Assembly: GCA_903850425.1 (NCBI GenBank)
Contig: CAINLR010000120.1
Span: 1-64,000 of the forward strand
Direction of reading: 5' to 3'
DNA from: an uncultured Verrucomicrobia subdivision 3 bacterium
GTDB lineage: Bacteria > Verrucomicrobiota > Verrucomicrobiia > Limisphaerales > UBA11358
Length of the DNA stretch: 64,000 nucleotides
Under the pieces are notes generated by a model. The model made no database searches and was not told the origin of the DNA. It was given only the letters and a program-made list of their open reading frames with translations. A program made the position numbers and the translations under genes. Below, in pieces: positions 1-64,000 of the stretch; position 1 is the stretch's first letter, and each line of letters starts with the position of its first letter.

Positions 1-82
1 GTGTCGTTGGTGCCCGCACCGACGCTTCCAACGCCGTGCGTTGATCCGAATCCAGTTCCAAACCGCGTATGGGTCTTGCCAT
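1..82 (-). mobile_element. IS630-family transposase, N-terminal fragment (cut by window edge)
   Basis: Reading from an ATG at 80-82, the first 27 codons begin MARPIRGLELDSDQRTALEA and continue SVRAPTT. This matches the usual opening of IS630-family transposases (MARP...L...ER.ALE..VR..TT), the first helix of the HTH domain. The rest, including the DDE domain, lies outside the window. Its ATG is about 20 bp beyond the stop of the neighbouring 118-codon reading frame, so the insertion sequence end must lie roughly between 83 and 140. IS630 elements insert at TA dinucleotides, several of which lie in this interval. The family call rests on sequence style only; whether the transposase is intact cannot be seen. 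Confidence 0.7.
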
Positions 83-102
83 GCACCCAGTTTAAACAAA
101 TA

Positions 103-459
103 TCATGTTATGTCCACTGTATTCGAGAACACAACACTAGAGGCATTCTCCATTAGAAACGTCAAACGATAGTTAAAAGTGCCCACCTCCGCCCCGAGAT
201 TGCCATCGGTCATGGGCGAAATCCATAGCGCGCCGGGAAATCCAGCCGTATTCCAAGCGCCGGGAACGGCACTGGCCACGAAGACATTGGTAGCACCGTT
301 GGGGGAAGAAACCAGAGCATAATGCAATGCCGGTTCACCCGCCGCCGGCTGCCCCTGCCCGGTATTAAATAGACCGGCAATGTTCGTGTCTTGCGCGTTG
401 AGCGTCAGCGCGCCTTCTGAAAGACAACTGATGAGGGCAAGAAGTAATAGTTTTTTCAT
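103..459 (-). pseudogene. Secreted protein N-terminal half, probably truncated by the adjacent IS
   Basis: The frame starts at ATG 457-459 (MKKLLLLALISCLSEG, a signal peptide) and gives 118 residues. Its core, with LFNTGQ, then HYALVSSP and later LWISP before YRLTF, is the pattern of a conserved N-terminal region of PEP-CTERM-type surface proteins (NTGVD.xG...DPHW.L...W.S...Y.T.F). In such proteins this region is followed by more beta-sandwich and a C-terminal sorting signal. Here the frame stops at 103-105, immediately before the start of an IS630-like transposase, so the last residues (NTVDIT) may be encoded by the insertion-sequence end. Family membership is inferred from the motif pattern. 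A naturally short protein is possible but less likely. Confidence 0.55.
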
Positions 460-877
460 ATCAACGCGGGCTTTATAACAGCCGCGTGCCTTCTGCGTCA
501 ACAACTCTTCCGAATTTTTCGAGTTTATTTTCAGCTTCGCGGGCGAAGCTGCCCGCCGGCCCCAAACTGGCCACGGTTTCGGCTCGATTATTCCCACCAA
601 AACAACGACGTTGTTTGCGGCAACGAGCGCACACTCCTTCCAGCATCTCGCGGTCATGCTTGACGCGGCTGACCCTGGTTTCCCCCCAACGAGGCAAACT
701 GGTTGCCACAGCCCATCCCCACCCACACCGGGACACTGGTGCCGCGGGAACACACGCGGTGGGTTTGATCCCGACGGCGGCGGGGCGGGAAACAGCCGGT
801 GCCGGTCGGCGATGGACAAACCAGTTGCCATCAACCAATATCATCGCGCTGGCCGGAGCCAAGGCTGCGGCCGCTTC
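460..877. other. Intergenic region, 418 bp
   Basis: This lies between the divergent truncated secreted-protein gene and the O-antigen-ligase-like gene. Reading frames exist on both strands, but their translations are Pro/Arg/Ala-rich without recognisable domains, as expected of chance frames in GC-rich DNA. It should hold both divergent promoters, but no convincing -35/-10 pair was identified. Confidence 0.5.
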
Positions 878-2413
878 ATGAAGGTGAAAACGTTTTTTAC
901 ATTGCGAGCTCTGGACGTTCAATTGTATCGCCTGAGCGATGATTTGAGCGGAGCGTTGATTTTACCCATGCTCATTTTCAGTCCGTGGGCATTTGGCACC
1001 ACGCAGCCGTGGGCCATCTGGTGCATGAACTTCGCGGGTTATGCTCTCGGCGCCCTGCTGTTGACCAAACTATTCGTCCGCAAAGTGAAAGGTTATCCCG
1101 CGCCGCGCTGGGATAATTATTCGTCGCGGTCAGGCACCTTCTCGCGTCGCTGTCATCCACTCACACGATTGCTGACAAACACTTTGGCGGCGCTGACGCT
1201 GGCGGTGCTGGCGTTCATTTTGATCAGTGCCTTAAACGTCGGAGCTAATTACAATAGTTCGGCGCGGGTTTTTGAATATAAATCTCATCTTTCCTGGCTG
1301 CCGTATAGCTTGGACGGACAACGCACTTGGTATTGTTTCTGGACGTATCTGGGGCAGGCCGCTTCGTTTTGGGCGGTGGCGGACTGGTTGCTCGGCATGA
1401 CTTCAGCGGAGGAACGCATCTTTCAGGCCGGCAATGTGGCTGAAAAAACGGTGCCGCTGCTGCCGGCCAGATTGCGCACGCTGCTGTGGCTGCTGTGTAT
1501 CAATGGTGCGGTGCTGGGCATTGAAGGTATCGTCCAGCGCGCCTCGGGTTCCAGCAAACTCCTGTTTCTGGTGCAACCACGCGTGAATCCCGAAGGCCTT
1601 TCGCAATTCGGCCCGTATGCATATCGCTCCAATGCGGCGCAGTATTTTAATCTGCTCTGGCCGGTGTGTCTGGGCTTTTGGTGGACGCTACAACGCACCG
1701 GCGGTTTGCGCGGCAAGGCGCAGCACTGGCTGCTGCTGTTTGCAGCGATCATGGCGGCGTGCCCCATCATTTCTACGAGCCGTGCCGGCGCGCTGGTGGC
1801 GGCGGGCATTTTGATTCTGGCGCTGCTCTATCTCGCCGGCACGAGTTTTTTCAGTTTTGCCGGCCGGGCGCAAGACGGCTCATTCCGCTGGGGCACGGCG
1901 GGATTGCTGGTTCTTTTTCTGACAGTCACGCTCTCGCTGGGTTGGTATTTCGGCTGGAATTCACTGGCTCCACGCATGGAACAAATTGGCGAAGGTTACC
2001 AATACCGCGAGGAAATGTATGTGGCCGCGCGGCCGATGACGCAGGATTATCCCCTGTTTGGCACGGGGCCGGGAACCTTTGGGACGGTGTTCCAGCTGTA
2101 TCGTTTTTCGGACGAAACCTACTGGCCGGAGCAGTTGCACAACGACTGGCTGGAAACGCGCATCACGTTTGGTTGGGTCGGTTTTGCGTCGTTACTGGCG
2201 GCGCTGGGGTGCGTGGGCTTGCGCTGGTTTGTGCCGGGCGGCATTCGCGGCAGCCGGCGGTTTGTGGTGCTGGCGTGGCTGGGGTTGGGCGGCTGTCTGG
2301 TTCACGCGCGGTGGGACTTCCCGTTTCAGATTCACTCCACGCTTTTTCTATTTCTGGTGATCTGCGCCATGCTGTTTGGCTTGAGCCGGAATCCCGGCGC
2401 TTCACGCCGGTGA
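878..2413 (+). CDS. O-antigen ligase / Wzy-type polymerase family membrane protein
   Basis: This is a 511-residue polytopic inner-membrane protein of the O-antigen ligase (Wzy_C, PF04932) family, which polymerises or ligates lipid-linked glycan units on the periplasmic side. The start chosen is ATG 878, giving MKVKTFFTLRALDVQLYRLS and then a first membrane segment (LPMLIFSPWAF); upstream sequence in frame is Arg/Pro-rich and not protein-like. About ten hydrophobic segments are visible. The large periplasmic loop is the segment running from RMEQIGEGYQYREEMY through FGTGPGTF to QLHNDWLETRITFGWVG, with the His-Asn-x-x-x-E pattern typical of the family. It converges on and overlaps by 12 bp the end of the NusG-like gene of the exopolysaccharide operon, so it probably serves the same polysaccharide. 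Whether it acts as polymerase or ligase cannot be told from sequence. Confidence 0.85.
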   Translation: MKVKTFFTLRALDVQLYRLSDDLSGALILPMLIFSPWAFGTTQPWAIWCMNFAGYALGALLLTKLFVRKVKGYPAPRWDNYSSRSGTFSRRCHPLTRLLTNTLAALTLAVLAFILISALNVGANYNSSARVFEYKSHLSWLPYSLDGQRTWYCFWTYLGQAASFWAVADWLLGMTSAEERIFQAGNVAEKTVPLLPARLRTLLWLLCINGAVLGIEGIVQRASGSSKLLFLVQPRVNPEGLSQFGPYAYRSNAAQYFNLLWPVCLGFWWTLQRTGGLRGKAQHWLLLFAAIMAACPIISTSRAGALVAAGILILALLYLAGTSFFSFAGRAQDGSFRWGTAGLLVLFLTVTLSLGWYFGWNSLAPRMEQIGEGYQYREEMYVAARPMTQDYPLFGTGPGTFGTVFQLYRFSDETYWPEQLHNDWLETRITFGWVGFASLLAALGCVGLRWFVPGGIRGSRRFVVLAWLGLGGCLVHARWDFPFQIHSTLFLFLVICAMLFGLSRNPGASRR

Positions 2414-2950
2414 TCCGGTTCCGAACGCGGTCGCCCGCACATCCCCTTCTTTGATGAGGGCGTTCACCGGCACTTCAATCGTCGTCTGGCGGCCCAAAAA
2501 TTCCATCAGCACCGCGACGCGTTCCCGGCTGGGCATGACGCGCGAAACCACTGCGGTCAGCCCGCGCATGGAACCCTCGGCGATCTCAACGAGGTCGCCG
2601 GGAACCAAACCGGCAGAGAGGACATGCGGTTCGTCCGCCCCGACTGATTGCTGCAATTCCATGATGACGGCGGGCTCAATCACCGGCCAGCGATCCCCAA
2701 AATGAACCACACTGCTGACACCGCGAGCCGCCTGCACTTGCCGCAATGAAGTCTCCCAGTCGAACCGGGCGAACAGATAATTGGGAAACAACGCCTCGGT
2801 CACCCAAGCCAGCCCCTGGCGGGTGGATCGTTTGAAACGCACGCGCGGTAAAAACACTTCCACGGTCTCCATTTTTCGGAGGTGCGCGGCCGCGATGTGC
2901 TCGTGCTTCGGCTGAGAGCGCAGGCAGAACCAGTTTCCAAGGGCAGACAT
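2402..2950 (-). CDS. NusG/RfaH/UpxY-like transcription antiterminator
   Basis: This 182-residue protein has an NGN domain (NWFCLRSQPKHEHIAAAHLR, then VEVFLPRVRFKR and LFPNYLFARFDW) followed by a KOW segment (VPGDLVEIAEGSMRGLTAVV). Specialised NusG paralogues such as RfaH, UpxY and LoaP ride RNA polymerase through long polysaccharide operons and prevent early termination. It is the last gene of a minus-strand run after the tyrosine kinase (152-bp gap), which supports an operon-specific role rather than housekeeping NusG. I start it at ATG 2948-2950 (MSALGNWFCL) because the domain begins there; an upstream in-frame start at 3025 would add 25 residues of unlikely sequence. The recruiting (ops-like) DNA element was not identified. 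Confidence 0.85.
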   Translation of the reverse strand: MSALGNWFCLRSQPKHEHIAAAHLRKMETVEVFLPRVRFKRSTRQGLAWVTEALFPNYLFARFDWETSLRQVQAARGVSSVVHFGDRWPVIEPAVIMELQQSVGADEPHVLSAGLVPGDLVEIAEGSMRGLTAVVSRVMPSRERVAVLMEFLGRQTTIEVPVNALIKEGDVRATAFGTGSPA

Positions 2951-3101
2951 ATCAGCCTGAAATCCGAAAGCTGCGGGTTGAAAAAAACGCCCAGTTCCAA
3001 CCTCCAAGCTCCCGAGAATCTTCAAGCATCAAGCACCCATCGCGGTTCATAAGCCAGTTTGAAGTTTGGAGCGTGGCATTTGGAACATTCATCCAGCACC
3101 G

Positions 3102-5222
3102 TCAGGCTTTGTGGTAATCCTGATAGCGATAATAGTAATAATAATCGCCTGTGCTGACATGCACGGAGTTGAAGACCAACCCCAGCACGTTGGCTTTGCG
3201 TTGATACAACATGTTGAGCGCGGCATGGGCCACCCGCGAAGACGTGTATTCGGCGCGCACCACAAAGACGATGCCGTCCACGCGCGGCGCGAGGCTGGTG
3301 ACGTCGTCCGCCGCCATGACCGGCGCGGTGTCAATGATCACATAATCATATTCCTGCGCGGATTCTTTCAGGAATTGATCCATGACCGGCCCGATGAAAA
3401 ATTCGCTGGAACGCTGCGTGGTCGTGCCGCGCGGCAACAAGCTGAGATTGGGAATCGCCGTTTGCTTGACAGCGTGTCGCCAGTTCGTGCCCGCCAAAAA
3501 CACTTCGGCAAATCCGGTGTCCGCTTCGACATTCAGCCGGTTGCTCAAACTGCCTTTGCGCAAGTCGGCGTCCACGATCAGCACGCGGGAACCGCCCATC
3601 GCCATGGTGATGGCCAGATTTGTCGCGGTCATGGATTTGCCGTCGCCCGGCACAGAACTGGTGACGAGGAGCGTGCGCGGACGCGGCTCCGCGTGGGTCA
3701 TATAGAGCAGCGAGGAACGGAGATTGCGATAGGCCTCGACGAACGGATGTCGCTGATCATCCGGCTGCAAAGCGGGGATGATGAGGTTCTTGCCGGTCTT
3801 CTTTTCGCGGGGAATCTGGCCCAGCACATCTTCGTCGAATAATTCTTCCAGTTCGGTGAAGGAGTTCATCCGGTCATCCACGCGATCCAGCAGCAACAGA
3901 ATGACCATGCCCAAGCCCAACCCCAGCAGGCCGGCCATGATCATGCCTTTCTGGAACTTGGTTTTGTCCGGGATGCCGTCGCTGGCCGGTTCATAAATGG
4001 TGACGCTCTCCGGGCTGATCTCCTTGTTGACATCCAAGGTTTGCAACGTGGCGAGCAATTGATCGTAGAGCGACTGGACGCGGGCGGCCTTGGCTTTCAA
4101 GCGTTCGTATTGGGCGGCCTTGCGGCTGATCTCCAGATTTTCTTTGCCCCGGATTTTGGTCTGGGTTTCCAAATTGGTGATTTGCAGCGCCAGCGCGCTC
4201 TTCCGGGCATCCAATTGCTCCACACTTTGCGCGCGGTAAATTTCCAGCACCCGCCCGAGCTTCTCGATTTCCTGATCCAGCGTCACCATCTGCGGATGCT
4301 TGGGTTTCAGAAAGGCGGCATAACGCTCACGGTCGGCTTTCAACAACAGAATTTGCTGTTTGATGGCCAGATATTCGGTGCCAATCGTGTTGGGAGAGAT
4401 CAAGCCGGATTGGCCTTGCAGTCCGGCATTGACCAAAATGCTGTTGCCCATGCCAAGGTTGGGGCTGCCGGCCATCACCGTTGACCGGCCCTGTTCGAGC
4501 AACAAGTTTTGATCCAGCGTCATCGTCTGAAGCAGATCGGACTCGGACTGGGCACTGGCCAATTGCTGGTAGATGGAAGTCAAATACCCGCCCAAACCAT
4601 TGACCTGTTCCATGAGCGCAATGTCATTCGTGCTCAAAAAAGATTGCATCTGGGCGTCACACTTTTGCATCTCCGGCTCCAGCTTGAGCAATTGGACGGT
4701 CAAGCCCTCAATGGTCGTGTCCGAAGTCCGCGCCGCCATCTGCTTCTTGAGGCTGATGTATTCTTCCATGCACGCTTGCAGGTAAGCCCGGGAGTATTCC
4801 GGGCTTTCGCCCGAGGCGCGCAGAATAAAAATCGTGGTTTTGGGCAGGACGTTGACCGTGAGCAAGACCGGCTTCGGCGTCAGGTTCGGATTCTGGCTCG
4901 CCACGCGATCGCGGGCTCGTTGAGTCACTTCGGAACCTTGCATCAGGGCGGCCTGCGTGCCGAGGAAGTTGCTCAACTCCTCCGTGTATAGCGATCCTTG
5001 TTGAATATTGAGTTTGATGCTCACGATCATCTGCCCCACCGAGATGTAGATGGCCGGAGAATACTTCAAATAGAGTGTTTCCGCCGCCAGCGACAGGCCC
5101 AGGCAGATGAGCAATACCCACCAGCGCTGGACGAGCAGGTTGCGGTAGCGATACACCCGCGCAAAAAATTTCCCCGTCCGAACATGACGGTCATCCGAGG
5201 TGATTACTGATTGGTCGTTCAT
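3102..5222 (-). CDS. Polysaccharide co-polymerase / bacterial tyrosine autokinase (Wzc-like)
   Basis: This 706-residue inner-membrane protein controls chain length and export of exopolysaccharide. It has an N-terminal Wzz-type segment with a first membrane helix near residues 33-52 (WVLLICLGLSLAAETLYL), a long periplasmic coiled region, a second helix near 425-445 (MIMAGLLGLGLGMVILLLL), and then a cytoplasmic BY-kinase domain. The kinase motifs are present: Walker A SVPGDGKS near 520, Walker A' VLIVDADLRKG near 548 and Walker B YVIIDTAP near 630. The C-terminus carries the tyrosine cluster GDYYYYYRYQDYHKA, which such kinases autophosphorylate to cycle between oligomeric states. It is transcribed after the Wza-like gene with an 18-bp gap. 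Confidence in family is very high; the glycan is unknown. Confidence 0.95.
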   Translation of the reverse strand: MNDQSVITSDDRHVRTGKFFARVYRYRNLLVQRWWVLLICLGLSLAAETLYLKYSPAIYISVGQMIVSIKLNIQQGSLYTEELSNFLGTQAALMQGSEVTQRARDRVASQNPNLTPKPVLLTVNVLPKTTIFILRASGESPEYSRAYLQACMEEYISLKKQMAARTSDTTIEGLTVQLLKLEPEMQKCDAQMQSFLSTNDIALMEQVNGLGGYLTSIYQQLASAQSESDLLQTMTLDQNLLLEQGRSTVMAGSPNLGMGNSILVNAGLQGQSGLISPNTIGTEYLAIKQQILLLKADRERYAAFLKPKHPQMVTLDQEIEKLGRVLEIYRAQSVEQLDARKSALALQITNLETQTKIRGKENLEISRKAAQYERLKAKAARVQSLYDQLLATLQTLDVNKEISPESVTIYEPASDGIPDKTKFQKGMIMAGLLGLGLGMVILLLLDRVDDRMNSFTELEELFDEDVLGQIPREKKTGKNLIIPALQPDDQRHPFVEAYRNLRSSLLYMTHAEPRPRTLLVTSSVPGDGKSMTATNLAITMAMGGSRVLIVDADLRKGSLSNRLNVEADTGFAEVFLAGTNWRHAVKQTAIPNLSLLPRGTTTQRSSEFFIGPVMDQFLKESAQEYDYVIIDTAPVMAADDVTSLAPRVDGIVFVVRAEYTSSRVAHAALNMLYQRKANVLGLVFNSVHVSTGDYYYYYRYQDYHKA

Positions 5223-5240
5223 GAAAAATAGTGCGGCGGT

Positions 5241-5963
5241 TTAGAAATTGATCAGCCGCGAAGGCACGATGATGAGGTCGCCGGGTTGCAAGATGATGTC
5301 TTTTTCGGTTTTGCCTTTTTCCAGGATTTGCTCCATGTCCAAATCGAAGCTCTGTTTTTCGCCGTTCGCCCCCACCGTGCCACGGACGACTTTCACCTTG
5401 TTCTTGTTGGCAAAATCGTCGAATCCGCCGGCCCGCAAAATGGCCTGTCCCGCCGTGAGATTCTCATTCATCTGCATTTCCAGCCCGCCCTGGCTGTGAA
5501 CCCGCCCCCAGATATAAACGCGCCCCAGCAACCGGTTGGCCACATTGAGCGACACCACGACCGTGGCTTTGTTGTAGTAATCCTTTTCGAGCGCGATCTT
5601 CATGTCCTCCGCCACCTGCTTGCAGGTTTTTTCCGCCGCCATCACCCGGCCAATGTGCGGCACATCCAGTTCCCCGGAATCGGTCACTACCAGCGTTTTG
5701 GGCACGTCGAGCGAATTCCAGATACGGTCTTCGAGGATTTGAAAACTGACGGTGTCCCCAGCGCGCAGCTTATAGGCGGCATCCGGCACAAAACCGTTGA
5801 GCAGGCCGGAGGCCGGCATGGTGCCGCTGGCAGCGGGCGCGGGCGTCGGGGCCACGGCGACAACCGCGGCGGGGGCCGACCGGAACGGCACCGGCGTCGG
5901 AATTTGAGCCATTGCCACCGCAGCGGCATAACCCATCAGGAGAAAAATAATCAGCCTTCGCAT
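5241..5963 (-). CDS. Wza-like polysaccharide export protein (Poly_export + SLBB)
   Basis: This 240-residue exported protein has a signal sequence (MRRLIIFLLMGYAAAVAMA) without a clear lipobox. A Poly_export domain begins near residue 60 (YKLRAGDTVSFQILEDR), followed by an SLBB domain near 155-225 (GRVYIWGRVHSQGG, then AILRAGGFDDFANKNKVKVVR) and a short tail ending QPGDLIIVPSRLINF. The family forms the outer-membrane or periplasmic conduit for exopolysaccharide and contacts the periplasmic part of the Wzc-like kinase encoded next. It is shorter than E. coli Wza (about 380 residues), as is common for one-SLBB forms. It follows the barrel gene by 16 bp and precedes the kinase by 18 bp, so these three are almost certainly one transcript. 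Confidence 0.92.
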   Translation of the reverse strand: MRRLIIFLLMGYAAAVAMAQIPTPVPFRSAPAAVVAVAPTPAPAASGTMPASGLLNGFVPDAAYKLRAGDTVSFQILEDRIWNSLDVPKTLVVTDSGELDVPHIGRVMAAEKTCKQVAEDMKIALEKDYYNKATVVVSLNVANRLLGRVYIWGRVHSQGGLEMQMNENLTAGQAILRAGGFDDFANKNKVKVVRGTVGANGEKQSFDLDMEQILEKGKTEKDIILQPGDLIIVPSRLINF

Positions 5964-5979
5964 AGACCCGGCGCAGTAT

Positions 5980-7305
5980 TCAGAATTGATAGGTAAAGTT
6001 CAAGCTCACAATATTGACCGTATAGTTGAGACTCGCCACGCCGGAGCTTTCCTCGACGAATTGATAGGACATGCCCACGGAAAGCTTCTTCGTCAGGGGG
6101 CGGCTGACATTGAGTCCGATCGTAATTTGCTCGTAATCCGCGCCGCCAGCCGCCGTGGTGGTGTAGATCCGGCTGCCCTTGCGCCACGACAACGGCGTGC
6201 TGAGGGAATATTTGCGGAAAAAATTCCAGTTGGGTTCCAAGCTGACGAAATAATAGCTCTGGGCCTGGCCATAGGCGGACATATCCGCGCTGCGGCCCGC
6301 AGCCACCGTGTAATTCACATGCTGATTCACGCGGTGGGCCAGGGAAACCGACAAATAAAAACCAGAACTGTCGCGCGTGACGACGTTGGTGGCTGTGTTG
6401 TCAGGCGTATAAACGGTGTAACCGACATCCGCCCGGGCGCTGAGATAGTCGCTGATCTGCGAGCTGCCAAAAAAACCGGCATTCCATTGCACCGCATTCG
6501 CCACGGCAAATGAATTGGCCGAGCCGGACTGGCTGTAATTGATGACGCTCGCGCCCGCTTCCACGCCGACCAGTTGTTCCGGGCGGAGGCGCAGCCCGGC
6601 ATTCGCAAAAATATTTTCCGAAGCCGAGTCCGGCTGTTGCTGGCTCTGCGACAAGGAGACGTAGTTGACGTGGTCGTAACCGAAGTTCACGATCCCCTTG
6701 TCCAAATCCCACAGGGTATTCGCGCCCAAAGTATTTTGCAGGCTGATCAGATTGCGATTGCCCCCGGAGCCGCCCCCGTTGACGCCCCCGTTTTCATAGG
6801 CGTTTTCCGTGACGGAAATCATGTCATGCAGGTTGATTTTGAAATCGCCCGCATAAATATCGAAGGACACCCCGGAGCCGGGACTGATAAAAAGCTGGCT
6901 CAAATCCTGATGCTGCAGATACGCCGAATAGCCGGCGCCCAGCGAAATATCCAGACTGTTTTTCTGCGTGACCGGCCAGTGGACTTGCGCATCGAGGCTG
7001 GGCCGGAAAATAAAATCGCTTTCGCTGTTTTGCTGCAAGCGGACGTTGTCGTTGAATTCCAAGCCCAGCCCGGAGGAGAAACGCCAGGACGTCGGCCCCA
7101 GCAGCAGATTGTAATAGCCGATCGAACTGGCGTTCTGCTGCCGCGTCGCGGCCGCCAAATCGCCCGCCATGGAGATGCGCAAGGCTTCCTGCCCTTGGAC
7201 ATTTTTCGCCGCCACCAGCAGGCAAACCCCTGCCAGCGGTGCGAAAAAGCCCAGATGCGACTTTGATTGAATGTGTCTTTTGCGGCTCACTCCGTCATTT
7301 TCCAC
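5980..7305 (-). CDS. Outer-membrane beta-barrel protein of the exopolysaccharide operon
   Basis: From the GTG at 7303-7305 this encodes 441 residues: a basic N-terminus (SRKRHIQSKSHLG), a hydrophobic signal (FFAPLAGVCLLVAA) and then alternating amphipathic strands ending in aromatic residues (LNYTVNIVSLNFTYQF with a C-terminal Phe, the outer-membrane barrel signature). Related 'outer membrane beta-barrel' proteins commonly open exopolysaccharide operons in Verrucomicrobia and in EpsL-type loci, where they may form the outer-membrane exit pore. It is the first gene of the minus-strand run barrel, Wza-like, kinase, NusG-like. A longer reading from 7485 is open but its added residues look like non-coding sequence. 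The pore role is inferred from position. Confidence 0.7.
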   Translation of the reverse strand: MENDGVSRKRHIQSKSHLGFFAPLAGVCLLVAAKNVQGQEALRISMAGDLAAATRQQNASSIGYYNLLLGPTSWRFSSGLGLEFNDNVRLQQNSESDFIFRPSLDAQVHWPVTQKNSLDISLGAGYSAYLQHQDLSQLFISPGSGVSFDIYAGDFKINLHDMISVTENAYENGGVNGGGSGGNRNLISLQNTLGANTLWDLDKGIVNFGYDHVNYVSLSQSQQQPDSASENIFANAGLRLRPEQLVGVEAGASVINYSQSGSANSFAVANAVQWNAGFFGSSQISDYLSARADVGYTVYTPDNTATNVVTRDSSGFYLSVSLAHRVNQHVNYTVAAGRSADMSAYGQAQSYYFVSLEPNWNFFRKYSLSTPLSWRKGSRIYTTTAAGGADYEQITIGLNVSRPLTKKLSVGMSYQFVEESSGVASLNYTVNIVSLNFTYQF

Positions 7306-7677
7306 GACCCTAAAGCGCACGGATGATGCCTGATGCCATTTGGACGGCAAAGACAAAACCGTGACAAAACCGTGACGAGGTCTTTGACGCGGCATCCAGG
7401 CCGCGCCTGGGTGCCCGCCGCTGCGGGCTGGCTCGATCACCAAAGACCTGAGATTCGATCCCTTTATTGGCGGGAATATTTTCAACCGGACGCGGCCTCA
7501 CCGGTCCGCCGGACCCGACGCGAACGACGGCAAACCCAATCTCCAATGAGGCCACGTCGCGACCGTGCATCGGCCGGTGGCAACACTTTTATTCCCAATT
7601 CGAGGCGATCCCGATTGCGGCTCAGCTCACGGAAGCCGGCGGCTCAATCTCGGTCGCAAGGCAAAAGCCAAGCCCCC
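7306..7677. other. Intergenic region, 372 bp, upstream of exopolysaccharide operon
   Basis: No gene is supported here. The sequence between the sensor-kinase stop and the barrel start contains a short direct repeat (7352-7377) and GC-rich inverted stretches near 7385-7430 (GGCATCCAGGCCGCGCCTGGGTGCC). It should hold the operon promoter. Confidence 0.5.
7352..7377. promoter_or_regulatory. Tandem 11-bp direct repeat, candidate regulator site
   Basis: GACAAAACCGT is followed directly by GACAAAACCGT and then GACG, two exact head-to-tail copies and the start of a third. The repeat is 47 bp upstream of the chosen start of the first exopolysaccharide gene, a normal place for an activator or repressor. 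An 11-bp period places both copies on the same helix face. No known regulator motif is recognised, so function is inference. Confidence 0.3.
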
Positions 7678-10281
7678 TCACGCAGGGTGGCGATGGAAGA
7701 CCCGATGCAGGGTTTCGGCCAATGCCAGCGAGGCGAAAGGCTTTTCGAGAATTCCGTCGGCACCGTAGTCCGCCACGGCCGATTCGCTGGCTGACGACGT
7801 TAAACCAGTGGCCAGAATGATCGGCACATCGGAGCGGATTTTCCGGATCCGACGGATCACTTCAACCCCATTCATTTCGGGCATGGTCAGGTCGGTGATG
7901 ATGGCGGCAAATTGGTGCGGGGCCTCGCTAAACAGTTGCAGGGCCGCCTGCGGGTGGTTGCAAGTGATGGCTTGATAATTCAGCCGTTGCAGCATCCGTT
8001 GATACGCCGCAGTCAAGGCGATTTCGTCATCCACCACCAGAATTTTCTGGCCTTGGCCCAAGGGCGCTTTCGCGGCTGCCTCGGCGGGCTGCGCTGCCTC
8101 GCTTTCCTGCGCCGGGAAATAGATGCCAAACGTCGTGCCACTGCCGGGCTGGCTGGCAACCGTGATTTTGCCGGCGTGCGACTGGATGATGCCATGCACT
8201 ACGGAGAGGCCGAGACCGGTGCCTCGGCCCACCGGCTTGGTGGTGAAAAAGGGTTCAAAAATGCGTTGCAAGGTGGCGGCGTCCATGCCCTGCCCGGTGT
8301 CGGCCACGAGGAGGCGCGTGTAAGGGCTGGTTGAGAATTCAGGATGCGTGCGCATGAATTCTGCGTCGGCTTCAAAGGGGTCGAGGCTGATGGTCAGGCA
8401 CGCATTATGGCTCTGCATGGCGTGGAAGGAGTTGGTGGCCAGATTCAAAACCACCTGGTAAATTTGGGTGGGGTCCGCGAGGACAGCGGGAGCGTCGGCG
8501 GCCAGCCGCAATTCAATCTTGATGCCCGCCGGGAGCGAGGCCCGCAGAAACTTCACCGCTTCTTTCACAACGGTGTCCAACCGCACCACCTGCCGGTGCT
8601 GGGCCTGCTGCCGGCTGAACGTCAGAATTTGCCGCACCAAATCCGCCGCCCGTTTGGTGGCATGATGAATCTCGTTGACGTTCTCGAGCGCCGTTGGATT
8701 TTCGGCCACATCCTCCTTGAGCAATTCCACAAAGCCGAACATGGCCGCGAGGATATTGTTGAAGTCGTGGGCGATGCCGCCAGCCAGCGTGCCAATGGCC
8801 TCCATTTTTTGCGCCTGACGCAACTGCGATTCCAGGGTGCGATTCTTGGTGATGTCCCGGGCGACAATGGAGCTCCCCATGATTTCCCCCCCGCCGTCGT
8901 GAATGGGCGAGATGGTCGCTGAAATATGAATGATGGCTCCGTCCTTGCGTAAGTGCCGGGTTTCATAATGCAAAATGCGTTCACCCCGCTTGATGCGGAC
9001 TAAAATATCCGCCGCCTCCGGTTCCAGTTCCGGCGGCACGAACCGGGTCATGGAGCAGCCCAGCACTTCGGCCGCAGCGTAACCGTAAATATTTTCGGCG
9101 CCAAAGTTCCAACTGGTAATCTTCCCGTCCACCGTTTCGCTGATGATGGCGTCGTCGCAGGATTGGATGATGTCTTCGTAGTGCCGGAGGCTGTCGCCCT
9201 GGCGCTGAAGCTGCGCGGTGCGTTCCAGCACCTTGGTTTCCAGTTCCGTGTGGGCCAGATGAACTTGCTGGTAGAGCTGGTTGTTTTCCCGCAAGGTCCG
9301 GATTTGGCGGGTCACCGCCAGCAGCGTTGCGGCCATGATTCCGGACAACAAGAACACGATATTCACGTCCTCCCGATGGAACAGCGCCCAGACGAGCATG
9401 CCCAACGCCATGGCCATCCACAAGTAGGTGGCGGCCATGATCCAAGTGGTGCGGAACATTTCCGTTTGCGGGTTAGGCACTCGGTCGGCTTCCTGCCCGG
9501 CGTCATGCTTCAGAAGATGCAAGGCCGCCAGACCGCTGCAGACACTGAACAAAACCCAACCCATGTCAATCGGCGAACCGCTGGTAAAATTTCCATAGGT
9601 CGTGACATAACCTTCCAGCAAGTCGGCGGAAATCAGAAAGAAACAGCCGATGACCAACAGCAACAGCGAGGTAAATTGCCGCCCCCGGCCGAGTTTGCCG
9701 ACCAGCTTCCAAAAGATCACCAGCAAAAACAGCGTGTCCAGCAGGGTGTAGCCGAGCGACACCAGCGCGCCGGCATTGTGTTCCGTGGCCAGGGTGCGCA
9801 GCAAGAACCGCAGGTTGAACTGCCAGACGAACAGCGACGCCACCACTCCCAGGGCGGCAACATCCAGCAGGTTGTTCCAAAACTCGCGGCGGGAGATGGG
9901 TTCGCATGGCAGCCGCCAGAGGCCAAAGATCGCGGCCGGATAAAACAGCACGAAGAAAATGTCCGGCGGCCCGGGAAAGGGCGCTAGCTTCAACACTACT
10001 TCCACAAACAAAAACAGCACCGAGCCGAGCATCCAGAAAAACATCCCGATCGCGATGAAGCGCCAGCCGGCCGCATACTCGTCGCCATCCCGCCGCAGCT
10101 CGCGCGCGGCCTGCCACGTCAAAACGGCGGCCCCGACTCCCGACCCCGCCTGCCACAAGTTGCTGAAAATTTTGCGCCACTCTTCACTTGTCACGCATAA
10201 TAGATTCACCGTCTGTAGTCCGGCGATCGCCAGAAGCAGCGCGGTCATCCATCCAAGATATCTGGGGGTTGGTTTGGCCAT
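7678..10281 (-). CDS. Membrane hybrid sensor histidine kinase (7TM-PAS-HisKA-HATPase-REC)
   Basis: From ATG 10281 this is 867 residues. Residues about 10-310 contain eight or so hydrophobic segments forming a membrane sensor. A PAS domain with PAC follows (about 375-490: SWNFGAENIYGYAAAEVLG), then HisKA with the phospho-acceptor in [14 protein letters not shown] near residue 506. HATPase_c has the N box LNLATNSFHAM and the G box GTGLGLSVVHGI. A C-terminal receiver near 745-865 begins KILVVDDE, with the phospho-Asp in AIITDLTMPEMNG. The REC-terminal layout means phosphate likely passes to a separate Hpt or response regulator not encoded alongside. It lies upstream of, and in the same direction as, the exopolysaccharide operon but is separated by 372 bp. 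A TTG at 10341 would add 20 residues; the ATG is preferred although neither has a strong ribosome-binding site. Confidence 0.93.
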   Translation of the reverse strand: MAKPTPRYLGWMTALLLAIAGLQTVNLLCVTSEEWRKIFSNLWQAGSGVGAAVLTWQAARELRRDGDEYAAGWRFIAIGMFFWMLGSVLFLFVEVVLKLAPFPGPPDIFFVLFYPAAIFGLWRLPCEPISRREFWNNLLDVAALGVVASLFVWQFNLRFLLRTLATEHNAGALVSLGYTLLDTLFLLVIFWKLVGKLGRGRQFTSLLLLVIGCFFLISADLLEGYVTTYGNFTSGSPIDMGWVLFSVCSGLAALHLLKHDAGQEADRVPNPQTEMFRTTWIMAATYLWMAMALGMLVWALFHREDVNIVFLLSGIMAATLLAVTRQIRTLRENNQLYQQVHLAHTELETKVLERTAQLQRQGDSLRHYEDIIQSCDDAIISETVDGKITSWNFGAENIYGYAAAEVLGCSMTRFVPPELEPEAADILVRIKRGERILHYETRHLRKDGAIIHISATISPIHDGGGEIMGSSIVARDITKNRTLESQLRQAQKMEAIGTLAGGIAHDFNNILAAMFGFVELLKEDVAENPTALENVNEIHHATKRAADLVRQILTFSRQQAQHRQVVRLDTVVKEAVKFLRASLPAGIKIELRLAADAPAVLADPTQIYQVVLNLATNSFHAMQSHNACLTISLDPFEADAEFMRTHPEFSTSPYTRLLVADTGQGMDAATLQRIFEPFFTTKPVGRGTGLGLSVVHGIIQSHAGKITVASQPGSGTTFGIYFPAQESEAAQPAEAAAKAPLGQGQKILVVDDEIALTAAYQRMLQRLNYQAITCNHPQAALQLFSEAPHQFAAIITDLTMPEMNGVEVIRRIRKIRSDVPIILATGLTSSASESAVADYGADGILEKPFASLALAETLHRVFHRHPA

Positions 10282-10576
10282 GCAAAGCACCGGTTCTAAT
10301 TCGGACGGTGGTGGATTCACTGTAGCAGGAAATTTCAGCAAATTTGCCGCCTTCCCTCCGCGTGGCCAAGGATGTTCTCCAGAATTACTTTCTCAAGTGC
10401 AGGTCCATAATGCCGATTACTCCAAACACAACCGTGTCCAGCGCGTCTGGTTGCGAGGCTTTATCAACAACAAGTAGAAACTTCGATTGCCGACCGGTCG
10501 GCTACAACGGAGTTCCGGCTGCGGAACCGGGTGAATCAAGGTTAGCTGCCGGGGAATTAATGACTCAGAATGCACC

Positions 10577-11164
10577 ATGAACAAAAATGTCTTACTACTT
10601 GCCTCGCTGGCCACCCTGTTCACCGGGAGCGCCAGCGGAGCCGACACTTCCGTGACGATCACCCCCTCGTTTGCCTCGGAGTATATGTTTCGTGGCATCC
10701 GTTTGGGCGGTCCCTCATTTCAACCCGCCGCTGAGTTGAGCCGCGGAGACCTCATTGTTGGGTTGTGGGCCAATTTGCCCATTGCCGACCGGGTTCCGGG
10801 CCAGTCCGACCCGGAGTTGGATCCCTACATTTCCTACACTTTCAACATTAATGACCAGTTAAGCATCGTGCCCGGGCTGGTGGCTTATATCTTTCCTGAA
10901 GCGGTCACCGCGCATGGATTTTATGGGGTGACGGGCGAACCGAATTTGGCGGTGAATTACACGGTCGCCGGCGTCAAGCTGACTCCCAAAGTATATTATG
11001 ACGTCATCCTGCAGGGGCCGACCTTTGAATTAAACATCGCCTACACGGTGCCGCTGGAGCAGGTGCAAGGGCGGATGAGGGGGGCAGCGCGAAAGGCGAA
11101 GGCTCCGCTTCGGCAAACCAACCGTGAAAAAAAAACAATCGCTCTGACTCTGGAGCGCGCCTGA
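10577..11164 (+). pseudogene. TorF/TIGR02001-like outer-membrane protein, C-terminus lost
   Basis: The frame encodes 195 residues with a signal peptide (MNKNVLLLASLATLFTGSASG) and then a typical TIGR02001 (Gcw_chp) start: SVTITPSFASEYMFRGIRLG, FQPAAELSRGDLIVGLWAN, DPELDPYISYTF. Such proteins are usually about 220-260 residues and end in a barrel strand. Here homology-like sequence stops at FELNIAYTVPLEQVQ and is replaced by a basic, unrelated tail (RMRGAARKAKAPLRQTNREKKT). This suggests a frameshift or replacement that removed the last strands. The gene is convergent with the barrel gene ending at 11177, so the missing end was probably deleted. Family call is by motif reading. Confidence 0.55.
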
Positions 11165-11176
11165 CAGTCAGGCAGG

Positions 11177-12163
11177 TCAAAATTTAAAATTCACCGAAGC
11201 GCCCAGGCCGCCGCCGAATTCCAGATAGGCCGGCGTGAACGGATCGTTCGACTGCTTGCGGCTGTAGCTGAAAAAAGTGCGCAGGCTGGCGGTCTGATTG
11301 AAATAATAAACCAGCGCGACCCCGACGGTTTGCAGGTAGTCATTGCGGTCAGCGGTGCCGACGGTGTCATATTGGTAGTGCGAATATTGAAAACGATAGT
11401 AGGGCTGCAAAATCAAGCGCGACCGGATCTGCCAACTGAAGGTCAGCGTGGCCATGTCGTCAAACCGGTCGTTCACGTCGCTGCGACTGCCCAAGGTCGT
11501 GGGCACATCCGAGAAGTGGTAGTCCACCTGGTTGCCCAGCGCGAGGAGCATGGTATCGCTGATCGGGAACACGCGTTGCACCGTGAGGGCGGGCAGGATT
11601 TCGTGGTAAGTCTCGTTGTAATCGGACTGATTGACGATGCGGGTGTAGTTCGCGCTGGCACCGAACTGCCATCTGCCCACGGAATATTTGCCGGCGAGGA
11701 AAAAGGTCTGCGCGTCAAAATCCAGGGCGGACATGCGATTGTTCTCGTAGTTATACCACTGGCTGGCCGCGCCGAGGGAAGTCGAGATTTTACCGTCGCC
11801 CAATCTTAATTCCGGCGGGGTGAACGCGGCTTGCAGCGTGTTCACAAACACCGTGCTGCCGATCATCGCCGGGTCCTGGGCGAAGTTGGCGTTGTCGGTG
11901 TAGAACACCTGACTGTCGAACAGGAGATCAAAATAATGGGGTCGCGGGTTGAGCCGGAGAATGCGCTGCGGGCCGACATCCAGATTCTCACCGCGATATA
12001 ATTCCGGAGCCGCCGCCCCGACCGTCAAATTGGTCAGCAACATTGACTGCGGTTGCGCGAGCTGGGTGTTTTGGAATTGCTGCACGGCGGCGGGTTGCGC
12101 GTGCAATGAGGCCAAGCCGGCCCCGGCCAGCAGGGAAACGGCGATCGTTGATTTGGTTTTCAT
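11177..12163 (-). CDS. Outer-membrane beta-barrel protein, third gene of the FecR/cyclase operon
   Basis: This 328-residue protein starts at ATG 12163 with a signal peptide (MKTKSTIAVSLLAGAGLASLHA). The body is made of alternating strands rich in Tyr/Phe/Asn turns (YYRFQYSHYQYDTVGTADRN, VGVALVYYFNQTASL) and ends VNFKF, the terminal aromatic expected of an outer-membrane barrel. It follows the FecR-domain gene by 26 bp on the same strand. No named family is recognised. The pairing with a FecR protein and a CHASE2 cyclase suggests it takes part in the same surface-sensing unit, but substrate or partner is unknown. Confidence 0.75.
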   Translation of the reverse strand: MKTKSTIAVSLLAGAGLASLHAQPAAVQQFQNTQLAQPQSMLLTNLTVGAAAPELYRGENLDVGPQRILRLNPRPHYFDLLFDSQVFYTDNANFAQDPAMIGSTVFVNTLQAAFTPPELRLGDGKISTSLGAASQWYNYENNRMSALDFDAQTFFLAGKYSVGRWQFGASANYTRIVNQSDYNETYHEILPALTVQRVFPISDTMLLALGNQVDYHFSDVPTTLGSRSDVNDRFDDMATLTFSWQIRSRLILQPYYRFQYSHYQYDTVGTADRNDYLQTVGVALVYYFNQTASLRTFFSYSRKQSNDPFTPAYLEFGGGLGASVNFKF

Positions 12164-12189
12164 GTGGATGAATCCGCCCAAGCCCAGCG

Positions 12190-14076
12190 TTAATGCAGCG
12201 TGGTCACCGTAATGCCGCCGCCATTGTTGACGTAGTTCTGCGCCGGATTACCGCCGTAGGTGACGTTCTGGATGAAGTTGACCTGGCCGGGAACCGACGA
12301 ACCAAGATTCAGCGTGCCCAGCTGGCTGCGCAGCATCACGCTGCTGCCCGCGCCGAAATTGACATCGCTCAAGTTGAGCGTGTTGGCCGCCAGATTGACG
12401 GTGGCAAACGAACTGAAGTCCGCATTGTTTACGCTGATCAAATTGGGCGCGGTGAAATTTGCCGTGGCCCCCTCGCCATGGGCCGTCAGCGCGCCGCCGT
12501 TGCCGTTGAGCAAAATGCCATCACCGGAATTCACCGTGAGCATGTGCGCCTGCAGGGCAGTGCCGTTGAGAATCACCGAACCGGCCAGCGAACTGACCAC
12601 CAGATTGCCACCCTCCGGGCTGGTGTTGACGGTGGAGTTGTCGAGGGTGATGGTTCCGGCGGCGGACAGGATCAAGTAGTAGTTGATGTTCACCGTGCTG
12701 GAGTCGAACAACAAAGTTCCGCCCACCGGGTTGATAAAAAGGGTGTCCGCGGCGATTGCCGAATGGGCCAGTGTGAAGTTGCCCACACTGTTGAAACTGA
12801 CGTTGCCGAAGGCGGAAACAAAGGATTCCGCCAGCGAAATGTCCGAGCCAGAAGCGAACCGGGTGCTGCCCAGACCATTATGCACGATATTGCCATTCAG
12901 CGCCAAGGCCCCCGCCGAGGACAATTCAAAAATACCAAGGTTTGCCGTCACGCTGGCGTTGGGGGCAAACATAAATTGATTTCCCGCGATCAGTGCAAAG
13001 TGAAAACCAAGCTGGGTGGAGTGGGGATCGAAGTTCACCGCGCCGCTGATCGTCAGATTATTCGCGGCCACCAGATCGAATTCGGGCGTCGTGGCGTAAG
13101 GGCTCAAGTCCACGGTCGGCGTGTTGATGGCGATGTTGCGGGCGGCGAAGCCGGTGAACTGGGGCTGGCGGTTGGCAAAGTAGGCATTGTTCGGCAGCGC
13201 GAACATTTGGTTCGGAAACACATGCTTGGGCGGCGTCGGGAGGCTGGCGTCGGTCAGCGAAGGCTGATTAATGGTCGCGTCCGCCGCTAGCGCCGCACTT
13301 AAGTATCCCGACCCGACGCTGGATTGAATCGTGTTCAGGTCCAGCACTTCGACCTGATTGGGCGTCGCGCTGTCACCGACGACCAACCCTGTGTCGGTGG
13401 CGCGGCCGGAGTTGATAAGTTTGGTTTGCTTGTCCACCTGATTGTTGATCAGCGGCAGGGAGGGCAGCGGCTGGTTGAAACCATGCACGAGCAGACTGTT
13501 GCGGGTCAGGTCATCCATCCGGAAAATGATGATCGGCGCAAGCTGGTTGCCGCCGGGCAGAATAAACGTCATCTGGCCCGGACTCAGTTTCTGCTTGAGA
13601 CGGTTGGTGCCATTCACTTCCACAGTGCCTTCCAGATCGAGGACTTTCATGCCGCCGTTCGCCGTCGTCGTCACGATCAGCGTGGTGCCCAGGACCGAGG
13701 CCGTGGCCGAGCCGGTGTGAATGGTGCCGCCGCCTTTGCCGTGCGGCGAATGAAAGAGCAGGCTGCCCTGCTTCAAGTTGATGGTGCGGTTGGCCGGGTC
13801 GAAGGAAAAAATGGTGTTGGCACCCACGCGCGTGACGGTTTCATCCGACGCCACTAGTTCCGCGCGCGACGCGGCCCCGGTTCGCAAAATGTCCGGCATG
13901 GCGAAAACATCATTGACCGCCGCATTTTTTTTCGCCTGATCTCCGGCGGAAATGATCTGCACGTCATTGACGACCTGGGTCAGCTTGGATTGTTTCAAAT
14001 CCAGGGCCGAACTGGTGGAAGCCGCCGCCAGGCAGCCGCACAACGAAAGGGTAATCAGCGGTTTCATAAGTTTCAT
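12190..14076 (-). CDS. Secreted FecR-domain protein with long repetitive beta-rich C-terminus
   Basis: From ATG 14076 this is 628 residues: a signal peptide (MKPLITLSLCGCLAAASTSS), then a FecR domain near residues 30-180 (MPDILRTGAASRAELVASDE, then LKQGSLLFHSPHGKGGGTIH, ASVLGTTLIV and LEGTVEVNG). This is followed by about 430 residues of low-complexity beta-rich sequence full of Asn, Ser, Thr and Gly (for example NISGAVNFDPHSTQLGF-like and LNGNIVHNGLGSTRF strands), resembling filamentous-haemagglutinin or autotransporter beta-helices. FecR domains outside TonB signalling are often periplasmic or secreted ligand sensors. It lies between the CHASE2 adenylate cyclase (102 bp upstream) and the barrel gene. 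Surface display of a beta-helix is an inference from composition. Confidence 0.82.
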   Translation of the reverse strand: MKLMKPLITLSLCGCLAAASTSSALDLKQSKLTQVVNDVQIISAGDQAKKNAAVNDVFAMPDILRTGAASRAELVASDETVTRVGANTIFSFDPANRTINLKQGSLLFHSPHGKGGGTIHTGSATASVLGTTLIVTTTANGGMKVLDLEGTVEVNGTNRLKQKLSPGQMTFILPGGNQLAPIIIFRMDDLTRNSLLVHGFNQPLPSLPLINNQVDKQTKLINSGRATDTGLVVGDSATPNQVEVLDLNTIQSSVGSGYLSAALAADATINQPSLTDASLPTPPKHVFPNQMFALPNNAYFANRQPQFTGFAARNIAINTPTVDLSPYATTPEFDLVAANNLTISGAVNFDPHSTQLGFHFALIAGNQFMFAPNASVTANLGIFELSSAGALALNGNIVHNGLGSTRFASGSDISLAESFVSAFGNVSFNSVGNFTLAHSAIAADTLFINPVGGTLLFDSSTVNINYYLILSAAGTITLDNSTVNTSPEGGNLVVSSLAGSVILNGTALQAHMLTVNSGDGILLNGNGGALTAHGEGATANFTAPNLISVNNADFSSFATVNLAANTLNLSDVNFGAGSSVMLRSQLGTLNLGSSVPGQVNFIQNVTYGGNPAQNYVNNGGGITVTTLH

Positions 14077-14178
14077 GGGCCTAAGTTTTCCTCGTGGACA
14101 TAATGCGCCCGCCCATGTGGGTGTGCAAGCGGAAATAAGCATTCCGACTAGTCAGCTTAAGTCCAGTTCGGGCGCGGT

Positions 14179-16344
14179 TTATTTCTCCGCAAGGGTCAGC
14201 GATCCGTCCCAGCCTTCCGCCGGCGGGCGCTCGATATAGGCGGCGCAATGCAGCAGGTAGGTGGCGCAAAGAAAATCGTTGCTGCCAATTTGCTTTTGGG
14301 CCGATTCAAAGCCCGCGAATGCCTCGGCAAACTGGCGATTGCGATACTGCCGAATCGCTTCCTGATAAACCGCCAGCCACGCGGGGGGAGGCTGGGTGGC
14401 ATCGCTCAAAACGCCAAACACCTCCACCGGCTTGGTTTTGCCCTTGACCGTCAGTGCGCCGACCGTGCGGTAAACAAACTTTCCGCGCGTCAGTTTTTCC
14501 ACCTGTTCGCCCACGAGGATGTCCGTGTGAAATTGCTTGGTCGCGCTTTCGAGCCGCGCCGCGAGGTTCACGCCGTCGCCGAGCACGGTGAATTCCATGC
14601 GTTGCTTTGTGCCCACGTTGCCGACGATGACCTCACCATGGTTCACGCCGATGCCGATGGAATATTTTTCTCGGTCCGGATTCTCCTTCCAGCCGGCATT
14701 CAATTTGGCGAGCGCCGCGCGCATCTCCAAAGCTGAGGCTACCGCCCCGCACGCATCGGCTGCGATGCCTTTGCTGTGGGTGTCGCCCCAGACAGCCATG
14801 ATCGCATCGCCGATGAATTTTTGCAGCGTGCCGCTGTTCTTTTCCTGAATGATGTCCACCATGTCGGAAAAATACTCGTTGAGCTGCGCGACGAGCTTGT
14901 CGGCGTCCGCGCGCTCGGTCATTGTGGTGAACCCGCGGATGTCGCAGAACAAAACGGTCACCGGCTGCTTGCGGCCCTTGAGCGCTTCCTGGAACGAACG
15001 CCGGTCATTGAGAATCGTCTTGGCTACATTGGCCGAGACGTAACGATCCAGCACGTTGCGATAACGCCGCCGTTCCAATTGTTCCAGCGTGTATTCAAAA
15101 ATGATTCCAAACGAGCCGGTGCCGACGAGGCAGAACAGTGGCGGCATCATGGAAACAACCACGTTGCCGTGCGTGAAGGCGAGCTGGCAGCCGATGACGA
15201 ACGCCACGGCCGCGCCAACGAGCAACAAGCCTTTCAAAAACGCCTGCGGAATACCGAAGCAGATGATCAGGGCGAACAGGACGGTGGCAATCGCGAGCCA
15301 AAAATTTGTTCGCTCGGTGGTTTCCGTTAGCCAGACGCCTTGCAGCACGGCCGCCAGCATCTGCGCCTGGATTTCCGGCCCCGGTGTTTCCCCGAACGGC
15401 GTGGCGTGCATATCGTGGAAAATTTCCGCCATCGGGCCGACGATGACGATCTTGTTCGAGACAGCGAGTCCGCCCTTGAACGGCGGTTTTTGCCACAGCG
15501 CTTCCACGAACATGTTTTCCACCGGCCAGGCGCGATAGGTGTCAGGCGGATTCTGAAAATTGATGAATGTTTTCCGGCCGGGCGGCGGCGTCGTGATTTG
15601 GCCCTTGAATTTCTCGGCGACGCGCGCCGTGATCTGCGTCAGATTGTCAGGGATGTTTCCTTCGCGGATCTGTTTTTGATAATAAGCAATGATCCTCGGA
15701 TCGTAGGCGGATTGCTCCACCGTGGCGGGCAGTTCCAGAATTTCCCGTTCCTCCGAAGTCTGGTAACGCGCCCGGCGGACGATGCCATCGCTGTCCATCC
15801 AGATGTTGACGAGGCCGACGACGGAGTCCGTGCCGGGCAGCAGCAGCCGTTTGTGTGGCGGGTTGAGTTTTTTGGTGATGCCGGTGGGACCTTCTTCATC
15901 TATGAGCATTTCTCCAATCACGACGCGATCCTTGTATTTTTGCAGCGCCTTTGCAAAGACGTCGTCGCCGTCCGTTTGGCTCTGGAAAACAAAGTCGAAC
16001 ATAACCACCTTCGCGCCGGCCCCCATCAGCTTCTCCAAGATCGCGGCAAAGATGGAACGGTCCCACGGCGGGGGCTGCTGCATTTTTTGCAACGCTGGCG
16101 AGGCGGCGATTTCCTCTGGGGAGAGCGAGTCGAGCTGGAACGAAGTGTTACCGACCCCGATAAGCTTGATGTTCGGGTCCGGCAGGATTTCGTTGCGGTT
16201 CTGGTAACGACGGTCAATCAGCGCCCCGTCCGTCTTCAGCCAGAGGTGCGACTTCGTGAGCCACGCAGTTTGGGTCAGGCAGAAAATCAGAACGCCCACG
16301 GCGACGACAATCCACTTGGGACGATGAATTAAAAATCGAACCAT
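14179..16344 (-). CDS. CHASE2-domain class III adenylate/guanylate cyclase
   Basis: This 721-residue membrane protein makes a cyclic nucleotide. After an N-terminal helix (WIVVAVGVLIFCLTQTAWL) comes a periplasmic CHASE2 sensor of about 300 residues (LKTDGALIDRRYQ, NIKLIGVGNTSF, AKVVMFDFVFQSQTDGD). Three further membrane segments follow near residues 345-415. The class III catalytic domain lies at about 465-640: VTVLFCDIRGFTTMTERADA (metal-binding Asp and FTT), LQKFIGDAIMAVWGD (second metal Asp), and GIGVNHGEVIVGNVGTKQRMEFTVLGDGVNLAARLES. Substrate preference cannot be read with certainty. It is the first gene of the minus-strand trio with the FecR protein and a barrel; CHASE2 cyclases next to FecR proteins are a known arrangement in several phyla. 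Confidence 0.94.
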   Translation of the reverse strand: MVRFLIHRPKWIVVAVGVLIFCLTQTAWLTKSHLWLKTDGALIDRRYQNRNEILPDPNIKLIGVGNTSFQLDSLSPEEIAASPALQKMQQPPPWDRSIFAAILEKLMGAGAKVVMFDFVFQSQTDGDDVFAKALQKYKDRVVIGEMLIDEEGPTGITKKLNPPHKRLLLPGTDSVVGLVNIWMDSDGIVRRARYQTSEEREILELPATVEQSAYDPRIIAYYQKQIREGNIPDNLTQITARVAEKFKGQITTPPPGRKTFINFQNPPDTYRAWPVENMFVEALWQKPPFKGGLAVSNKIVIVGPMAEIFHDMHATPFGETPGPEIQAQMLAAVLQGVWLTETTERTNFWLAIATVLFALIICFGIPQAFLKGLLLVGAAVAFVIGCQLAFTHGNVVVSMMPPLFCLVGTGSFGIIFEYTLEQLERRRYRNVLDRYVSANVAKTILNDRRSFQEALKGRKQPVTVLFCDIRGFTTMTERADADKLVAQLNEYFSDMVDIIQEKNSGTLQKFIGDAIMAVWGDTHSKGIAADACGAVASALEMRAALAKLNAGWKENPDREKYSIGIGVNHGEVIVGNVGTKQRMEFTVLGDGVNLAARLESATKQFHTDILVGEQVEKLTRGKFVYRTVGALTVKGKTKPVEVFGVLSDATQPPPAWLAVYQEAIRQYRNRQFAEAFAGFESAQKQIGSNDFLCATYLLHCAAYIERPPAEGWDGSLTLAEK

Positions 16345-16433
16345 GCAATGTTGCCAAGGCTATGCGGGTGAATCCGCCGCCGCCAGCGAATTGTCACTTC
16401 TGGTTTCTGGCGGGAGCGGTTATCTTCCGCGCG

Positions 16434-17081
16434 ATGAAACTGTTTTCCATCGGGCTGTTCCTTTTTGTCGGGTCGCTGGCCTGGGCGGCGGCCTCGGAGA
16501 AAATTCTCTTCACCGAAAATTTTTCGGGCGGGCTTGCCAACGGCTGGCAGAACATCGCCTACTTCAAAACCCCGACGGATTATGCCGTGGGGCGCGACGG
16601 CACCAATTTCTGCGTGCGCGGCGTGGCGGCGAAAACCTGTTCCGCGCTGAGCCGGAAACTGAACCTGGTGCCGCCGGAAAAAATGAAACTGCGCTGGCGC
16701 TGGAAGATTGACGGCGTGAACACGAACGGCTCGGAGCGCGACCTGAAGAAGTTTGATCATGCGGCGCGGGTGTTCCTTGCGTTCGACACGTTCATCGGCC
16801 CACCGTGCACGTTGAACTATCTGTGGGGCGATGTCGAAAAATCCGGCACGGTGCTCGCCCATCCCAAGTCCGGCCGCGCGCAGATTTTTGTGTTGGAATC
16901 CGGCAACGAACAAGCGGGCGCGTGGGTGGCGGAGGAGCGCGATGTGACGGCGGACTGGAAAAGAGCTTTCCCGGACAAGCCGATGCCCAAGCTCATCGGG
17001 ATCGGCCTGATGACGGACAGCGACAGTCTGGGACAGAAGTTGACGGGTAACTACGCCGACCTTGAACTGAGCGGCGAATAA
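16434..17081 (+). CDS. DUF3047-family secreted protein
   Basis: From ATG 16434 this is 215 residues with a signal peptide (MKLFSIGLFLFVGSLAWAAA). The mature part reads ILFTENFSGGLANGWQNIAY, LRWRWKIDGV, DHAARVFLAF, LNYLWGD and ADWKRAFPDKPMPKLIGIGL, then MTDSDSLG, which is the conserved course of DUF3047 (a jelly-roll-like fold of unknown function, often with NYADLEL at the end as here). It is divergent from the cyclase operon, with 89 bp between starts. Function is unknown; the fold resembles carbohydrate-binding modules, but I would not infer binding from that alone. Confidence 0.85.
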   Translation: MKLFSIGLFLFVGSLAWAAASEKILFTENFSGGLANGWQNIAYFKTPTDYAVGRDGTNFCVRGVAAKTCSALSRKLNLVPPEKMKLRWRWKIDGVNTNGSERDLKKFDHAARVFLAFDTFIGPPCTLNYLWGDVEKSGTVLAHPKSGRAQIFVLESGNEQAGAWVAEERDVTADWKRAFPDKPMPKLIGIGLMTDSDSLGQKLTGNYADLELSGE

Positions 17082-17112
17082 AAAAAGAGCGCTCCGAAAC
17101 CGGAGCGCTCTT
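17079..17112 (-). terminator. Rho-independent terminator of the HU gene
   Basis: Positions 17085-17096 and 17101-17112 form a perfect 12-bp stem (AAGAGCGCTCCG paired with CGGAGCGCTCTT) around an AAAC/GTTT loop. Read on the minus strand it is followed by a run of T residues (the A tract 17080-17086), the classic intrinsic terminator. It is 16 bp past the HU stop. On the plus strand no T run follows, so it would serve the DUF3047 gene only weakly. Confidence 0.85.
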
Positions 17113-17127
17113 GCGGAAGAACGAGAA

Positions 17128-17415
17128 TTACTTCGTGCCGAGGATCGCGTCTTTCGCGGCCTTGGCGACGCGGAATTTCACGACGCGTTTGGCTTTGATC
17201 TGGATGGCTTCGCCAGTCTTGGGATTCCGGCCCATGCGGGCGGCGCGGTTTTTGAGGACGAGCTTGCCGATGCCCGGCAGCGTGAACGTGTCTTTCGCGT
17301 GCTTGTAGGCGAGCGCGGCGACGTGGTCGAGGATTTCGACCGCTTGTTTCTTGGAGAGTTGCGCCTTCTCAGCGACGAGCGCCGCGATCTGGGCTTTGGA
17401 GAGTGCTTTTGCCAT
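17128..17415 (-). CDS. HU-family DNA-binding protein
   Basis: This 95-residue nucleoid protein is of normal length for HU/IHF. It shows the dimerisation helices (SKAQIAALVAEKAQLSKKQA, EILDHVAALAY), the DFTLPGIGKL-type core (TFTLPGIGKLVLKNR), the DNA-binding arm ARMGRNPKTGEAI with the intercalating-proline region, and the C-terminal VVKFRVAKAAKDAI. HU bends and compacts DNA and helps replication and recombination. It stands alone, divergent from the serine/threonine kinase, and ends in a strong intrinsic terminator. HU versus IHF cannot be separated by eye; a lone homodimeric HU is likeliest. Confidence 0.95.
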   Translation of the reverse strand: MAKALSKAQIAALVAEKAQLSKKQAVEILDHVAALAYKHAKDTFTLPGIGKLVLKNRAARMGRNPKTGEAIQIKAKRVVKFRVAKAAKDAILGTK

Positions 17416-17597
17416 ATGGTTCGCTTAATTTTTGGTTGTTGTTGTTTTGTTGTTTGTCCGAAAAGTCATGTGACTTGGAATGAATTAAAATCCAATACGC
17501 ACGCGGCGCAAGCGAAAAAAGTAAAAATATCTTGGAATCTTCAATGTCCGCCGTGTGCCGAGCTTGACATCGCCGGACAATTTCCGACCATCTGCGC

Positions 17598-18611
17598 GTG
17601 GCGCTCTTCAGCATTCAAAGCGATTTTCGGTATGAGATCACCCGCAAAATATTTGAGGGTGGCATGGGCATCGTCTATGAGGCGGATCAGCACGGTGCGC
17701 ACGAATTCGTCAAGCGCGTGGCCATCAAAATCATCCGGCCCAGCTTCGCGAGCCAAAAGATGTTTATCGAAAACTTCGTCGGCGAGGCCAAGCTGGTGGC
17801 CGACTTGATCCACACGAACATCGTGCAGACCTACCATCTCGGCGAAACCAACGGCGTGGCGTTTATCGCGATGGAATTGATTCGGGGCGTGAACCTGGAG
17901 CAGTTCACGCAGCAACTCGCCGAGAAAAAACGGCCGCTGCCGCGCGAACTTGCCGTCTTCATCACCAGCCGCATCGCCCGCGGCCTCAGCTACGCGCACG
18001 CCAAGAAAGACAAGGACAACAAGCCGATGGGCATCGTCCATCGCGACGTGAGCTTTAAAAACATCATGATCGCCTTCGAGGGCGACGTGAAGCTGACCGA
18101 TTTCGGCATCGCCAAGGCCAAGGGTTTTCTGACCGATCAGGAAGGCGAAGTGGTCGCCGGCAAGCCAGATTACATGAGCCCGGAACAGGCCGATTTTCAA
18201 GTCACCGACAAGCGCTCCGATATTTTTTCCACCGGCGTGGTGCTCGCGCATCTCCTGCTGGGCCGGAACATTTTCAAAGGCGCCACCGCCGAGGAATCCC
18301 GCAGCCGCATCCTGAACCAGCCGGTGCCGGATTTTCGTTCGCTCGATCCGCGCATTGACGACAAGCTCAACGACCTCCTGCACCACTGCCTCACGCGCGA
18401 TCTCGCCCGCCGCTATGCCACCGCCGACCAGTTGATGTATGAACTCGAATATTACATCTACGGTGCCGGCTATGGTCCGACCAACGAGACGTTGGGTAAA
18501 TTTATCCGCGAACTATTTGGCCAGGAAACCCCCAAAGCGCTGCCTGACGATCCACAGTTCAAGACGCTCGTGATGGAAGAAACGGCGCGCTTCAAAGCCC
18601 AGCATATTTGA
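17598..18611 (+). CDS. Hanks-type serine/threonine protein kinase
   Basis: This is a 337-residue soluble kinase starting at GTG 17598. Visible motifs are the glycine loop FEGGMGIVYEA, the invariant Lys in KRVAIKIIRP, the catalytic loop HRDVSFKNIM (catalytic Asp and metal-binding Asn kept, while the usual Lys-Pro-Glu is changed to Val-Ser-Phe-Lys), the magnesium loop LTDFGIAKA, and the activation segment ending PDYMSPEQAD. There is no transmembrane or PASTA part, unlike PknB; the C-terminal 60 residues (YELEYYIYGAGYGPTNETLG) are kinase-linked and of unknown role. HRDVS-type loops are common in myxobacterial and verrucomicrobial kinases. The next gene starts 3 bp after the stop, so the amidase is probably co-transcribed. 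Substrates are unknown. Confidence 0.93.
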   Translation: MALFSIQSDFRYEITRKIFEGGMGIVYEADQHGAHEFVKRVAIKIIRPSFASQKMFIENFVGEAKLVADLIHTNIVQTYHLGETNGVAFIAMELIRGVNLEQFTQQLAEKKRPLPRELAVFITSRIARGLSYAHAKKDKDNKPMGIVHRDVSFKNIMIAFEGDVKLTDFGIAKAKGFLTDQEGEVVAGKPDYMSPEQADFQVTDKRSDIFSTGVVLAHLLLGRNIFKGATAEESRSRILNQPVPDFRSLDPRIDDKLNDLLHHCLTRDLARRYATADQLMYELEYYIYGAGYGPTNETLGKFIRELFGQETPKALPDDPQFKTLVMEETARFKAQHI

Positions 18612-18614
18612 CGC

Positions 18615-19514
18615 ATGAAACGCGCCGCCAAGACCGCCGTCAACCTCGGCCTCATCCAAACGGATGTTGCCGCCGACCCGCAGGTGAATCTAAAGAAAAC
18701 CCTCGCGCTCATCGAACGCGCCGCCAAGGCCGGCGCGCAAATCATCTGCACACAGGAATTGTTTCGCTCGCAATATTTCTGCCAGAGCGAAGACCACAAG
18801 AACTTTGAACTGGCAGAGAAAATTCCTGGTCCCAGCACCGACGCCTTTCAGAAGCTCGCTAAGAAGCACAAGGTCGTCATCATCGCCTCGCTCTTCGAGA
18901 AACGCGCTTCCGGCGTTTATCACAATACCGCCGCCATCATTGACGCCGACGGCTCGCTGCTCGGCATCTACCGCAAGATGCACATCCCGGACGATCCGTT
19001 GTTCTACGAGAAATTTTATTTCACGCCCGGCGACCTTGGCTTCAAGACGTGGCAGACGCGCTATGGTAAGATCGGCGTGCTGATCTGCTGGGACCAGTGG
19101 TATCCCGAAGCCGCGCGCCTCACCGCGATGCAGGGCGCGGAAATCCTCTTCTACCCCACCGCCATCGGCTGGCATCCGAGCGAGAAAGCGGAATACGGCG
19201 AACGCCAGCATAGCGCGTGGGAAACCATCCAGCGCAGCCACGCCGTCGCCAACGGCTGCTTCGTGGCTTCCGTCAACCGCATCGGCCACGAAGTCATCAA
19301 GGGCGTGGGCGGCGACGGACTGGAATTCTGGGGCCAAAGTTTTGTGGCTGGAACGTCCGGTGAAATTCTGGCGAAAGCCTCGAATGACAAAGAGGAAATC
19401 TTGATCGTCCCCGTGGACCTCGCCAAAGTGGACACCACGCGCACCCACTGGCCCTTCCTGCGCGACCGGCGGATTGATGCTTACGGAGATCTGACGAAAC
19501 GGTTGGTGGATTGA
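18615..19514 (+). CDS. aguB: N-carbamoylputrescine amidase (nitrilase superfamily)
   Basis: This 299-residue carbon-nitrogen hydrolase should convert N-carbamoylputrescine to putrescine, CO2 and ammonia, the last step of the agmatine route to putrescine. The catalytic triad is visible: Glu48 in IICTQELF, Lys121 in IYRKMHIPDD and Cys158 in GVLICWDQWYPE. The aguB-like features RKMHIPDDPLFYEKFYFTPG and SVNRIGHE separate it from beta-ureidopropionases and nitrilases. Length is normal. It follows the protein kinase by 3 bp. No agmatine deiminase is in the window, so the pathway partner must lie elsewhere. Confidence 0.92.
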   Translation: MKRAAKTAVNLGLIQTDVAADPQVNLKKTLALIERAAKAGAQIICTQELFRSQYFCQSEDHKNFELAEKIPGPSTDAFQKLAKKHKVVIIASLFEKRASGVYHNTAAIIDADGSLLGIYRKMHIPDDPLFYEKFYFTPGDLGFKTWQTRYGKIGVLICWDQWYPEAARLTAMQGAEILFYPTAIGWHPSEKAEYGERQHSAWETIQRSHAVANGCFVASVNRIGHEVIKGVGGDGLEFWGQSFVAGTSGEILAKASNDKEEILIVPVDLAKVDTTRTHWPFLRDRRIDAYGDLTKRLVD

Positions 19515-19516
19515 AC

Positions 19517-19987
19517 ATGAATGTCCGGCTAGCAATTTCCATCTGCTTGGGAATGTTGTTTGTGGTATTGAATGATGGATGTGAGAAACCCCCGACCGAT
19601 CAAATTGTTAGGTGGTCTACTTCAACCAATGCGATCTTTCAACCATCAGGCGGTTCTGGAAGGACTTTCAGGTTGTCTCCAAAGCAAGCCGCGACATTAA
19701 ATCGAATTGTTGAGAAATTTAACCATCGGGCACAGGTGCAGGTTGAAAAAGACATTCTTCCTGCTGCTTCAGGTTTTTTTATTTTGGGTGAGCAGCGCTT
19801 TGGCTGGGTGCCGGACCTTCTCTACTTTCACGATTCAAATGCAGGCCGGTTTTATCTGGTTAAAGATCCTGTTCTGGATCGAATGGGGGAACTATACATG
19901 GGTTCGCTGGGAGTTAAGCTACCTCTTCATGAGCCCTCGGAAGATCAATGGCATAAAATTCTTTCTGTATTTGACGACGCAAATTAA
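19517..19987 (+). CDS. Hypothetical secreted or lipoprotein-like protein
   Basis: The frame from ATG 19517, 2 bp after the amidase stop, encodes 156 residues: a hydrophobic N-terminus (MNVRLAISICLGMLFVVLND) followed by Gly-Cys, a poor match to a lipobox because Asp sits before the Gly-Cys. The rest (FRLSPKQAATLNRIVEKFNH, GFFILGEQRFGWVPDLLYFH, DRMGELYMGSLGVKLPLHEP) is globular and unrecognised. Base composition is visibly more A+T-rich than neighbours, suggesting recent acquisition. Function unknown. Confidence 0.6.
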   Translation: MNVRLAISICLGMLFVVLNDGCEKPPTDQIVRWSTSTNAIFQPSGGSGRTFRLSPKQAATLNRIVEKFNHRAQVQVEKDILPAASGFFILGEQRFGWVPDLLYFHDSNAGRFYLVKDPVLDRMGELYMGSLGVKLPLHEPSEDQWHKILSVFDDAN

Positions 19988-20085
19988 ACGAGTGATTCGC
20001 GGCCCAAACCAGTTCGAACCCTCGGCGCAAACGGGCTGATTCGAAATCACCTCATCCAGACCGCACCGCACCGCGCGGATGAACA

Positions 20086-20646
20086 TTACTTTTTCAACAA
20101 CTCGGTCACATCCACAACGGCATCGGGAAAGGCCAGCGGCGCAATGGTGTCGCCCGCGCGCACAATGGTTTTGCTGCCGTAGCCGGTGAAGTGCGGCTCG
20201 CGATAAACTTCAATCGTCAGTTCGTTGAGGTTTACAATCCACATCTCGGCCACACCCGCGCGTCCATAGGCGGGAAGCTTCTCGGCCTGATCCGCCGCCA
20301 GCGTGGAATCGGAAACTTCAATCAGCAGAAAAACATCCTCCGGCTGCGGATGGCGTTGGCGGTAAAAATCCGGCGCGGGTTTGAGCAGCATCACGTCTGG
20401 CTGCGGTTCGGAATGGTCATCAAGGCGCAGCGGATTTTGAACCCGCGTCCGCCAGCGGCCCTTGGATGCGGTCGTAAAGATTTCGTTTAAATAATCGGTG
20501 ACGCCGCCGTGAAAAGGTCCGATGGGTGACATATCAATGATTTCTCCATTGAGCAGTTCAACGCGCGCATCGGGACGCAGCACCCCCGTTTCCGCCATGC
20601 GGTAATACTCCTTCACGCTGAAGCGATGTTTCGTCTGAGCGAACAT
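20086..20646 (-). CDS. Uma2-family (DUF820) restriction-endonuclease-fold protein
   Basis: This 186-residue protein has the Uma2/DUF820 course: FSVKEYYRMAETGVLRPDAR, VELLNGEIIDMSPIGPFHGG, QPDVMLLKPAPDFY, DVFLLIEVSDSTLAADQAEK, and LPAYGRAGVAEMWIVN. The PD-(D/E)XK-like core (PDV...IEVSDS...K) is complete. Members are abundant, multi-copy proteins in cyanobacteria, Planctomycetes and Verrucomicrobia; the biological role is not settled and nuclease activity is inferred from fold. It stands alone on the minus strand. Confidence 0.92.
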   Translation of the reverse strand: MFAQTKHRFSVKEYYRMAETGVLRPDARVELLNGEIIDMSPIGPFHGGVTDYLNEIFTTASKGRWRTRVQNPLRLDDHSEPQPDVMLLKPAPDFYRQRHPQPEDVFLLIEVSDSTLAADQAEKLPAYGRAGVAEMWIVNLNELTIEVYREPHFTGYGSKTIVRAGDTIAPLAFPDAVVDVTELLKK

Positions 20647-20730
20647 GAAGCAACACTAGCCAATCATTCCAGCATTGGCAAACGGCTTTCCGGGAGGGAA
20701 TTTCCAAGGGGAGCATCTTGCCACTGTTCG

Positions 20731-20855
20731 TGGTAGGGACAGCGCGCTGCGCTGTCCCCGCTGGCGCTTTCGAGGCATTGGCCAGCGGAATTTCCAAACC
20801 GCCCGCCGCAGACCGGGAAGCGCGGGCGGGACTCCGCAGCGCGGCGTCCCTACCA
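20731..20855. repeat. Dispersed inverted-repeat element (GTAGGGAC type)
   Basis: The element is bounded by TGGTAGGGAC at 20731-20740 and its complement GTCCCTACCA at 20846-20855. Inside are shorter palindromes (GACAGCGCGCTGCGCTGTC at 20738-20756; CGCAGCGCGGCGTCCC). Such GTAGGGAC...GTCCCTAC units recur between genes in Verrucomicrobia genomes. It is non-coding and could form a long cruciform or RNA hairpin. Confidence 0.7.
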
Positions 20856-20918
20856 GCCAAGAATAGTGTCCAGATGCACCCATTGCCCAAAATGGCCCTC
20901 GCGGCGGGCTTCTGATTC

Positions 20919-20951
20919 GTAGCCGACGACGTGAGGAGGCTCATTCTATTT
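20919..20951 (+). repeat. Solo copy of the GTAGC...GTGAGGAGGCTC repeat arm
   Basis: The 24 bases from 20919 (beginning GTAGCCGACGACGTGAGGAG) match 21 of 24 positions of each strand-corrected right arm of the palindromic element lying in the dinB-dnaE junction (30479-30571). This shows that the junction element is a dispersed repeat of this genome. Confidence 0.65.
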
Positions 20952-21007
20952 CCAGCGCACGAAAATTGCAGTTGATAGCGCCAGCCATGACCGTAGCCTT
21001 TAGCCAC

Positions 21008-21874
21008 ATGAGCGAACCAGATCAAAAACTCGCCTGGATCACCGGCGCGCACGGCCTCATCGGCAATTATCTGCTCCAAGCCGCGCCGCGATTGGCTCCG
21101 GGCTGGCGCGTGCGGGCGCTGACCCGCGACCAATTTGACCTGCTCGATTTCGCCGCCGTGCGCCGCGAGTTTCAGCACGACCAACCGCCACTCGTCATCC
21201 ATTGCGCGGCGATCACTTCTGTGGCGCACGCGCAAAAAGAGCCCGCGCTGGCGCGGCGCGTGAACGTGGAAATCCCCCGGCTGCTGGCGGAACTCGCGAC
21301 GGAGACGCAGTTGATCTTTTTCTCGACCGACTTGGTTTTTGATGGCCGCCAAGGCAACTACGTCGAAACTGATGCGACGAATCCGCTGCACCTTTATGGC
21401 GAGACCAAACTTGCCGCCGAGAAAATCGTGCTCAAAAATCCAAAGCATCTCGTGGTGCGCACGTCCATCAACGGCGGCGTGTCGCGTGCCGGCAACCGCA
21501 GTTTTAATGAGCAATTGCGCTATTCGTTGCAGCACACGGGGCCGGGGATGACGCTGTTTACGGACGAGTTTCGGTGTCCCCTTCCGGCCAGCGAGACGGC
21601 GCGGGCAGTGTGGGAACTGGCGCAGAAAAATTGCACGGGACTTTTTCACATTGCCGGCGCGGAAATATTGTCGCGCTGGCAGATCGGCGAGTTGCTCCGC
21701 AAACGCTGGCCGGAGTTGCCGGCGAAAATCGCCCCCGGTTTGGCGAAGGAATTTCCCGGCCCGCCCCGCGCACTGGACACCTCGCTCGCCATTGCCAAAG
21801 TGCAAAAAGTTTTGTCCAAGCCGCTGCCGGGTCTGGGCGCGTGGCTGGCGGCCAATCCCAACGCGCCATTCTGA
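21008..21874 (+). CDS. dTDP-4-dehydrorhamnose reductase-like (RmlD) SDR protein
   Basis: From ATG 21008 this is a 288-residue extended short-chain dehydrogenase. The nucleotide-binding glycine motif is WITGAHGLIGNYL, followed by the active-site Ser region LIFFSTDLVFDG and the catalytic Tyr-x-x-x-Lys in LYGETKLAAEK. TSINGGVSRAGNRSF and the C-terminal helices match RmlD-type reductases, which make dTDP-L-rhamnose; distant relatives act on other nucleotide sugars or in S-adenosylmethionine synthetase regulation. No rmlA/B/C genes are near, so the exact substrate is uncertain. Upstream ATG 20987 is also in frame, but MSEPDQKLAWITGAHG is the natural start. Confidence 0.8.
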   Translation: MSEPDQKLAWITGAHGLIGNYLLQAAPRLAPGWRVRALTRDQFDLLDFAAVRREFQHDQPPLVIHCAAITSVAHAQKEPALARRVNVEIPRLLAELATETQLIFFSTDLVFDGRQGNYVETDATNPLHLYGETKLAAEKIVLKNPKHLVVRTSINGGVSRAGNRSFNEQLRYSLQHTGPGMTLFTDEFRCPLPASETARAVWELAQKNCTGLFHIAGAEILSRWQIGELLRKRWPELPAKIAPGLAKEFPGPPRALDTSLAIAKVQKVLSKPLPGLGAWLAANPNAPF

Positions 21875-21878
21875 AAAC

Positions 21879-22061
21879 TCACTTCGTCTGCAACGCCAAA
21901 ACCGTGATGGCATAAGGCGGGAAAGTGCGTGTGAAATTCGCGCCCAAGCCGGTGATGTTTTCCGCGACGGGCACAATCTTCTTCGGCTCTTGAATGGAAT
22001 TGGTGTCGTCCGCGCTGCTGGCCTGCAACACGGTGGCTTGACCGCTGGCTGCCCGCGAGAA
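21879..22061 (-). pseudogene. C-terminal remnant of a GH51 alpha-L-arabinofuranosidase
   Basis: Directly after, and in the same frame as, the stop codon of the GH3 gene (22062-22064), 60 sense codons run to a TGA at 21879-21881. They read SGQATVLQASSADDTNSI, then QEPKKIVPVAENITGLGANF and TRTFPPYAITVLALQTK. This is the C-terminal beta-domain end of GH51 alpha-L-arabinofuranosidases (ATVL...DDENS...EP.KV.PV...ITG.G..F..TFP.YS.TVL.L). It has no start codon or catalytic domain, so it is the tail of a gene deleted when the GH3 gene came to lie here, or vice versa. Confidence 0.7.
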
Positions 22062-24224
22062 TTAGCGCAGGACTTCCACTTGCTGCTGCAGCCGGATGTC
22101 CGCCGAGGAAGCGCCGATCCTCACGTCGTATGCGCCCGGTTCGACGAGGAAGCCATGGGTTTTCTCATCCCAAAACGCGAGCTTCGCGGCGGGCAACGTG
22201 AGCGTGACGGTTTTGGTTTCGCCGGGTTGGAGGCTGATTCGCTGGAAGCCGCGCAGTTCATTCGTCGGACGCTTCACACTGTTCTTTACCTGGTGAACGT
22301 AGAGTTGAACCACTTCGTCTCCTGCCCGCTTGCCCGAATTCGTGACCTCGACGCTGACGTTCACCTGGCTGTCCGCGTTGATTTTGTGGGCTGATAATTT
22401 CAGGTTCCGATATTTGAAAGTAGTATAGCTCAAACCGTGGCCAAAGGGAAACAGCGGCGGCCCGTTTACATACATGTAAGTGAAACCTCTGGTGATGTCG
22501 TATTCATCTACTGGCGGGACTTGCGACGCGGACGCATAGACGGTGTGCGGCAGCCGACCGGCCGGATTCACGTCACCGAAAAGCACTTTCGCGATGGCAT
22601 GTCCGCCTTCCTCACCCGACCACCACGCTTGCAACAGTGCGGGAACTTTTTCTTTCAGCCACGGAACGGTCAACGGGCCGGCGCTCATCTCGACGACGAT
22701 CGTGCGTGGATTCACAGCGAAAACGGCTTCGACCAACGCTTCCTGATTACCGGTCAATCCAAGCGTTTTACGATCCCGCCCTTCTTGCTCAACGCGCTGG
22801 TCGGTGCCGACAAAAACCAAAGCCACCTCGGCGTGGCGCGCAAGTTCGACGGCTTTCTGCAATGCCGTCACCGGGTCGAAAGATGTGTCACCCGCATCGC
22901 TCAGCCGGCCGCCAACGGCGTAACCCACTTCCGTGTCCGCGCCCAACTGATCCTTGAGGCCTTGCAACGGCGTGACCGTGTTCGTGGCCTTGCCGTTGTA
23001 ATTATTCAACACCACGCGGTCGGCCAGCGGCCCGATGACCGCGAGGCGCTTGATTTTAGTTGGATCGAGCGGCAGCAAGTTGCCTCGATTTTGGAGGAGC
23101 ACGATGGATTGCTGGGCGGCCTTCAATGCCACTGCGCGATGCGCCGCGCTGTTGATGACGGCGGGCGAAATCTGGCTGTAAGGCACGGAGTCGAACGGAT
23201 CGAATTCGCCGAGCCGCATCCGCACGCGCAGCACGCGGGTCAACGCATCGTTCAACCGCGCTTCGGTCAGCTTGCCGTCGCGCACGGCGGCGGGAATATT
23301 GTCCATGAATTCCTTGTCCGAAAAATCGCAGCCCGCCATCAGGCTTTGCGTGACCGCATCCTCATAAGTCATCTGCTTGTGCGCGTGACCTTCCACCATC
23401 GTGCGCACGCCGCCGAGATCGGAGACGACAAAGCCTTCGTGCTGCCACTCGCCTTTCAGCAAATCCGTGAGCAGCCAGTGATTGATGTTGTTGGGCGTGC
23501 CGTTGATCGCATTATAGCTGGCCATGAGGGAACAGGCTTTGCCTTCCACCACGGCATCGTGAAAATGCGGTAGCCAATACTCGTGCAACATTCGCTCGGA
23601 AACGATGGCGTTTAATTTCTGCCGGTCCGTCTCCACATTGTTGACCGCATAATGTTTCAGCGTCGCCGCGAGCTTGAGGTAATGCGGATCATCGCCCTGC
23701 AAACCCTGCACATAGCTCACGGCCATGCGTCCAGTGAGAAAGGGATCTTCGCCCCACGCCTCGTGATTGCGGCCCCAATAGGGATTGCGTTCGATGTTGA
23801 TGACCGGCGCGCGGTAAATCAGTCCCTTGTGCTGGCCCGGCGCATTCGTATCCCGATGCCAGCCATTGTAAATGGCGCGCGCTTCGTCCGAAAGCACCGT
23901 GGCCACTTCATGCACCAGATTCGTATTCCAAGTGGCCGCCAGCGCAACGCACACCGGGAACAGCGTCGTCGGCTGGTCCCACTGCACGCCATCGAGACAT
24001 TGATTCCATTGGTCGGAACGGATGTTGAACCGCTCGACGGTCGGCCCGCGATGATTCAGCAGCGTGGCCTTTTCTTCGAGCGTGAGGCGCGCGATCAGAT
24101 CGGCCACGCGCGGCTCCACGGGTTGGTGGGCATCCAAATAAAGAGCCGGCGCGTTGGCATCCGCCGCAATGAGATTGCTGAAAAGAAAAATGACGCAGCC
24201 GGTCAGGGCAAAAAATATTCTCAT
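22062..24224 (-). CDS. Secreted GH3 beta-glucosidase-like glycoside hydrolase
   Basis: From ATG 24224 this encodes 720 residues with a signal peptide (MRIFFALTGCVIFLFSNLIAAD). GH3 N-terminal TIM-barrel motifs are VADLIARLTLEEKATLLNHR, the nucleophile region HEGFVVSDLGGVRTM (Asp in VSD), and YVQGLQG. The GH3 C-terminal alpha/beta sandwich (AQQSIVLLQNRGNLLPLDP, KIKRLAVIGPLADR, GGRLSDAGDTSFD, WWSGEEGGHAIAKVLFGDVN) and a fibronectin-III-like end (AGDEVVQLYVHQVKNSVKRP) follow. The architecture is that of multi-specific beta-glucosidase/beta-xylosidase/alpha-arabinosidase GH3 enzymes; substrate is not readable. A GH51 arabinofuranosidase tail directly behind it hints at an arabinose-containing polysaccharide locus. 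Confidence 0.94.
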   Translation of the reverse strand: MRIFFALTGCVIFLFSNLIAADANAPALYLDAHQPVEPRVADLIARLTLEEKATLLNHRGPTVERFNIRSDQWNQCLDGVQWDQPTTLFPVCVALAATWNTNLVHEVATVLSDEARAIYNGWHRDTNAPGQHKGLIYRAPVINIERNPYWGRNHEAWGEDPFLTGRMAVSYVQGLQGDDPHYLKLAATLKHYAVNNVETDRQKLNAIVSERMLHEYWLPHFHDAVVEGKACSLMASYNAINGTPNNINHWLLTDLLKGEWQHEGFVVSDLGGVRTMVEGHAHKQMTYEDAVTQSLMAGCDFSDKEFMDNIPAAVRDGKLTEARLNDALTRVLRVRMRLGEFDPFDSVPYSQISPAVINSAAHRAVALKAAQQSIVLLQNRGNLLPLDPTKIKRLAVIGPLADRVVLNNYNGKATNTVTPLQGLKDQLGADTEVGYAVGGRLSDAGDTSFDPVTALQKAVELARHAEVALVFVGTDQRVEQEGRDRKTLGLTGNQEALVEAVFAVNPRTIVVEMSAGPLTVPWLKEKVPALLQAWWSGEEGGHAIAKVLFGDVNPAGRLPHTVYASASQVPPVDEYDITRGFTYMYVNGPPLFPFGHGLSYTTFKYRNLKLSAHKINADSQVNVSVEVTNSGKRAGDEVVQLYVHQVKNSVKRPTNELRGFQRISLQPGETKTVTLTLPAAKLAFWDEKTHGFLVEPGAYDVRIGASSADIRLQQQVEVLR

Positions 24225-24353
24225 GGGAAATTCCGGGGAAAATAGTTGGAAAGGCGGCAATAAGCAACCCTGCCATCTAACCATTCGGGGCGGCAAATTC
24301 GCGCGGGAGCCATTCAGAAACCAAACGAACGCGCGGGCAGATCCCGCGCGGTT

Positions 24354-24932
24354 TCAATGAGCGCGCCAGAATGAAACGGCTCCCGCTTTCACCTTCACCG
24401 GACGGCGCGCCGCCTGCCCGGCCAGAAAATGGCGAACGAACACCAGACTGACCCAGGCCATGCCCAGCAAGAAAATGGTCGTGCCCGCGTCCGGAACCAC
24501 CGGGGTATTATAAGTGACTTGGGCGATAATGCGATTGTTGTCCGGGCCAAGCCCGGAAATCAAACTCAGAAAACCACCGCTCCCGATATAGAGATCCCAA
24601 AGCTGGCCGGCACTTCCCGACACCGGCATGCCGTTGGCATCCACGGAGAAACCTAGGCCCGAGGTTCCCGGGGTATAGCCAGCGAAAGCCAGCCCATCCA
24701 TGTTGATCTGAAAGAACACGGAGGGATCAGAGTAGCTCGTGTGATTTCCATTTAGCAGGTCAGAGTCATAGCCGTAACTGCCGGTCACCAGTGTGCCCAG
24801 GGGATAGGAAACCACCCAACCGTTCGTTCCCGTCACCGTCCCGCTGAAAGTCCCGTGCATGGGAATCGCTGCGACCGGTGAAATGGCTGCCATTAAAAGT
24901 GCCGCTGCCAATGAAGTCAGGTATTTGTTCAT
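24354..24932 (-). CDS. Secreted protein with VPDSG/PEP-CTERM-type sorting tail
   Basis: This 192-residue protein begins with a signal peptide (MNKYLTSLAAALLMAAISPV). The body (MHGTFSGTVTGTNGW, YDSDLLNGNHTSYSDPS) is unrecognised. Near the C-terminus VVPDAGTT is followed by a hydrophobic helix (IFLLGMAWVSLVFV) and a basic RHF, the layout of the VPDSG variant of the exosortase sorting signal, with Ala in place of Ser. Exosortases cut such tails and anchor the protein in the envelope. Unusually, about 24 further residues (QAARRPVKVKAGAVSFWRAH) follow the basic cluster; normally the protein ends within a few residues. No exosortase gene is in the window. Confidence 0.8.
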   Translation of the reverse strand: MNKYLTSLAAALLMAAISPVAAIPMHGTFSGTVTGTNGWVVSYPLGTLVTGSYGYDSDLLNGNHTSYSDPSVFFQINMDGLAFAGYTPGTSGLGFSVDANGMPVSGSAGQLWDLYIGSGGFLSLISGLGPDNNRIIAQVTYNTPVVPDAGTTIFLLGMAWVSLVFVRHFLAGQAARRPVKVKAGAVSFWRAH

Positions 24933-25375
24933 TTGTTTCCGCTTGCCTGGCTGAGTCGTTAGTGATGGCTGATATCACCAAAGCCACTGGCGGCTTAAAG
25001 TGTCAGGCAAGGCGGAGGGTTACAAGCCAAATGCGACCAGGGAGATGCAGTTACAATTGCTTCTGATCATTATTATTTACCCAGTTATCTTTACCCTACC
25101 CACCCTTCCCGCTGCGCCAAGATCCACCTCCCGGCTACTCCCCTGGCCGTGTTCGGATGCGTGACCCGTAATTGAACGTAGAACACGTCACGACGCAGCC
25201 ATAGCCCACGGATGGCGTTTCGCCGCTTGTCTTTTACCTTTGTAAATTTTACTGTCTCTAGGCTAGTAGCGGTCGCTGAAATTTGACAATGTTGATTTCA
25301 ATCGAATGCAGTCGAAACAGTAGAATGATCTCAATATTTGATTTTTCTACGTCTGCAAGCAGGCGATAATTAGTT
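24933..25375. other. Intergenic region, 443 bp
   Basis: No gene or repeat was recognised between the VPDSG-type gene and tRNA-Arg. It is less GC-rich towards the tRNA. A TTGACA at 25283-25288 could be a -35 box for the tRNA, but the expected -10 sequence is weak. Confidence 0.4.
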
Positions 25376-25452
25376 GCATCCGTAGCTCAATTGGATAGAG
25401 CGTTTGACTTCGGATCAAAATGTTGGGGGTTCAAGTCCCTCCGGATGCACCA
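25376..25452 (+). tRNA. tRNA-Arg (anticodon TCG)
   Basis: A complete 77-nt cloverleaf including encoded CCA. The acceptor stem GCATCCG pairs with CGGATGC. The D arm is GCTC...GAGC, and the anticodon stem TTTGA/TCAAA encloses the loop CTTCGGA, whose middle bases TCG read CGA/CGN arginine codons. A five-base variable loop and a T arm GGGGG-TTCAAGT-CCCTC follow. No partial tRNA duplicate or integrase was found beside it, so it does not look like an occupied attachment site. Confidence 0.95.
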
Positions 25453-25629
25453 ATAAAATCAAGGGCGAGATTGCATGCGTCCCCCAAGCTGGCGTATTTA
25501 CCGGCCAGCTAATTCGCGGCAACGCCAATGAGGGCTACCCCGACCGCCACCTGCAACCACGCCAAAGGCGGACCCTGGATGTGGAAAAGGCAAAATGCAA
25601 ACCACGCTAATAAATTTGGAAACCTGTCC

Positions 25630-26997
25630 TCATCGGCTGAGCTCCTGCCAAAGAAACGCCGCCATACGCTGACCTTTTTCAAAGCACTCGAGGCTGAACT
25701 TCTCGTTCGGCGAATGCGCGTTGTCATCCGGCAAGCCGAGGCCGAGCAGCAGCGAATCCGCGCCAAGAATCTTTTTGAACTGATTCACAATCGGGATGGA
25801 GCCGCCTTCGCGCATCAGGATTGGTTTGCGGCCGAACGCCTTTTCAAGCGCGCGTAGCGCGGCCTGCGCCTGCGGGCCAGTCGGCGGGACGAAATACGCT
25901 TCGGCACCGTGGCCGGCGGCAATTTCCAAGCGCATGGTCGGGGGACAAATCCGTTTCAAATGCGCGACCACGGCTTTGCGGACGGCTTCGGGCTTTTGGT
26001 TCGGCACGAGCCGGCAGGTGATTTTGGCCCGCGCCCAGGAGGGAATGATGGTTTTACTGCCTTCGCCTTGGTAGCCGCTGGTGAGGCCGTTGATCTCAAA
26101 GGTTGGCCGCGCGCTGCGCTGTTCACTGGAACTGAAGCCGCGTTCGCCGAACAGATTTTTTACGCCGATCATCTTCTTCAGGCCGGCATCGGTGCCGGGC
26201 AGACGGGCATATTCCTTTCGCTCATAAGCGGTGAGCGGAGCAACGCCGTCGTAAAAACCGGGAATGGTGATGCGTCCGTGCTGGTCGCGAAGCTGGGCGA
26301 GCAACTGGCTCATGGCCATCGCGGGATTGTCCACCGCGCCGCCGAAACCGCCGGAGTGCAAGTCGCGCGCTGGTCCGTGCAGCGTGATTTCGAGCGCCAT
26401 GATGCCGCGCAGTGAATAACCGAGCGCCGGATGCTTCGGGCTGGGCATGCCAGTGTCGGAGATGACCACCGCCTGGCAGTTCAGTTCGCGGCGGTTCTTT
26501 TTAAGAAAACCTGAGAGGCTCTCGCTGCCGATTTCTTCTTCGCCTTCGATGACGAACGTCAGATCGCAAGGCAGGGCCGTGCCGGTTTTCAAGTAGGCTT
26601 CCACGGCTTTGAGATGCGCCAGGTGCTGGCCCTTGTTGTCCATGCTGCCGCGCGCGTAAATGGTGTTGCCCACGATGCGCGGTTCGAACGGCGGCGACTT
26701 CCAGAGTTCGAGCGGCTCCGGCGGCTGCACGTCGTAGTGGCCATAGACCATGTAATGCGGCTGCTGGGAATTTTTCGCGCGCGGGGTCTTGGCGATGACG
26801 ATGGGATGGCCGGCCGTCGCGCAGAGTTTTGCTTCCAGGCCGATGGCCTGGCAGTGCGCCACGAGCCAGGCGGCGCAGGCGTGCAGATCATTTTTATGGG
26901 CCGGTTGTGCCGAAACGCTGGCGAAGCGGAGATAATCGCAGAACTCGGCGAGAAAGCGCTGCTGATTTTGTTTTAGGTAATCAAGGACTTTTTCCAT
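25630..26997 (-). CDS. M20-family dipeptidase
   Basis: From ATG 26997 this is 455 residues, a cytosolic zinc dipeptidase of the M20 (ArgE/DapE/CNDP) family. Metal ligands and catalytic residues are visible in YGHYDVQPPEP (His, then catalytic Asp), IYARGSMDNKGQ (bridging Asp), VIEGEEEIGSES (general-base Glu and ligand Glu), ISDTG and LPDDNAHSPNEKF (final His). The lid/dimerisation domain has DLHSGGFGGAVDNPA. The length and the HYDVQPPEPLELW motif place it with the cytosolic non-specific dipeptidase group rather than with DapE or PepT. The gene stands alone. Confidence 0.94.
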   Translation of the reverse strand: MEKVLDYLKQNQQRFLAEFCDYLRFASVSAQPAHKNDLHACAAWLVAHCQAIGLEAKLCATAGHPIVIAKTPRAKNSQQPHYMVYGHYDVQPPEPLELWKSPPFEPRIVGNTIYARGSMDNKGQHLAHLKAVEAYLKTGTALPCDLTFVIEGEEEIGSESLSGFLKKNRRELNCQAVVISDTGMPSPKHPALGYSLRGIMALEITLHGPARDLHSGGFGGAVDNPAMAMSQLLAQLRDQHGRITIPGFYDGVAPLTAYERKEYARLPGTDAGLKKMIGVKNLFGERGFSSSEQRSARPTFEINGLTSGYQGEGSKTIIPSWARAKITCRLVPNQKPEAVRKAVVAHLKRICPPTMRLEIAAGHGAEAYFVPPTGPQAQAALRALEKAFGRKPILMREGGSIPIVNQFKKILGADSLLLGLGLPDDNAHSPNEKFSLECFEKGQRMAAFLWQELSR

Positions 26998-27175
26998 CCG
27001 CCTAGTCAACCTGTGAACCGGTCAATTGCCAAGCAGAACCTTAATAAAACTGCCGCCGTCGGCGCGTGGCTAGTTTCCCTGCCGGGCGGGATCAGCCGCC
27101 GCAATCCTCCACCCCGCCTCGCGGCGACGCGGTTACGGTTCAATACCGCACGCAGATGCAGGCTTCAGGTCCCCT

Positions 27176-30100
27176 TCAAACCGACGGAAGTTTGCCGTTT
27201 GACCTCGGCGCGCCGGCCCGCAGCACTCGCAACGAAAAACCGCGGCCGTTCTCGAACGGCTCGACGGTCGCTGTGACTTCCAGCACCGGATAGCGCACCG
27301 TCGCCAGGCCATAGCTCTTGTAAGTCTGCGCGAACAACTCCGTCTCCACCATGCCCGTCCAGTCGGCCAGCGTGAGAAATTTCATCGGTTCGCCGGTGAT
27401 CTGGTGATGCGTGCGCTGTTCCACCACCAACCCGCACGTCACCACTGTTTCGCCGATATGTTCGCCGAGTTGCGCGACCGGGCAGTAAGTGTTCCAGGCA
27501 ATGTCTTCAAACAATTCCAGCGGATGGCCGCTCACGGCGTAGCCGAACAACTCGGTTTCGGCCTCCAACCGTTCGCGCCGCGTCGGCTCGCGCAGCAGCG
27601 TCGGATTCTGAACCAGAAATTCGGAAACGGGATTCGTGCCCGCCTCAAAATCCAATTCCAGATTTTGATTTCCAGTTTTGGATTTCGGATTTCGGGTTAC
27701 GGATTTCACCAGCCGCTGCGCCTCCCAAAACTGGCGGGTGCGCGGCTCCCCAAACTCGTCGAAGCCGCCCGCGCGAATCAGCGCTTCCAACTCCTCCGGC
27801 AACGGATTCACGCGCCGATGAAAATCAGCCAGCGAAGCAAATGTTCCGTGCTCGCGCGCGGCCAGCAGTTGCTTGACCATGCGCTCGGTGAGGCCTTTGG
27901 TGCGCGTCAATGGAACGCGGATTTGGGTGGAGGCAGGCATCCTGCCTGCCGTAGAGCCGGGCGTCCCGCCCGGCGGACAAAGCGCACGAGCGCCTGAAGC
28001 CGCTGGCATTTTCGGGTGTCGCGGGGAAATACCGGCATTCATTCCGGGCGGCAGGATGCCGCCCTCTACGGCCGGCGGGACGCCTGCCGCTACAACCCTA
28101 AAGCCCGGCCCAGGTTCGTTGACCGATGGCGGCAGGAACTTCAAGCCGAGCCGATGACTTTCCAAAACATAGACGAGCGGATCGTAAAAGCCCTTGCCGT
28201 TGGTCAGCACGGCGGCCATGAACTCCGCCGGATAATTCCACTTGAGCCACGCCGATTGATACGCCTCGACGCCATACGCAGTTGAGTGCGCTTTGCAAAA
28301 AGCGTAGCCGGCAAAGCCCGTGACCAGCCCCCACACTTCCTCAATTTTTTCCGGCACATGCCCGCGCGCTGAGGACGACGCGAAAAATTCCTTTCGAATT
28401 TCCTCGATGACAGGGCGCTTCTGCTTGTTCAGCGCGCGGCGCAACACATCGGCTCGCCCCGGTGGCAGGCCGGCAAACGCCTCGCAGATTTGCAGAATAT
28501 GTTCCTCGTAAACCACCAGGCCGAAGGTGTCGCTCAATACCGATTCCAGCGATGGATGCGGATAGGTGATCGGTTCCAATCCCTGATAACGCCGCGTGAA
28601 CGCGAGCTTCTTGCCCTCGTTCGCCGCGCCAGGCCGGATGACGCTGACGATGGCGATGAGCGTGTCAATGTCCCGCACGTTGCATTGGCGACACAAGCCG
28701 GTCATCGCCGGGCTTTCGATGTGATGCACGGCGCGACCACCGCCACCGGAAATCATTTCCCAGACTTGCGGGTCATTGAAGGACTGAGTGCCGGTTGGCA
28801 ACGGTAGTGGCACAGGGTTCGTGTTAGGAGAGCGCTCCGTGCAAGTTGCCAAATCCACTTCAATTCCGCGCGCCGCCAGCGATGCCTTCACGTCGCGCAT
28901 CGCGGCCAGGCCGCCTTGCGCGAGCACATCCACTTTCACCAGGCCGATGACTTCCACCGCGTCCATGTCGAAGTGCGTGGTGGGATAACCCTTGTTGGCG
29001 ATGAATGTCGGCGTGAGTTCGGGCATGGGCTGGCGCGAGAGCACCACGCCGCACGGATGCATTTTCGGATTACGCGGCATGCCGTCCAGAAACTCCGCCA
29101 TGTCCAACGCGGTCTTGAACGGCTCTTCATCCAGCGGCAGGTCGCGGTTTTCGGGACTCGCCGCAAGCAGTTCGCGCAACCGGGCGCCGCCGCTGGGCGC
29201 GGGTTCGTCCGGCACCCAGCCGCCGCCAAAGCTCCACGGAAAATGATCGGTGAATTTCCTGACCTCGCGTTCCGCCATGCCGAGCACCTTCGCCACCTCC
29301 GCGAAGGCGCTGCGGGCCTGAAACGTCGAGAAGCCGCCAACCACCGCGCAATGTTCGCGGCCGTATTTGGCGAAGATGAGATTCACCACGTCGTCCTTGC
29401 GGTCGTGCGGAAAATCAATGTCAATGTCCGGCAGCTTGTTCAACGCCATGCGCTCCTCATTCAGAAACCGGCGGAAATAGAGGCGGAAACGAATCGGGCA
29501 CACGTCTGAAATGCCCAGGCAGTAGCACACCAGCGAATCCGCCGCACTGCCGCGCGTGATCCATTCGATGCCGTGCGCGCGACAGTCCTCCAGGATGTTC
29601 CACACGACGAGAAAATATTCCTCGTAGCCGACGGCGGTGATGATTTTTAATTCCTGCTCCACCTGGGCGCGCCTCGAACCAGCCAGCTCGCCGTAGCGGC
29701 GACGCAATCCGTCCATGACAAGCTGGCGGAGAAACTCATGTGGCGTGGAACCGTCCGGCGGCACGAACGCCGGAAACTGCGGCTTGCCGAACGGCATGTC
29801 GAAGCAACAGCGCTCGGCGATTTCGTGCGATTGTGCCAGCCATTCGGGATGACCCTTGCACGCGGCCGCCATTTCGGCGGGCAGCCGGAAGTGTAATTTT
29901 CCGTCGCGCCGTTTCTCCGGGTGTTCCTGCCGCAGCAACGTCAGCGTGCGGATGCTCTGGACAATGTCATACTTCATCCGGTCACCCGGCAATGCGTAAT
30001 GAATCGCCGGACACGCGACGATGGGAAAACGGCTGGTAACCGTTTCCTTGATGGCCAGCTGATAGAAACGGTTTGGAAATAAATTCGCCAGATGCACATT

Positions 30101-31747
30101 GGGACTGACGGCGATCAATCCATCCGTGAACCCGTTCAACCGTTCCATCGCAAAAGGCCGGCGTTGCTGTTTGGCCACCGCGCCTTCCTCCGCTTCCGCT
30201 TCCGCCCGCAGCGACAGCAGCCGGTTCAAGTTGTGATAGCCGCGCGCTGATTCAACATAGAGCAGCAACGGCTGCCCGTTCACCGTGAGTTCCGTACCGA
30301 AGATGGGTTTGACGCCGGCCTTCTTCGCCGCCTCCGCGAACTCTACCGCGCCGTGCAAATTGCCGAGGTCGGTCAACGCAATCGCCGCCATGCCGTGCTG
30401 CTGGGCCAGGTTGACAATTGCTTTTGGCGAAAGCGTCGAGTCGAGAAAGGTGTAATGGCTGCGGACGCGCAACGGGATGTAGCAGCCAACGTGAGAAGGC
30501 TCTCGAAGTTGCCGATTGCCGATTGCCGATTGCCGAATTGTAACCGCGAGCCTCCTTACGTCGGCTGCTACGGGAATGCGCGGTGCCTCGCGCAGCCGCA
30601 AATCATGTCCGCGCAAAACCACCGACCAACCTTTACTGCGTCGCAGTTCATCCAACACCACCGCGAGCCGTTCACGGGCTTCGTGGTTGCGGGAGCCGGT
30701 TTCCAAGAGCAGTTCGCTGCGGAACACCTCGTCATACACATTCGACAACTTCAGCGACACCATCCGCAAACTCACACGCCGCTGCCACGCCGCCTGCAGC
30801 AATCCGTGCAAACGCCCATAGACATCCGTTTCCAAGTCGGTCGGCTCGCGCAAGCTCTCGGCCCGCTGATTTTCGTCGCGGTCGTTGTAGCGCACTTTCA
30901 CCGTCAGCGTCCGCACGCTCCGGTTTTCCGCGCGCACTTTGGCAAACAACTGGTCGGCCATGCGCCGCAGCACCGCCTCGACGTATTCCTCGTCGGTGAC
31001 ATCTTCGTTGAACGTCTCCTGCTGACTGAAAGATTTCTGCGCTTCGCCAACAGGAATCAACGGCCGTTCGTCAACGCCGTTGGCGAACTGGCGCAGCCCG
31101 GGCGCCTGATTGCCGACGAGCAACTCCAGCAGATCCAGGGGCATCACCGCAATCTGGCCGATCTGCGCCAGTCCGGCCGCATTCAGACGCAACGCGGATT
31201 TGGGGCCGACGCCCGGCAGCCATTTGTTCGGCAGCGGATGTAGAAATATTTTCTCCCCTCCGTTCGGCACGTTCTGAAACGCGGCGGGCTTGTTCAGCTT
31301 GGACGCAATCTGGCTGATGAGTTTGTTCGAGGCGATGCCTTCGCTGACGGAGATTTTCAGCGACTGCCGGATGGCTCGGCTGATCGTCTGCGCGATTTCG
31401 ATGGACGGTTTGCTCCGGTTGGCGGTGATGTCGAAATAGCCTTCATCAATGGATGTCTGCTCCACATTCGGCGTGAAGTCGTAGGCGTAGCCAAACATCC
31501 AGTTGGAAAATTGTTCGTAGCGCTCGTAATCGCCCGGCAGCACGATGAGCTTCGGACACAGTTTGCGCGCCCGGGCCGTGGGCATCGGCGTGTAGATGCC
31601 AAACTTCCGCGCTTCGTAGGAGGCCGAGGCGATGATGCCGCGGCTCTCGCCGCCAACGGCCATGGGCTTGCCGCGCAACCGGGCGTCGGCGGCCTGCTCC
31701 ACCGACGCGAAAAAAGCATCAGCGTCCAGATGAACAATCGTTCGCAT
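27176..31747 (-). CDS. Fused DinB (Pol IV)-DnaE2 translesion DNA polymerase
   Basis: A single uninterrupted frame of 1523 codons carries two polymerases. Residues 1-392 form a Y-family polymerase IV: the catalytic motifs HLDADAFFASVEQ (Asp8) and SIDEGYFD (Asp101, Glu102) are intact, unlike ImuB, followed by fingers, HhH (WLPGVGPKSALRL) and little-finger domains. Residues 424-1523 form a DnaE2-like C-family polymerase: a PHP domain with a degraded first motif (IPLRVRSHYTFLDS, Arg where the first metal His is expected), the palm motifs GSAADSLVCYCLG, PDIDIDFPHDRKDD near 770-785 and KVDVLAQGGL, then KAHSTAYG and an OB-fold tail. Residues 393-423 are encoded by a palindromic repeat. lexA lies 42 bp upstream in the same direction, so SOS induction is likely. 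Expected role: damage tolerance with mutagenesis. Confidence 0.9.
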   Translation of the reverse strand: MRTIVHLDADAFFASVEQAADARLRGKPMAVGGESRGIIASASYEARKFGIYTPMPTARARKLCPKLIVLPGDYERYEQFSNWMFGYAYDFTPNVEQTSIDEGYFDITANRSKPSIEIAQTISRAIRQSLKISVSEGIASNKLISQIASKLNKPAAFQNVPNGGEKIFLHPLPNKWLPGVGPKSALRLNAAGLAQIGQIAVMPLDLLELLVGNQAPGLRQFANGVDERPLIPVGEAQKSFSQQETFNEDVTDEEYVEAVLRRMADQLFAKVRAENRSVRTLTVKVRYNDRDENQRAESLREPTDLETDVYGRLHGLLQAAWQRRVSLRMVSLKLSNVYDEVFRSELLLETGSRNHEARERLAVVLDELRRSKGWSVVLRGHDLRLREAPRIPVAADVRRLAVTIRQSAIGNRQLREPSHVGCYIPLRVRSHYTFLDSTLSPKAIVNLAQQHGMAAIALTDLGNLHGAVEFAEAAKKAGVKPIFGTELTVNGQPLLLYVESARGYHNLNRLLSLRAEAEAEEGAVAKQQRRPFAMERLNGFTDGLIAVSPNVHLANLFPNRFYQLAIKETVTSRFPIVACPAIHYALPGDRMKYDIVQSIRTLTLLRQEHPEKRRDGKLHFRLPAEMAAACKGHPEWLAQSHEIAERCCFDMPFGKPQFPAFVPPDGSTPHEFLRQLVMDGLRRRYGELAGSRRAQVEQELKIITAVGYEEYFLVVWNILEDCRAHGIEWITRGSAADSLVCYCLGISDVCPIRFRLYFRRFLNEERMALNKLPDIDIDFPHDRKDDVVNLIFAKYGREHCAVVGGFSTFQARSAFAEVAKVLGMAEREVRKFTDHFPWSFGGGWVPDEPAPSGGARLRELLAASPENRDLPLDEEPFKTALDMAEFLDGMPRNPKMHPCGVVLSRQPMPELTPTFIANKGYPTTHFDMDAVEVIGLVKVDVLAQGGLAAMRDVKASLAARGIEVDLATCTERSPNTNPVPLPLPTGTQSFNDPQVWEMISGGGGRAVHHIESPAMTGLCRQCNVRDIDTLIAIVSVIRPGAANEGKKLAFTRRYQGLEPITYPHPSLESVLSDTFGLVVYEEHILQICEAFAGLPPGRADVLRRALNKQKRPVIEEIRKEFFASSSARGHVPEKIEEVWGLVTGFAGYAFCKAHSTAYGVEAYQSAWLKWNYPAEFMAAVLTNGKGFYDPLVYVLESHRLGLKFLPPSVNEPGPGFRVVAAGVPPAVEGGILPPGMNAGISPRHPKMPAASGARALCPPGGTPGSTAGRMPASTQIRVPLTRTKGLTERMVKQLLAAREHGTFASLADFHRRVNPLPEELEALIRAGGFDEFGEPRTRQFWEAQRLVKSVTRNPKSKTGNQNLELDFEAGTNPVSEFLVQNPTLLREPTRRERLEAETELFGYAVSGHPLELFEDIAWNTYCPVAQLGEHIGETVVTCGLVVEQRTHHQITGEPMKFLTLADWTGMVETELFAQTYKSYGLATVRYPVLEVTATVEPFENGRGFSLRVLRAGAPRSNGKLPSV
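27661..27709 (-). repeat. Low-complexity repeat tract (GGATTTCGG type) inside the dnaE part
   Basis: The tract reads GATTTTGATTTCCAGTTTTG and then GGATTTCGGATTTCGGGTTACGGATTT-like near-tandem units of about 7-8 bp. On the coding strand it encodes VTRNPKSKTGNQN, a charged, Asn/Lys-rich linker unlike the surrounding polymerase sequence. It looks like an intergenic-type repeat absorbed into the coding frame. Confidence 0.45.
27928..28094 (-). repeat. Palindromic repeat element inserted in frame in the dnaE part
   Basis: The left end GGCAGGCATCCTGCCTGCCG (27932-27951) followed by TAGAGCCGGGCGTCCCGCC is mirrored at the right end, whose minus strand starts GTAGCGGCAGGCGTCCCGCC and continues with GCCGTAGAGGGCGGCATCC. 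The element encodes about 55 residues rich in Ala, Gly and Pro (GVPPAVEGGILPPGMNAG, PPGGTPGSTAGRMPAS) in the C-terminal third of the polymerase. It is of the same kind as intergenic repeats elsewhere in the window. The ends are approximate. Confidence 0.7.
30479..30571 (-). repeat. 93-bp palindromic repeat at the DinB-DnaE junction
   Basis: The outer 24 bases of each end are inverted repeats matching at 21 of 24 positions (GTAGCAGCC[A/G]ACGT[G/A]AG, then [A/G]AGGCTC). The centre holds three and a half tandem copies of ATTGCCG. The 93 bp equal exactly 31 codons (residues 393-423), in phase with the reading frame. A solo arm lies at 20919-20951. The element therefore encodes the linker between the two polymerases. 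Confidence 0.85.
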
Positions 31748-31789
31748 GGCCTAACTCTTATCAAGCCGGGTGGGACAACCGCTGTCCAG

Positions 31790-32413
31790 CTATTCCCGCG
31801 CCCGCCGGATCAACGCCTTGAAGACTCCTTGAATCATCAATTCCTGCGCCGGAACAAGGTCGGGATATTTCGGATTCTCCGCCTTGAGATACGGTTTGCC
31901 GTTTTTCAACAGGAACGTTTTCAGCGTGCTGGCGCCGTCAATCAGCGCGGCCACAATCTGCCCGTTGCGCGGTTCCGGGCCGTGTTCCAGCACCACAAAA
32001 TCGCCGTCGAGAATGTGCCGCCCGATCATCGAATCACCGGCCACGCGCAGCGCAAAAGCGTTTCGGCTCGGTTTGTAGCCGATGCTCTCCACGTCCACCG
32101 AAATGCAGCCCTCGGTGTCCTGCTCTCGCGCCTGCGGCAAACCGGCGGGAATCGAGCCAAACAGCGGAATGTCCACGATGCGGCTGCGCAGTTTGGCCAG
32201 CGGGGAAGTCACCCGCAGCGACCGCGCCTTGCCGGTGTCGGAGGCGAGATAACCTTTCTGTCGCAGCAGCCGGATGTGGCCGGTCACCGCATTCACGCTG
32301 CGATAGCCAAAATGGTCGGCAATTTCCTGATACGTCGGCGCACGACCTTGCTGCCGTTGATGGCTTTCAATGAAGTCGGCCAGCGCGCGTTGTTTGGCAG
32401 TAAGTGGTTGCAT
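31790..32413 (-). CDS. lexA: LexA repressor (probably a second, cassette-linked LexA)
   Basis: This 207-residue SOS repressor has an N-terminal winged HTH (APTYQEIADHFGYRSVNAVT) and a C-terminal S24 peptidase. The self-cleavage site is Ala90-Gly91 in SIPAGLP; the catalytic dyad is Ser128 (AGDSMIG) and Lys165 (STLKTF). The recognition helix keeps Ser39, Asn41 and Ala42, the base-contacting residues of E. coli LexA, which agrees with the CTG-N10-CAG-like operator at its start. Cleavage on RecA filaments would release the downstream polymerase gene and the divergent nuclease/helicase pair. Start ATG 32411-32413 adjoins the operator, so the mRNA would be leaderless or lack a normal ribosome-binding site. 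Adjacent lexA2 genes are typical of imuB-dnaE2 cassettes in other bacteria. Confidence 0.96.
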   Translation of the reverse strand: MQPLTAKQRALADFIESHQRQQGRAPTYQEIADHFGYRSVNAVTGHIRLLRQKGYLASDTGKARSLRVTSPLAKLRSRIVDIPLFGSIPAGLPQAREQDTEGCISVDVESIGYKPSRNAFALRVAGDSMIGRHILDGDFVVLEHGPEPRNGQIVAALIDGASTLKTFLLKNGKPYLKAENPKYPDLVPAQELMIQGVFKALIRRARE

Positions 32414-32432
32414 ACTGTATGAATATACACTA
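32413..32432. promoter_or_regulatory. LexA operator (SOS box) between lexA and the nuclease gene
   Basis: TACTGTATGAATATACACTA differs from a perfect E. coli-type TACTGT-N8-ACAGTA box at one half-site base (ACAC for ACAG). It touches the lexA start codon and lies 47 bp before the start of the divergent GIY-YIG nuclease, so one site can control both directions. The motif reported for Verrucomicrobium spinosum LexA is TGTTC-N4-GAACA, which this is not. Confidence 0.75.
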
Positions 32433-32479
32433 TTCCTGATTGCGCCGGTGTCAACCCATTCTGCATCGGATTAAAGCCG

Positions 32480-33382
32480 ATGGTTGGACTTCCGTTGTCC
32501 CCGTCACTGGCGTTAAATGGGCGCGTGCCGGCATTCCAAACATTGCTATTTTCCGACCCACGACCGCTGGTCGAGCGGTTGGGCGGCGATTTTTTCCGGC
32601 AACTGACCGAGCAGCCCGGCGTCTATCTGATGCGCGACGCGCAAGACAATATCCTCTACGTCGGCAAGGCCAAAAATCTGCGGAAGCGATTGAACAGCTA
32701 CCGCGTGGCCAATCCCGACCGGCTCGCGCGCCGGCATCTGCGTCTGCTGCGGGCCGTGGCGCGGATCGAATTACAGGAATGCGCGGATGAAGCCGCCGCC
32801 CTCGCACGCGAGGCGGAACTGCTGCTGCAACACAAACCCAAGTTCAACCGTGCAGGTGTCTGGCCCGCCACGCCGCGCTTGCTCATCTGGCGTCGGTCTG
32901 GGCCAACGCTGGAATTTGCCATCGCCGAAATCCCCGTTGCCGGCTGGGAACTGTTCGGGCCGTTCGGCGGTGGCATTACCCACTTGCGCGCTGCGCTCGT
33001 GCGTCTGCTGTGGCTCGCGCAGAATCCGGCCGCAGGATCAGCGCACTTGCCGGAAGGCTGGCTGCACGGACGACTCGGCAGCATCGCGATGCTGGCTGAT
33101 TCGCAGTTCACAGAACCGAACTCCATTGGTGCGGAGGCAATCTTGGCGAAACTGTTTGCCGGCGATGCCGACGGATTTGTGGCGTGGATCGGCGAGCGGA
33201 CTCAGCCGCTGGTTCGCACTTACGATCTGGCGTTGCGCGATGCAGATTTGGAAACGGTGACTGGATTCATCCAAGCCAAGTCGCGACGCACGCGGCCCTT
33301 CACCGCAGCCTCGCAGAACGCGAATGAAAAGTCGGCGGATTCAACCTTGCCGTTCTTGGATGCGGTTTGGAACCCATCATGA
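32480..33382 (+). CDS. GIY-YIG nuclease domain protein (UvrC/Cho-like)
   Basis: This 300-residue protein has a GIY-YIG endonuclease domain near residues 45-110: QPGVYLMRDAQDNILYVGKA, the following Lys-Asn-Leu-Arg-Lys-Arg-Leu, and a later Glu in ALAREAELLLQHKPKFN. The same layout opens UvrC and Cho, which cut damaged DNA 3' of the lesion. The remaining 190 residues are unrecognised and lack the UvrC RNase H-like and HhH parts, so it is a Cho-like single-nuclease form. It is divergent from lexA behind a shared operator, and its stop overlaps the helicase start (ATGA), giving translational coupling. Start ATG 32480 is the first available; a GTG near 32525 is an alternative. SOS induction is inferred from the operator. 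Confidence 0.82.
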   Translation: MVGLPLSPSLALNGRVPAFQTLLFSDPRPLVERLGGDFFRQLTEQPGVYLMRDAQDNILYVGKAKNLRKRLNSYRVANPDRLARRHLRLLRAVARIELQECADEAAALAREAELLLQHKPKFNRAGVWPATPRLLIWRRSGPTLEFAIAEIPVAGWELFGPFGGGITHLRAALVRLLWLAQNPAAGSAHLPEGWLHGRLGSIAMLADSQFTEPNSIGAEAILAKLFAGDADGFVAWIGERTQPLVRTYDLALRDADLETVTGFIQAKSRRTRPFTAASQNANEKSADSTLPFLDAVWNPS

Positions 33383-35811
33383 GTGCGTCGGCCTCAAAAC
33401 CCTTGCACGCGGTTTCGGTGCGCGAGCTGGTTGAGTTTGTTCTGCGCTGCGGCGATCTCGGCGGCGAGCGCCAGTTCGTCGGCTCGGACCGCGCGCTGGC
33501 GGGAATCCGGGGCCATCAAAAAATCCAACGCTCGCGCCCGGCAGGTTATCAGACGGAAATTCCCGTGGAAAAATTCATCGAGACAGCTGAATTCACGTTG
33601 CAAATTCGCGGTCGCATTGACGGTTTGCTCGCCGTTCCTGACGAAGTGTTGCTGGAGGAAATCAAAACCGTGCAAGGCGTCTGGGATCGCGCGGCCGATC
33701 CGCTGCACTGGGCGCAGGCGAAGTTTTATGCTTATCTTCACGCCTGTGCTCACGCCGTGGAGGAAGTCGTCCTTCAACTGACATATCTCGAACTGGCCAC
33801 CGACCAAGTGACGGAGCTGCGCGCAACGTATTCATTCGCCGAACTCGCTGATTTCTTTACCGCAACGACCGCCGTTTATTTGGAGTGGCTCCGTGAACTT
33901 CATTACTGGCGCCAGACCCGCGACCAATCCATCCGCGCCCTGCCCTTTCCATTTCCGACGTATCGCCCCGGGCAGCGCGAACTGGCGGTCGCCGCTTATC
34001 GCGTGCTGGCCAATGGCGGACGCTTGTTCCTCGCCGCTCCGACCGGCATCGGCAAAACCATTTCCGTTCTGTTCCCGGCCGTCAAAGCGCTCGGCGAAGG
34101 AAAACTCGAACGCATTTTCTATCTGACGGCCCGCACCGTTGGCCGCGCCATCGCCGAGAAAGCCTGTGCCGACCTACGCCGCAGCGGATTGAAACTGCGC
34201 GCCGTGACCCTCACCGCCAAAGAGAAAGTCTGCGTGCGTGACGGAAAACCCTGCGATCCGCTGACCTGTCCGCTGGCGCTAGGCTACTACGACCGCATCA
34301 AACCGGCGATCCGCGAAGCACTGAGTCGCGAAAAAATCACCCGGGCTGCGCTGGAAGCCGTGGCGCAGAAACATCAGGTGTGTCCTTTCGAGCTGTCGCT
34401 GGACGCGTCGGTCTGGGCCGATGCCATCATCTGCGATTACAATTACGTCTTCGATCCGCAGGTCTATTTGCGCCGGCATTTCGCCGAGGACGGCGGCGCC
34501 TACGCCTTTCTCGTGGATGAAGCGCATAACCTGGTGGACCGCGCGCGGGAAATGTTCTCCGCCGATCTGGATGGCCGTGAGATCCTGGAAGTCAGACGTG
34601 CAAGCAAGCACTTCGTCCCGCGCTGCGCCAAGGCATTGGCCAAACTGAGTTCGGCGCTGCGCAAACTTGCGAGCACCGAGACTTCTGCCGAGGAGCCGGT
34701 TGAAGCTTCTGATCCGTCAAGCGAACTCAATTTGTTTCCGGCGCGAGCAACTTCGGTGCGCGTCGAGAAAAACCGCGTCCGCACGAGCCGCGAATTCCCA
34801 GAGGGTTTAATTGAATTAGTTGAAGCCGCACTTGCAGAAGCGGAAACCTGGCTGGCTCGAAACGAATCCGCCGAGTTCCGCGAAGATTTGCTCGCGCTCT
34901 ATTTCCGACTGTTTTCGTTCCGGCGCACCGCCGAGCTTTACGATGAACGCTATGTGACCATCGTCGAAAATTTTCCGTCCGTGAAGCTGCGGCTGTTTTG
35001 CCTGGACCCGTCCAAGCTGCTTCAACTGGCGCTGGCCCGGGGCAAGGCGGCCATCTTTTTCTCCGCCACGCTCACGCCGGTGGACTACTATCGCGCCTTG
35101 CTGGGCGGCTCGCCGGACGATCCCGTGCTGCAACTGGCCTCGCCATTTCCGTCTGAACATCTGGCCGTGCTCATTCAAGATCGGATTCAAACGCATTTCA
35201 AAGGACGGGCAGAATCTTTAGGCGACGTGGTAGCGGCCATTGGAACTTTGGTGCAAGGCCGGTGCGGCAACTACCTCATCTATTTTCCTTCCTACCAATA
35301 CCTCAACGACGCGCTCGCGGAATTTCAGAATTGTTATCCCGCGATTTCCGCTCTGGTCCAGCGTCCCAGCATGACCGAGCCGGAGCGCGATGCTTTCCTC
35401 GCGGCCTTTTCGGTGGAGCATGGCGAGACGCTCGTCAGCTTCGCCGTGCTGGGTGGAATTTTTGGCGAAGGCATTGACCTCGTTGGCGAACGTTTGATCG
35501 GCGCAGTCATCGTCGGCGTGGGCCTGCCACAACTTTGCAGCGAGCGCGATTTGATCCGCGATTATTTCCAAGCGCAGAACAACGCCGGTTTCGAATACGC
35601 TTACACCTTCCCAGGCATGAATCGCGTGCTGCAAGCCATTGGCCGTGTCATCCGTTCCGAAACCGACCGGGGCGTGGTGCTGCTCATTGATGCGCGCTTT
35701 AATGAAACTCGTTATCGCCGCCTGTTCCCGGCGTGGTGGAAGTTCCAGCGAGTGCGAAGTGCGGATGCACTGTGCGCGGCGGTCGGTGACTTTTGGAAGC
35801 AGTCGTCATGA
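33379..35811 (+). CDS. PD-(D/E)XK nuclease-XPD/DinG-family helicase fusion
   Basis: From ATG 33379 this is 810 residues. Residues about 10-150 look like a RecB/Cas4-type PD-(D/E)XK nuclease: GRIDGLLAV (Asp81), LLEEIKTV (Glu94-x-Lys96) and HWAQAKFYAYLHA. A superfamily 2 helicase follows: Walker A APTGIGKT near 220, iron-sulphur cysteines in KVCVRDGKPCDPLTCPLA and HQVCPFE (four Cys), DEAH box in FLVDEAHNLVDRAREM near 378, and motifs FFSATLTP, GGIFGEGIDLVGE and QAIGRVIRSETDRG. XPD/DinG helicases unwind 5'-3' and handle R-loops or damage bubbles. It is coupled to the GIY-YIG gene by an ATGA overlap and shares its LexA-type operator, pointing to a DNA-repair role. Nuclease-helicase fusions of this type are known in other phyla. 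Confidence 0.92.
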   Translation: MSASASKPLHAVSVRELVEFVLRCGDLGGERQFVGSDRALAGIRGHQKIQRSRPAGYQTEIPVEKFIETAEFTLQIRGRIDGLLAVPDEVLLEEIKTVQGVWDRAADPLHWAQAKFYAYLHACAHAVEEVVLQLTYLELATDQVTELRATYSFAELADFFTATTAVYLEWLRELHYWRQTRDQSIRALPFPFPTYRPGQRELAVAAYRVLANGGRLFLAAPTGIGKTISVLFPAVKALGEGKLERIFYLTARTVGRAIAEKACADLRRSGLKLRAVTLTAKEKVCVRDGKPCDPLTCPLALGYYDRIKPAIREALSREKITRAALEAVAQKHQVCPFELSLDASVWADAIICDYNYVFDPQVYLRRHFAEDGGAYAFLVDEAHNLVDRAREMFSADLDGREILEVRRASKHFVPRCAKALAKLSSALRKLASTETSAEEPVEASDPSSELNLFPARATSVRVEKNRVRTSREFPEGLIELVEAALAEAETWLARNESAEFREDLLALYFRLFSFRRTAELYDERYVTIVENFPSVKLRLFCLDPSKLLQLALARGKAAIFFSATLTPVDYYRALLGGSPDDPVLQLASPFPSEHLAVLIQDRIQTHFKGRAESLGDVVAAIGTLVQGRCGNYLIYFPSYQYLNDALAEFQNCYPAISALVQRPSMTEPERDAFLAAFSVEHGETLVSFAVLGGIFGEGIDLVGERLIGAVIVGVGLPQLCSERDLIRDYFQAQNNAGFEYAYTFPGMNRVLQAIGRVIRSETDRGVVLLIDARFNETRYRRLFPAWWKFQRVRSADALCAAVGDFWKQSS

Positions 35812-37584
35812 CGGCTGGGCGCTCACGAATTCCTCGTGCAGCCGCGCGTAAATTCCCGCCTCGCGCAGCAAACTTGCGTGCGTGCCGCGCTCGACGATGC
35901 GTCCCTGATCCAGCACCAGCACCAGATTCGCCTTTCGAATCGTGCTCAAACGATGCGCGACAATGAACGCCGTTCGACCTCGCAGCAAAATATCCAACGC
36001 CTTTTGCAGGCGCGCTTCGGTGATGGAGTCAATGGCACTCGTCGCCTCGTCGAGAACCACAATGCGCGGGTTCGCCAGCATCGCTCGCGCGAAGCAAACC
36101 AGTTGTCGCTGGCCAAAGGACAATGCTGCGCCGCGCTCCGCCACCTGCGTTTGCAGTTTCTGTGGGAGCGCGTCGAGCAGGTCGAGACAATCCAGGGCTT
36201 CCAACGTGGCGCGCACTTCGGCCTCCGTCGCTTCCGGCCGGGCGAGCCGGATGTTGTCCAGCACGGAGCCCGTGAATAAAAAATTATTCTGCTGCACACT
36301 GCCCATTTGCGACCGGAGCGAATCGCTGGTGACGGAATTCAAATCAAACCCATCCACCAGCACGCGTCCGCTGGCGGGCAGATAAAATTTCTGGAGCAAG
36401 CCCACGAGCGTCGTCTTGCCGCTGCCGGTGTGGCCGACCAGCGCCACCGATTGGCCTGGTTCTGCGACGAACGAAATGTCTGCGAGCACGGGCCGCCCGG
36501 GCTTGTATTCAAAATTCACCGACAGGAATTCCACGCGGCCTTGAATGGCGGGCAACCGCTGGGCGTTGGGCGCGTCCGACCATTCCGGCTTTTGATCCAG
36601 CATCCGGAACAACCGTTCCGCGCCCGCCATCGCCATCAGCGATTGATTCAATTGATTGCCGATGGCCTGCACCGGGTCAAAAAATAAATTCGCGAGAAAG
36701 AAGAACATCACCAGATCGCCAACCTCCATGTGCAGCCAGCCGTGCCAGCGCAGCGCACCGAACGCGCCAAGCAACGCCATCGCGCCGAGGAAAAGCTGGC
36801 TCTTCAATTGCAGCAACGGCACGAACACCGCCGACGCCTGCGCCACGCCGACGTTGTTTTCGCCATGCACATCAATCAGTTTTTGGAAGAAACCCGCGTT
36901 CACGTCGTGCCGCACGAAGGCTTGCGTCACGCGGATGCCGCTCACGGACTCGGCGAGCGTCGAAGCCACGCGGCTCCAGGAATCCTGCACCTTGCGCAGG
37001 CGACGGCTCATTTCCTGCCGGTAGTTTTCATTCACATACCAGATGATCGGCACCAGAAAAACCATCAGCGAAAAAAGCTTCCAATCATACCACGCCATCA
37101 GCGCCGCCGAGACGGACATCTGCAATCCCTGCACCACCAGCACGAACGCCACGTCCTGCACGCCGGCGCGCACGCTGTCAATGTCCGAGGTCATCCGGCT
37201 GATGAGGCGGCCGAATTTCGTCTGGTTGAAGAAGGCCATCGGCATGGTCATCAACTTGGCGAACAGTTCCGTCCGCATGTCGTGAACCACTGCCTCACCC
37301 AGTTCGAGGGCGAACCGCTGGCGAAAATGAAAACTGACAATCGTGAACAATGCCAGCGCCATATAGCCCGCCGCATACCAGTAAATCTCCGCCAGGTTGC
37401 GACTCGCGATGGGCCCGCTGATCGTGCGACCAATCAGCCAAGCCAGCGCGGGCAACTGCAAGCCGCGCGTGAAGGTCAAAAGGAAAAGCCAGTTTCGTTT
37501 GGCCGCGTAAGGTTTGGTGTAGCCGAAAATCCGGCGGATGAGCGGCCATTGCAGCGGGGCCTTGTCCGCCTCGCGCTCTTCCAT
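35806..37584 (-). CDS. ABC transporter, fused permease and ATPase (MsbA-like exporter)
   Basis: From ATG 37584 this is a 592-residue half-transporter. Six membrane helices lie in residues about 30-340 (WLFLLTFTRGLQLPALAWL, IYWYAAGYMALALFTIVSF, LFSLMVFLVPIIWYV). The nucleotide-binding domain has Walker A ALVGHTGSGKTTLVG, Q loop region SVQQNNFLFTGSVLDNIRLA, signature ALSFGQRQLVCFARAM, Walker B RIVVLDEATSAIDS and switch His in FIVAHRLSTI. The family exports lipids, peptides or drugs as homo- or heterodimers; the substrate is not readable. It converges on the helicase gene with a 6-bp overlap. Upstream TTG/GTG starts exist (to 37710), but MEEREADKAPLQWPLIRRIF is the more natural start. Confidence 0.93.
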   Translation of the reverse strand: MEEREADKAPLQWPLIRRIFGYTKPYAAKRNWLFLLTFTRGLQLPALAWLIGRTISGPIASRNLAEIYWYAAGYMALALFTIVSFHFRQRFALELGEAVVHDMRTELFAKLMTMPMAFFNQTKFGRLISRMTSDIDSVRAGVQDVAFVLVVQGLQMSVSAALMAWYDWKLFSLMVFLVPIIWYVNENYRQEMSRRLRKVQDSWSRVASTLAESVSGIRVTQAFVRHDVNAGFFQKLIDVHGENNVGVAQASAVFVPLLQLKSQLFLGAMALLGAFGALRWHGWLHMEVGDLVMFFFLANLFFDPVQAIGNQLNQSLMAMAGAERLFRMLDQKPEWSDAPNAQRLPAIQGRVEFLSVNFEYKPGRPVLADISFVAEPGQSVALVGHTGSGKTTLVGLLQKFYLPASGRVLVDGFDLNSVTSDSLRSQMGSVQQNNFLFTGSVLDNIRLARPEATEAEVRATLEALDCLDLLDALPQKLQTQVAERGAALSFGQRQLVCFARAMLANPRIVVLDEATSAIDSITEARLQKALDILLRGRTAFIVAHRLSTIRKANLVLVLDQGRIVERGTHASLLREAGIYARLHEEFVSAQPS

Positions 37585-37706
37585 CGGATTGTAAAACGTG
37601 ATCGCCTCGCGCGCGGAATGATCTCCCTTGGCAACATTGCTGACAGTCGAAGATTGCGGACGCGTTTTCAAGTATTGAATCTCCCTCGAAGCCGGGATGG
37701 GGAGGA

Positions 37707-37994
37707 TCAAGCAACAATTGCTTGTGAAACATTATCAAACAACGCCGCCACCGGCACCCGCGTGCCTGGGCCGAGCCACGCGTCGCTGACATTTCCGGCG
37801 CTGCGCGCCACCGCAGAACATTTGCTCCAATCCAACATGAGCAAACGATAACTTTGAATCACCACCTCGGCAAGCGATGACTTGCTACGATGAGGAGCCA
37901 ATACCGCAATCCACTGGACGGGAGGTCGCGCAACCAGGACCAGGTCCAACTGCTCCCGCGCTTTGCGCCACTGGGGTTTGAAGATGGACGGCAC
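37707..37994 (-). CDS. Uncertain hypothetical 95-residue frame
   Basis: A GTG-initiated frame (EQLDLVLVARPPVQWIAVLA, EVVIQSYRLLMLDWSKC, VPVAALFDNVSQAIVA) fills most of the otherwise empty stretch 37585-38035. The amino-acid pattern is more protein-like than typical chance frames here, but there is no ribosome-binding site or recognised family. It may be a remnant. The rest of the stretch would be the promoter region of the ABC transporter. Confidence 0.25.
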   Translation of the reverse strand: MPSIFKPQWRKAREQLDLVLVARPPVQWIAVLAPHRSKSSLAEVVIQSYRLLMLDWSKCSAVARSAGNVSDAWLGPGTRVPVAALFDNVSQAIVA

Positions 37995-38035
37995 GCCACC
38001 GCGCGCCTATTATTGCCGGGAAACCGCTCGCCGCC

Positions 38036-38407
38036 ATGCGTTCATGCCATTGCCTCTGGAAACGATTGCTGCTGGTAACGGCGGTGCTGTCGCTCGTGCA
38101 ACCCACGAATGCCGGACTCTACTCGATGCTGGCGGCCAATTTCGCCGGCACCAATTACGCCAGCCTCCTGAACCTCTCCGTGCTCGTGCCGCCGCCGCCG
38201 GTGCTCACCGCCACGCATATCGCCGCCAATCAACTCTACCTCGCCTGGCCGACCGGGGCGGTTAACTATACGCTTTATAGCAGTTCAAACTTGCTGCCCG
38301 CGGTTTGGATTCCGGTGGTTCCCGCACCGGCAATTTCCAACGGCCTGTTCCGCGCGATCATCTCCCCGACCAATTCACAACCATACTACCGATTGAGTCA
38401 GCCTTGA
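38036..38407 (+). CDS. Small secreted protein with Verrucomicrobia-type C-terminal domain
   Basis: This 123-residue protein begins with a signal peptide (MRSCHCLWKRLLLVTAVLSL, cleaved after about residue 26). The last 65 residues (QLYLAWPTGAVNYTLYSSSN, then LFRAIISPTNSQPYYRLSQP) match the ending of the two giant amylases in this window: a Trp strand, then Tyr-x-[LV] with Ser/Thr-Ser/Thr-x-Asn-Leu, and a final Tyr-[YF]-[RKS]-[LVI] close to the terminus. In other proteins this domain follows large enzymatic regions, so a gene with only a signal peptide plus the end domain may be an internally deleted relic. Alternatively it is a genuine minimal surface protein. Confidence 0.55.
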   Translation: MRSCHCLWKRLLLVTAVLSLVQPTNAGLYSMLAANFAGTNYASLLNLSVLVPPPPVLTATHIAANQLYLAWPTGAVNYTLYSSSNLLPAVWIPVVPAPAISNGLFRAIISPTNSQPYYRLSQP

Positions 38408-38456
38408 AACACGGCTCCGTTTGAACGGCTGAGTCTCCGCATCCCCCTATCTGAAA

Positions 38457-39101
38457 ATGAAAAAACTTTGGCCCGCTCCTGCGCCGCGTGAATTCACCGG
38501 CCAGCACGTCCGCCTGACCGCTTGTGATCCGGCGAACCACGGCGACACGTTATACGCGCTTTCGCACGGCTCGCCTGAGCGACTGGCAGTCTGGCAGCAT
38601 TTGCCTTACGGGCCGTTTACTTCTGCCGCCGAACTGTCCGCCTGGTATCAGCAACTGGTGGCGGGCAAGACGGACCCGCTCATTTGGACGGTCTTGGACT
38701 TGGCCACCAGCCAGCCGGTTGGCATTACCGGACTACTTGCGATTGTCCCCGCGCATGGCCGGGCCGAGATTGGTCATGTGTGGTTTTCCCCGACCGTGCA
38801 GCGCACCGCGACGAATACGGAAGCGCAATATCTGCTGCTCAAATATCTGTTCGATGAGTTGCAGTATCGCCGCGTGGAATGGAAGTGCGACAGTGGCAAT
38901 CACGCCAGTCGGACGACCGCCACGCGGATGGGCTTCACCTTTGAAGGACGCTTCCGCCAGCACATGATCGTGCGGGGTCGCAACCGAGATACCGACTGGT
39001 TTGCCATGACGGACAAGGAATGGCCCTTGCGCCGCGCCAACTTTGAACGGTGGCTGTATGCCGGCGAACGGCTGTCGCTGATGGAATTGAATAACGGATA
39101 G
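38457..39101 (+). CDS. GNAT-family N-acetyltransferase (RimJ/RimL-like)
   Basis: This 214-residue acetyltransferase is of the Acetyltransf_3 (RimJ/RimL) type. The fold runs VRLTACDPANHGDTLYALSH, LIWTVLDLATSQPVGITGLL, then the acetyl-CoA beta4 region AEIGHVWFSPTVQRTATNTE, the helix QYLLLKYLFDELQYRRVEWK and the motif SRTTATRMGFTFEGRFRQHM, then RDTDWFAMTDKEWP. Homologues act on ribosomal-protein N-termini or on small molecules; YdaF/YnaD-like members are poorly characterised. It follows the small secreted protein by 49 bp on the same strand, without further operon partners. Confidence 0.9.
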   Translation: MKKLWPAPAPREFTGQHVRLTACDPANHGDTLYALSHGSPERLAVWQHLPYGPFTSAAELSAWYQQLVAGKTDPLIWTVLDLATSQPVGITGLLAIVPAHGRAEIGHVWFSPTVQRTATNTEAQYLLLKYLFDELQYRRVEWKCDSGNHASRTTATRMGFTFEGRFRQHMIVRGRNRDTDWFAMTDKEWPLRRANFERWLYAGERLSLMELNNG

Positions 39102-39139
39102 AGGTGGTTTTCAAATTGCTGACAACGCGAGGCTTGAGC

Positions 39140-39246
39140 GGAGCGCGGGTCTGTGACCCGCAGCAAGATGGCAGCGAGACAGGCATCAGATTCTAATCAA
39201 ACGCTCGGTTTTGAGAAATCTGCTGCGGGTCACAGACCCGCGCTCC
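39140..39246. repeat. Inverted-repeat element, GCGGGTCTGTGACCCGC type, copy 1
   Basis: The ends GGAGCGCGGGTCTGTGACCC (39140) and its complement GGGTCACAGACCCGCGCTCC (39227-39246) are perfect inverted repeats about 25 bp long extending to GCAGC/GCTGC. Each arm is itself palindromic (GCGGGTCtgtGACCCGC). About 57 bp lie between the arms. Copy 2 is at 48246-48352. Confidence 0.8.
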
Positions 39247-39276
39247 GGCTGCAAAAGCCTGCCTATTTTGTGATGC

Positions 39277-39397
39277 AGATAATCCTTGAAAGAAATTCGC
39301 GGGTCCGCTTTCATACGAACATGATAACAGGCTGGGTTACGAAAACCAACTATGCACAGAGTCGTGCATGCGCTTTGTCTAATCAATACTGTTAGGC
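39277..39397 (+). repeat. ~120-bp dispersed repeat upstream of a small gene, copy 1
   Basis: It shares blocks such as GTCCGCTTTCATAC, CATGATAACAGG, GGGTTAC and CAATAC, in the same order and spacing, with the complement of 47918-48038. Substitutions do not favour third codon positions, so it is non-coding. It ends 5 bp before the start of the gene at 39402 and lies just after copy 1 of the GCGGGTCTGTGACCCGC element. Confidence 0.7.
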
Positions 39398-39401
39398 GCA
39401 T

Positions 39402-39767
39402 ATGCTCATTCCCCGTTCCATTACGCTTCTTTGCTTGGCGCGGATGGTCACTGTGATTTGTGGGTTTTCGTTTTTAGAAATGAGCATGAGAGGACAAGGC
39501 TATCCAGGTGATCCCATTGAGTTCGTGGCTATCAATAGTTTTGGAACGCTTCACTGGAATCATCTGGCTTTATTTCTGCGACGAGCCAGTTTGTTTATCT
39601 TGGCTGTGCCTGTGATTTGGATGGTTTTGGCATTGGTTGCGGAGCAGCGCGGAAGGTATTGGCTGCCATTCGGATTCTGGATATTTATTGGCATCATTCT
39701 GCCTTGTGCATTTATCATGACTTACTGTTATGCGAGCTATCATACATGCTTTGTGGTTCCTAATTGA
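39402..39767 (+). CDS. Hypothetical small membrane protein
   Basis: This 121-residue protein has three hydrophobic stretches (ITLLCLARMVTVICGFSFLE, FILAVPVIWMVLALVA, FWIFIGIILPCAFIMTYCYA) with RRASLF and AEQRGRYWLP loops. No family is recognised. The gene is clearly more A+T-rich than the surroundings. It is bounded by TTAGGCGCAT (39392-39401) and the complementary ATGCGCCTAA (39770-39779) and is preceded by a dispersed repeat, suggesting it arrived as a unit. Function unknown. Confidence 0.55.
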   Translation: MLIPRSITLLCLARMVTVICGFSFLEMSMRGQGYPGDPIEFVAINSFGTLHWNHLALFLRRASLFILAVPVIWMVLALVAEQRGRYWLPFGFWIFIGIILPCAFIMTYCYASYHTCFVVPN

Positions 39768-39891
39768 CGATGCGCCTAATTTAAGGATAGGCTGCATACC
39801 GTAGTTTGCTTTGATCCTAGATAACTTTCCCCCGCTGAAATGAGTTCAGTCTTTTATCTTGATCCCACCTCCAAACTATCTTCGCCGACGA

Positions 39892-40554
39892 CTACCGCCC
39901 CAGATACTTGAGCGTGGCTTCCGTGCGGCTGTGGACGTGCAGCTTCTCATAGATCGAACGCACATAAGTGCGGACCGTCTCGAAGCTGATGGACATCTGG
40001 TCGGCAATTTCCTTGTAGGCATGGCCCTTGGACAAGAGTGCGAGCACCTGCCGTTCGCGTTCGGTTAACGTCCCCACCTCGACCGCGCGGTTGGTAGTCT
40101 CCGGCGTCTTTTTCATCCCTTGAAAAAACTGCACTACGCGGCGCGCAATCTGGCGGGACATCGGCGCGCCGCCATCGTCAATTTCGCGGATGGCCTCCAG
40201 CAGTTTGTCCTTGGGCGTGCGTTTCAAGAGATAGCCCGTGGCTCCGGCCATGAGGGATTTGAAAACCTGTTCGCTGTCGTCATACACGGTGAGCATCAAC
40301 ACCGGGAGATCGGGCACGAGGCTTTTTAGCTGGCTCACACATTCGGTGCCCAACATGCCGGGCATGTTGATGTCCATCAGCACCACGTCGGGCCGGTTGC
40401 CGGGAATACTCTTGAGCGCCGCCATGCCGTCGGCATACGCGCCGAGGCAATGGAAACCGGGCTCGCTGTCAATCATCCGCGTCAGATTGGCCCGGACGCC
40501 CGCGTCATCTTCCACCAAGGCAACCTGGATTGTTTTGTTCACTTTCTTTTTCAT
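39892..40554 (-). CDS. NarL/LuxR-family response regulator
   Basis: This 220-residue regulator has a receiver domain (QVALVEDDAGVRANLTRMID, phospho-Asp in DVVLMDINMPGMLG, switch Thr in PVLMLTVYDDSEQV, Lys in YLLKRTPKDKLLEA). It is followed by a LuxR-type HTH (LTERERQVLALLSKGHAYKE, IADQMSISFETVRTYVRSIY). It is transcribed 53 bp after the propeller histidine kinase, its almost certain partner. No target promoter with an obvious inverted repeat was found in the window. Confidence 0.95.
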   Translation of the reverse strand: MKKKVNKTIQVALVEDDAGVRANLTRMIDSEPGFHCLGAYADGMAALKSIPGNRPDVVLMDINMPGMLGTECVSQLKSLVPDLPVLMLTVYDDSEQVFKSLMAGATGYLLKRTPKDKLLEAIREIDDGGAPMSRQIARRVVQFFQGMKKTPETTNRAVEVGTLTERERQVLALLSKGHAYKEIADQMSISFETVRTYVRSIYEKLHVHSRTEATLKYLGR

Positions 40555-40607
40555 ACTCGAACGGCGGCGGGGAGACTATCCCACATTGATGGTAGAGCGT
40601 AAGCGAA

Positions 40608-43600
40608 TCAGCCGGCTTTGGGCAGGGGAAAAATGAATTTGATTTCCGTGCCGTGCAGCGGCGTGCTGAAGAACGCCACGCGTCCGCCGCACTCGGCCAG
40701 CCGCGTCTTCATGTTTTCGAGACCGTTGCCGCCGGGCGCGATTTTTTCCGGGTGGTAGCCGCAGCCGTTGTCTTTGACGGAAATCCACACCTCGTCGCCG
40801 CGCAGTTCCAACCGCAGCCAGATTTCGGTGGCGTGGGAATGTTTTCGAACATTCGTGAACGCCTCCTTGATGGCGAGAAACACGTCGTGGCGCAGGTCCG
40901 TCCGCAAGGGCAGATTCGGCAGACTGGTCGGCACGTCCTGCCAGCAGCGGATGGGCGAGTTCTCAAAACATTCGTCGGCAAACCGGCACACATACTCGAC
41001 GAACTGCGGCAGGTTGTCGTTCTTGGGATTGGTCGCCCAGACGATTTCGTCCAGCGATTGGACGGCCACGCGCGCCTGCTGGCCGATGCGTTCAAACTGC
41101 TTTTGCGTGGCGCCCGTCGTCACGGGATCGCTCTGGCCGAGGTCGCTCAATTGCGAAACCTGCGTGAGAATGCTGCCGATGTCGTCGTGCATGTCGCGCG
41201 AGATGCGCAGCCGTTCGCGCTCGATGGCGTGCTGGGTTTCGAGCAACGCGAGCCGGCGTTTGTAACGCCGCCGCTCGACCAGTCGCGCCGCGCCGCCCAG
41301 AACTGCCAGGACCGTGAAGACCACCACCACGCGAAACCAGGTCATTTCCCACAGGTAAGGTTCCTTGCTGAGTTTCAACGCCGCCAGATCTTCACTCCAC
41401 ACGCCGTCGGCGTTGCAGGCGCTGACATGGAAAACCGAGTCGCCCGCCGGGATGGTGTGATACGGAGCCGTTCGCCGATCCCCCGCCTCCACCCAATCTT
41501 GATCCAAGCCTTCGAGACGATACCGGAAAGAGATTTTTTCCGGGGCGGAAAAGCTGATGCCGGTGTAATGGAGTTCCACATCGCGGCTGCCGGGGGCCAG
41601 GCGGACACGCGCCACGCCATTGGTGGTTTCATTTCTCGAAATGCGCTGCGGTTTTCCGTTGACCAGGACTTCCTCCAGCAACACTTTCGGAGCGGGCGCG
41701 TTGGTTTCCTGCTGGCGCGGATCCAGAAACACCAAGCCACGCACGGTGGAAAAGCAAATCAATCCCGCCCGCGTCTTCAGGCCGGCGGGGTAGAAGCCAC
41801 TGGAACATTCTTCGATGGGCATCCCGTCGCTCATGCCGAAAACACGCGGGTGGACAAAGGCTGGGCGACCGGCGGCCAACAGGTTCAAGTGGCTTTTGTG
41901 AACACGGAAAATACCCCGGTTGGAACCGAGCCACAAATCACCGGCATCGTCCTCCACAATCTGCGAAACCGTTTGGGCCGTGAGTCCCTGCGCGGCGGTG
42001 AACGTGGTCGTGCGGCCGTCGCGCCAGCGGCTCAGGCCGCCGCCCGCCGTGCCAATCCACAACGTCTGATCCTTGTCCAGATACAATGTGCGAATGGACT
42101 GGCTGGCCAGACCGTTGGTCAGCGCGAGGATTGTTCCGCTGCCCGCGCGGATACGTTTCAAGCCGCCAGCCTCGGAACCAACCCAGAGATAGCCGTCGGG
42201 CGACGGCACCAGCGCGTTGATGGAGCCGCGCGCAATCGCCGGTGCAAACTCAGTGAATTCGCCGTTTTGCAAATGTTCCAGCCTGCCCTCCGAAGTGCCG
42301 ATCCACAGCCCGCCCTGGCGATCCTCGCACAGCGCCGTGACGGAGGCGGCGCGCAGCCAGCCTTCGCTTTTGTAATCGAAAAGTTTTTCCACCTTGCCTC
42401 GCCGGAGGTTCACCAACCCGCCGCGGCCGCCATACCACAGGCTGCCATCGGTCGCCGCCAGCACCGAGTTGACAAACGCCAGCCACCAGTCCGCGGCCTC
42501 ATTGCCAATGCGGGTGAAGCGGTGGTCGCGACCGACTTGCAACCCGCCGCCGATGGTGCCCACCCAGAGCGTGCCGTCCGCCGTTTCCGCCACCGAGCGG
42601 GTGAAGTCATTCGTCAAGCCTTGCGCCGGCCCGCAATAAATCAGTTGGCGATGATTGATGCGGTTCAGTCCGCCCGTCCGCGTGCCGACCCAGAGATTGC
42701 CTTCGCGATCCACATTCAACGCGCGGATGTCATTGGCGGAAAGACCATCCGGTTTTCGTATCGCTGTGAAATGTTCATTGTCAAAACGGTATAAGCCATC
42801 ATCCAGCGTGCCCGCCCAAATCGTGCCATCGGCGTCCTCCGCCAGGCTGGTGACATAGACAAACGGCAGACCGTTCGTCTCGCCGTAGGTGCGCCAGTTG
42901 CCATGCTGGCGGCAGAGCACCTTGCCGTTGCCGACGCTCGCCCAGAGCTTGCCGGCCCGGTCTTCGAGCAGACAATACGCCTGGATTTTTTCGTCGCCCG
43001 CCGGCCCGTGGCTTTCCGCAAGCTGATGGTCTTTGAATTCAAACAATCCCTGTCTGGCCGTGGCGATCCACATCGAACCATCCCGCGCCTGGAGCAACGC
43101 ATTGATGGCCGTCTGGCTCAACGCGGCCAGATTGCTTTGCGTCACCACCTGGTTGTCACGCCACAGACTCAAGCCCGTCCGCGTGCCAATCCAAATTTGC
43201 CCCTCGGCATCTTCCGCCAGCGAACTGATATTGTCGCCCGCGAGTGGCGTTGACGCCGGCAAGCTCTCGATGCGCCCGTCCACCAGGCGATTCAACCCGC
43301 CGCCGCCGGTGCCGATCCACAACGTTCCGGTCCGGTCCTCATGCAGAGCCTGCACCTCGACACTCTGCAAGCCTTCATGCAAACCGAATACGGTGAAGCG
43401 CAAGCCGTCAAACCGGGCCAGTCCGTCGCGCGTGCCCAGCCACAGATAGCCAGCGCGCGTCTGGGCGATGGCGTTGACGGTGTTCTGCGGCAAACCCGCT
43501 TCCGTATCCCACGACCGGATCACCAAGCCGGCCGGCTCATTGGTGGCCGCCACGAGCCGCACCGCCAACACAAGCCACGCCCACCCCGCCGCCCGGCGGC

Positions 43601-43628
43601 GGAGCTGGCAAATAAAATGGCGAATCAT
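40608..43628 (-). CDS. Two-component propeller sensor histidine kinase (HisKA_3)
   Basis: From ATG 43628 this is 1006 residues. After a signal/anchor (MIRHFICQLRRRAAGWAWLV) come about fourteen reg_prop repeats (GYLWLGTRDGLARFDG, GTLWIGTGGGGLNRLVDGRI and similar) forming two seven-bladed periplasmic propellers. A Y_Y_Y domain (ISFSAPEKISFRYRLEGLDQ) and one membrane helix (WFRVVVVFTVLAVLGGAARL) follow, then HisKA_3 with His in LRISRDMHDDIGSILTQVSQ and HATPase_c (EAFTNVRKHSHATEIWLRLE, then NGLENMKTRLAECGG). In Bacteroidetes, hybrid relatives sense oligosaccharides; here the receiver and HTH are on a separate protein, as is usual in Acidobacteria and Verrucomicrobia. Ligand unknown. Confidence 0.95.
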   Translation of the reverse strand: MIRHFICQLRRRAAGWAWLVLAVRLVAATNEPAGLVIRSWDTEAGLPQNTVNAIAQTRAGYLWLGTRDGLARFDGLRFTVFGLHEGLQSVEVQALHEDRTGTLWIGTGGGGLNRLVDGRIESLPASTPLAGDNISSLAEDAEGQIWIGTRTGLSLWRDNQVVTQSNLAALSQTAINALLQARDGSMWIATARQGLFEFKDHQLAESHGPAGDEKIQAYCLLEDRAGKLWASVGNGKVLCRQHGNWRTYGETNGLPFVYVTSLAEDADGTIWAGTLDDGLYRFDNEHFTAIRKPDGLSANDIRALNVDREGNLWVGTRTGGLNRINHRQLIYCGPAQGLTNDFTRSVAETADGTLWVGTIGGGLQVGRDHRFTRIGNEAADWWLAFVNSVLAATDGSLWYGGRGGLVNLRRGKVEKLFDYKSEGWLRAASVTALCEDRQGGLWIGTSEGRLEHLQNGEFTEFAPAIARGSINALVPSPDGYLWVGSEAGGLKRIRAGSGTILALTNGLASQSIRTLYLDKDQTLWIGTAGGGLSRWRDGRTTTFTAAQGLTAQTVSQIVEDDAGDLWLGSNRGIFRVHKSHLNLLAAGRPAFVHPRVFGMSDGMPIEECSSGFYPAGLKTRAGLICFSTVRGLVFLDPRQQETNAPAPKVLLEEVLVNGKPQRISRNETTNGVARVRLAPGSRDVELHYTGISFSAPEKISFRYRLEGLDQDWVEAGDRRTAPYHTIPAGDSVFHVSACNADGVWSEDLAALKLSKEPYLWEMTWFRVVVVFTVLAVLGGAARLVERRRYKRRLALLETQHAIERERLRISRDMHDDIGSILTQVSQLSDLGQSDPVTTGATQKQFERIGQQARVAVQSLDEIVWATNPKNDNLPQFVEYVCRFADECFENSPIRCWQDVPTSLPNLPLRTDLRHDVFLAIKEAFTNVRKHSHATEIWLRLELRGDEVWISVKDNGCGYHPEKIAPGGNGLENMKTRLAECGGRVAFFSTPLHGTEIKFIFPLPKAG

Positions 43629-43795
43629 GAGCAAGCGACTGGGGTTTGGTGCCGACCGAAACGAACGGGTGGCGTTGCTTAACCGTTGGCGGCGAAACTA
43701 ACCAAACCAAACAGCCGTGCAAAGCAATATCCCGTCCATGTAAAATTCACTTCCGATAATCCAATCAAGTGACCACCCAAATCATTCGCGAACGC

Positions 43796-43906
43796 CAGGA
43801 GCGCAGGCGTCCCCGCCTGCAGTTTGTGGCGGCGTCCCGCCGCGAGTTCTAAAACACGCCGCCAGACGCGGCTCCGACCCGCAGCCGGGGACGGCTGCGC
43901 TCCGCG
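43796..43906. repeat. GC-rich palindromic repeat cluster
   Basis: It contains GCGCAGGCGTCCCCGCCTGC, GGCGGCGTCCCGCCGCGAG and CGCAGCCGGGGACGGCTGCG in succession, three hairpin-forming units resembling the other intergenic repeats of the window. It fills most of the gap between the propeller kinase and the pseudopilin-like gene (43629-43915). Confidence 0.55.
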
Positions 43907-43915
43907 GACAACCAG

Positions 43916-44659
43916 TCATCGCTTCTCCGACCAGGCATAGTCATAACCGGCCGGCGGTTCGTAAAAGGCCGGACAGCCGTCAAAGCCGTTCACGCCATTC
44001 CAATACATCCGGATGTAACTCACATGCCCGTCCACAAAGCTCATGACGTTGCGCGCATCGGGAAATTGATGCGGCTGTTTGCGCTCGTGGCTGCTCAAAC
44101 CAAACGCGCCCGACAGCTCCCCCTCCAAAATGAGCTTCGAAGGTTCGCGCACGGACTGGAAAATTTTCTGTGCCACCCGCGTCGTGTCCGAATCCGGCGC
44201 TTCACCATTGAAGGCGTAGCTCGAATAATGCGTGGTCGCCTGCCGGTAAAAACACTTCCCCGCCGGCGGGGGCGACCAGAAAGAGAAGAGCGTGTTGATC
44301 GCTGGATCGTCACAGTTGAAATCATCCGCTGGACAGGCAAACAGCGGATCGTTAGTCAGGTTAGCGTTCCGGCCCAGATACGGCAGCACGCTCTCCTTGT
44401 AGGAAACATAGATGGCCTCCTTGTTGGTCATGGCCCGCAACTCATTGCCGTGGTCATCCGCATACATATGAACCGCGAGATTGAGTTGGCGCACATTGCT
44501 CAGGCAGACGGACCGCTGGGCTGCATGTTTGGCGCGGCTCAAGGCGGGCAGCAACAACGCGGCCAGGATGGCAATGATGGCGATGACCACCAGCAGTTCA
44601 ATCAAAGTAAAGGCGCGTCGGTAGGAATAAACTTTCAAGCCGGTAACAGTGGCGGTCAT
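43916..44659 (-). CDS. Type II secretion pseudopilin-like protein (DUF1559/H-X9-DG type)
   Basis: This 247-residue protein has a prepilin-type N-terminus: basic YSYRRA, then [20 protein letters not shown], with the +5 Glu, and the [20 protein letters not shown] continuation characteristic of the large Planctomycetes-Verrucomicrobia family. A C-terminal [19 protein letters not shown] matches the H-X9-DG motif of this family. The pre-peptide is long (15 residues) and Ala replaces the usual Gly before the cleavage site. These proteins are present in dozens of copies per genome; their role is unknown beyond the pilin-like anchor. The gene stands alone. Confidence 0.9.
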
Positions 44660-44822
44660 AATTGGGCGGCGCGAACTATAGACAATCCCAGGCGCAATTT
44701 CAGTTGATCTTTTTGAAATTGTTTTGAAACCGTAGCCGCCTCAGCGTTAGAGCGAGGTGGGCCTAATCCGAAGACCTTGGTTGCCTTCAATCTGCTAGGA
44801 TGGCCTTCCCGCGCATTATTAA

Positions 44823-47114
44823 TTAGTTGCTCCCCTTGTTTTTATTCATCGCCGCCGTGAACCAATCCACTGGCGCAGGCTTTGCCGGTTGCGGCATGGG
44901 ACGATTGAACCCGCCACCCGCCGCACGCGGCGCGCTGGGCGAGGTTCGTTGCCCCGTGCTGCTCGCGCCGATCACCGGTGCCGCCTTCATCGAGAGCGCG
45001 ATACGTTTGCGCGGCAAATCCACTTCAGTGACAGTGACGGTGACACGCTGGGCCACCTTCACAACTTCCGAAGGGTCTTTGATAAAGCGATCTGACAACT
45101 GGCTGACATGGACCAGACCGTCTTGATGCACGCCGATGTCCACGAACGCACCGAAGGCCGTGACGTTCGTCACGATGCCTGGCAATTTCATGCCCGGCTT
45201 CAAGTCCTCCATTTTTTCCACACCCGATTGGAACGAGAATACTTCAAATCTCTGGCGCGGATCGCGACCGGGCTTCGCAAGTTCTGCCAGAATGTCCGTC
45301 AACGTCGGCAAACCCACGCTCTCGGTGACATATTTCGGCAATTGGATTTTCTGGCGCAAAGCTGCTTCGCGCATCAGGTCTTTGACCGAGCAATTCAAAT
45401 CCTTCGCCATGCGGTCCACGAGCTCGTAGCTCTCCGGGTGAACCGCGCTCGCGTCCAGCGGATGCGCTCCGTCGCGCAGGCGCAAGAAACCGGCGGCTTG
45501 TTCAAAAGCTTTTTCACCGAGGCGAGGAACCTTCTTCAATTCCGCACGCGACTTGAACGGCCCGTTTTCATTGCGGTAATTCACGATGTTCGCCGCCAGC
45601 GCTGGGCCCAGGCCGGAAACGTAAGCCATCAACTGCTTGCTCGCCGTGTTCAGTTCCACGCCCACGCCGTTTACGCAACTGATCACCACGTCGTCGAGGC
45701 TGCGCTTGAGCGCGCCCTGCTCCACGTCGTGTTGATACTGGCCCACGCCGATGGATTTTGGATCCAGCTTCACCAGTTCGGCGAGCGGGTCCATGAGGCG
45801 ACGGCCGATCGAGACCGCGCCGCGCACCGTGAGATCCTGCGTGGGAAATTCCTCACGCGCCACATCGGACGCCGAGTAGATCGAAGCGCCGCTTTCATTC
45901 ACCATCACCACCGCGATGGTCGAGGGCAGATTGAGCGCCTTCACGAATGTCTCCGTCTCGCGACTCGCCGTGCCGTTGCCGATCGCGATCGCCTCGATCT
46001 CATACTTCTTGATCATGCTGAGCAACGCCATTGCCGCCTCGCGCACTTCTCCGGCGCTCGAAGCGGTCGGATAAATCACGTCGTTGTGCAGCAATTTCCC
46101 CTGCCGATCCAGGCAGACGATCTTGCAGCCGGTGCGGAAGCCTGGATCAATCGCCAACACGTTTTTGCTGCCCAGCGGCGAGGCGAGCAGCAACTCGCGC
46201 AGATTGTCCGCGAAAACGCGAATCGCTTCCGCATCCGCGCGCTTCTTGGTTTCCATGCGCAACTCCACTTCGATCGCCGACCCGAGCAAACGCTTGTAGC
46301 TGTCCTGCACCGCGAGCCGGACCTGATCCGCCGCCGGACCTTTGCCCGTGACGAAGATCGGCTCCAGCATCGGCAGCACGGATTCCTCCGCCGGCGTGAT
46401 GCGCAGCATCAGGAAGCCCTCGGTTTCGCCGCGCCGGATCGCCAGCATCCGGTGGCTGGGAATCTTGCCCACCGGCTCGCTCCAGTCGAAATAATCTTTG
46501 AACTTGGCCGCCGCTTCCACCTTGTCCGACATCACCTTCGATTTCACGACGCCTTCGCTCCAGAACAGATCGCGCAATTTCGCGCGCGCCACCGCGTCAT
46601 CGTTCACCCGTTCGGCGATGATGTCGCGCGCCCCGGCCAGCGCGGCGGCAATGTCCGCCACGCCTTTCTCCGCGTTCACATATTTCGCCGCCTCCGCCTG
46701 CGGATCGGTCGTGGCTTGCTGCTGGAACAAAAGGTCCGCGAGCGGTTCCAGCCCCGCTTCCTTGGCGATGATCGCGCGCGTGCGGCGCTTGGGGCGATAC
46801 GGCAGATAAATATCTTCGAGCTGCGTCACGGAATCCGCCGCGTTGACGGCTGCTTTGAGCTGGTCCGAAAGCAGATTGCGTTCGGCGAGCGATTTCAGGA
46901 TGGCGTCGCGGCGATTATCCAAATCGGCTAGGCCAATCAAGCGTTCGCGGATGTTCAGCACGGCCACTTCATCGAGTTCGCCGGTTGCTTCCTTGCGATA
47001 ACGCGCGATGAAAGGCACCGTCGCGCCCTCGGCGAACAGTTTGGCGGTGGCGAGCACCTGACGCGGCTGGACTTTGAGTTCGCCGGCAATTTTTAAAATG
47101 TGAGCTTCGTTCAT
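44823..47114 (-). CDS. tex: Tex-family RNA-binding transcription accessory protein
   Basis: From ATG 47114 this is 763 residues, normal for Tex. The order of domains is conserved: N-terminal helical region (RQVLATAKLFAEGATVPFIA, RYRKEATGELDEV), YqgF-like RNase H fold (NVLAIDPGFRTGCKIVCLDR), helix-hairpin-helix pair (YVSGLGPALAANIVNYRNEN, then VPRLGEKAFEQAAGFLRLRD), and an S1 domain (KLPGIVTNVTAFGAFVDIGV, HQDGLVHVSQLSDRFIKDP). Tex binds nucleic acid and influences transcription and translation; in pathogens it affects toxin genes. The C-terminal ~45 residues are Pro/Ala/Gly-rich and disordered (SSTGQRTSPSAPRAAGGGFN). The gene is monocistronic. Confidence 0.96.
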   Translation of the reverse strand: MNEAHILKIAGELKVQPRQVLATAKLFAEGATVPFIARYRKEATGELDEVAVLNIRERLIGLADLDNRRDAILKSLAERNLLSDQLKAAVNAADSVTQLEDIYLPYRPKRRTRAIIAKEAGLEPLADLLFQQQATTDPQAEAAKYVNAEKGVADIAAALAGARDIIAERVNDDAVARAKLRDLFWSEGVVKSKVMSDKVEAAAKFKDYFDWSEPVGKIPSHRMLAIRRGETEGFLMLRITPAEESVLPMLEPIFVTGKGPAADQVRLAVQDSYKRLLGSAIEVELRMETKKRADAEAIRVFADNLRELLLASPLGSKNVLAIDPGFRTGCKIVCLDRQGKLLHNDVIYPTASSAGEVREAAMALLSMIKKYEIEAIAIGNGTASRETETFVKALNLPSTIAVVMVNESGASIYSASDVAREEFPTQDLTVRGAVSIGRRLMDPLAELVKLDPKSIGVGQYQHDVEQGALKRSLDDVVISCVNGVGVELNTASKQLMAYVSGLGPALAANIVNYRNENGPFKSRAELKKVPRLGEKAFEQAAGFLRLRDGAHPLDASAVHPESYELVDRMAKDLNCSVKDLMREAALRQKIQLPKYVTESVGLPTLTDILAELAKPGRDPRQRFEVFSFQSGVEKMEDLKPGMKLPGIVTNVTAFGAFVDIGVHQDGLVHVSQLSDRFIKDPSEVVKVAQRVTVTVTEVDLPRKRIALSMKAAPVIGASSTGQRTSPSAPRAAGGGFNRPMPQPAKPAPVDWFTAAMNKNKGSN

Positions 47115-47277
47115 TTGAAAACGGTCGGATGGTGTAACGAAGTTGCGGCGCGGTGTAAAATGGAAACGAAAACTATTTGTCACGACGCTGGAACGCGAAG
47201 CGGAAAAAGAATATCCTTTCGTCCCGGATGGTTTTTAGCGATTGACCACGAGGGCTTGATTGGTGTTCGGCTTCGTC

Positions 47278-47901
47278 TTACTTCTTGTCAATATGATTGG
47301 TTTCTGCTTGATGCTTGGCTCTCTCTCTACCCTCATCATACTCTAGTTTCCTGCGCGCCAATGTCGCCGCATCGGATAATGGATTCTTGAAACAAGACTG
47401 CAACTGACTTGCATAACGCTGAAACAAAAGTTCCGGAACAGGGTCAATAAAGCTAAAGTCCTGCAAGGTCCACTTCCCATCCTTTTTTGAAAAAAAACCA
47501 AGCAGCCTGTCGCCCGGATGGACAAGCCAATCCGTCACCGGTGTCTCTCGCGAGCGAACATACAGTGACCTCTCAAAATAGACGGTGATGGTCGCGGGCA
47601 TCTCAACACCTGGACTCTCGATTACCTTCAGTGTCACCATGCCAGAACGCACATTGAGCAGATTATACCACGTCTTGCCATTATCATCTGATACTCGAGA
47701 GTTCTGCGCGTTTGTGAAAGTGTGCCGCTCATCAGCAGTGCTCACAACCTCAACCAATGCCAAAGGCTGCTCTGGCTTCCTTTGGTCTGGATGGTCAACC
47801 CACCTATCAATCGTCTCCCCGACGATATGTTCAGTATGTTGGAATGATGATGCCGGCACAGCGAGAGCGAAAACGGCCAAGAGAAAACATGGAAATTTCA
47901 T
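47278..47901 (-). CDS. Hypothetical secreted protein
   Basis: This 207-residue protein has a signal peptide (MKFPCFLLAVFALAVPASSF). The mature part (HIVGETIDRWVDHPDQRKPE, LVEVVSTADERHTFTNAQNS, VYFERSLYVRSRETPVTDWL) is soluble and unrecognised, ending in a charged helix (REKHQAETNHIDKK-like, ARRKLEYDEGRERAKHQAE). The gene is visibly more A+T-rich than its neighbours, and its start lies 17 bp after copy 2 of the ~120-bp repeat that also precedes the gene at 39402. An inverted GGCTTCGT/ACGAAGCC pair flanks it. Probably acquired; function unknown. Confidence 0.6.
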   Translation of the reverse strand: MKFPCFLLAVFALAVPASSFQHTEHIVGETIDRWVDHPDQRKPEQPLALVEVVSTADERHTFTNAQNSRVSDDNGKTWYNLLNVRSGMVTLKVIESPGVEMPATITVYFERSLYVRSRETPVTDWLVHPGDRLLGFFSKKDGKWTLQDFSFIDPVPELLFQRYASQLQSCFKNPLSDAATLARRKLEYDEGRERAKHQAETNHIDKK

Positions 47902-47917
47902 AGAGCGTGTTTACGAA

Positions 47918-48038
47918 GCCTTGCCGTATTGGTTGAACAAAACGCAGACACGACCCGGTGCGCGGCTGGTTTGGGTAACCCGACCTGTTATCATGCTTGT
48001 ATGAAAGCGGACGGGTTCGTCTTCATCAAGGAATATCT
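47918..48038 (-). repeat. ~120-bp dispersed repeat upstream of a small gene, copy 2
   Basis: This is the complement-strand copy of the repeat at 39277-39397; see that entry for shared blocks. On the minus strand it ends ...CAATACGGCAAGGC, corresponding to ...CAATACTGTTAGGC in copy 1, and the small gene starts 17 bp further on. Confidence 0.7.
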
Positions 48039-48245
48039 TCGGCTCCAAAACCTCAAGTCGCAGTTGCGCGCGGTTTGAGAGCTGGCTGGCGTCCTGAATC
48101 CGCCGTGCTTGAACCTCTATCTTCAAACGATCGGCCTTCATCCTGCCGCATCGAAGAACTGCACCAAGACAAAAACGCTCTGATTTAACCCACATACCGA
48201 AGTCGGGATTCCGACCGAAGCCCACAGCGCCCAGCGCCTCTCGGT

Positions 48246-48352
48246 GGAGCGCGGGTCTGTGACCCGCAGCAAGGTGACGGTGCGACGCGTGTTCGAACTT
48301 CATCAAATCACCGGCTTTGGCGAAGCCGCTGCGGGTCACAGACCCGCGCTCC
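48246..48352. repeat. Inverted-repeat element, GCGGGTCTGTGACCCGC type, copy 2
   Basis: The arms GGAGCGCGGGTCTGTGACCC and GGGTCACAGACCCGCGCTCC are identical to those of copy 1 (39140-39246), and the total length (107 bp) is the same, but the ~57-bp interior differs. Conservation of arms and length without the interior suggests the hairpin rather than the centre is selected or copied. Confidence 0.8.
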
Positions 48353-48360
48353 TTATCAAG

Positions 48361-48512
48361 CTTGGAGCGCAGCCGCCCCGGCTGCGGTTCGGCGCGCCCT
48401 CGCGCCGAACCCGAGCGCACGCGAAGGCACCAAGCGGTGGGCGGATTTTCCGCGCGAAAAGTGGGGCGCGAGGGCGCGACCCACCACGCCCGGGGCGGGC
48501 GCGCTCCCTATT
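48361..48512. repeat. GC-rich palindromic repeat cluster upstream of malQ
   Basis: Successive hairpin-forming units: GGAGCGCAGCCGCCCCGGCT, TTCGGCGCGCCCTCGCGCCGAA-like (48390-48411), and GGGGCGCGAGGGCGCGACCC with GGGCGCGCTCCC. Non-coding. Confidence 0.5.
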
Positions 48513-48601
48513 CATGTCGTGGCAAAGCGAACGTCGCACTTTGTGTCGCCGCATTTTTGTGTGGTTTACGCCACCGGCCCCAGCCTGTTAAAACTAAGGC
48601 G

Positions 48602-51280
48602 ATGAATCTTACGCTCCGGCTCCGCTATGCCACGCAATCCGGTCAATCACTCTGGCTCACCGGCGACCATCCGGCGTTGGGCGGCGGCGACCCGGCGCAC
48701 GCCCTGCCCCTTCATTTTCTGAACGCGGACTTTTGGGAGATTACCTTGCCGCTGGATAAAACCGCCGCGAAGACGACGTTCAACTACGCCTACATCCTGC
48801 GTCGCGCGGACGGCTCGGAAATCACCGACTGGGGCCGCGACCGGGCACTGAAGCCGGGTGGTTTCAAAAGCGAAGAAGTGCTGGTGATTGATGCGTGGAA
48901 CTACGCGGGCTTTTTTGAAAACGCGTTTTATACCGAGCCGTTCAAGAAAGTGTTGCTCGCGAAAAATTTCACCGCCGTCAAAGTCATCGCGCCCCAATCT
49001 CCCACGCACACGTTTCGCGTCAAGGCTCCCCTGCTTGCCCGGGGCCAGACGGTTTGTCTGCTCGGCGAAGGCGTGGCGCTCGGTCAGTGGAACACGCAGT
49101 CGCCGGTGCTGTTGAGCCGCACGCGGAGCGATGATTATTTTTCCGTGCAGCTCGACCTGCGCGGCCAAGTGTTTCCGCTCGCTTACAAGTTCGGCGTGTA
49201 TGACGTGGTGAATCAATCCTTCGTGCGTTATGAGGACGGCGCGAACCGGATTTTGTCCGACGCCATCGCGCCGAACAAACACACGGTCGTCAACGGCGGC
49301 TTCGTGGTGCTGCCCGCCGATACCTGGCGCGGCGCGGGCGTGGCGATTCCGGTGTTCAGCCTGCGCAGCGAGAACAGTTTTGGCGTGGGCGAATTTCTCG
49401 ATCTCAAACCGCTCGCTGATTGGGGCAAACAGACCGGCCTGAAACTCATCCAACTGCTGCCGGTCAACGACACGAGCGCGACGAATTCGTGGAAAGATTC
49501 GTATCCGTATGCCGCGATCTCGGCGTTCGCGCTGCATCCGCAATATCTCAACCTCGCCGCCGGCGCCAACACGAAAAACAAAAAGTTGCTGAAACAATTG
49601 GAGCCGGAACGCCAGCGTCTAAACGCGCTGGAGGCGGTGGATTACGAGGCGGTGATGGCGGCGAAGCTCGGGTTCTTGAAGCAGATTTTCCCATCGCAAA
49701 AGGTCGCAACGTTCCGCGCTCCGGAATACAAAAAGTTTTTCGCAGAGAACGAACGCTGGCTGGTGCCCTATGCGGCATTCTGTTTCCTGCGCGATCAATT
49801 CAGCACAGCGGATTTCAGTCAGTGGCCGGAGCACCGCAAATTTGACGCGCAGAAAATTGCGGCGCTGGTAAAGGGCAATGACGCAATCGCCTTCCACTTT
49901 TTCCTGCAATATCATCTGCACCTGCAACTCAAGGATGCGGCGGCACACGTTCACGCGAGCGGCTTGGTGTTGAAGGGCGACATCGCCATCGGCGTGTTTC
50001 GTCACGGCGCGGATGCGTGGCAATCGCCGGAGTTGTATCACATGGATATGCAGGCGGGTGCGCCGCCCGACCCGTTCGCGGCAAAGGGCCAGAACTGGGG
50101 CTTTCCCACTTACAATTGGCCCCGTATGGCGGCCGATGGTTTCGCGTGGTGGAAACAACGCTTCGCGCAGATGAGCTGCTATTTCGACGCGTTCCGCATT
50201 GATCACATTCTCGGATTTTTCCGCATCTGGAGCAGCCCGGCGCACGCGGTCGAGGGCATCCTGGGCTATTTCGTGCCCGCCATCGCGATCGAGTCGGGCG
50301 AATTTGCGGCGCGCGGCATTTATTTTAATCACGCGCGACTCGCTCATCCGTTCATCAATGATGCAATGCTGCGCGAAGTTGTGGGTGATCAAGCCGAGAC
50401 GGTGCGGCGTGATTTTCTCGTCGCGACTGAACCGGGTTATTACGCGTTGAAACCGAAGTTCGCCACGCAGCGGCTGGTGGAAAAACACTTTGCAACGCGC
50501 CCCAAGAGCGAGCGCAATACCAAACTGAAGCTTGGATTGTTCGATTTGATCAGCAACGTCATCCTCTTTGAAGTGGACGGGAAATATCATTTCCGTTTCT
50601 CGATGGAGCAGACGCCATCGTTCAAACATCTGCCGCCGGACATGCAGGCCAAGCTGCGCGAACTGTATGTGGACTATTTTTTTCGGCGACAGGATGAGTT
50701 CTGGCGACAAGAGGCATTGCAGAAGTTGCCGGCGCTCAAACGCGGCACGGACATGCTCGTCTGCGGCGAAGATCTCGGCCTCGTGCCCGCGTGCGTGCCC
50801 GACGTGATGCGCGATCTCGGCCTGCTGAGTCTGGAAATCCAGCGCATGCCGAAGACGCCCGGCGTGGATTTTTCGCGGCCCGCCAATGCGCCTTACCTCA
50901 GCGTGGTCACGCCTTCAACGCACGACATGAGCACGATCCGCGGCTGGTGGGAGGAAGACCGCGAACTGACGCAGAAATTTTTCAATCACGAACTCGGCCT
51001 CACCGGCGCTGCGCCGAACGCATGTTCCACCCAACTCAATCGCGCCGTGGTGCAGCAGCACCTGGCGTCGCCAGCGATGTGGAGCATTTTCCAATTGCAG
51101 GACTTGCTCGGCCTGGACGCGCATCTGCGTCGTGCGGACGCCGGGGCCGAACGCATCAATGTGCCGGCGATCCCGAATTATTACTGGCGCTACCGGCTGC
51201 ACTTGACCTTGGAACAGTTGCAGCGCGCGACGGAATTTAACTCGCAGCTCCGCAGCCTGCTCGTGGAAAACACCCGATAA
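48602..51280 (+). CDS. malQ: 4-alpha-glucanotransferase, DPE2-like (CBM20-CBM20-GH77)
   Basis: From ATG 48602 this is 892 residues, much longer than classical MalQ (about 500-690), because two CBM20 starch-binding domains precede the GH77 barrel: residues about 1-105 (LRLRYATQSGQSLWLTGDHP, AAKTTFNYAYILRRADGSEI) and about 130-235 (FRVKAPLLARGQTVCLLGEG, VALGQWNTQSPVLLSRTRSD). GH77 motifs include SLRSENSFGVGEFLDLKPLA, DSYPYAAISAFALHPQYLNL, FDAFRIDHILGFFRIW (nucleophile Asp), MLVCGEDLGLVPACV (acid/base Glu) and TPSTHDMSTIRGWWEE. The architecture is that of plant and bacterial DPE2, which moves glucose from maltose to glycan acceptors in the cytosol. No signal peptide. It precedes, divergently oriented at the end, the giant amylase pair. 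Confidence 0.93.
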   Translation: MNLTLRLRYATQSGQSLWLTGDHPALGGGDPAHALPLHFLNADFWEITLPLDKTAAKTTFNYAYILRRADGSEITDWGRDRALKPGGFKSEEVLVIDAWNYAGFFENAFYTEPFKKVLLAKNFTAVKVIAPQSPTHTFRVKAPLLARGQTVCLLGEGVALGQWNTQSPVLLSRTRSDDYFSVQLDLRGQVFPLAYKFGVYDVVNQSFVRYEDGANRILSDAIAPNKHTVVNGGFVVLPADTWRGAGVAIPVFSLRSENSFGVGEFLDLKPLADWGKQTGLKLIQLLPVNDTSATNSWKDSYPYAAISAFALHPQYLNLAAGANTKNKKLLKQLEPERQRLNALEAVDYEAVMAAKLGFLKQIFPSQKVATFRAPEYKKFFAENERWLVPYAAFCFLRDQFSTADFSQWPEHRKFDAQKIAALVKGNDAIAFHFFLQYHLHLQLKDAAAHVHASGLVLKGDIAIGVFRHGADAWQSPELYHMDMQAGAPPDPFAAKGQNWGFPTYNWPRMAADGFAWWKQRFAQMSCYFDAFRIDHILGFFRIWSSPAHAVEGILGYFVPAIAIESGEFAARGIYFNHARLAHPFINDAMLREVVGDQAETVRRDFLVATEPGYYALKPKFATQRLVEKHFATRPKSERNTKLKLGLFDLISNVILFEVDGKYHFRFSMEQTPSFKHLPPDMQAKLRELYVDYFFRRQDEFWRQEALQKLPALKRGTDMLVCGEDLGLVPACVPDVMRDLGLLSLEIQRMPKTPGVDFSRPANAPYLSVVTPSTHDMSTIRGWWEEDRELTQKFFNHELGLTGAAPNACSTQLNRAVVQQHLASPAMWSIFQLQDLLGLDAHLRRADAGAERINVPAIPNYYWRYRLHLTLEQLQRATEFNSQLRSLLVENTR

Positions 51281-51362
51281 AATAAGCCCCGGCGCGAAGG
51301 CCCATGCGCGTCAACCTAAAGGTTCGACGGGGCACTGTGTTTTTCGGACTTCTAACGCGCGA

Positions 51363-51553
51363 TAAACTCCCGCCGCCAGCAGTGTCGCTCAACTGCGTCC
51401 ACGCGTTGTAAGCAAAGCCGCCGTTGAAACCGGCCAGCCATGATCAGGATTTCCGGGATAAAGATCACCGTTGTCGTAGGCGACTTGGGCTTCAACCGAC
51501 AAACTCAGCGCTGCAAACGCCAGAACTGATAATTCGAATGATTTAGTGGCCAT
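51363..51553 (-). pseudogene. N-terminal remnant of a secreted protein, frameshifted
   Basis: From ATG 51551-51553 the sequence reads MATKSFELSVLAFAALSLSV, then EAQVAYDNGDLYPGNPDHGW, a signal peptide plus the VAYDN...YPG opening common to PEP-CTERM-type proteins. After about 40 codons the frame meets a stop, but a shifted frame continues sensibly as AGFNGGFAYNAWTQLSDTAG and GGGSL before decaying. No downstream part or sorting signal is present. It lies in the 355-bp gap between malQ and the amylase pair (51281-51635); nothing else was seen there. Confidence 0.55.
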
Positions 51554-51635
51554 GTGCCTCTACTTTAGGTTTGCGAGACATTTATCAATTTCACCCAATC
51601 GGTCACCCACATTTTCATGCATTCATGCGGCCGGT

Positions 51636-54600
51636 TCACGGAAACAACTGGACTTTGAAATAGCGCGCCGCGTTCGTAGAGTTGTTGGTAAAGTTAAACG
51701 CCGGCGCAGTCGCGGTGACGGTGCCGCTGAACGGCATGAACGGCTGTGTCAAGTTGGTGGTGGACCAGACTTGATAGTTCTGGCCGGAAATGCTCGACCA
51801 GTTCAAAAGCGTTTGTGAGGCCATGTTTGCCACCGGAATCCACGCCGGGTTCACCAGCGCAATTCCCGCACTACTGCTGGTTGCACTTTCAATGCTGGCA
51901 TTGTTCACCGCGCTGACTGTGGCATAGAGATGCGCGCCAAAAGTATTCGTCACCGTCAGCGCTGTGCCGGTGATAATGCTGTTGAAAACATCCGCGCCGC
52001 CCGGCGTTGTGCCGACTAAAACATGATAGCCGGTGACGCCGCCTTCTGCATCACTGACCGCTGACCAAGTAAAGGTCACGACATTGGTGAAAACATAGTT
52101 ATTGGCCGAACCAATCACCGGCACCGATGGTGCGGGCGGCGGCGTCACGTCATACAGTTTTAAATACTGCGCTTCGAAAGGCCGGATGGACCACAAAACA
52201 TCGCTCGCGGGAACCGGATTCAGCGCCACATAGACGCCATTCGCCAGCACGTTGCTGCCCGCCAGGCCACCGCTGCCGCCGTTCCAAAGCCAGTAGTTCC
52301 GGCGGTTGGGGTCGCCACCGGTGTAAGCGGAAATATTTTTCACATTGTAACTCCGCGTCGGCTTGATGCCGAACAGATTCGAGCCGTTCTGCGTAAGGTT
52401 GACGTTGAAAGCCCCCGCCTGCGCATTGTAGCGGTCCAACGGAGTGAAGGCGAACACCACGTCGCTGAAATTGGGCGCGGCGTTCGCGGTCTGATACTTG
52501 GCCACGGAGAAAATGGCCGCGTGCGCGCCACCATTGGTCCGGTCCAGAAAATAACGGTTCGGACTGCGCAGCGCGGGGCTGAAGTTGCGCGCCTGATTGA
52601 TCGCCGCATACACCGGCCAGAGGTAGTCCACCCCATTGATCCGGTTGGTAAAGATCGGCTGGAGTGAGTTAAATTTTTTGAAATGCGGAATGTTTTTGCC
52701 AAAGTTGACCTCGTATTGGGCGAAGCCGTTCGTGGTGGTGATGCCGAGTTCCTCACCGTAAAAGATCATCGGTGCGCCGTCCACCGCGCCACACGCGGCA
52801 TAACGGATCAGCGCCTGAAACGGATCACTGTAAGTCTGCTCGTCGTGCGAAGTATTGTTGAGCAGCACAACACTCTGGCCGTAAGCCGCGCGCCGCGCCT
52901 CAAAAATATTCCGGTAGTCTGTGGCCGTAGTTGCCGCCTGCAACGGAAAGACGATGTTCTCATTGAGAATGTCAAAGTGCCGGTTGGAGCGATAAGTCAC
53001 CGCGCCGCCATCCAGCGATTCACTCATGAATACAAAATCCCATTTGCGGCTGCGGACTTTGTTGACGATGTATTCCCAGCATTGCGGCGGCAGCCCTTGG
53101 CCGAAATCTGCGCGCAAGCCATCAATACCTTTGTAAGTCTGGTTCGCCGCCGTTCCTTGCGGACAACCAGTCTGATCGAGCCAATACAGTAGGCAGTCAG
53201 CGAAGTAGCGCCAGACGTTTTGCGTCACCTTGTCGAAGCTGCCGGTCGAGATGGAATAGTCAAAGGTATCGCCTTCGTTCAAATAGTTTCCATTGTCACT
53301 CGGGTTCTGACAAACCAGCGCCGAGTAGCGACCGAAGAAGACATCATGCACGTCGTTAAACTTGCCAAAATCACCGCGATCCGGCGCCACAGCCACATTG
53401 CCGGCGGCGCTCGCACGGCTGCAATAGTCCCCTGATTGTGAATAAAACCGAGCCTCACTATTGCGAATCTCACTGGTCGCCGAAGCGTTGGTCGCAAAGT
53501 AATAGACGCCGCTCGCGTCCAGTTCACAGTCAAAGGCCGTGTGATTAAACGGCTCGTCCAGCATCACGTTGATATTCGCGGCGTCGGCGGCGGCCACGAA
53601 GTTGGTGAACTCACTCAACGCCGCGGCGCGCGTGTTGGCCTTGCTCAACAGCGGATTGACTTGAAAGAAATTCTTGACCGCATAGGGACTGCCGACCGAG
53701 TAGGGCTGGCTCGTGGCGGGATCGATCTGGCGACCATCAATTCCCGTGGGATGAGTCGGCTGAAACCACAGCCAGTTCACGCCGAGATTCTGGGCGTAGG
53801 TGAGGTTGAACCGGTTGGTCACAGCGTCATAAGGCCGCGAGCCGGGGCCATTATACAAATCGGTGAAGGTGCTGCGCTCATTTTGGCCGGTGCCCTGCGC
53901 ACCAATGTTCATCGCGTTCAACTCATACATGACTATGTCGCGCGCCTTGGCCGGCGAGACAACAATGGCATGATCACGACGGCCTGTGCTGCCGCCCAAA
54001 TACCAGAACCAATTCGTGTTGCCGGCGACTTGGTAACGCGCGGTCAGGCGATAAGCCCCGGTTTTGGTTGCGTTGAGGGTGAGTGAATATTGACCACCGT
54101 CTGACGCGGTCATGGAGTAGGCTTTGTAGTAATTTGAGTCATCACCCGCGACCACCCAATTTCCGTCTGGTGTGAGGATGCCATCTTCGATGCCATCGCC
54201 GTTGGCGTCCGCCGTAGCGCGATCACGACGATTCAGGTTCGAGAAAATTTCCACGGCCGTCAGATTCGGCTGGTTCGGAGAAAACAGTATCATCAGCGGA
54301 CTGGCATCATTACTGACTTCATTCACGAAAACATGCGTCGTGGTATAGTCGGCGTTCACGCCATTGACCATGAGATTGGGCGAGCCAATGATCCCATTGG
54401 TGAAAGCAAAGATGGTATTGGCCGCGACCGCATTGTAGTCACCAAATTTTTCCTCGTTGTTGGCGCTGTTCCACGCGCCGATTTGATAACGGATAGGCGC
54501 GTAGAGCGGCAGGTTGCTGACCGAACCCATCCACCACATCGCATCACCTGCAGGGCTGGAGTCGGTTTCGGGATGATCGAAATTAAGCAGAGCAACAAAT

Positions 54601-55322
54601 GTATTGGCACCGGCCACGCCCAACGCACCAACGGGTGGTGATCCATTGGTCGTGTAATAAATCTCGGCGTGATCAACCCAAGCCGAGGCGGGCAGACCAT
54701 TTTTGGCGAGATACCCCAGCTTGATCCAAAACGCTGTGTTGAAGTGGCTGGCGTCGGCCCCGGCGCTGATCACCCGGTTGTTGTTATGCCACATCCACGC
54801 GGCGCGATTCCGCATCGTGAACGGCGAGGCAGCCGCAACACTCTGACTAGTGGTGGTAATGCCGCCCGCATCGCCGCCGTAAAGAAACGTATTCTGGACT
54901 CCATTCACCCCATCGAAGGTGAGAAGCAGATAGTATTGAATGACCTCATTGGCCGCAAAGTTCGTAGTATTAAACGAGGCCGACCAGTATTGGTTGTTAG
55001 TGCTCGGCCCACCATTAAGATAGAAGCTCAAGGCATTACTGCTCCAAACACCTTGCGTCGCGCCCTTATAGACCAACCAGCCGCCGGTCTGATTCGCCGT
55101 GCCGAATGAGTTATTGTATTTCTGTTCGCCACTATAGACTGTGACCATAGTGTTCGTGCCGACTTCAAATTCGGGATTCCGCATAGGCACGCCCAGGTCG
55201 CCACCGTTGTCCGGGATGTGCCAGGCATTGGCGAGCACGGCGGCGACGCGATAATTGAAGTTAAGCAGCGTGATTGCGACTATCAATACCTTGCGTCCGC
55301 AGGCAAAGAAGGATGTCTTCAT
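51636..55322 (-). CDS. Giant secreted GH13 alpha-amylase-family enzyme (second of pair)
   Basis: From ATG 55322 this encodes 1228 residues with a signal region (FFACGRKVLIVAITLLNFNY). The first ~480 residues carry two beta-rich modules with Gly/Asn-rich loops and one calcium-type DANGDGIEDG near a hinge. The GH13 barrel lies at about 490-950: VMYELNAMNIG, INVMLDEPFNHTAFD (region I), GIDGLRADFGQG (region II, nucleophile Asp), DFVFMSESLDGG (region III, Glu) and LNNTSHDEQTY (region IV, His-Asp). A fibronectin-III domain (TFTWSAVSDAEGGVTGYHV) and a C-terminal WSSISGQNYQVWSTTN...YFKVQLFP module end it. Its ATG overlaps the upstream amylase stop (ATGA), so the two are translationally coupled. Likely degrades or debranches alpha-glucans outside the cell; exact activity is unknown. 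Confidence 0.9.
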   Translation of the reverse strand: MKTSFFACGRKVLIVAITLLNFNYRVAAVLANAWHIPDNGGDLGVPMRNPEFEVGTNTMVTVYSGEQKYNNSFGTANQTGGWLVYKGATQGVWSSNALSFYLNGGPSTNNQYWSASFNTTNFAANEVIQYYLLLTFDGVNGVQNTFLYGGDAGGITTTSQSVAAASPFTMRNRAAWMWHNNNRVISAGADASHFNTAFWIKLGYLAKNGLPASAWVDHAEIYYTTNGSPPVGALGVAGANTFVALLNFDHPETDSSPAGDAMWWMGSVSNLPLYAPIRYQIGAWNSANNEEKFGDYNAVAANTIFAFTNGIIGSPNLMVNGVNADYTTTHVFVNEVSNDASPLMILFSPNQPNLTAVEIFSNLNRRDRATADANGDGIEDGILTPDGNWVVAGDDSNYYKAYSMTASDGGQYSLTLNATKTGAYRLTARYQVAGNTNWFWYLGGSTGRRDHAIVVSPAKARDIVMYELNAMNIGAQGTGQNERSTFTDLYNGPGSRPYDAVTNRFNLTYAQNLGVNWLWFQPTHPTGIDGRQIDPATSQPYSVGSPYAVKNFFQVNPLLSKANTRAAALSEFTNFVAAADAANINVMLDEPFNHTAFDCELDASGVYYFATNASATSEIRNSEARFYSQSGDYCSRASAAGNVAVAPDRGDFGKFNDVHDVFFGRYSALVCQNPSDNGNYLNEGDTFDYSISTGSFDKVTQNVWRYFADCLLYWLDQTGCPQGTAANQTYKGIDGLRADFGQGLPPQCWEYIVNKVRSRKWDFVFMSESLDGGAVTYRSNRHFDILNENIVFPLQAATTATDYRNIFEARRAAYGQSVVLLNNTSHDEQTYSDPFQALIRYAACGAVDGAPMIFYGEELGITTTNGFAQYEVNFGKNIPHFKKFNSLQPIFTNRINGVDYLWPVYAAINQARNFSPALRSPNRYFLDRTNGGAHAAIFSVAKYQTANAAPNFSDVVFAFTPLDRYNAQAGAFNVNLTQNGSNLFGIKPTRSYNVKNISAYTGGDPNRRNYWLWNGGSGGLAGSNVLANGVYVALNPVPASDVLWSIRPFEAQYLKLYDVTPPPAPSVPVIGSANNYVFTNVVTFTWSAVSDAEGGVTGYHVLVGTTPGGADVFNSIITGTALTVTNTFGAHLYATVSAVNNASIESATSSSAGIALVNPAWIPVANMASQTLLNWSSISGQNYQVWSTTNLTQPFMPFSGTVTATAPAFNFTNNSTNAARYFKVQLFP

Positions 55323-58300
55323 TGCACCATTTGAATCGAGTAATACTTCTGCTGGGCCGGGTTCGGATCGTAGTAGGAAGTCGTGGAACCCTGGGCCGGA
55401 ATGATGCCGCTGATGACTTGAAACGGCTGGGCGAGATTCGTCGTGGCCAGCACCTGGTAGTTCACACCCGGCGCGCTGCTCCACAAGATCAGTTGGTTGT
55501 TGTTCGCGAGACCGGAAATCCGCAGGGGCGGCACCACGGTCAACCAGCGAGTATCACTGATGGGCGGAATGGCGTTGGTGTAAATGACCTGAATCAAGTT
55601 GGTGCCAACGGACGGATTGCTCCAGTTGTAAGATAAGCTTTTGAATCCCGAGCAGGTGGCCAGCCCATTGACCGGCCGTAATATGTAAGCGGCTTGTGGT
55701 TGAAGCACACCGTTGATCAGAACATTAAAATTAGTCGTTGCGGTTGTCAGCGTGGAACTGAAGCATGCTTGCACCATATAAGCTGAGTTAGTTGTGTAAG
55801 GAAGGATCACCCCGTTGGTCGCGGGACTCGAAATCTGGACGATCTGCGTCGGCGCCAGCGTCGTGACCGTCGAGGTCAGCATGGTAGAGCGGTTGGTATA
55901 GACACTGGTGGCAAACTCCTTGAGTCGCACGTTGATGGTCGCCGTGCCGCTGCTTGGAATGCTCGCATAATTAAAGCGGAATTCCTGCGGTAAGTTCGGA
56001 TAGCTCCCACTCACTGTGGAGTTGGGCACCACCGCCGTGGCCGGGACATAAATGGGCACGCCGTTCGTATCGTTGCCATTGCCGTTTGCTTGGCCGGTAA
56101 CCTTGTCGTCATTGCCCGCAACACTGTCCTGAATGTTGAATTCCACCGCCGTGGTCGTATTGTCCGCCCGCACGACAACTCCGTAGCTGCTGCTGCCCAT
56201 CGTGGTGCCATTGCCGGGAAATGCAATCGCCCCGGCCGGCAACGCGCCATCATAATAAAAGGTCTGAAGAAAAGTATTATAGACGCTCGACTGGTTGGTG
56301 CGCGGTAGAAAGGTCCGGGCGCGAACAATGTGAAAGCCCGACTGCAAACCAATCTTAGTGTTGTTTGTGTTGAGATCGTTATGCAACCACACGACGGCAC
56401 CGGTCGGATTGAAGTTAGTGATGGCCGCCTGCGTCAGGCCATAGAGTTTGGCCCCGGCGGACTCACTATCGGAAATAGGCTGGATACTCGAACCGGCATA
56501 AACGCTGCCGCCGCTGCCGCCGTTGAACGCGGAGAATTTGTAACGCACTTGCGTGCCGTCGGGCTGCGTCGGAATGGTTCCCTTCCACCAGTCAATGCTG
56601 CTCACCGCGCTGTCGGCGGCCACAAATAGCGCCTGCACCACCTGCGTCGTGCCTTTGCCGACGCCGAATGCGCCTTCCGGATTGGAGCCGTCGGTGGTGT
56701 AATAGATAAAACAGGTGTTGATCTGGAACTGATAGCCGACCTTGACGTAGATAGTCACTGACTGATTGTTCGTTGGACTCAACGGCACCCGCTGCGTCGC
56801 CGAGTTGTTCGGCGCGACGGCGGTGTTCGTCGCGTTGGGGTCATGATAGACAAAAGTGGCCGTCGAGTTATTGATGCCCACGCCATAGCCTGCGCCAGCG
56901 ACAATGTTACTCGCGCCGCCGACAGTGTAATAATAAGTCTCCGCGCCAAGCGAAACGATATTGTTGCTGAACGTATTTTTGGCGGCGAACTTCTCCGGGC
57001 CGTTGCGGAATTGAAACGCGGTCTGTTCGTAGCCGAGAAACACATCCGTGGCATAACCGGGCTTGTTGTCGCGCAAATCAAAACCGCTGGGACCCACGCC
57101 GCCAGTGGTCGGACCGAGACTCATCTGGCTGTTCAGGTCTATGCCTCCATCCAGCTTCACGAGGGTGTTCACGCAAGAGGCATCGCTGCGGACGAGAATG
57201 TCGAAGTTCGCATTCGTCACCACCGGAATATCTATGGCGTAAGTAAGGTTGGAGACATGGACCCCGCCGATCACGTTGCCGTATTGATCCACACTGCCGC
57301 GCATCTTGAATGGAAAAATGGGATTGTAACCGGCATCGCCATTCGGGCCGTCGGTTCGGTTCACCTGGATGCGCGGCACTTCCACGCCACCTTGGCGCAA
57401 GGCGATTGCATTGGTGAACGGATTCGCCCGGCTCGCCTCCGGCCATTGATAGCCATACATCACCCACGCACCGCTCGGCACATTGAGTTCAACTGCTCCG
57501 CCGCCGGGTGCAAGCCCCTGGCTGCCCACGTAAATCAAGCGTTGCGCCACATCCAAATTGGTCCGCGAAGCATCCGCCTGCGCCGCCGGCAGACTGGTCG
57601 TTGCGGCATGAACGAGTAGTTTGGGATAGGCACGGGAAGGGGTCCCGGTCGGCGAGGAACTCGCCAGTTGCACCAGCACGGAACCGGGCGGAAACCCCAC
57701 CACCATCCCCTGCCCTTTGGAATTGGAGACGGCGATGGAGTTCGTGGGGTAATAGCCATCGGAAATCTGAGTCACCCCGTCATCAAAGGAGATGTCGCCG
57801 GGAAAAGTAGTCTTGTCATTCATCACGAACAGCACCACGCCTTGATTCTGCGCCGACGATCCCTCGCGGTAATCATAGCGCTCGAAGGCGGCGATATTCT
57901 GATCGCTCCACCGAGGCCAGGTGCCGCCGCGCGCGAGTTGATGGTGGAGATACATTGTGTCCGGCATGGAATTGTCATTAAACTCGCCGAGATAGTTGGC
58001 ATAGGAAGTAATCGGCGTGCCGCCGCCAGAGTTATGATTGAAGCCATCCGAATAGACCATCGGCAGACCTTCATGCAGGAAGAGATAGGCGTCTTCCAGT
58101 CCCTGATTCACCGGACAACAACTGCTGCCGTCTTGCGTCTGCGGAAAATTAACCCCCTGCGCCATGCTGTAATTGCCCGTGCCATCGCAGTTCGATCCGG
58201 GTGGTGAGTAGTCGCGTCCATCCATGCCCACCAGCGAAGCATATCCGTTCAAGGCATTATTCAACTGACCATAGAGCGGTTGATTACAAAGCCTCATGCC

Positions 58301-59398
58301 GGAACCCAGATACTCCGCGAAGGCCGGCGCGGGCGAAATGTGTTCGCCGAAAATCATCGCATCGTTGCGCGGTGCTTCCGTGTTGAAGAGACTGTTACGG
58401 TTGCCGTCGGTTTCCACATAGCCATTGCTACAAACGTTATTGCCGTAACCATGCACGGAGTCATATATCGCTTGGATGGCCCCGGTGTAGCCGGCAAAGG
58501 CGGGATCATCTGTTAGTCCGGTATTATTCCCAAAGAAGCTCGCCGGCACATGCTTCACCGCGTCCAGCCGGAAACCATCGCACTTGGTCATATAGAGCGT
58601 CCACGCGGCGGCGCGACAGAGATAGGTTGAAACATCTTCCGCGACCGGCTGCCCATGCCCATTAAACGGCCGCCAGCCCAGGCCGCCCCAGCCCGCGCCC
58701 AACACCGGCCCATTTGTATCCATATACAAGTCCGGCCGGTTTGGAAATCGCACGAAGCTCGGCTTGGTAATGGTGTTGCCGATACTATTGCCGAAGTTCC
58801 AATTGAGCGTGCCCGGCTCGTTCGCCAGATCAATCAAGCCCAGCAACGGCTGGTTCTGCACCACGGTCGAGTTACACCAATACGGATCACCAATCGACGG
58901 CCAGTTTTGATACCCGCCGCTCACGGTCTGCAAATGGAAATCCTGCGGGATCAAACCCGGATAATAATTCGTTGCGGTGCCGGAACCGGGATAGCCCGGC
59001 ACCGTGCTCGAACGATGATTCATGATGTTGTCGAAATAGACGCGGAGGCCAAAGCGATGCGCCAGTTCCACCAGTTCGATCAGTTGGTCCTGCGTGCCAT
59101 AACGCGTGGCAACCGTGCCCTGCTGGTTCGTGCTGCCCAGATCAAACGGATCGAACTGATCGTAGCCGATGGAATAAGCGCCGCTGTTGCCCTTGGCCGG
59201 ATTGGGCAACCACAGACTGTCATAACCCGCCTCCGCAATCTCCGGCAGCTTTTGCGACACCTGCGTCCAACTCATCTGGAACAACTCCAGCATCGCCTCG
59301 CCCCGCGCCTCGGGACGGGCGGCCAGCAGGCTGGCAACGAGCATCAAACCGACGGCGGCGGCGCGGCGGCGCGGGCAGGAAAAATGGGGGGAAGTCAT
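55319..59398 (-). CDS. Giant secreted GH13 alpha-amylase-family enzyme (first of pair)
   Basis: This is 1359 residues with a signal peptide (RRRAAAVGLMLVASLLAARP). The GH13 catalytic barrel is N-terminal, unlike its partner: MLELFQMSWTQVSQKLPEIA, LRVYFDNIMNHRSST (region I, Asn-His), CDGFRLDAVKHVPAS near 275 (region II, nucleophile Asp), DAMIFGEHISPAPAF near 350 (region III, Glu). Region IV is not clear; YSDGFNHNSGG is the best candidate and lacks the usual His-Asp pair. About 750 residues of beta-sandwich modules follow (YQFQINTCFIYYTTDGSNPE, VEFNIQDSVAGNDDKVTG), ending in the LWSSAPGVNYQVLATTN...YYSIQMVQ module shared with its partner. The pair forms one operon starting at 59398, near malQ. 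Confidence 0.88.
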   Translation of the reverse strand: MTSPHFSCPRRRAAAVGLMLVASLLAARPEARGEAMLELFQMSWTQVSQKLPEIAEAGYDSLWLPNPAKGNSGAYSIGYDQFDPFDLGSTNQQGTVATRYGTQDQLIELVELAHRFGLRVYFDNIMNHRSSTVPGYPGSGTATNYYPGLIPQDFHLQTVSGGYQNWPSIGDPYWCNSTVVQNQPLLGLIDLANEPGTLNWNFGNSIGNTITKPSFVRFPNRPDLYMDTNGPVLGAGWGGLGWRPFNGHGQPVAEDVSTYLCRAAAWTLYMTKCDGFRLDAVKHVPASFFGNNTGLTDDPAFAGYTGAIQAIYDSVHGYGNNVCSNGYVETDGNRNSLFNTEAPRNDAMIFGEHISPAPAFAEYLGSGMRLCNQPLYGQLNNALNGYASLVGMDGRDYSPPGSNCDGTGNYSMAQGVNFPQTQDGSSCCPVNQGLEDAYLFLHEGLPMVYSDGFNHNSGGGTPITSYANYLGEFNDNSMPDTMYLHHQLARGGTWPRWSDQNIAAFERYDYREGSSAQNQGVVLFVMNDKTTFPGDISFDDGVTQISDGYYPTNSIAVSNSKGQGMVVGFPPGSVLVQLASSSPTGTPSRAYPKLLVHAATTSLPAAQADASRTNLDVAQRLIYVGSQGLAPGGGAVELNVPSGAWVMYGYQWPEASRANPFTNAIALRQGGVEVPRIQVNRTDGPNGDAGYNPIFPFKMRGSVDQYGNVIGGVHVSNLTYAIDIPVVTNANFDILVRSDASCVNTLVKLDGGIDLNSQMSLGPTTGGVGPSGFDLRDNKPGYATDVFLGYEQTAFQFRNGPEKFAAKNTFSNNIVSLGAETYYYTVGGASNIVAGAGYGVGINNSTATFVYHDPNATNTAVAPNNSATQRVPLSPTNNQSVTIYVKVGYQFQINTCFIYYTTDGSNPEGAFGVGKGTTQVVQALFVAADSAVSSIDWWKGTIPTQPDGTQVRYKFSAFNGGSGGSVYAGSSIQPISDSESAGAKLYGLTQAAITNFNPTGAVVWLHNDLNTNNTKIGLQSGFHIVRARTFLPRTNQSSVYNTFLQTFYYDGALPAGAIAFPGNGTTMGSSSYGVVVRADNTTTAVEFNIQDSVAGNDDKVTGQANGNGNDTNGVPIYVPATAVVPNSTVSGSYPNLPQEFRFNYASIPSSGTATINVRLKEFATSVYTNRSTMLTSTVTTLAPTQIVQISSPATNGVILPYTTNSAYMVQACFSSTLTTATTNFNVLINGVLQPQAAYILRPVNGLATCSGFKSLSYNWSNPSVGTNLIQVIYTNAIPPISDTRWLTVVPPLRISGLANNNQLILWSSAPGVNYQVLATTNLAQPFQVISGIIPAQGSTTSYYDPNPAQQKYYSIQMVQ

Positions 59399-59775
59399 TT
59401 TCAGGAAAGTTGCGTCAAATAGATGGTTTGGTGCTTAACATCCAAGCGGCCGGGTTAATCGCGGGCCTCCGGCGGCGTTGGAATTGCGCCGAACATACGC
59501 CGGAAATCCGCGTAATTCCATCGCATCTTTATGCGGACGCGCACGGAAAAAGACAACTGCCGGATGCCAAGGACCGCATAATTAGTGGCAACTGAGGGGC
59601 CGCGGCGCAACCGCCACCACCATCCCAGCATTGGTCTGTTTGGGATTTGATCGTTTCAGAACATCTTTGCCTGGAGTTTCGTCGGCTTGCAGCCAGGGGT
59701 TGCGTCTAGGGGTGTGGAAATTGCATGGGTATGGTTGCGGCACCCAACATAGCCGTTATTTCCGCCACCAAGTCT
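59399..59775. other. Intergenic region, 377 bp
   Basis: This lies upstream of the amylase operon (minus strand) and downstream of rpe (minus strand). No gene, repeat or clear terminator was recognised. It should contain the amylase promoter. Confidence 0.45.
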
Positions 59776-60462
59776 TCACATTTGTAAATCCGCCAGCCCG
59801 GGGTCGTTCTCGTGCGCGATCTGCCGCATTTTGCGGATGGCGACGCTCATGTTGCGCTGGCTAAACAGCGCGGTGCCGGCCACGAACGTGTCGGCCCCGG
59901 CACGGGCGCACTCGGCGACGGTTTGGTGATTGATGCCACCGTCCACTTCGAGGCGGTAATTCAACTTCTTCGCGCGCCGCCACGCATCCGCCTGCTGGAT
60001 TTTGGGCAGGCATTCGTGAATAAAACTTTGACCACCGAAGCCGGGATTGACGGTCATCACGAGGAGCAGATCAATTTTGCCAAGGAACGGTTGGACCTCG
60101 GCGATGGACGTGGGCGGGTTGATGGCGAGGCCGACTTTTTTGCCGAGCGCGCGGATTTTCCACAGCAGCGGGGCGACGCGCTCGCCCAGTTCGACATGGA
60201 CAATGATTTGATCCGCCCCGGCTTTGACGAAGGGTTCCAGGAGAATCTCCGGCTTGCTGCACATGAGGTGGACGTCGAAGAAAAGCTTTTTGGCGTGCGG
60301 ACGGACGGCGGCGACGACGGCCGGTCCAAAGGAAATATTCGGCACGAACTGGCCGTCCATGATGTCGAGGTGCAGCCAGTCGGCTCCGGCCTTTTGGGCG
60401 CGGGCAGCTTCCTTTCCCAGTCGGGTGAAATCCGCGGCGAGCAGCGAGGGCGCAATGATCAT
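59776..60462 (-). CDS. rpe: Ribulose-phosphate 3-epimerase
   Basis: This 228-residue TIM-barrel enzyme interconverts D-ribulose 5-phosphate and D-xylulose 5-phosphate in the pentose phosphate pathway. Catalytic and metal-binding regions are SLLAADFTRLGKEAARAQKA, DWLHLDIMDGQFVPNISFGP (metal-binding His and catalytic Asp), FDVHLMCSKPE (His), LLVMTVNPGFGGQSFIHE, and LEVDGGINHQTVAECARAGA (second catalytic Asp), ending in DTFVAGTALF. Length is normal. It is transcribed 33 bp after the hybrid kinase stop; a functional link is unlikely. Confidence 0.96.
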   Translation of the reverse strand: MIIAPSLLAADFTRLGKEAARAQKAGADWLHLDIMDGQFVPNISFGPAVVAAVRPHAKKLFFDVHLMCSKPEILLEPFVKAGADQIIVHVELGERVAPLLWKIRALGKKVGLAINPPTSIAEVQPFLGKIDLLLVMTVNPGFGGQSFIHECLPKIQQADAWRRAKKLNYRLEVDGGINHQTVAECARAGADTFVAGTALFSQRNMSVAIRKMRQIAHENDPGLADLQM

Positions 60463-60495
60463 GGGCAGAAAGTAAACGGGAAGCGGGCGCGCGGT

Positions 60496-63400
60496 TCAAG
60501 CCTGCTTTGCATCGAGACACCGGCGGATGATACGGGCCAGGGCCGCCGGCAGGTAAGGCTTCTGCAGATAATTAAGATTGGCGTCGAGCTTGAAATCCTT
60601 GCCCAGGGCGTCCGCGCCGTAGCCGGTGGAAAAAATCACTTTGGTTTTCGGCCGCTCTTGCCAGATCTGTTCGGCCATTTCGCGTCCGTTCATGCCCCCG
60701 GGCATGATGACGTCGGTGAAGATGAGGTCAATTTTATCTTTGTATTCGGACCAGGTTTGCAGCGCGGTGTTGGCATCCACCGCTTGAAACACGCGGTAGC
60801 CGTGGCGATTCAGCGTGCGGGTGACGATTTCGCGCAGGTCGCGTTCGTCCTCGACCACGAGAATGGTTTCGGTGCCGCCGCGCGCGATGAACTGAGTGTC
60901 GGTAATTTCCGGCGTGCCGAGCGGCGCGTTGGTGGTGGGCAGATAAATGTCAAACGTGGTGCCTGTGCCGAGTTCGCTTGCCACTTCCACCCAGCCGCCG
61001 TGTTGCTTGACGATGCCATAGACTGTGGCGAGGCCGAGGCCGGTGCCTTTGCCAAGTTCCTTGGTGGTAAAGAACGGCTCAAAGATGCGCGGCAAATTCT
61101 CCGGCGGAATCCCGCCGCCAGTATCGGTGTGGGACAGACAGATGAACTGGCCGGTGGCCGCCTCCACGGACTTGCGGAGGTGCGTGTCGTCCACTTCGCA
61201 CCGGTAAATGCGGATCGCGAGCTGGCCGCCGCGCGGCATGGCGTCGCGGGAATTGACGGCCAGGTTTAATAGGATCTGTTCCAACATGCCGGGATCGGCT
61301 TCGATCACGGCAGAGTCGTGGCATAAATTAATCTGGAGCGCGATGTCTTCCCCCAGCAGACGGGTCAGCATTTCCGTCAGGTTGCCAACCACGCGGTTGA
61401 GGTCCACCGCGCGCGGACTGAAAATCTGTTTGCGCCCGAAGGCGAGGAGCTGGCGGGTGAGGCCGGCCGCGCGTTCCGAGGCCAGCTTGATCTGCTGGGC
61501 GGAAACCATCTGCTTGGCGTCCAGCGGGGTCAGGGTCAGCAACGAGGAGTGCCCGAGAATGATGGTGAGGATGTTGTTAAAATCGTGCGCGATGCCGCCA
61601 GCCAGTTGGCCGATGGCCTCCATTTTTTGCGACTGCCGATATTGTTCCTCCAGTTGCTTGTGGCCGGTGAGATCCCGGAAGAGACTCAGGAGCAGGCGCG
61701 GTTTGCCGCCGGATTCGACATAGGCATCGGCAATCTCAAACACCACGCGCCGGTTGTCGTGCAAAACATAATCCCGCTCGCGTTTGGACTGCACCGTGCC
61801 CGCGCGGAACCGTTCACGGTGCGTCTGCACGAGCTGTTCCCAATCGGTCCTGGCCGAGTAAACCACGGTGAAGAGCTTGCCTTCCAACTGCGCCGGCGTC
61901 ATGCCGACCAGCCGGCAGAAGGCGTCGTTCACCGCCACGATGTCGCCGTGCGCATCCGTGAGCCGCATGCCGTCCACGGAATTTTCCCAGACCGAACGGA
62001 ACAAGGATTCCGAACTGCGCAACGCGGTTTCCGCCGCGCGCCGTTCGGTGACATCACGGACGTGAAACAGCAGCACGGGCCGGCCGTCATATTCCACGCG
62101 GACCACGCGGAGTTCCACCGGCACGCTGTGACCGTCCGCGCGCAAACTCTCCCCCTCCATCCACGAAATTTCGCCGGTCACCAGCTTCTGAAAATTCGCG
62201 CGGGCGGCGGCACGGCTGGCGGCTGGAATCAGTTCCTCAATCACATTTTTGCCGATCAGTTCCGACCGCGTCAAACCGTGCAGCGCGCAGGCGGTGCGGT
62301 TGACATCCAGCACATTGCCGGACAAATCTTCCACAAAGATCGCGTCTGGCGAATTCTCGAAGAGCTCCCGGAACCGGTGTTGGCTGTGGCGCAACGCCTC
62401 TTCCGCTTGCGCCCGCTGCAATGCGCCGCCGCATTGGTCCGCCAGAGTCTGCAGCGTCTCCAAATCAAGCTCCGAATAGTCGTGCGTCAACCGGCCTTGC
62501 ACAAACAGGACGCCGATGGCGCGGCCACCGATGCGAATTGGCGCAACCATCGTCGTCCCCGCCGGCGCGCCGGTTTCCGGCCACGGGACTAACTCCGCGC
62601 CGTGCGCGATCACGCGTTGCACCAGCGCATTGGCCGGCTTGGGTTGCGGCGCGGCGCGCACCGGCACGCGCTGGCCATCAATGGTGGTGAGGGTCAGCAA
62701 CGAAACCACTTCCGCCGTTTCCGCTTCGTATAAATCCAGCGCGAAGTCGTCCCAGTGAAATAGTTCCGCCGCCGCCGCGCCGATAAACCCCGCCGCCCCG
62801 GCGACCGTGGTGACCGCACTCAAGTTATGGCTCAACTGGCGGAACAGCGCATTATGCTGGGCCAAACGCCGCCGCGCCGTCACGTCCGTGGCGAGCGTGA
62901 GGGCCGCCAGCCGGCCTTGAAACGCGATGGGCGACCAACTGATTTCCACCTCCATCGCGGTGCCGTCCTTGCGCCGATGCTGCCAGATCAGCCCCTTGGT
63001 TGCCGGGTCCAAGGCCGGCAGCTTGCCGTGGAAATCACGCGCCGGGCAGCGCAAATCCCAGATGGTCATGGCCAGAAATTCCTCCCGCGAGAAGCCGTAT
63101 TGCTGCATCGCCGCCTCGTTCACTTCGAGGATCTTCAGCTTTTCAAAATCGAACACCCACATCGGATTGGGGTTGCCCTGAAACAAAAGCCGGTATTGCT
63201 TTTCGCTCCGGCGCAATTCCGCCTCGGCGGCGACGCGCAGCGTGCGCTCGGCGGCCTCGGCCACGGCCCGCCGGATGGCCGACGGCAGCCGTTCCCGGTG
63301 TGGCTTGAGAATGTAATCCGTCGCGCCCGCCTTCAGGCTCTCGATGGCGGTCTGTTCCCCGAGCGTGGCCGACATCAGGATAAACGGGACGATGGCGTCC

Positions 63401-63645
63401 TTGGCCCGAACCAGTTTCAGCGCGTCCAAGCCGGTGAAGTCCGGCAGCCGGTAATCGGCCAGGATTAAATCCCATTTTTTCTCGCCGAGGGCGCGGATAA
63501 ATTCCTCCCGCCGGATCACGACGGTAATCTGCGCGGCCAGATCATCCATGGCGAGCTGATCCTGCACCAGCAAGGCATCGGCGGAGTTGTCCTCCAGATG
63601 CAGGATGCGGAGCGGGGCCTTGATGTGTGCGCTTTCATTCATCAT
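60496..63645 (-). CDS. Cytosolic hybrid histidine kinase (REC-PAS-GAF-PAS-PAS-HisKA-HATPase-REC)
   Basis: This 1049-residue soluble kinase begins with a receiver ([20 protein letters not shown], phospho-Asp in [15 protein letters not shown]). PAS ([20 protein letters not shown]), GAF (about 270-420, with [20 protein letters not shown]) and two more PAS domains ([40 protein letters not shown]) follow. Then come HisKA with His in [20 protein letters not shown], HATPase_c ([29 protein letters not shown]), and a second receiver ([36 protein letters not shown]). No membrane segment is present, so it senses cytosolic signals or a partner phosphorylating the N-terminal REC. The layout resembles orphan kinases abundant in Verrucomicrobia. 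ATG 63642 is an equivalent start. Confidence 0.94.
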
Positions 63646-63791
63646 CAGCGATGATCATTCGTGCCTAAATATTGCCTTAAACAAACAGCCCGCCGCCTAA
63701 AAGTAAAGCCGGATGACAATCGGCGTTGGGGAATAACCGGCCGAATGCCATCGGAAAAGTCCGTTCGGAGCCGGCCAGCCCGATTTCATCG

Positions 63792-63819
63792 TTGACATTT
63801 CACCTCGATTCGCTAGATT
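63792..63819 (+). promoter_or_regulatory. Sigma-70-type promoter of rpsT
   Basis: A perfect -35 TTGACA (63792-63797) is followed after 16 bp by TAGATT (63814-63819; four of six matches to TATAAT). The S20 start codon is 34 bp beyond. The good -35 fits a strongly expressed ribosomal-protein gene. Confidence 0.6.
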
Positions 63820-63852
63820 CGCCGCCCTTTTACGCGAATCGAAATTTAATAT

Positions 63853-64000
63853 ATGCCGAATACGAAGTCAGCCGCACGCCGGGTGCGCAATAGCGCCCGC
63901 AAAAACCTCCAGAACCGCAGCGTCAAATCGAAATTGCGCCGCTTGGAAAAAGAGTTCCGCGCCGCCGTCACCGCCGGCAAAAAAGACGAAGCCGCCAAGC
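63853..64000 (+). CDS. rpsT: Ribosomal protein bS20, N-terminal part (cut by window end)
   Basis: Starting at ATG 63853, the 49 visible codons read MPNTKSAARRVRNSARKNLQ, then NRSVKSKLRRLEKEFRAAVT and AGKKDEAAK. This is the N-terminal helix and start of the second helix of S20, a 16S rRNA-binding protein of the small subunit that is about 85-95 residues long. The pattern of Asn, Ser, Arg and Lys, with NTKSA.RR.R.S.....N, is diagnostic. The remainder lies outside the window. It is monocistronic as far as can be seen, with its own promoter. Confidence 0.95.
   Translation, partial: MPNTKSAARRVRNSARKNLQNRSVKSKLRRLEKEFRAAVTAGKKDEAAK

Follow-up and report, generated by a model that had tools for sequence, protein, structure and literature searches.

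Does a single gene in the Verrucomicrobiota encode two DNA polymerases of unrelated families as one polypeptide, and what might such a protein do? The question arises from a 64,000-nucleotide stretch of DNA (contig CAINLR010000120.1, positions 1 to 64,000; here called the window) from an uncultured Verrucomicrobia subdivision 3 bacterium, for which the initial annotation had claimed a 1523-codon frame carrying both Y-family and C-family polymerase motifs, with lexA 42 bp upstream on the same strand. Translation and Pfam comparison bear out the first claim. The interval 27176-31747 on the minus strand is a single frame of 1523 amino acids plus a stop codon in the list of open reading frames and in translation, the LDADAFF, SIDE, PDIDIDF and KVDVL motifs are all found within it, and its Pfam matches, every one above the cut-off, occur in the order IMS, IMS_C, PHP, DNA_pol3_alpha, DNA_pol3_finger and HHH_6. 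The gene is organized as follows.

27176-31747, minus strand: fused polymerase gene, 1523 aa, consisting of a Y-family polymerase, a flexible linker and a DnaE-type polymerase
31298-31729, minus strand: Y-family catalytic region, residues 7-150 (Pfam IMS), with D8, D101 and E102
30737-31036, minus strand: Y-family little-finger domain, residues 238-337 (Pfam IMS_C)
30590-30673, minus strand: tail of the Y half, residues 359-386, with a RecA-NT-like segment and an RGHDL motif, conserved in the alignment
30473-30589, minus strand: linker between the polymerases, residues 387-425, predicted disordered
30095-30472, minus strand: PHP domain (Pfam) with a degenerate metal site in alignment with DnaE1 proteins, residues 426-551
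28919-29734, minus strand: C-family catalytic domain, residues 672-943 (Pfam DNA_pol3_alpha), with D774, D776 and D940
28370-28783, minus strand: DnaE finger domain, residues 989-1126 (Pfam DNA_pol3_finger)
27737-27931, minus strand: helix-hairpin-helix region of the DnaE half, residues 1273-1337 (Pfam HHH_6)

Assignment of the two halves to named protein families is less direct. The DnaE half scores 600.4 against the broad NCBIfam DnaE superfamily model, above the cut-off of 434, and 502.6 against the 'error-prone DNA polymerase' model, below the cut-off of 939. The Y half falls below the cut-offs of all of the NCBIfam Pol IV models listed, the nearest being PRK02406 (253.7 against 256). The label DinB, applied to the Y half in the initial annotation, is thus a loose one: the Y-family fold and intact catalytic acids are shared with Pol IV, but the half lies below every listed Pol IV cut-off, has a RecA-NT-like tail and is fused to a DnaE.

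Because the window comes from a draft genome in 197 contigs, the fusion could in principle be an artefact of sequencing, assembly or annotation, or a single recent gene accident. To place it among its relatives, named genome records were scanned with a profile of 16 fusions and two DnaE peptide patterns, a search that favours close relatives and is blind to genes without a DnaE half, and the best 80 of 176 relatives were kept. A single frame holds both halves in full in 67 of these best 80 loci; nine are cut by a contig end at the 5' side, and four are broken (within the DnaE half in L060 and L109, and in L063 and L090 by a frameshift that falls in the Y half). Setting aside the loci cut by contig ends, 67 of the remaining 71 retain an unbroken frame, and a pair of intact separate genes is found in none of the best 80. 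The cultured isolate Brevifollis gellanilyticus NBRC 108608 (L106) has a fusion with identical Pfam order, a one-contig genome (G602) has it as a 1477-aa frame, and it is also present in a record titled SCGC AAA164-E04 (L078), presumably a single-cell genome. This comparison across named records refutes an artefact or single accident with near certainty. The covalent tie between Y-family and C-family polymerases claimed at the outset is found here and in the relatives alike, and the single-gene fusion beside lexA is confirmed as real.

The search in other Verrucomicrobiota that had been proposed as a check gives 75 loci with Verrucomicrobiota titles among the best 80, including subdivision 3, Limisphaerales, Pedosphaera, Limisphaera, a Chthoniobacter-labelled MAG and Verrucomicrobiaceae; three are titled only as bacteria and two, surely mislabelled, as Klebsiella. 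Among public MAGs, records under the name Klebsiella pneumoniae or Akkermansia muciniphila (L070, L096, L040, L052 and others) hold the fusion at 64-76% identity, and these titles look wrong. The fusion is no peculiarity of the source organism and is patchily present in many genomes of the class. Within the genus, 11 of 48 other genomes match the whole query at E < 1e-200, and within the order 19 of 48 do so, many of these genomes being incomplete; together this is about 30 of 96 close relatives; in one relative that is 97% complete (G001) the best match is only 1.8e-77, the level of DnaE1. Of 286 genomes from the class, 73 closely match the Y half; the matching frame is at least 1346 aa long in 33 of these, 308-598 aa in 39, and 744 aa, at a contig end, in one. 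All 12 of the long-frame loci viewed with their flanks (from 11 genomes, G532 twice) contain both halves. Among 387 genomes sampled over the phylum the fusion is found in the source genome (G000), G283 and G434, and appears to be broken between contigs in G390. We also considered a phage origin and rejected it: the fusion is absent from the best 80 of 284 viral contigs, which match from residue 370 onward only, at 23-30% identity.

The arrangement differs in some genomes. Genome G532 contains two different fusion copies (L204 and L205), each behind its own lexA. L154 (genome G035, about 8641-10095) has an in-frame deletion of nearly all of the DnaE half, so that lexA is followed by the Y half and short pieces from either end of DnaE; this could be natural or an assembly fault. 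At L151/L152 (genome G067) the DnaE half is split across two contigs at about residue 970-990, with each part well inside its contig; a misassembly, two gene copies or a truly split gene are all conceivable.

The catalytic residues of both halves are strongly conserved. Without exception, the 68 full-length proteins have D8, D101 and E102 in the Y half and D774, D776 and D940 in the DnaE half, residues that we take to be the catalytic positions by comparison with Pol IV and E. coli DnaE. Some of these proteins are only about 50% identical to the source protein over residues 2-1200. Position 13 of the Y half, presumably the steric gate, is phenylalanine in 63 and tyrosine in five. The claim that the Y-family partner keeps its active-site acids thus extends to the whole set, and no catalytic residue was found to be missing from the Y half.

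Comparison with the closest named relative (L075) gives dN 0.071 and dS 0.831 for the Y half (dN/dS about 0.09), 0.110 and 0.971 for the main part of the DnaE half (about 0.11), and 0.915 and 1.17 for the linker (about 0.8, from 33 codons only), indicating that purifying selection is acting on both halves and that the linker drifts. In each half nonsynonymous change is about one tenth as frequent as synonymous change, which, together with the 67 of 80 loci that keep both in one frame, puts the fusion far beyond chance. The distances of the two halves are correlated (r=0.89 over 2278 pairs; maximum 0.27 in 500 permutations).

The conservation of the Y-half acids bears on whether that half is a polymerase at all. 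Inactive adaptors of the ImuB type are the characterised partners of DnaE2 in the available portions of two papers (PMC6511836, PMC12926913), and the Y half could likewise act as a tether and an adaptor for RecA or the clamp, with DnaE performing all of the synthesis and the acids kept for folding or other reasons. We regard this as rather unlikely, since D8, D101 and E102 do not vary even in the most distant of the 68 proteins, and a Y half standing alone beside lexA (L194, L195 and L198) suggests an independent function.

The linker is 30-140 aa long with a median of 39 in the 62 of 68 proteins in which it could be measured (source protein included), and in an AlphaFold model its pLDDT is below 50 at residues 393-419. 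In the source genome it consists largely of a palindromic repeat, and a second palindrome lies within the DnaE half.

30479-30571: GTAG-type palindromic repeat read in frame as linker, 93 nt, with two inverted 27-nt arms that are 85% complementary
27927-28093: second palindromic insert, in frame within the DnaE half before the helix-hairpin-helix region, 167 nt, with 51-nt arms that are 75% complementary

A stop or frameshift had been considered at 30480-30570; there is none, and the region is the first of these repeats. Its arms begin with GTAG, and an arm has 54 matches genome-wide with two mismatches allowed, against 0 for a reversed control, which qualifies it as a GTAG REP; a further single arm is located at 20919-20942 in the window. 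The second palindrome has two partial matches elsewhere in the genome. In the accessible text of PMC3733652, in-frame GTAG repeats are reported in repair genes, with DnaE2 among the REP-tagged genes and Opitutus terrae having the most intragenic GTAG repeats. The repeat described here is similar to those elements in being a palindrome that starts with GTAG, has many genome copies and lies in frame inside a DNA repair gene, but differs from those in that account in forming the linker between two polymerases. We reject the idea that the repeat created the fusion: a match to its arm within six mismatches, counted without a chance control, is present in the linkers of just 6 of 67 relatives, and the other 61 are fused nonetheless, so that the repeat is not needed for fusion. 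That the linker can vary freely is also suggested by a long PTG repeat run before the PHP domain in L030 (genome G079), at a contig end.

A linker that is predicted to be disordered, drifts quickly and bears repeats in some genomes would also suit a gene that yields two proteins in practice, with the DnaE half made alone from an internal start or the linker cut, and with fusion being mere co-expression of ordinary subunits. There is an in-frame ATG, GTG or TTG around the linker in 63 of 68 genes, with a GTG or TTG behind an SD-like sequence in eight; the repeat arm in the window carries AAGGAGG, and family f144 has split genes (L196). However, an ATG with an SD-like sequence is found around the linker in none of the 68 genes, and the single frame, expected to break up readily were two proteins enough, has persisted in nearly all of the uncut loci among the best 80. 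We therefore consider two separate products unlikely, and favour a protein that functions as a single chain.

Expression of this chain is presumably tied to the SOS response. The features upstream of the fused gene are as follows.

31790-32413, minus strand: lexA, SOS repressor, with LexA_DNA_bind and Peptidase_S24 (Pfam) and a TIGR00498 match above cut-off
32416-32429: putative LexA operator TGTAT-N4-ATACA (TGTATATTCATACA on the minus strand), where relatives have palindromes upstream of lexA
32449-32454, minus strand: TTGACA, putative -35 element of the lexA promoter

The 42-nt gap between lexA and the fusion agrees with the initial annotation. Sixty-five of the best 80 loci have lexA upstream on the same strand; among the 15 that do not, nine are those cut at the 5' side, the upstream sequence is no longer than about 630 nt in L069, L072 and L073, and L043, L076 and L117 have room upstream yet no lexA match at 1e-8. 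In 41 of 64 loci no more than 71 nt separate lexA from the fusion. An inverted repeat with arms of at least 7 nt is present within about 60 nt of the lexA start in 48 of 58 stretches (window included), against about 3% of shuffles. The palindrome in the window, TGTATATTCATACA, begins 16 nt before the lexA start and has arms of 5 nt, and is not among the 48. Counted without a chance control, a TTGACA is found 70 to 20 nt before the lexA start in 41 of 57 relatives as an exact match and in 55 of 57 with at most one mismatch. The place of the palindrome is fairly steady and its half-site differs (CTGTAT, CTACTC, CTATCC, CTGTTC, GGTGAACA and others), a pattern that could reflect rapid co-evolution of LexA with its operator in this group. 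The adjacency of lexA and the inverted repeats before it make it likely that LexA binds the palindrome at the lexA promoter. The box TGTTC-N4-GAACA, which we take to be the Verrucomicrobia LexA motif and which was reportedly described in a paper of 2016, gives 24 matches in the window with up to two mismatches, compared with 25.7 expected.

Divergent from lexA across the putative operator are genes for a GIY-YIG nuclease (32480-33382, plus strand) and a DinG/XPD-like helicase with DEAD_2 and Helicase_C_2 domains (33367-35811, plus strand), the latter also having a PD-(D/E)XK match below cut-off. This pair is possibly a second SOS operon. It is not part of a conserved divergent SOS cluster, the GIY-YIG gene being upstream in 5 and the helicase in 1 of the 51 loci with room.

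The Y half may also connect the protein to RecA. The consensus of its tail scores 37 against the N terminus of the source genome's RecA, where shuffled sequences average 20.4 (sd 3.5); the similarity is weak for individual sequences, with z > 3 in 37 of 68 and p 0.04 for the source protein alone. RecA-NT-like tails are predicted for many Y-family proteins, and RecA-NT segments in ImuB and ImuA' have been probed by mutation, according to the parts of PMC6511836 and PMC11791113, respectively, that were available. The resemblance of the Y-half tail to the RecA N terminus, seen beside these precedents, makes RecA docking of the fusion plausible. No conserved beta-clamp motif could be pinned down in the fusion proteins. 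An AlphaFold model of residues 1-1200 (pLDDT 83, pTM 0.64), from which the relative placement of the polymerases is not read, contains two folded polymerases joined by a disordered linker, with folds that match DnaE and Pol IV structures; the RecA-NT-like segment appears in it as a helix at 350-372.

In the DnaE half the PHP metal site is degenerate. Alignment with DnaE1 proteins places RVR at the HxH motif, a position that varies among the fusions, and the histidine that follows TD is lost. We considered whether the protein could be a backup replicase that aids normal replication and merely sits beside lexA, as might be suggested by a DnaE half that scores below the cut-off of the NCBIfam error-prone model. 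This is highly improbable, because the source genome has a separate DnaE1 (G000:C59), the PHP site is degenerate, and most of the close relatives are without the gene. At least two further Y-family genes with intact motifs are present in the source genome. These include two near-identical 361-aa genes on different contigs, and there are also two broken or partial matches on contig C134 (L033, L034, L036 and L037).

A tree of DnaE halves places 32 sampled fusions and the split f144 gene in one clade with an SH-aLRT of 100. The sister of this clade is an unfused DnaE from another class in the phylum (G100), with no Y gene found nearby, and the next out are Persicobacter (Bacteroidota) and Desulfosarcina (SH-aLRT 99), these outer placements being uncertain because of long branches. 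Immediately upstream of the Persicobacter DnaE is a Y polymerase gene whose motifs are intact, the two being adjacent on one strand of a plasmid, and the Desulfosarcina Y gene looks inactivated. The DnaE half stands apart from DnaE1 and from the DnaE2 of Caulobacter and Kitasatospora, the DnaE2 references of the tree. In family f144 two neighbouring genes encode the pair (L196; L197 and L212 are cut by contig ends), an arrangement that may precede the fusion or stem from a later fission (AU p 0.235). Some members of the order have a Y half without DnaE downstream (L193, L194 and L195). Since these Y-only genes stand among fusions in the tree, some of the placements being weakly supported, the DnaE half seems to have been lost repeatedly.

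How does this protein compare with known mutasomes? Like the ImuA-ImuB-DnaE2 cassette, it combines a DnaE2-type polymerase with a Y-family protein near lexA, but its Y half is not inactivated. The ImuB-C domain (PF20114), which is carried by the ImuB of a Caulobacter plasmid, was not found in the source genome, only Caulobacter of 14 control genomes gave a match, and across 59 genomes it was matched in one, weakly and broken by stops. A Caulobacter ImuA query, run without a positive control, has no match in the source genome, which contains one RecA-family gene only; ImuA is likely to be absent. The intact Y half, the lack of an ImuB-C match and a DnaE half that does not group with the DnaE2 of Caulobacter or Kitasatospora all indicate that the fusion is not an ImuA-ImuB-DnaE2 cassette.

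The contrast with that cassette drawn in the initial annotation holds as regards the intact acids of the Y half, and an ImuB-C domain was not found either. It does not amount to a new kind of partnership, as a DnaE2B-PolY-RecA mutasome with an active Y-family partner and without ImuA or ImuB, encoded by separate genes, is already predicted for Bacteroidetes in the accessible text of two papers (Timinskas and Venclovas 2019, PMC6511836; 2026, PMC12926913). The best reading of the sequences is that the fusion would be the fused counterpart of this predicted mutasome: its Y half similarly keeps the catalytic acids, but the Verrucomicrobiota version is one chain rather than separate polypeptides. 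It also adjoins lexA, whereas Bacteroidetes are reported to lack LexA and to use other LexA-like repressors (PMC8565304, in the part available). Since the active partner has been predicted before as a separate gene, what is new is the covalent Y-family/DnaE fusion. The 2026 survey distinguishes eleven kinds of DnaE2/PolY assemblies in more than 3000 species with complete genomes, and in its available text DnaE2 is without exception a subunit distinct from the Y-family protein, the word 'fused' occurring twice in other contexts (PMC12926913). The fusion is not described in the literature searched, which comprised the accessible portions of PMC12926913, PMC6511836, PMC3919608, PMC3765255 and PMC8565304 among others and had most subscription papers outside its scope.

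We conclude, at a probability of roughly 0.7, that the gene encodes an SOS-induced, single-chain translesion polymerase. LexA would repress lexA and the fusion as one operon, and upon damage RecA filaments would form, LexA would be cleaved and the fusion protein would be made; we infer this control from what is established about the SOS response, from the order of the genes and from the palindrome that overlies the promoter of lexA. The N-terminal Y half would bind RecA through its RecA-NT-like tail and could insert opposite the lesion, and the C-terminal DnaE half, tethered by the flexible linker, would then extend the distorted primer end without PHP proofreading. We would give about even odds to this full scheme, in which insertion by the Y half, extension by the tethered DnaE half and docking of RecA on the Y half allow the two polymerases to take turns at one lesion. 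The covalent link would fix a 1:1 ratio and would replace the recruitment provided elsewhere by ImuB and ImuA, suggesting that linkage can stand in for those proteins.

If true, this would be a single-chain enzyme of two polymerase families spread through a bacterial class, and a built-in test of two-step lesion bypass. How a Y-family protein and DnaE2 cooperate is still open, since the known mutasomes are multi-protein assemblies; in a fused version with both sites intact each active site could be killed separately and the pair purified as one chain. The Verrucomicrobiota also gain a defined candidate gene for damage-induced mutagenesis.

Elsewhere in the window, a small protein is encoded at 24354-24932 on the minus strand, with a C-terminal tail (VPDAG...R) that we take to be similar to VPDSG-CTERM sorting signals.
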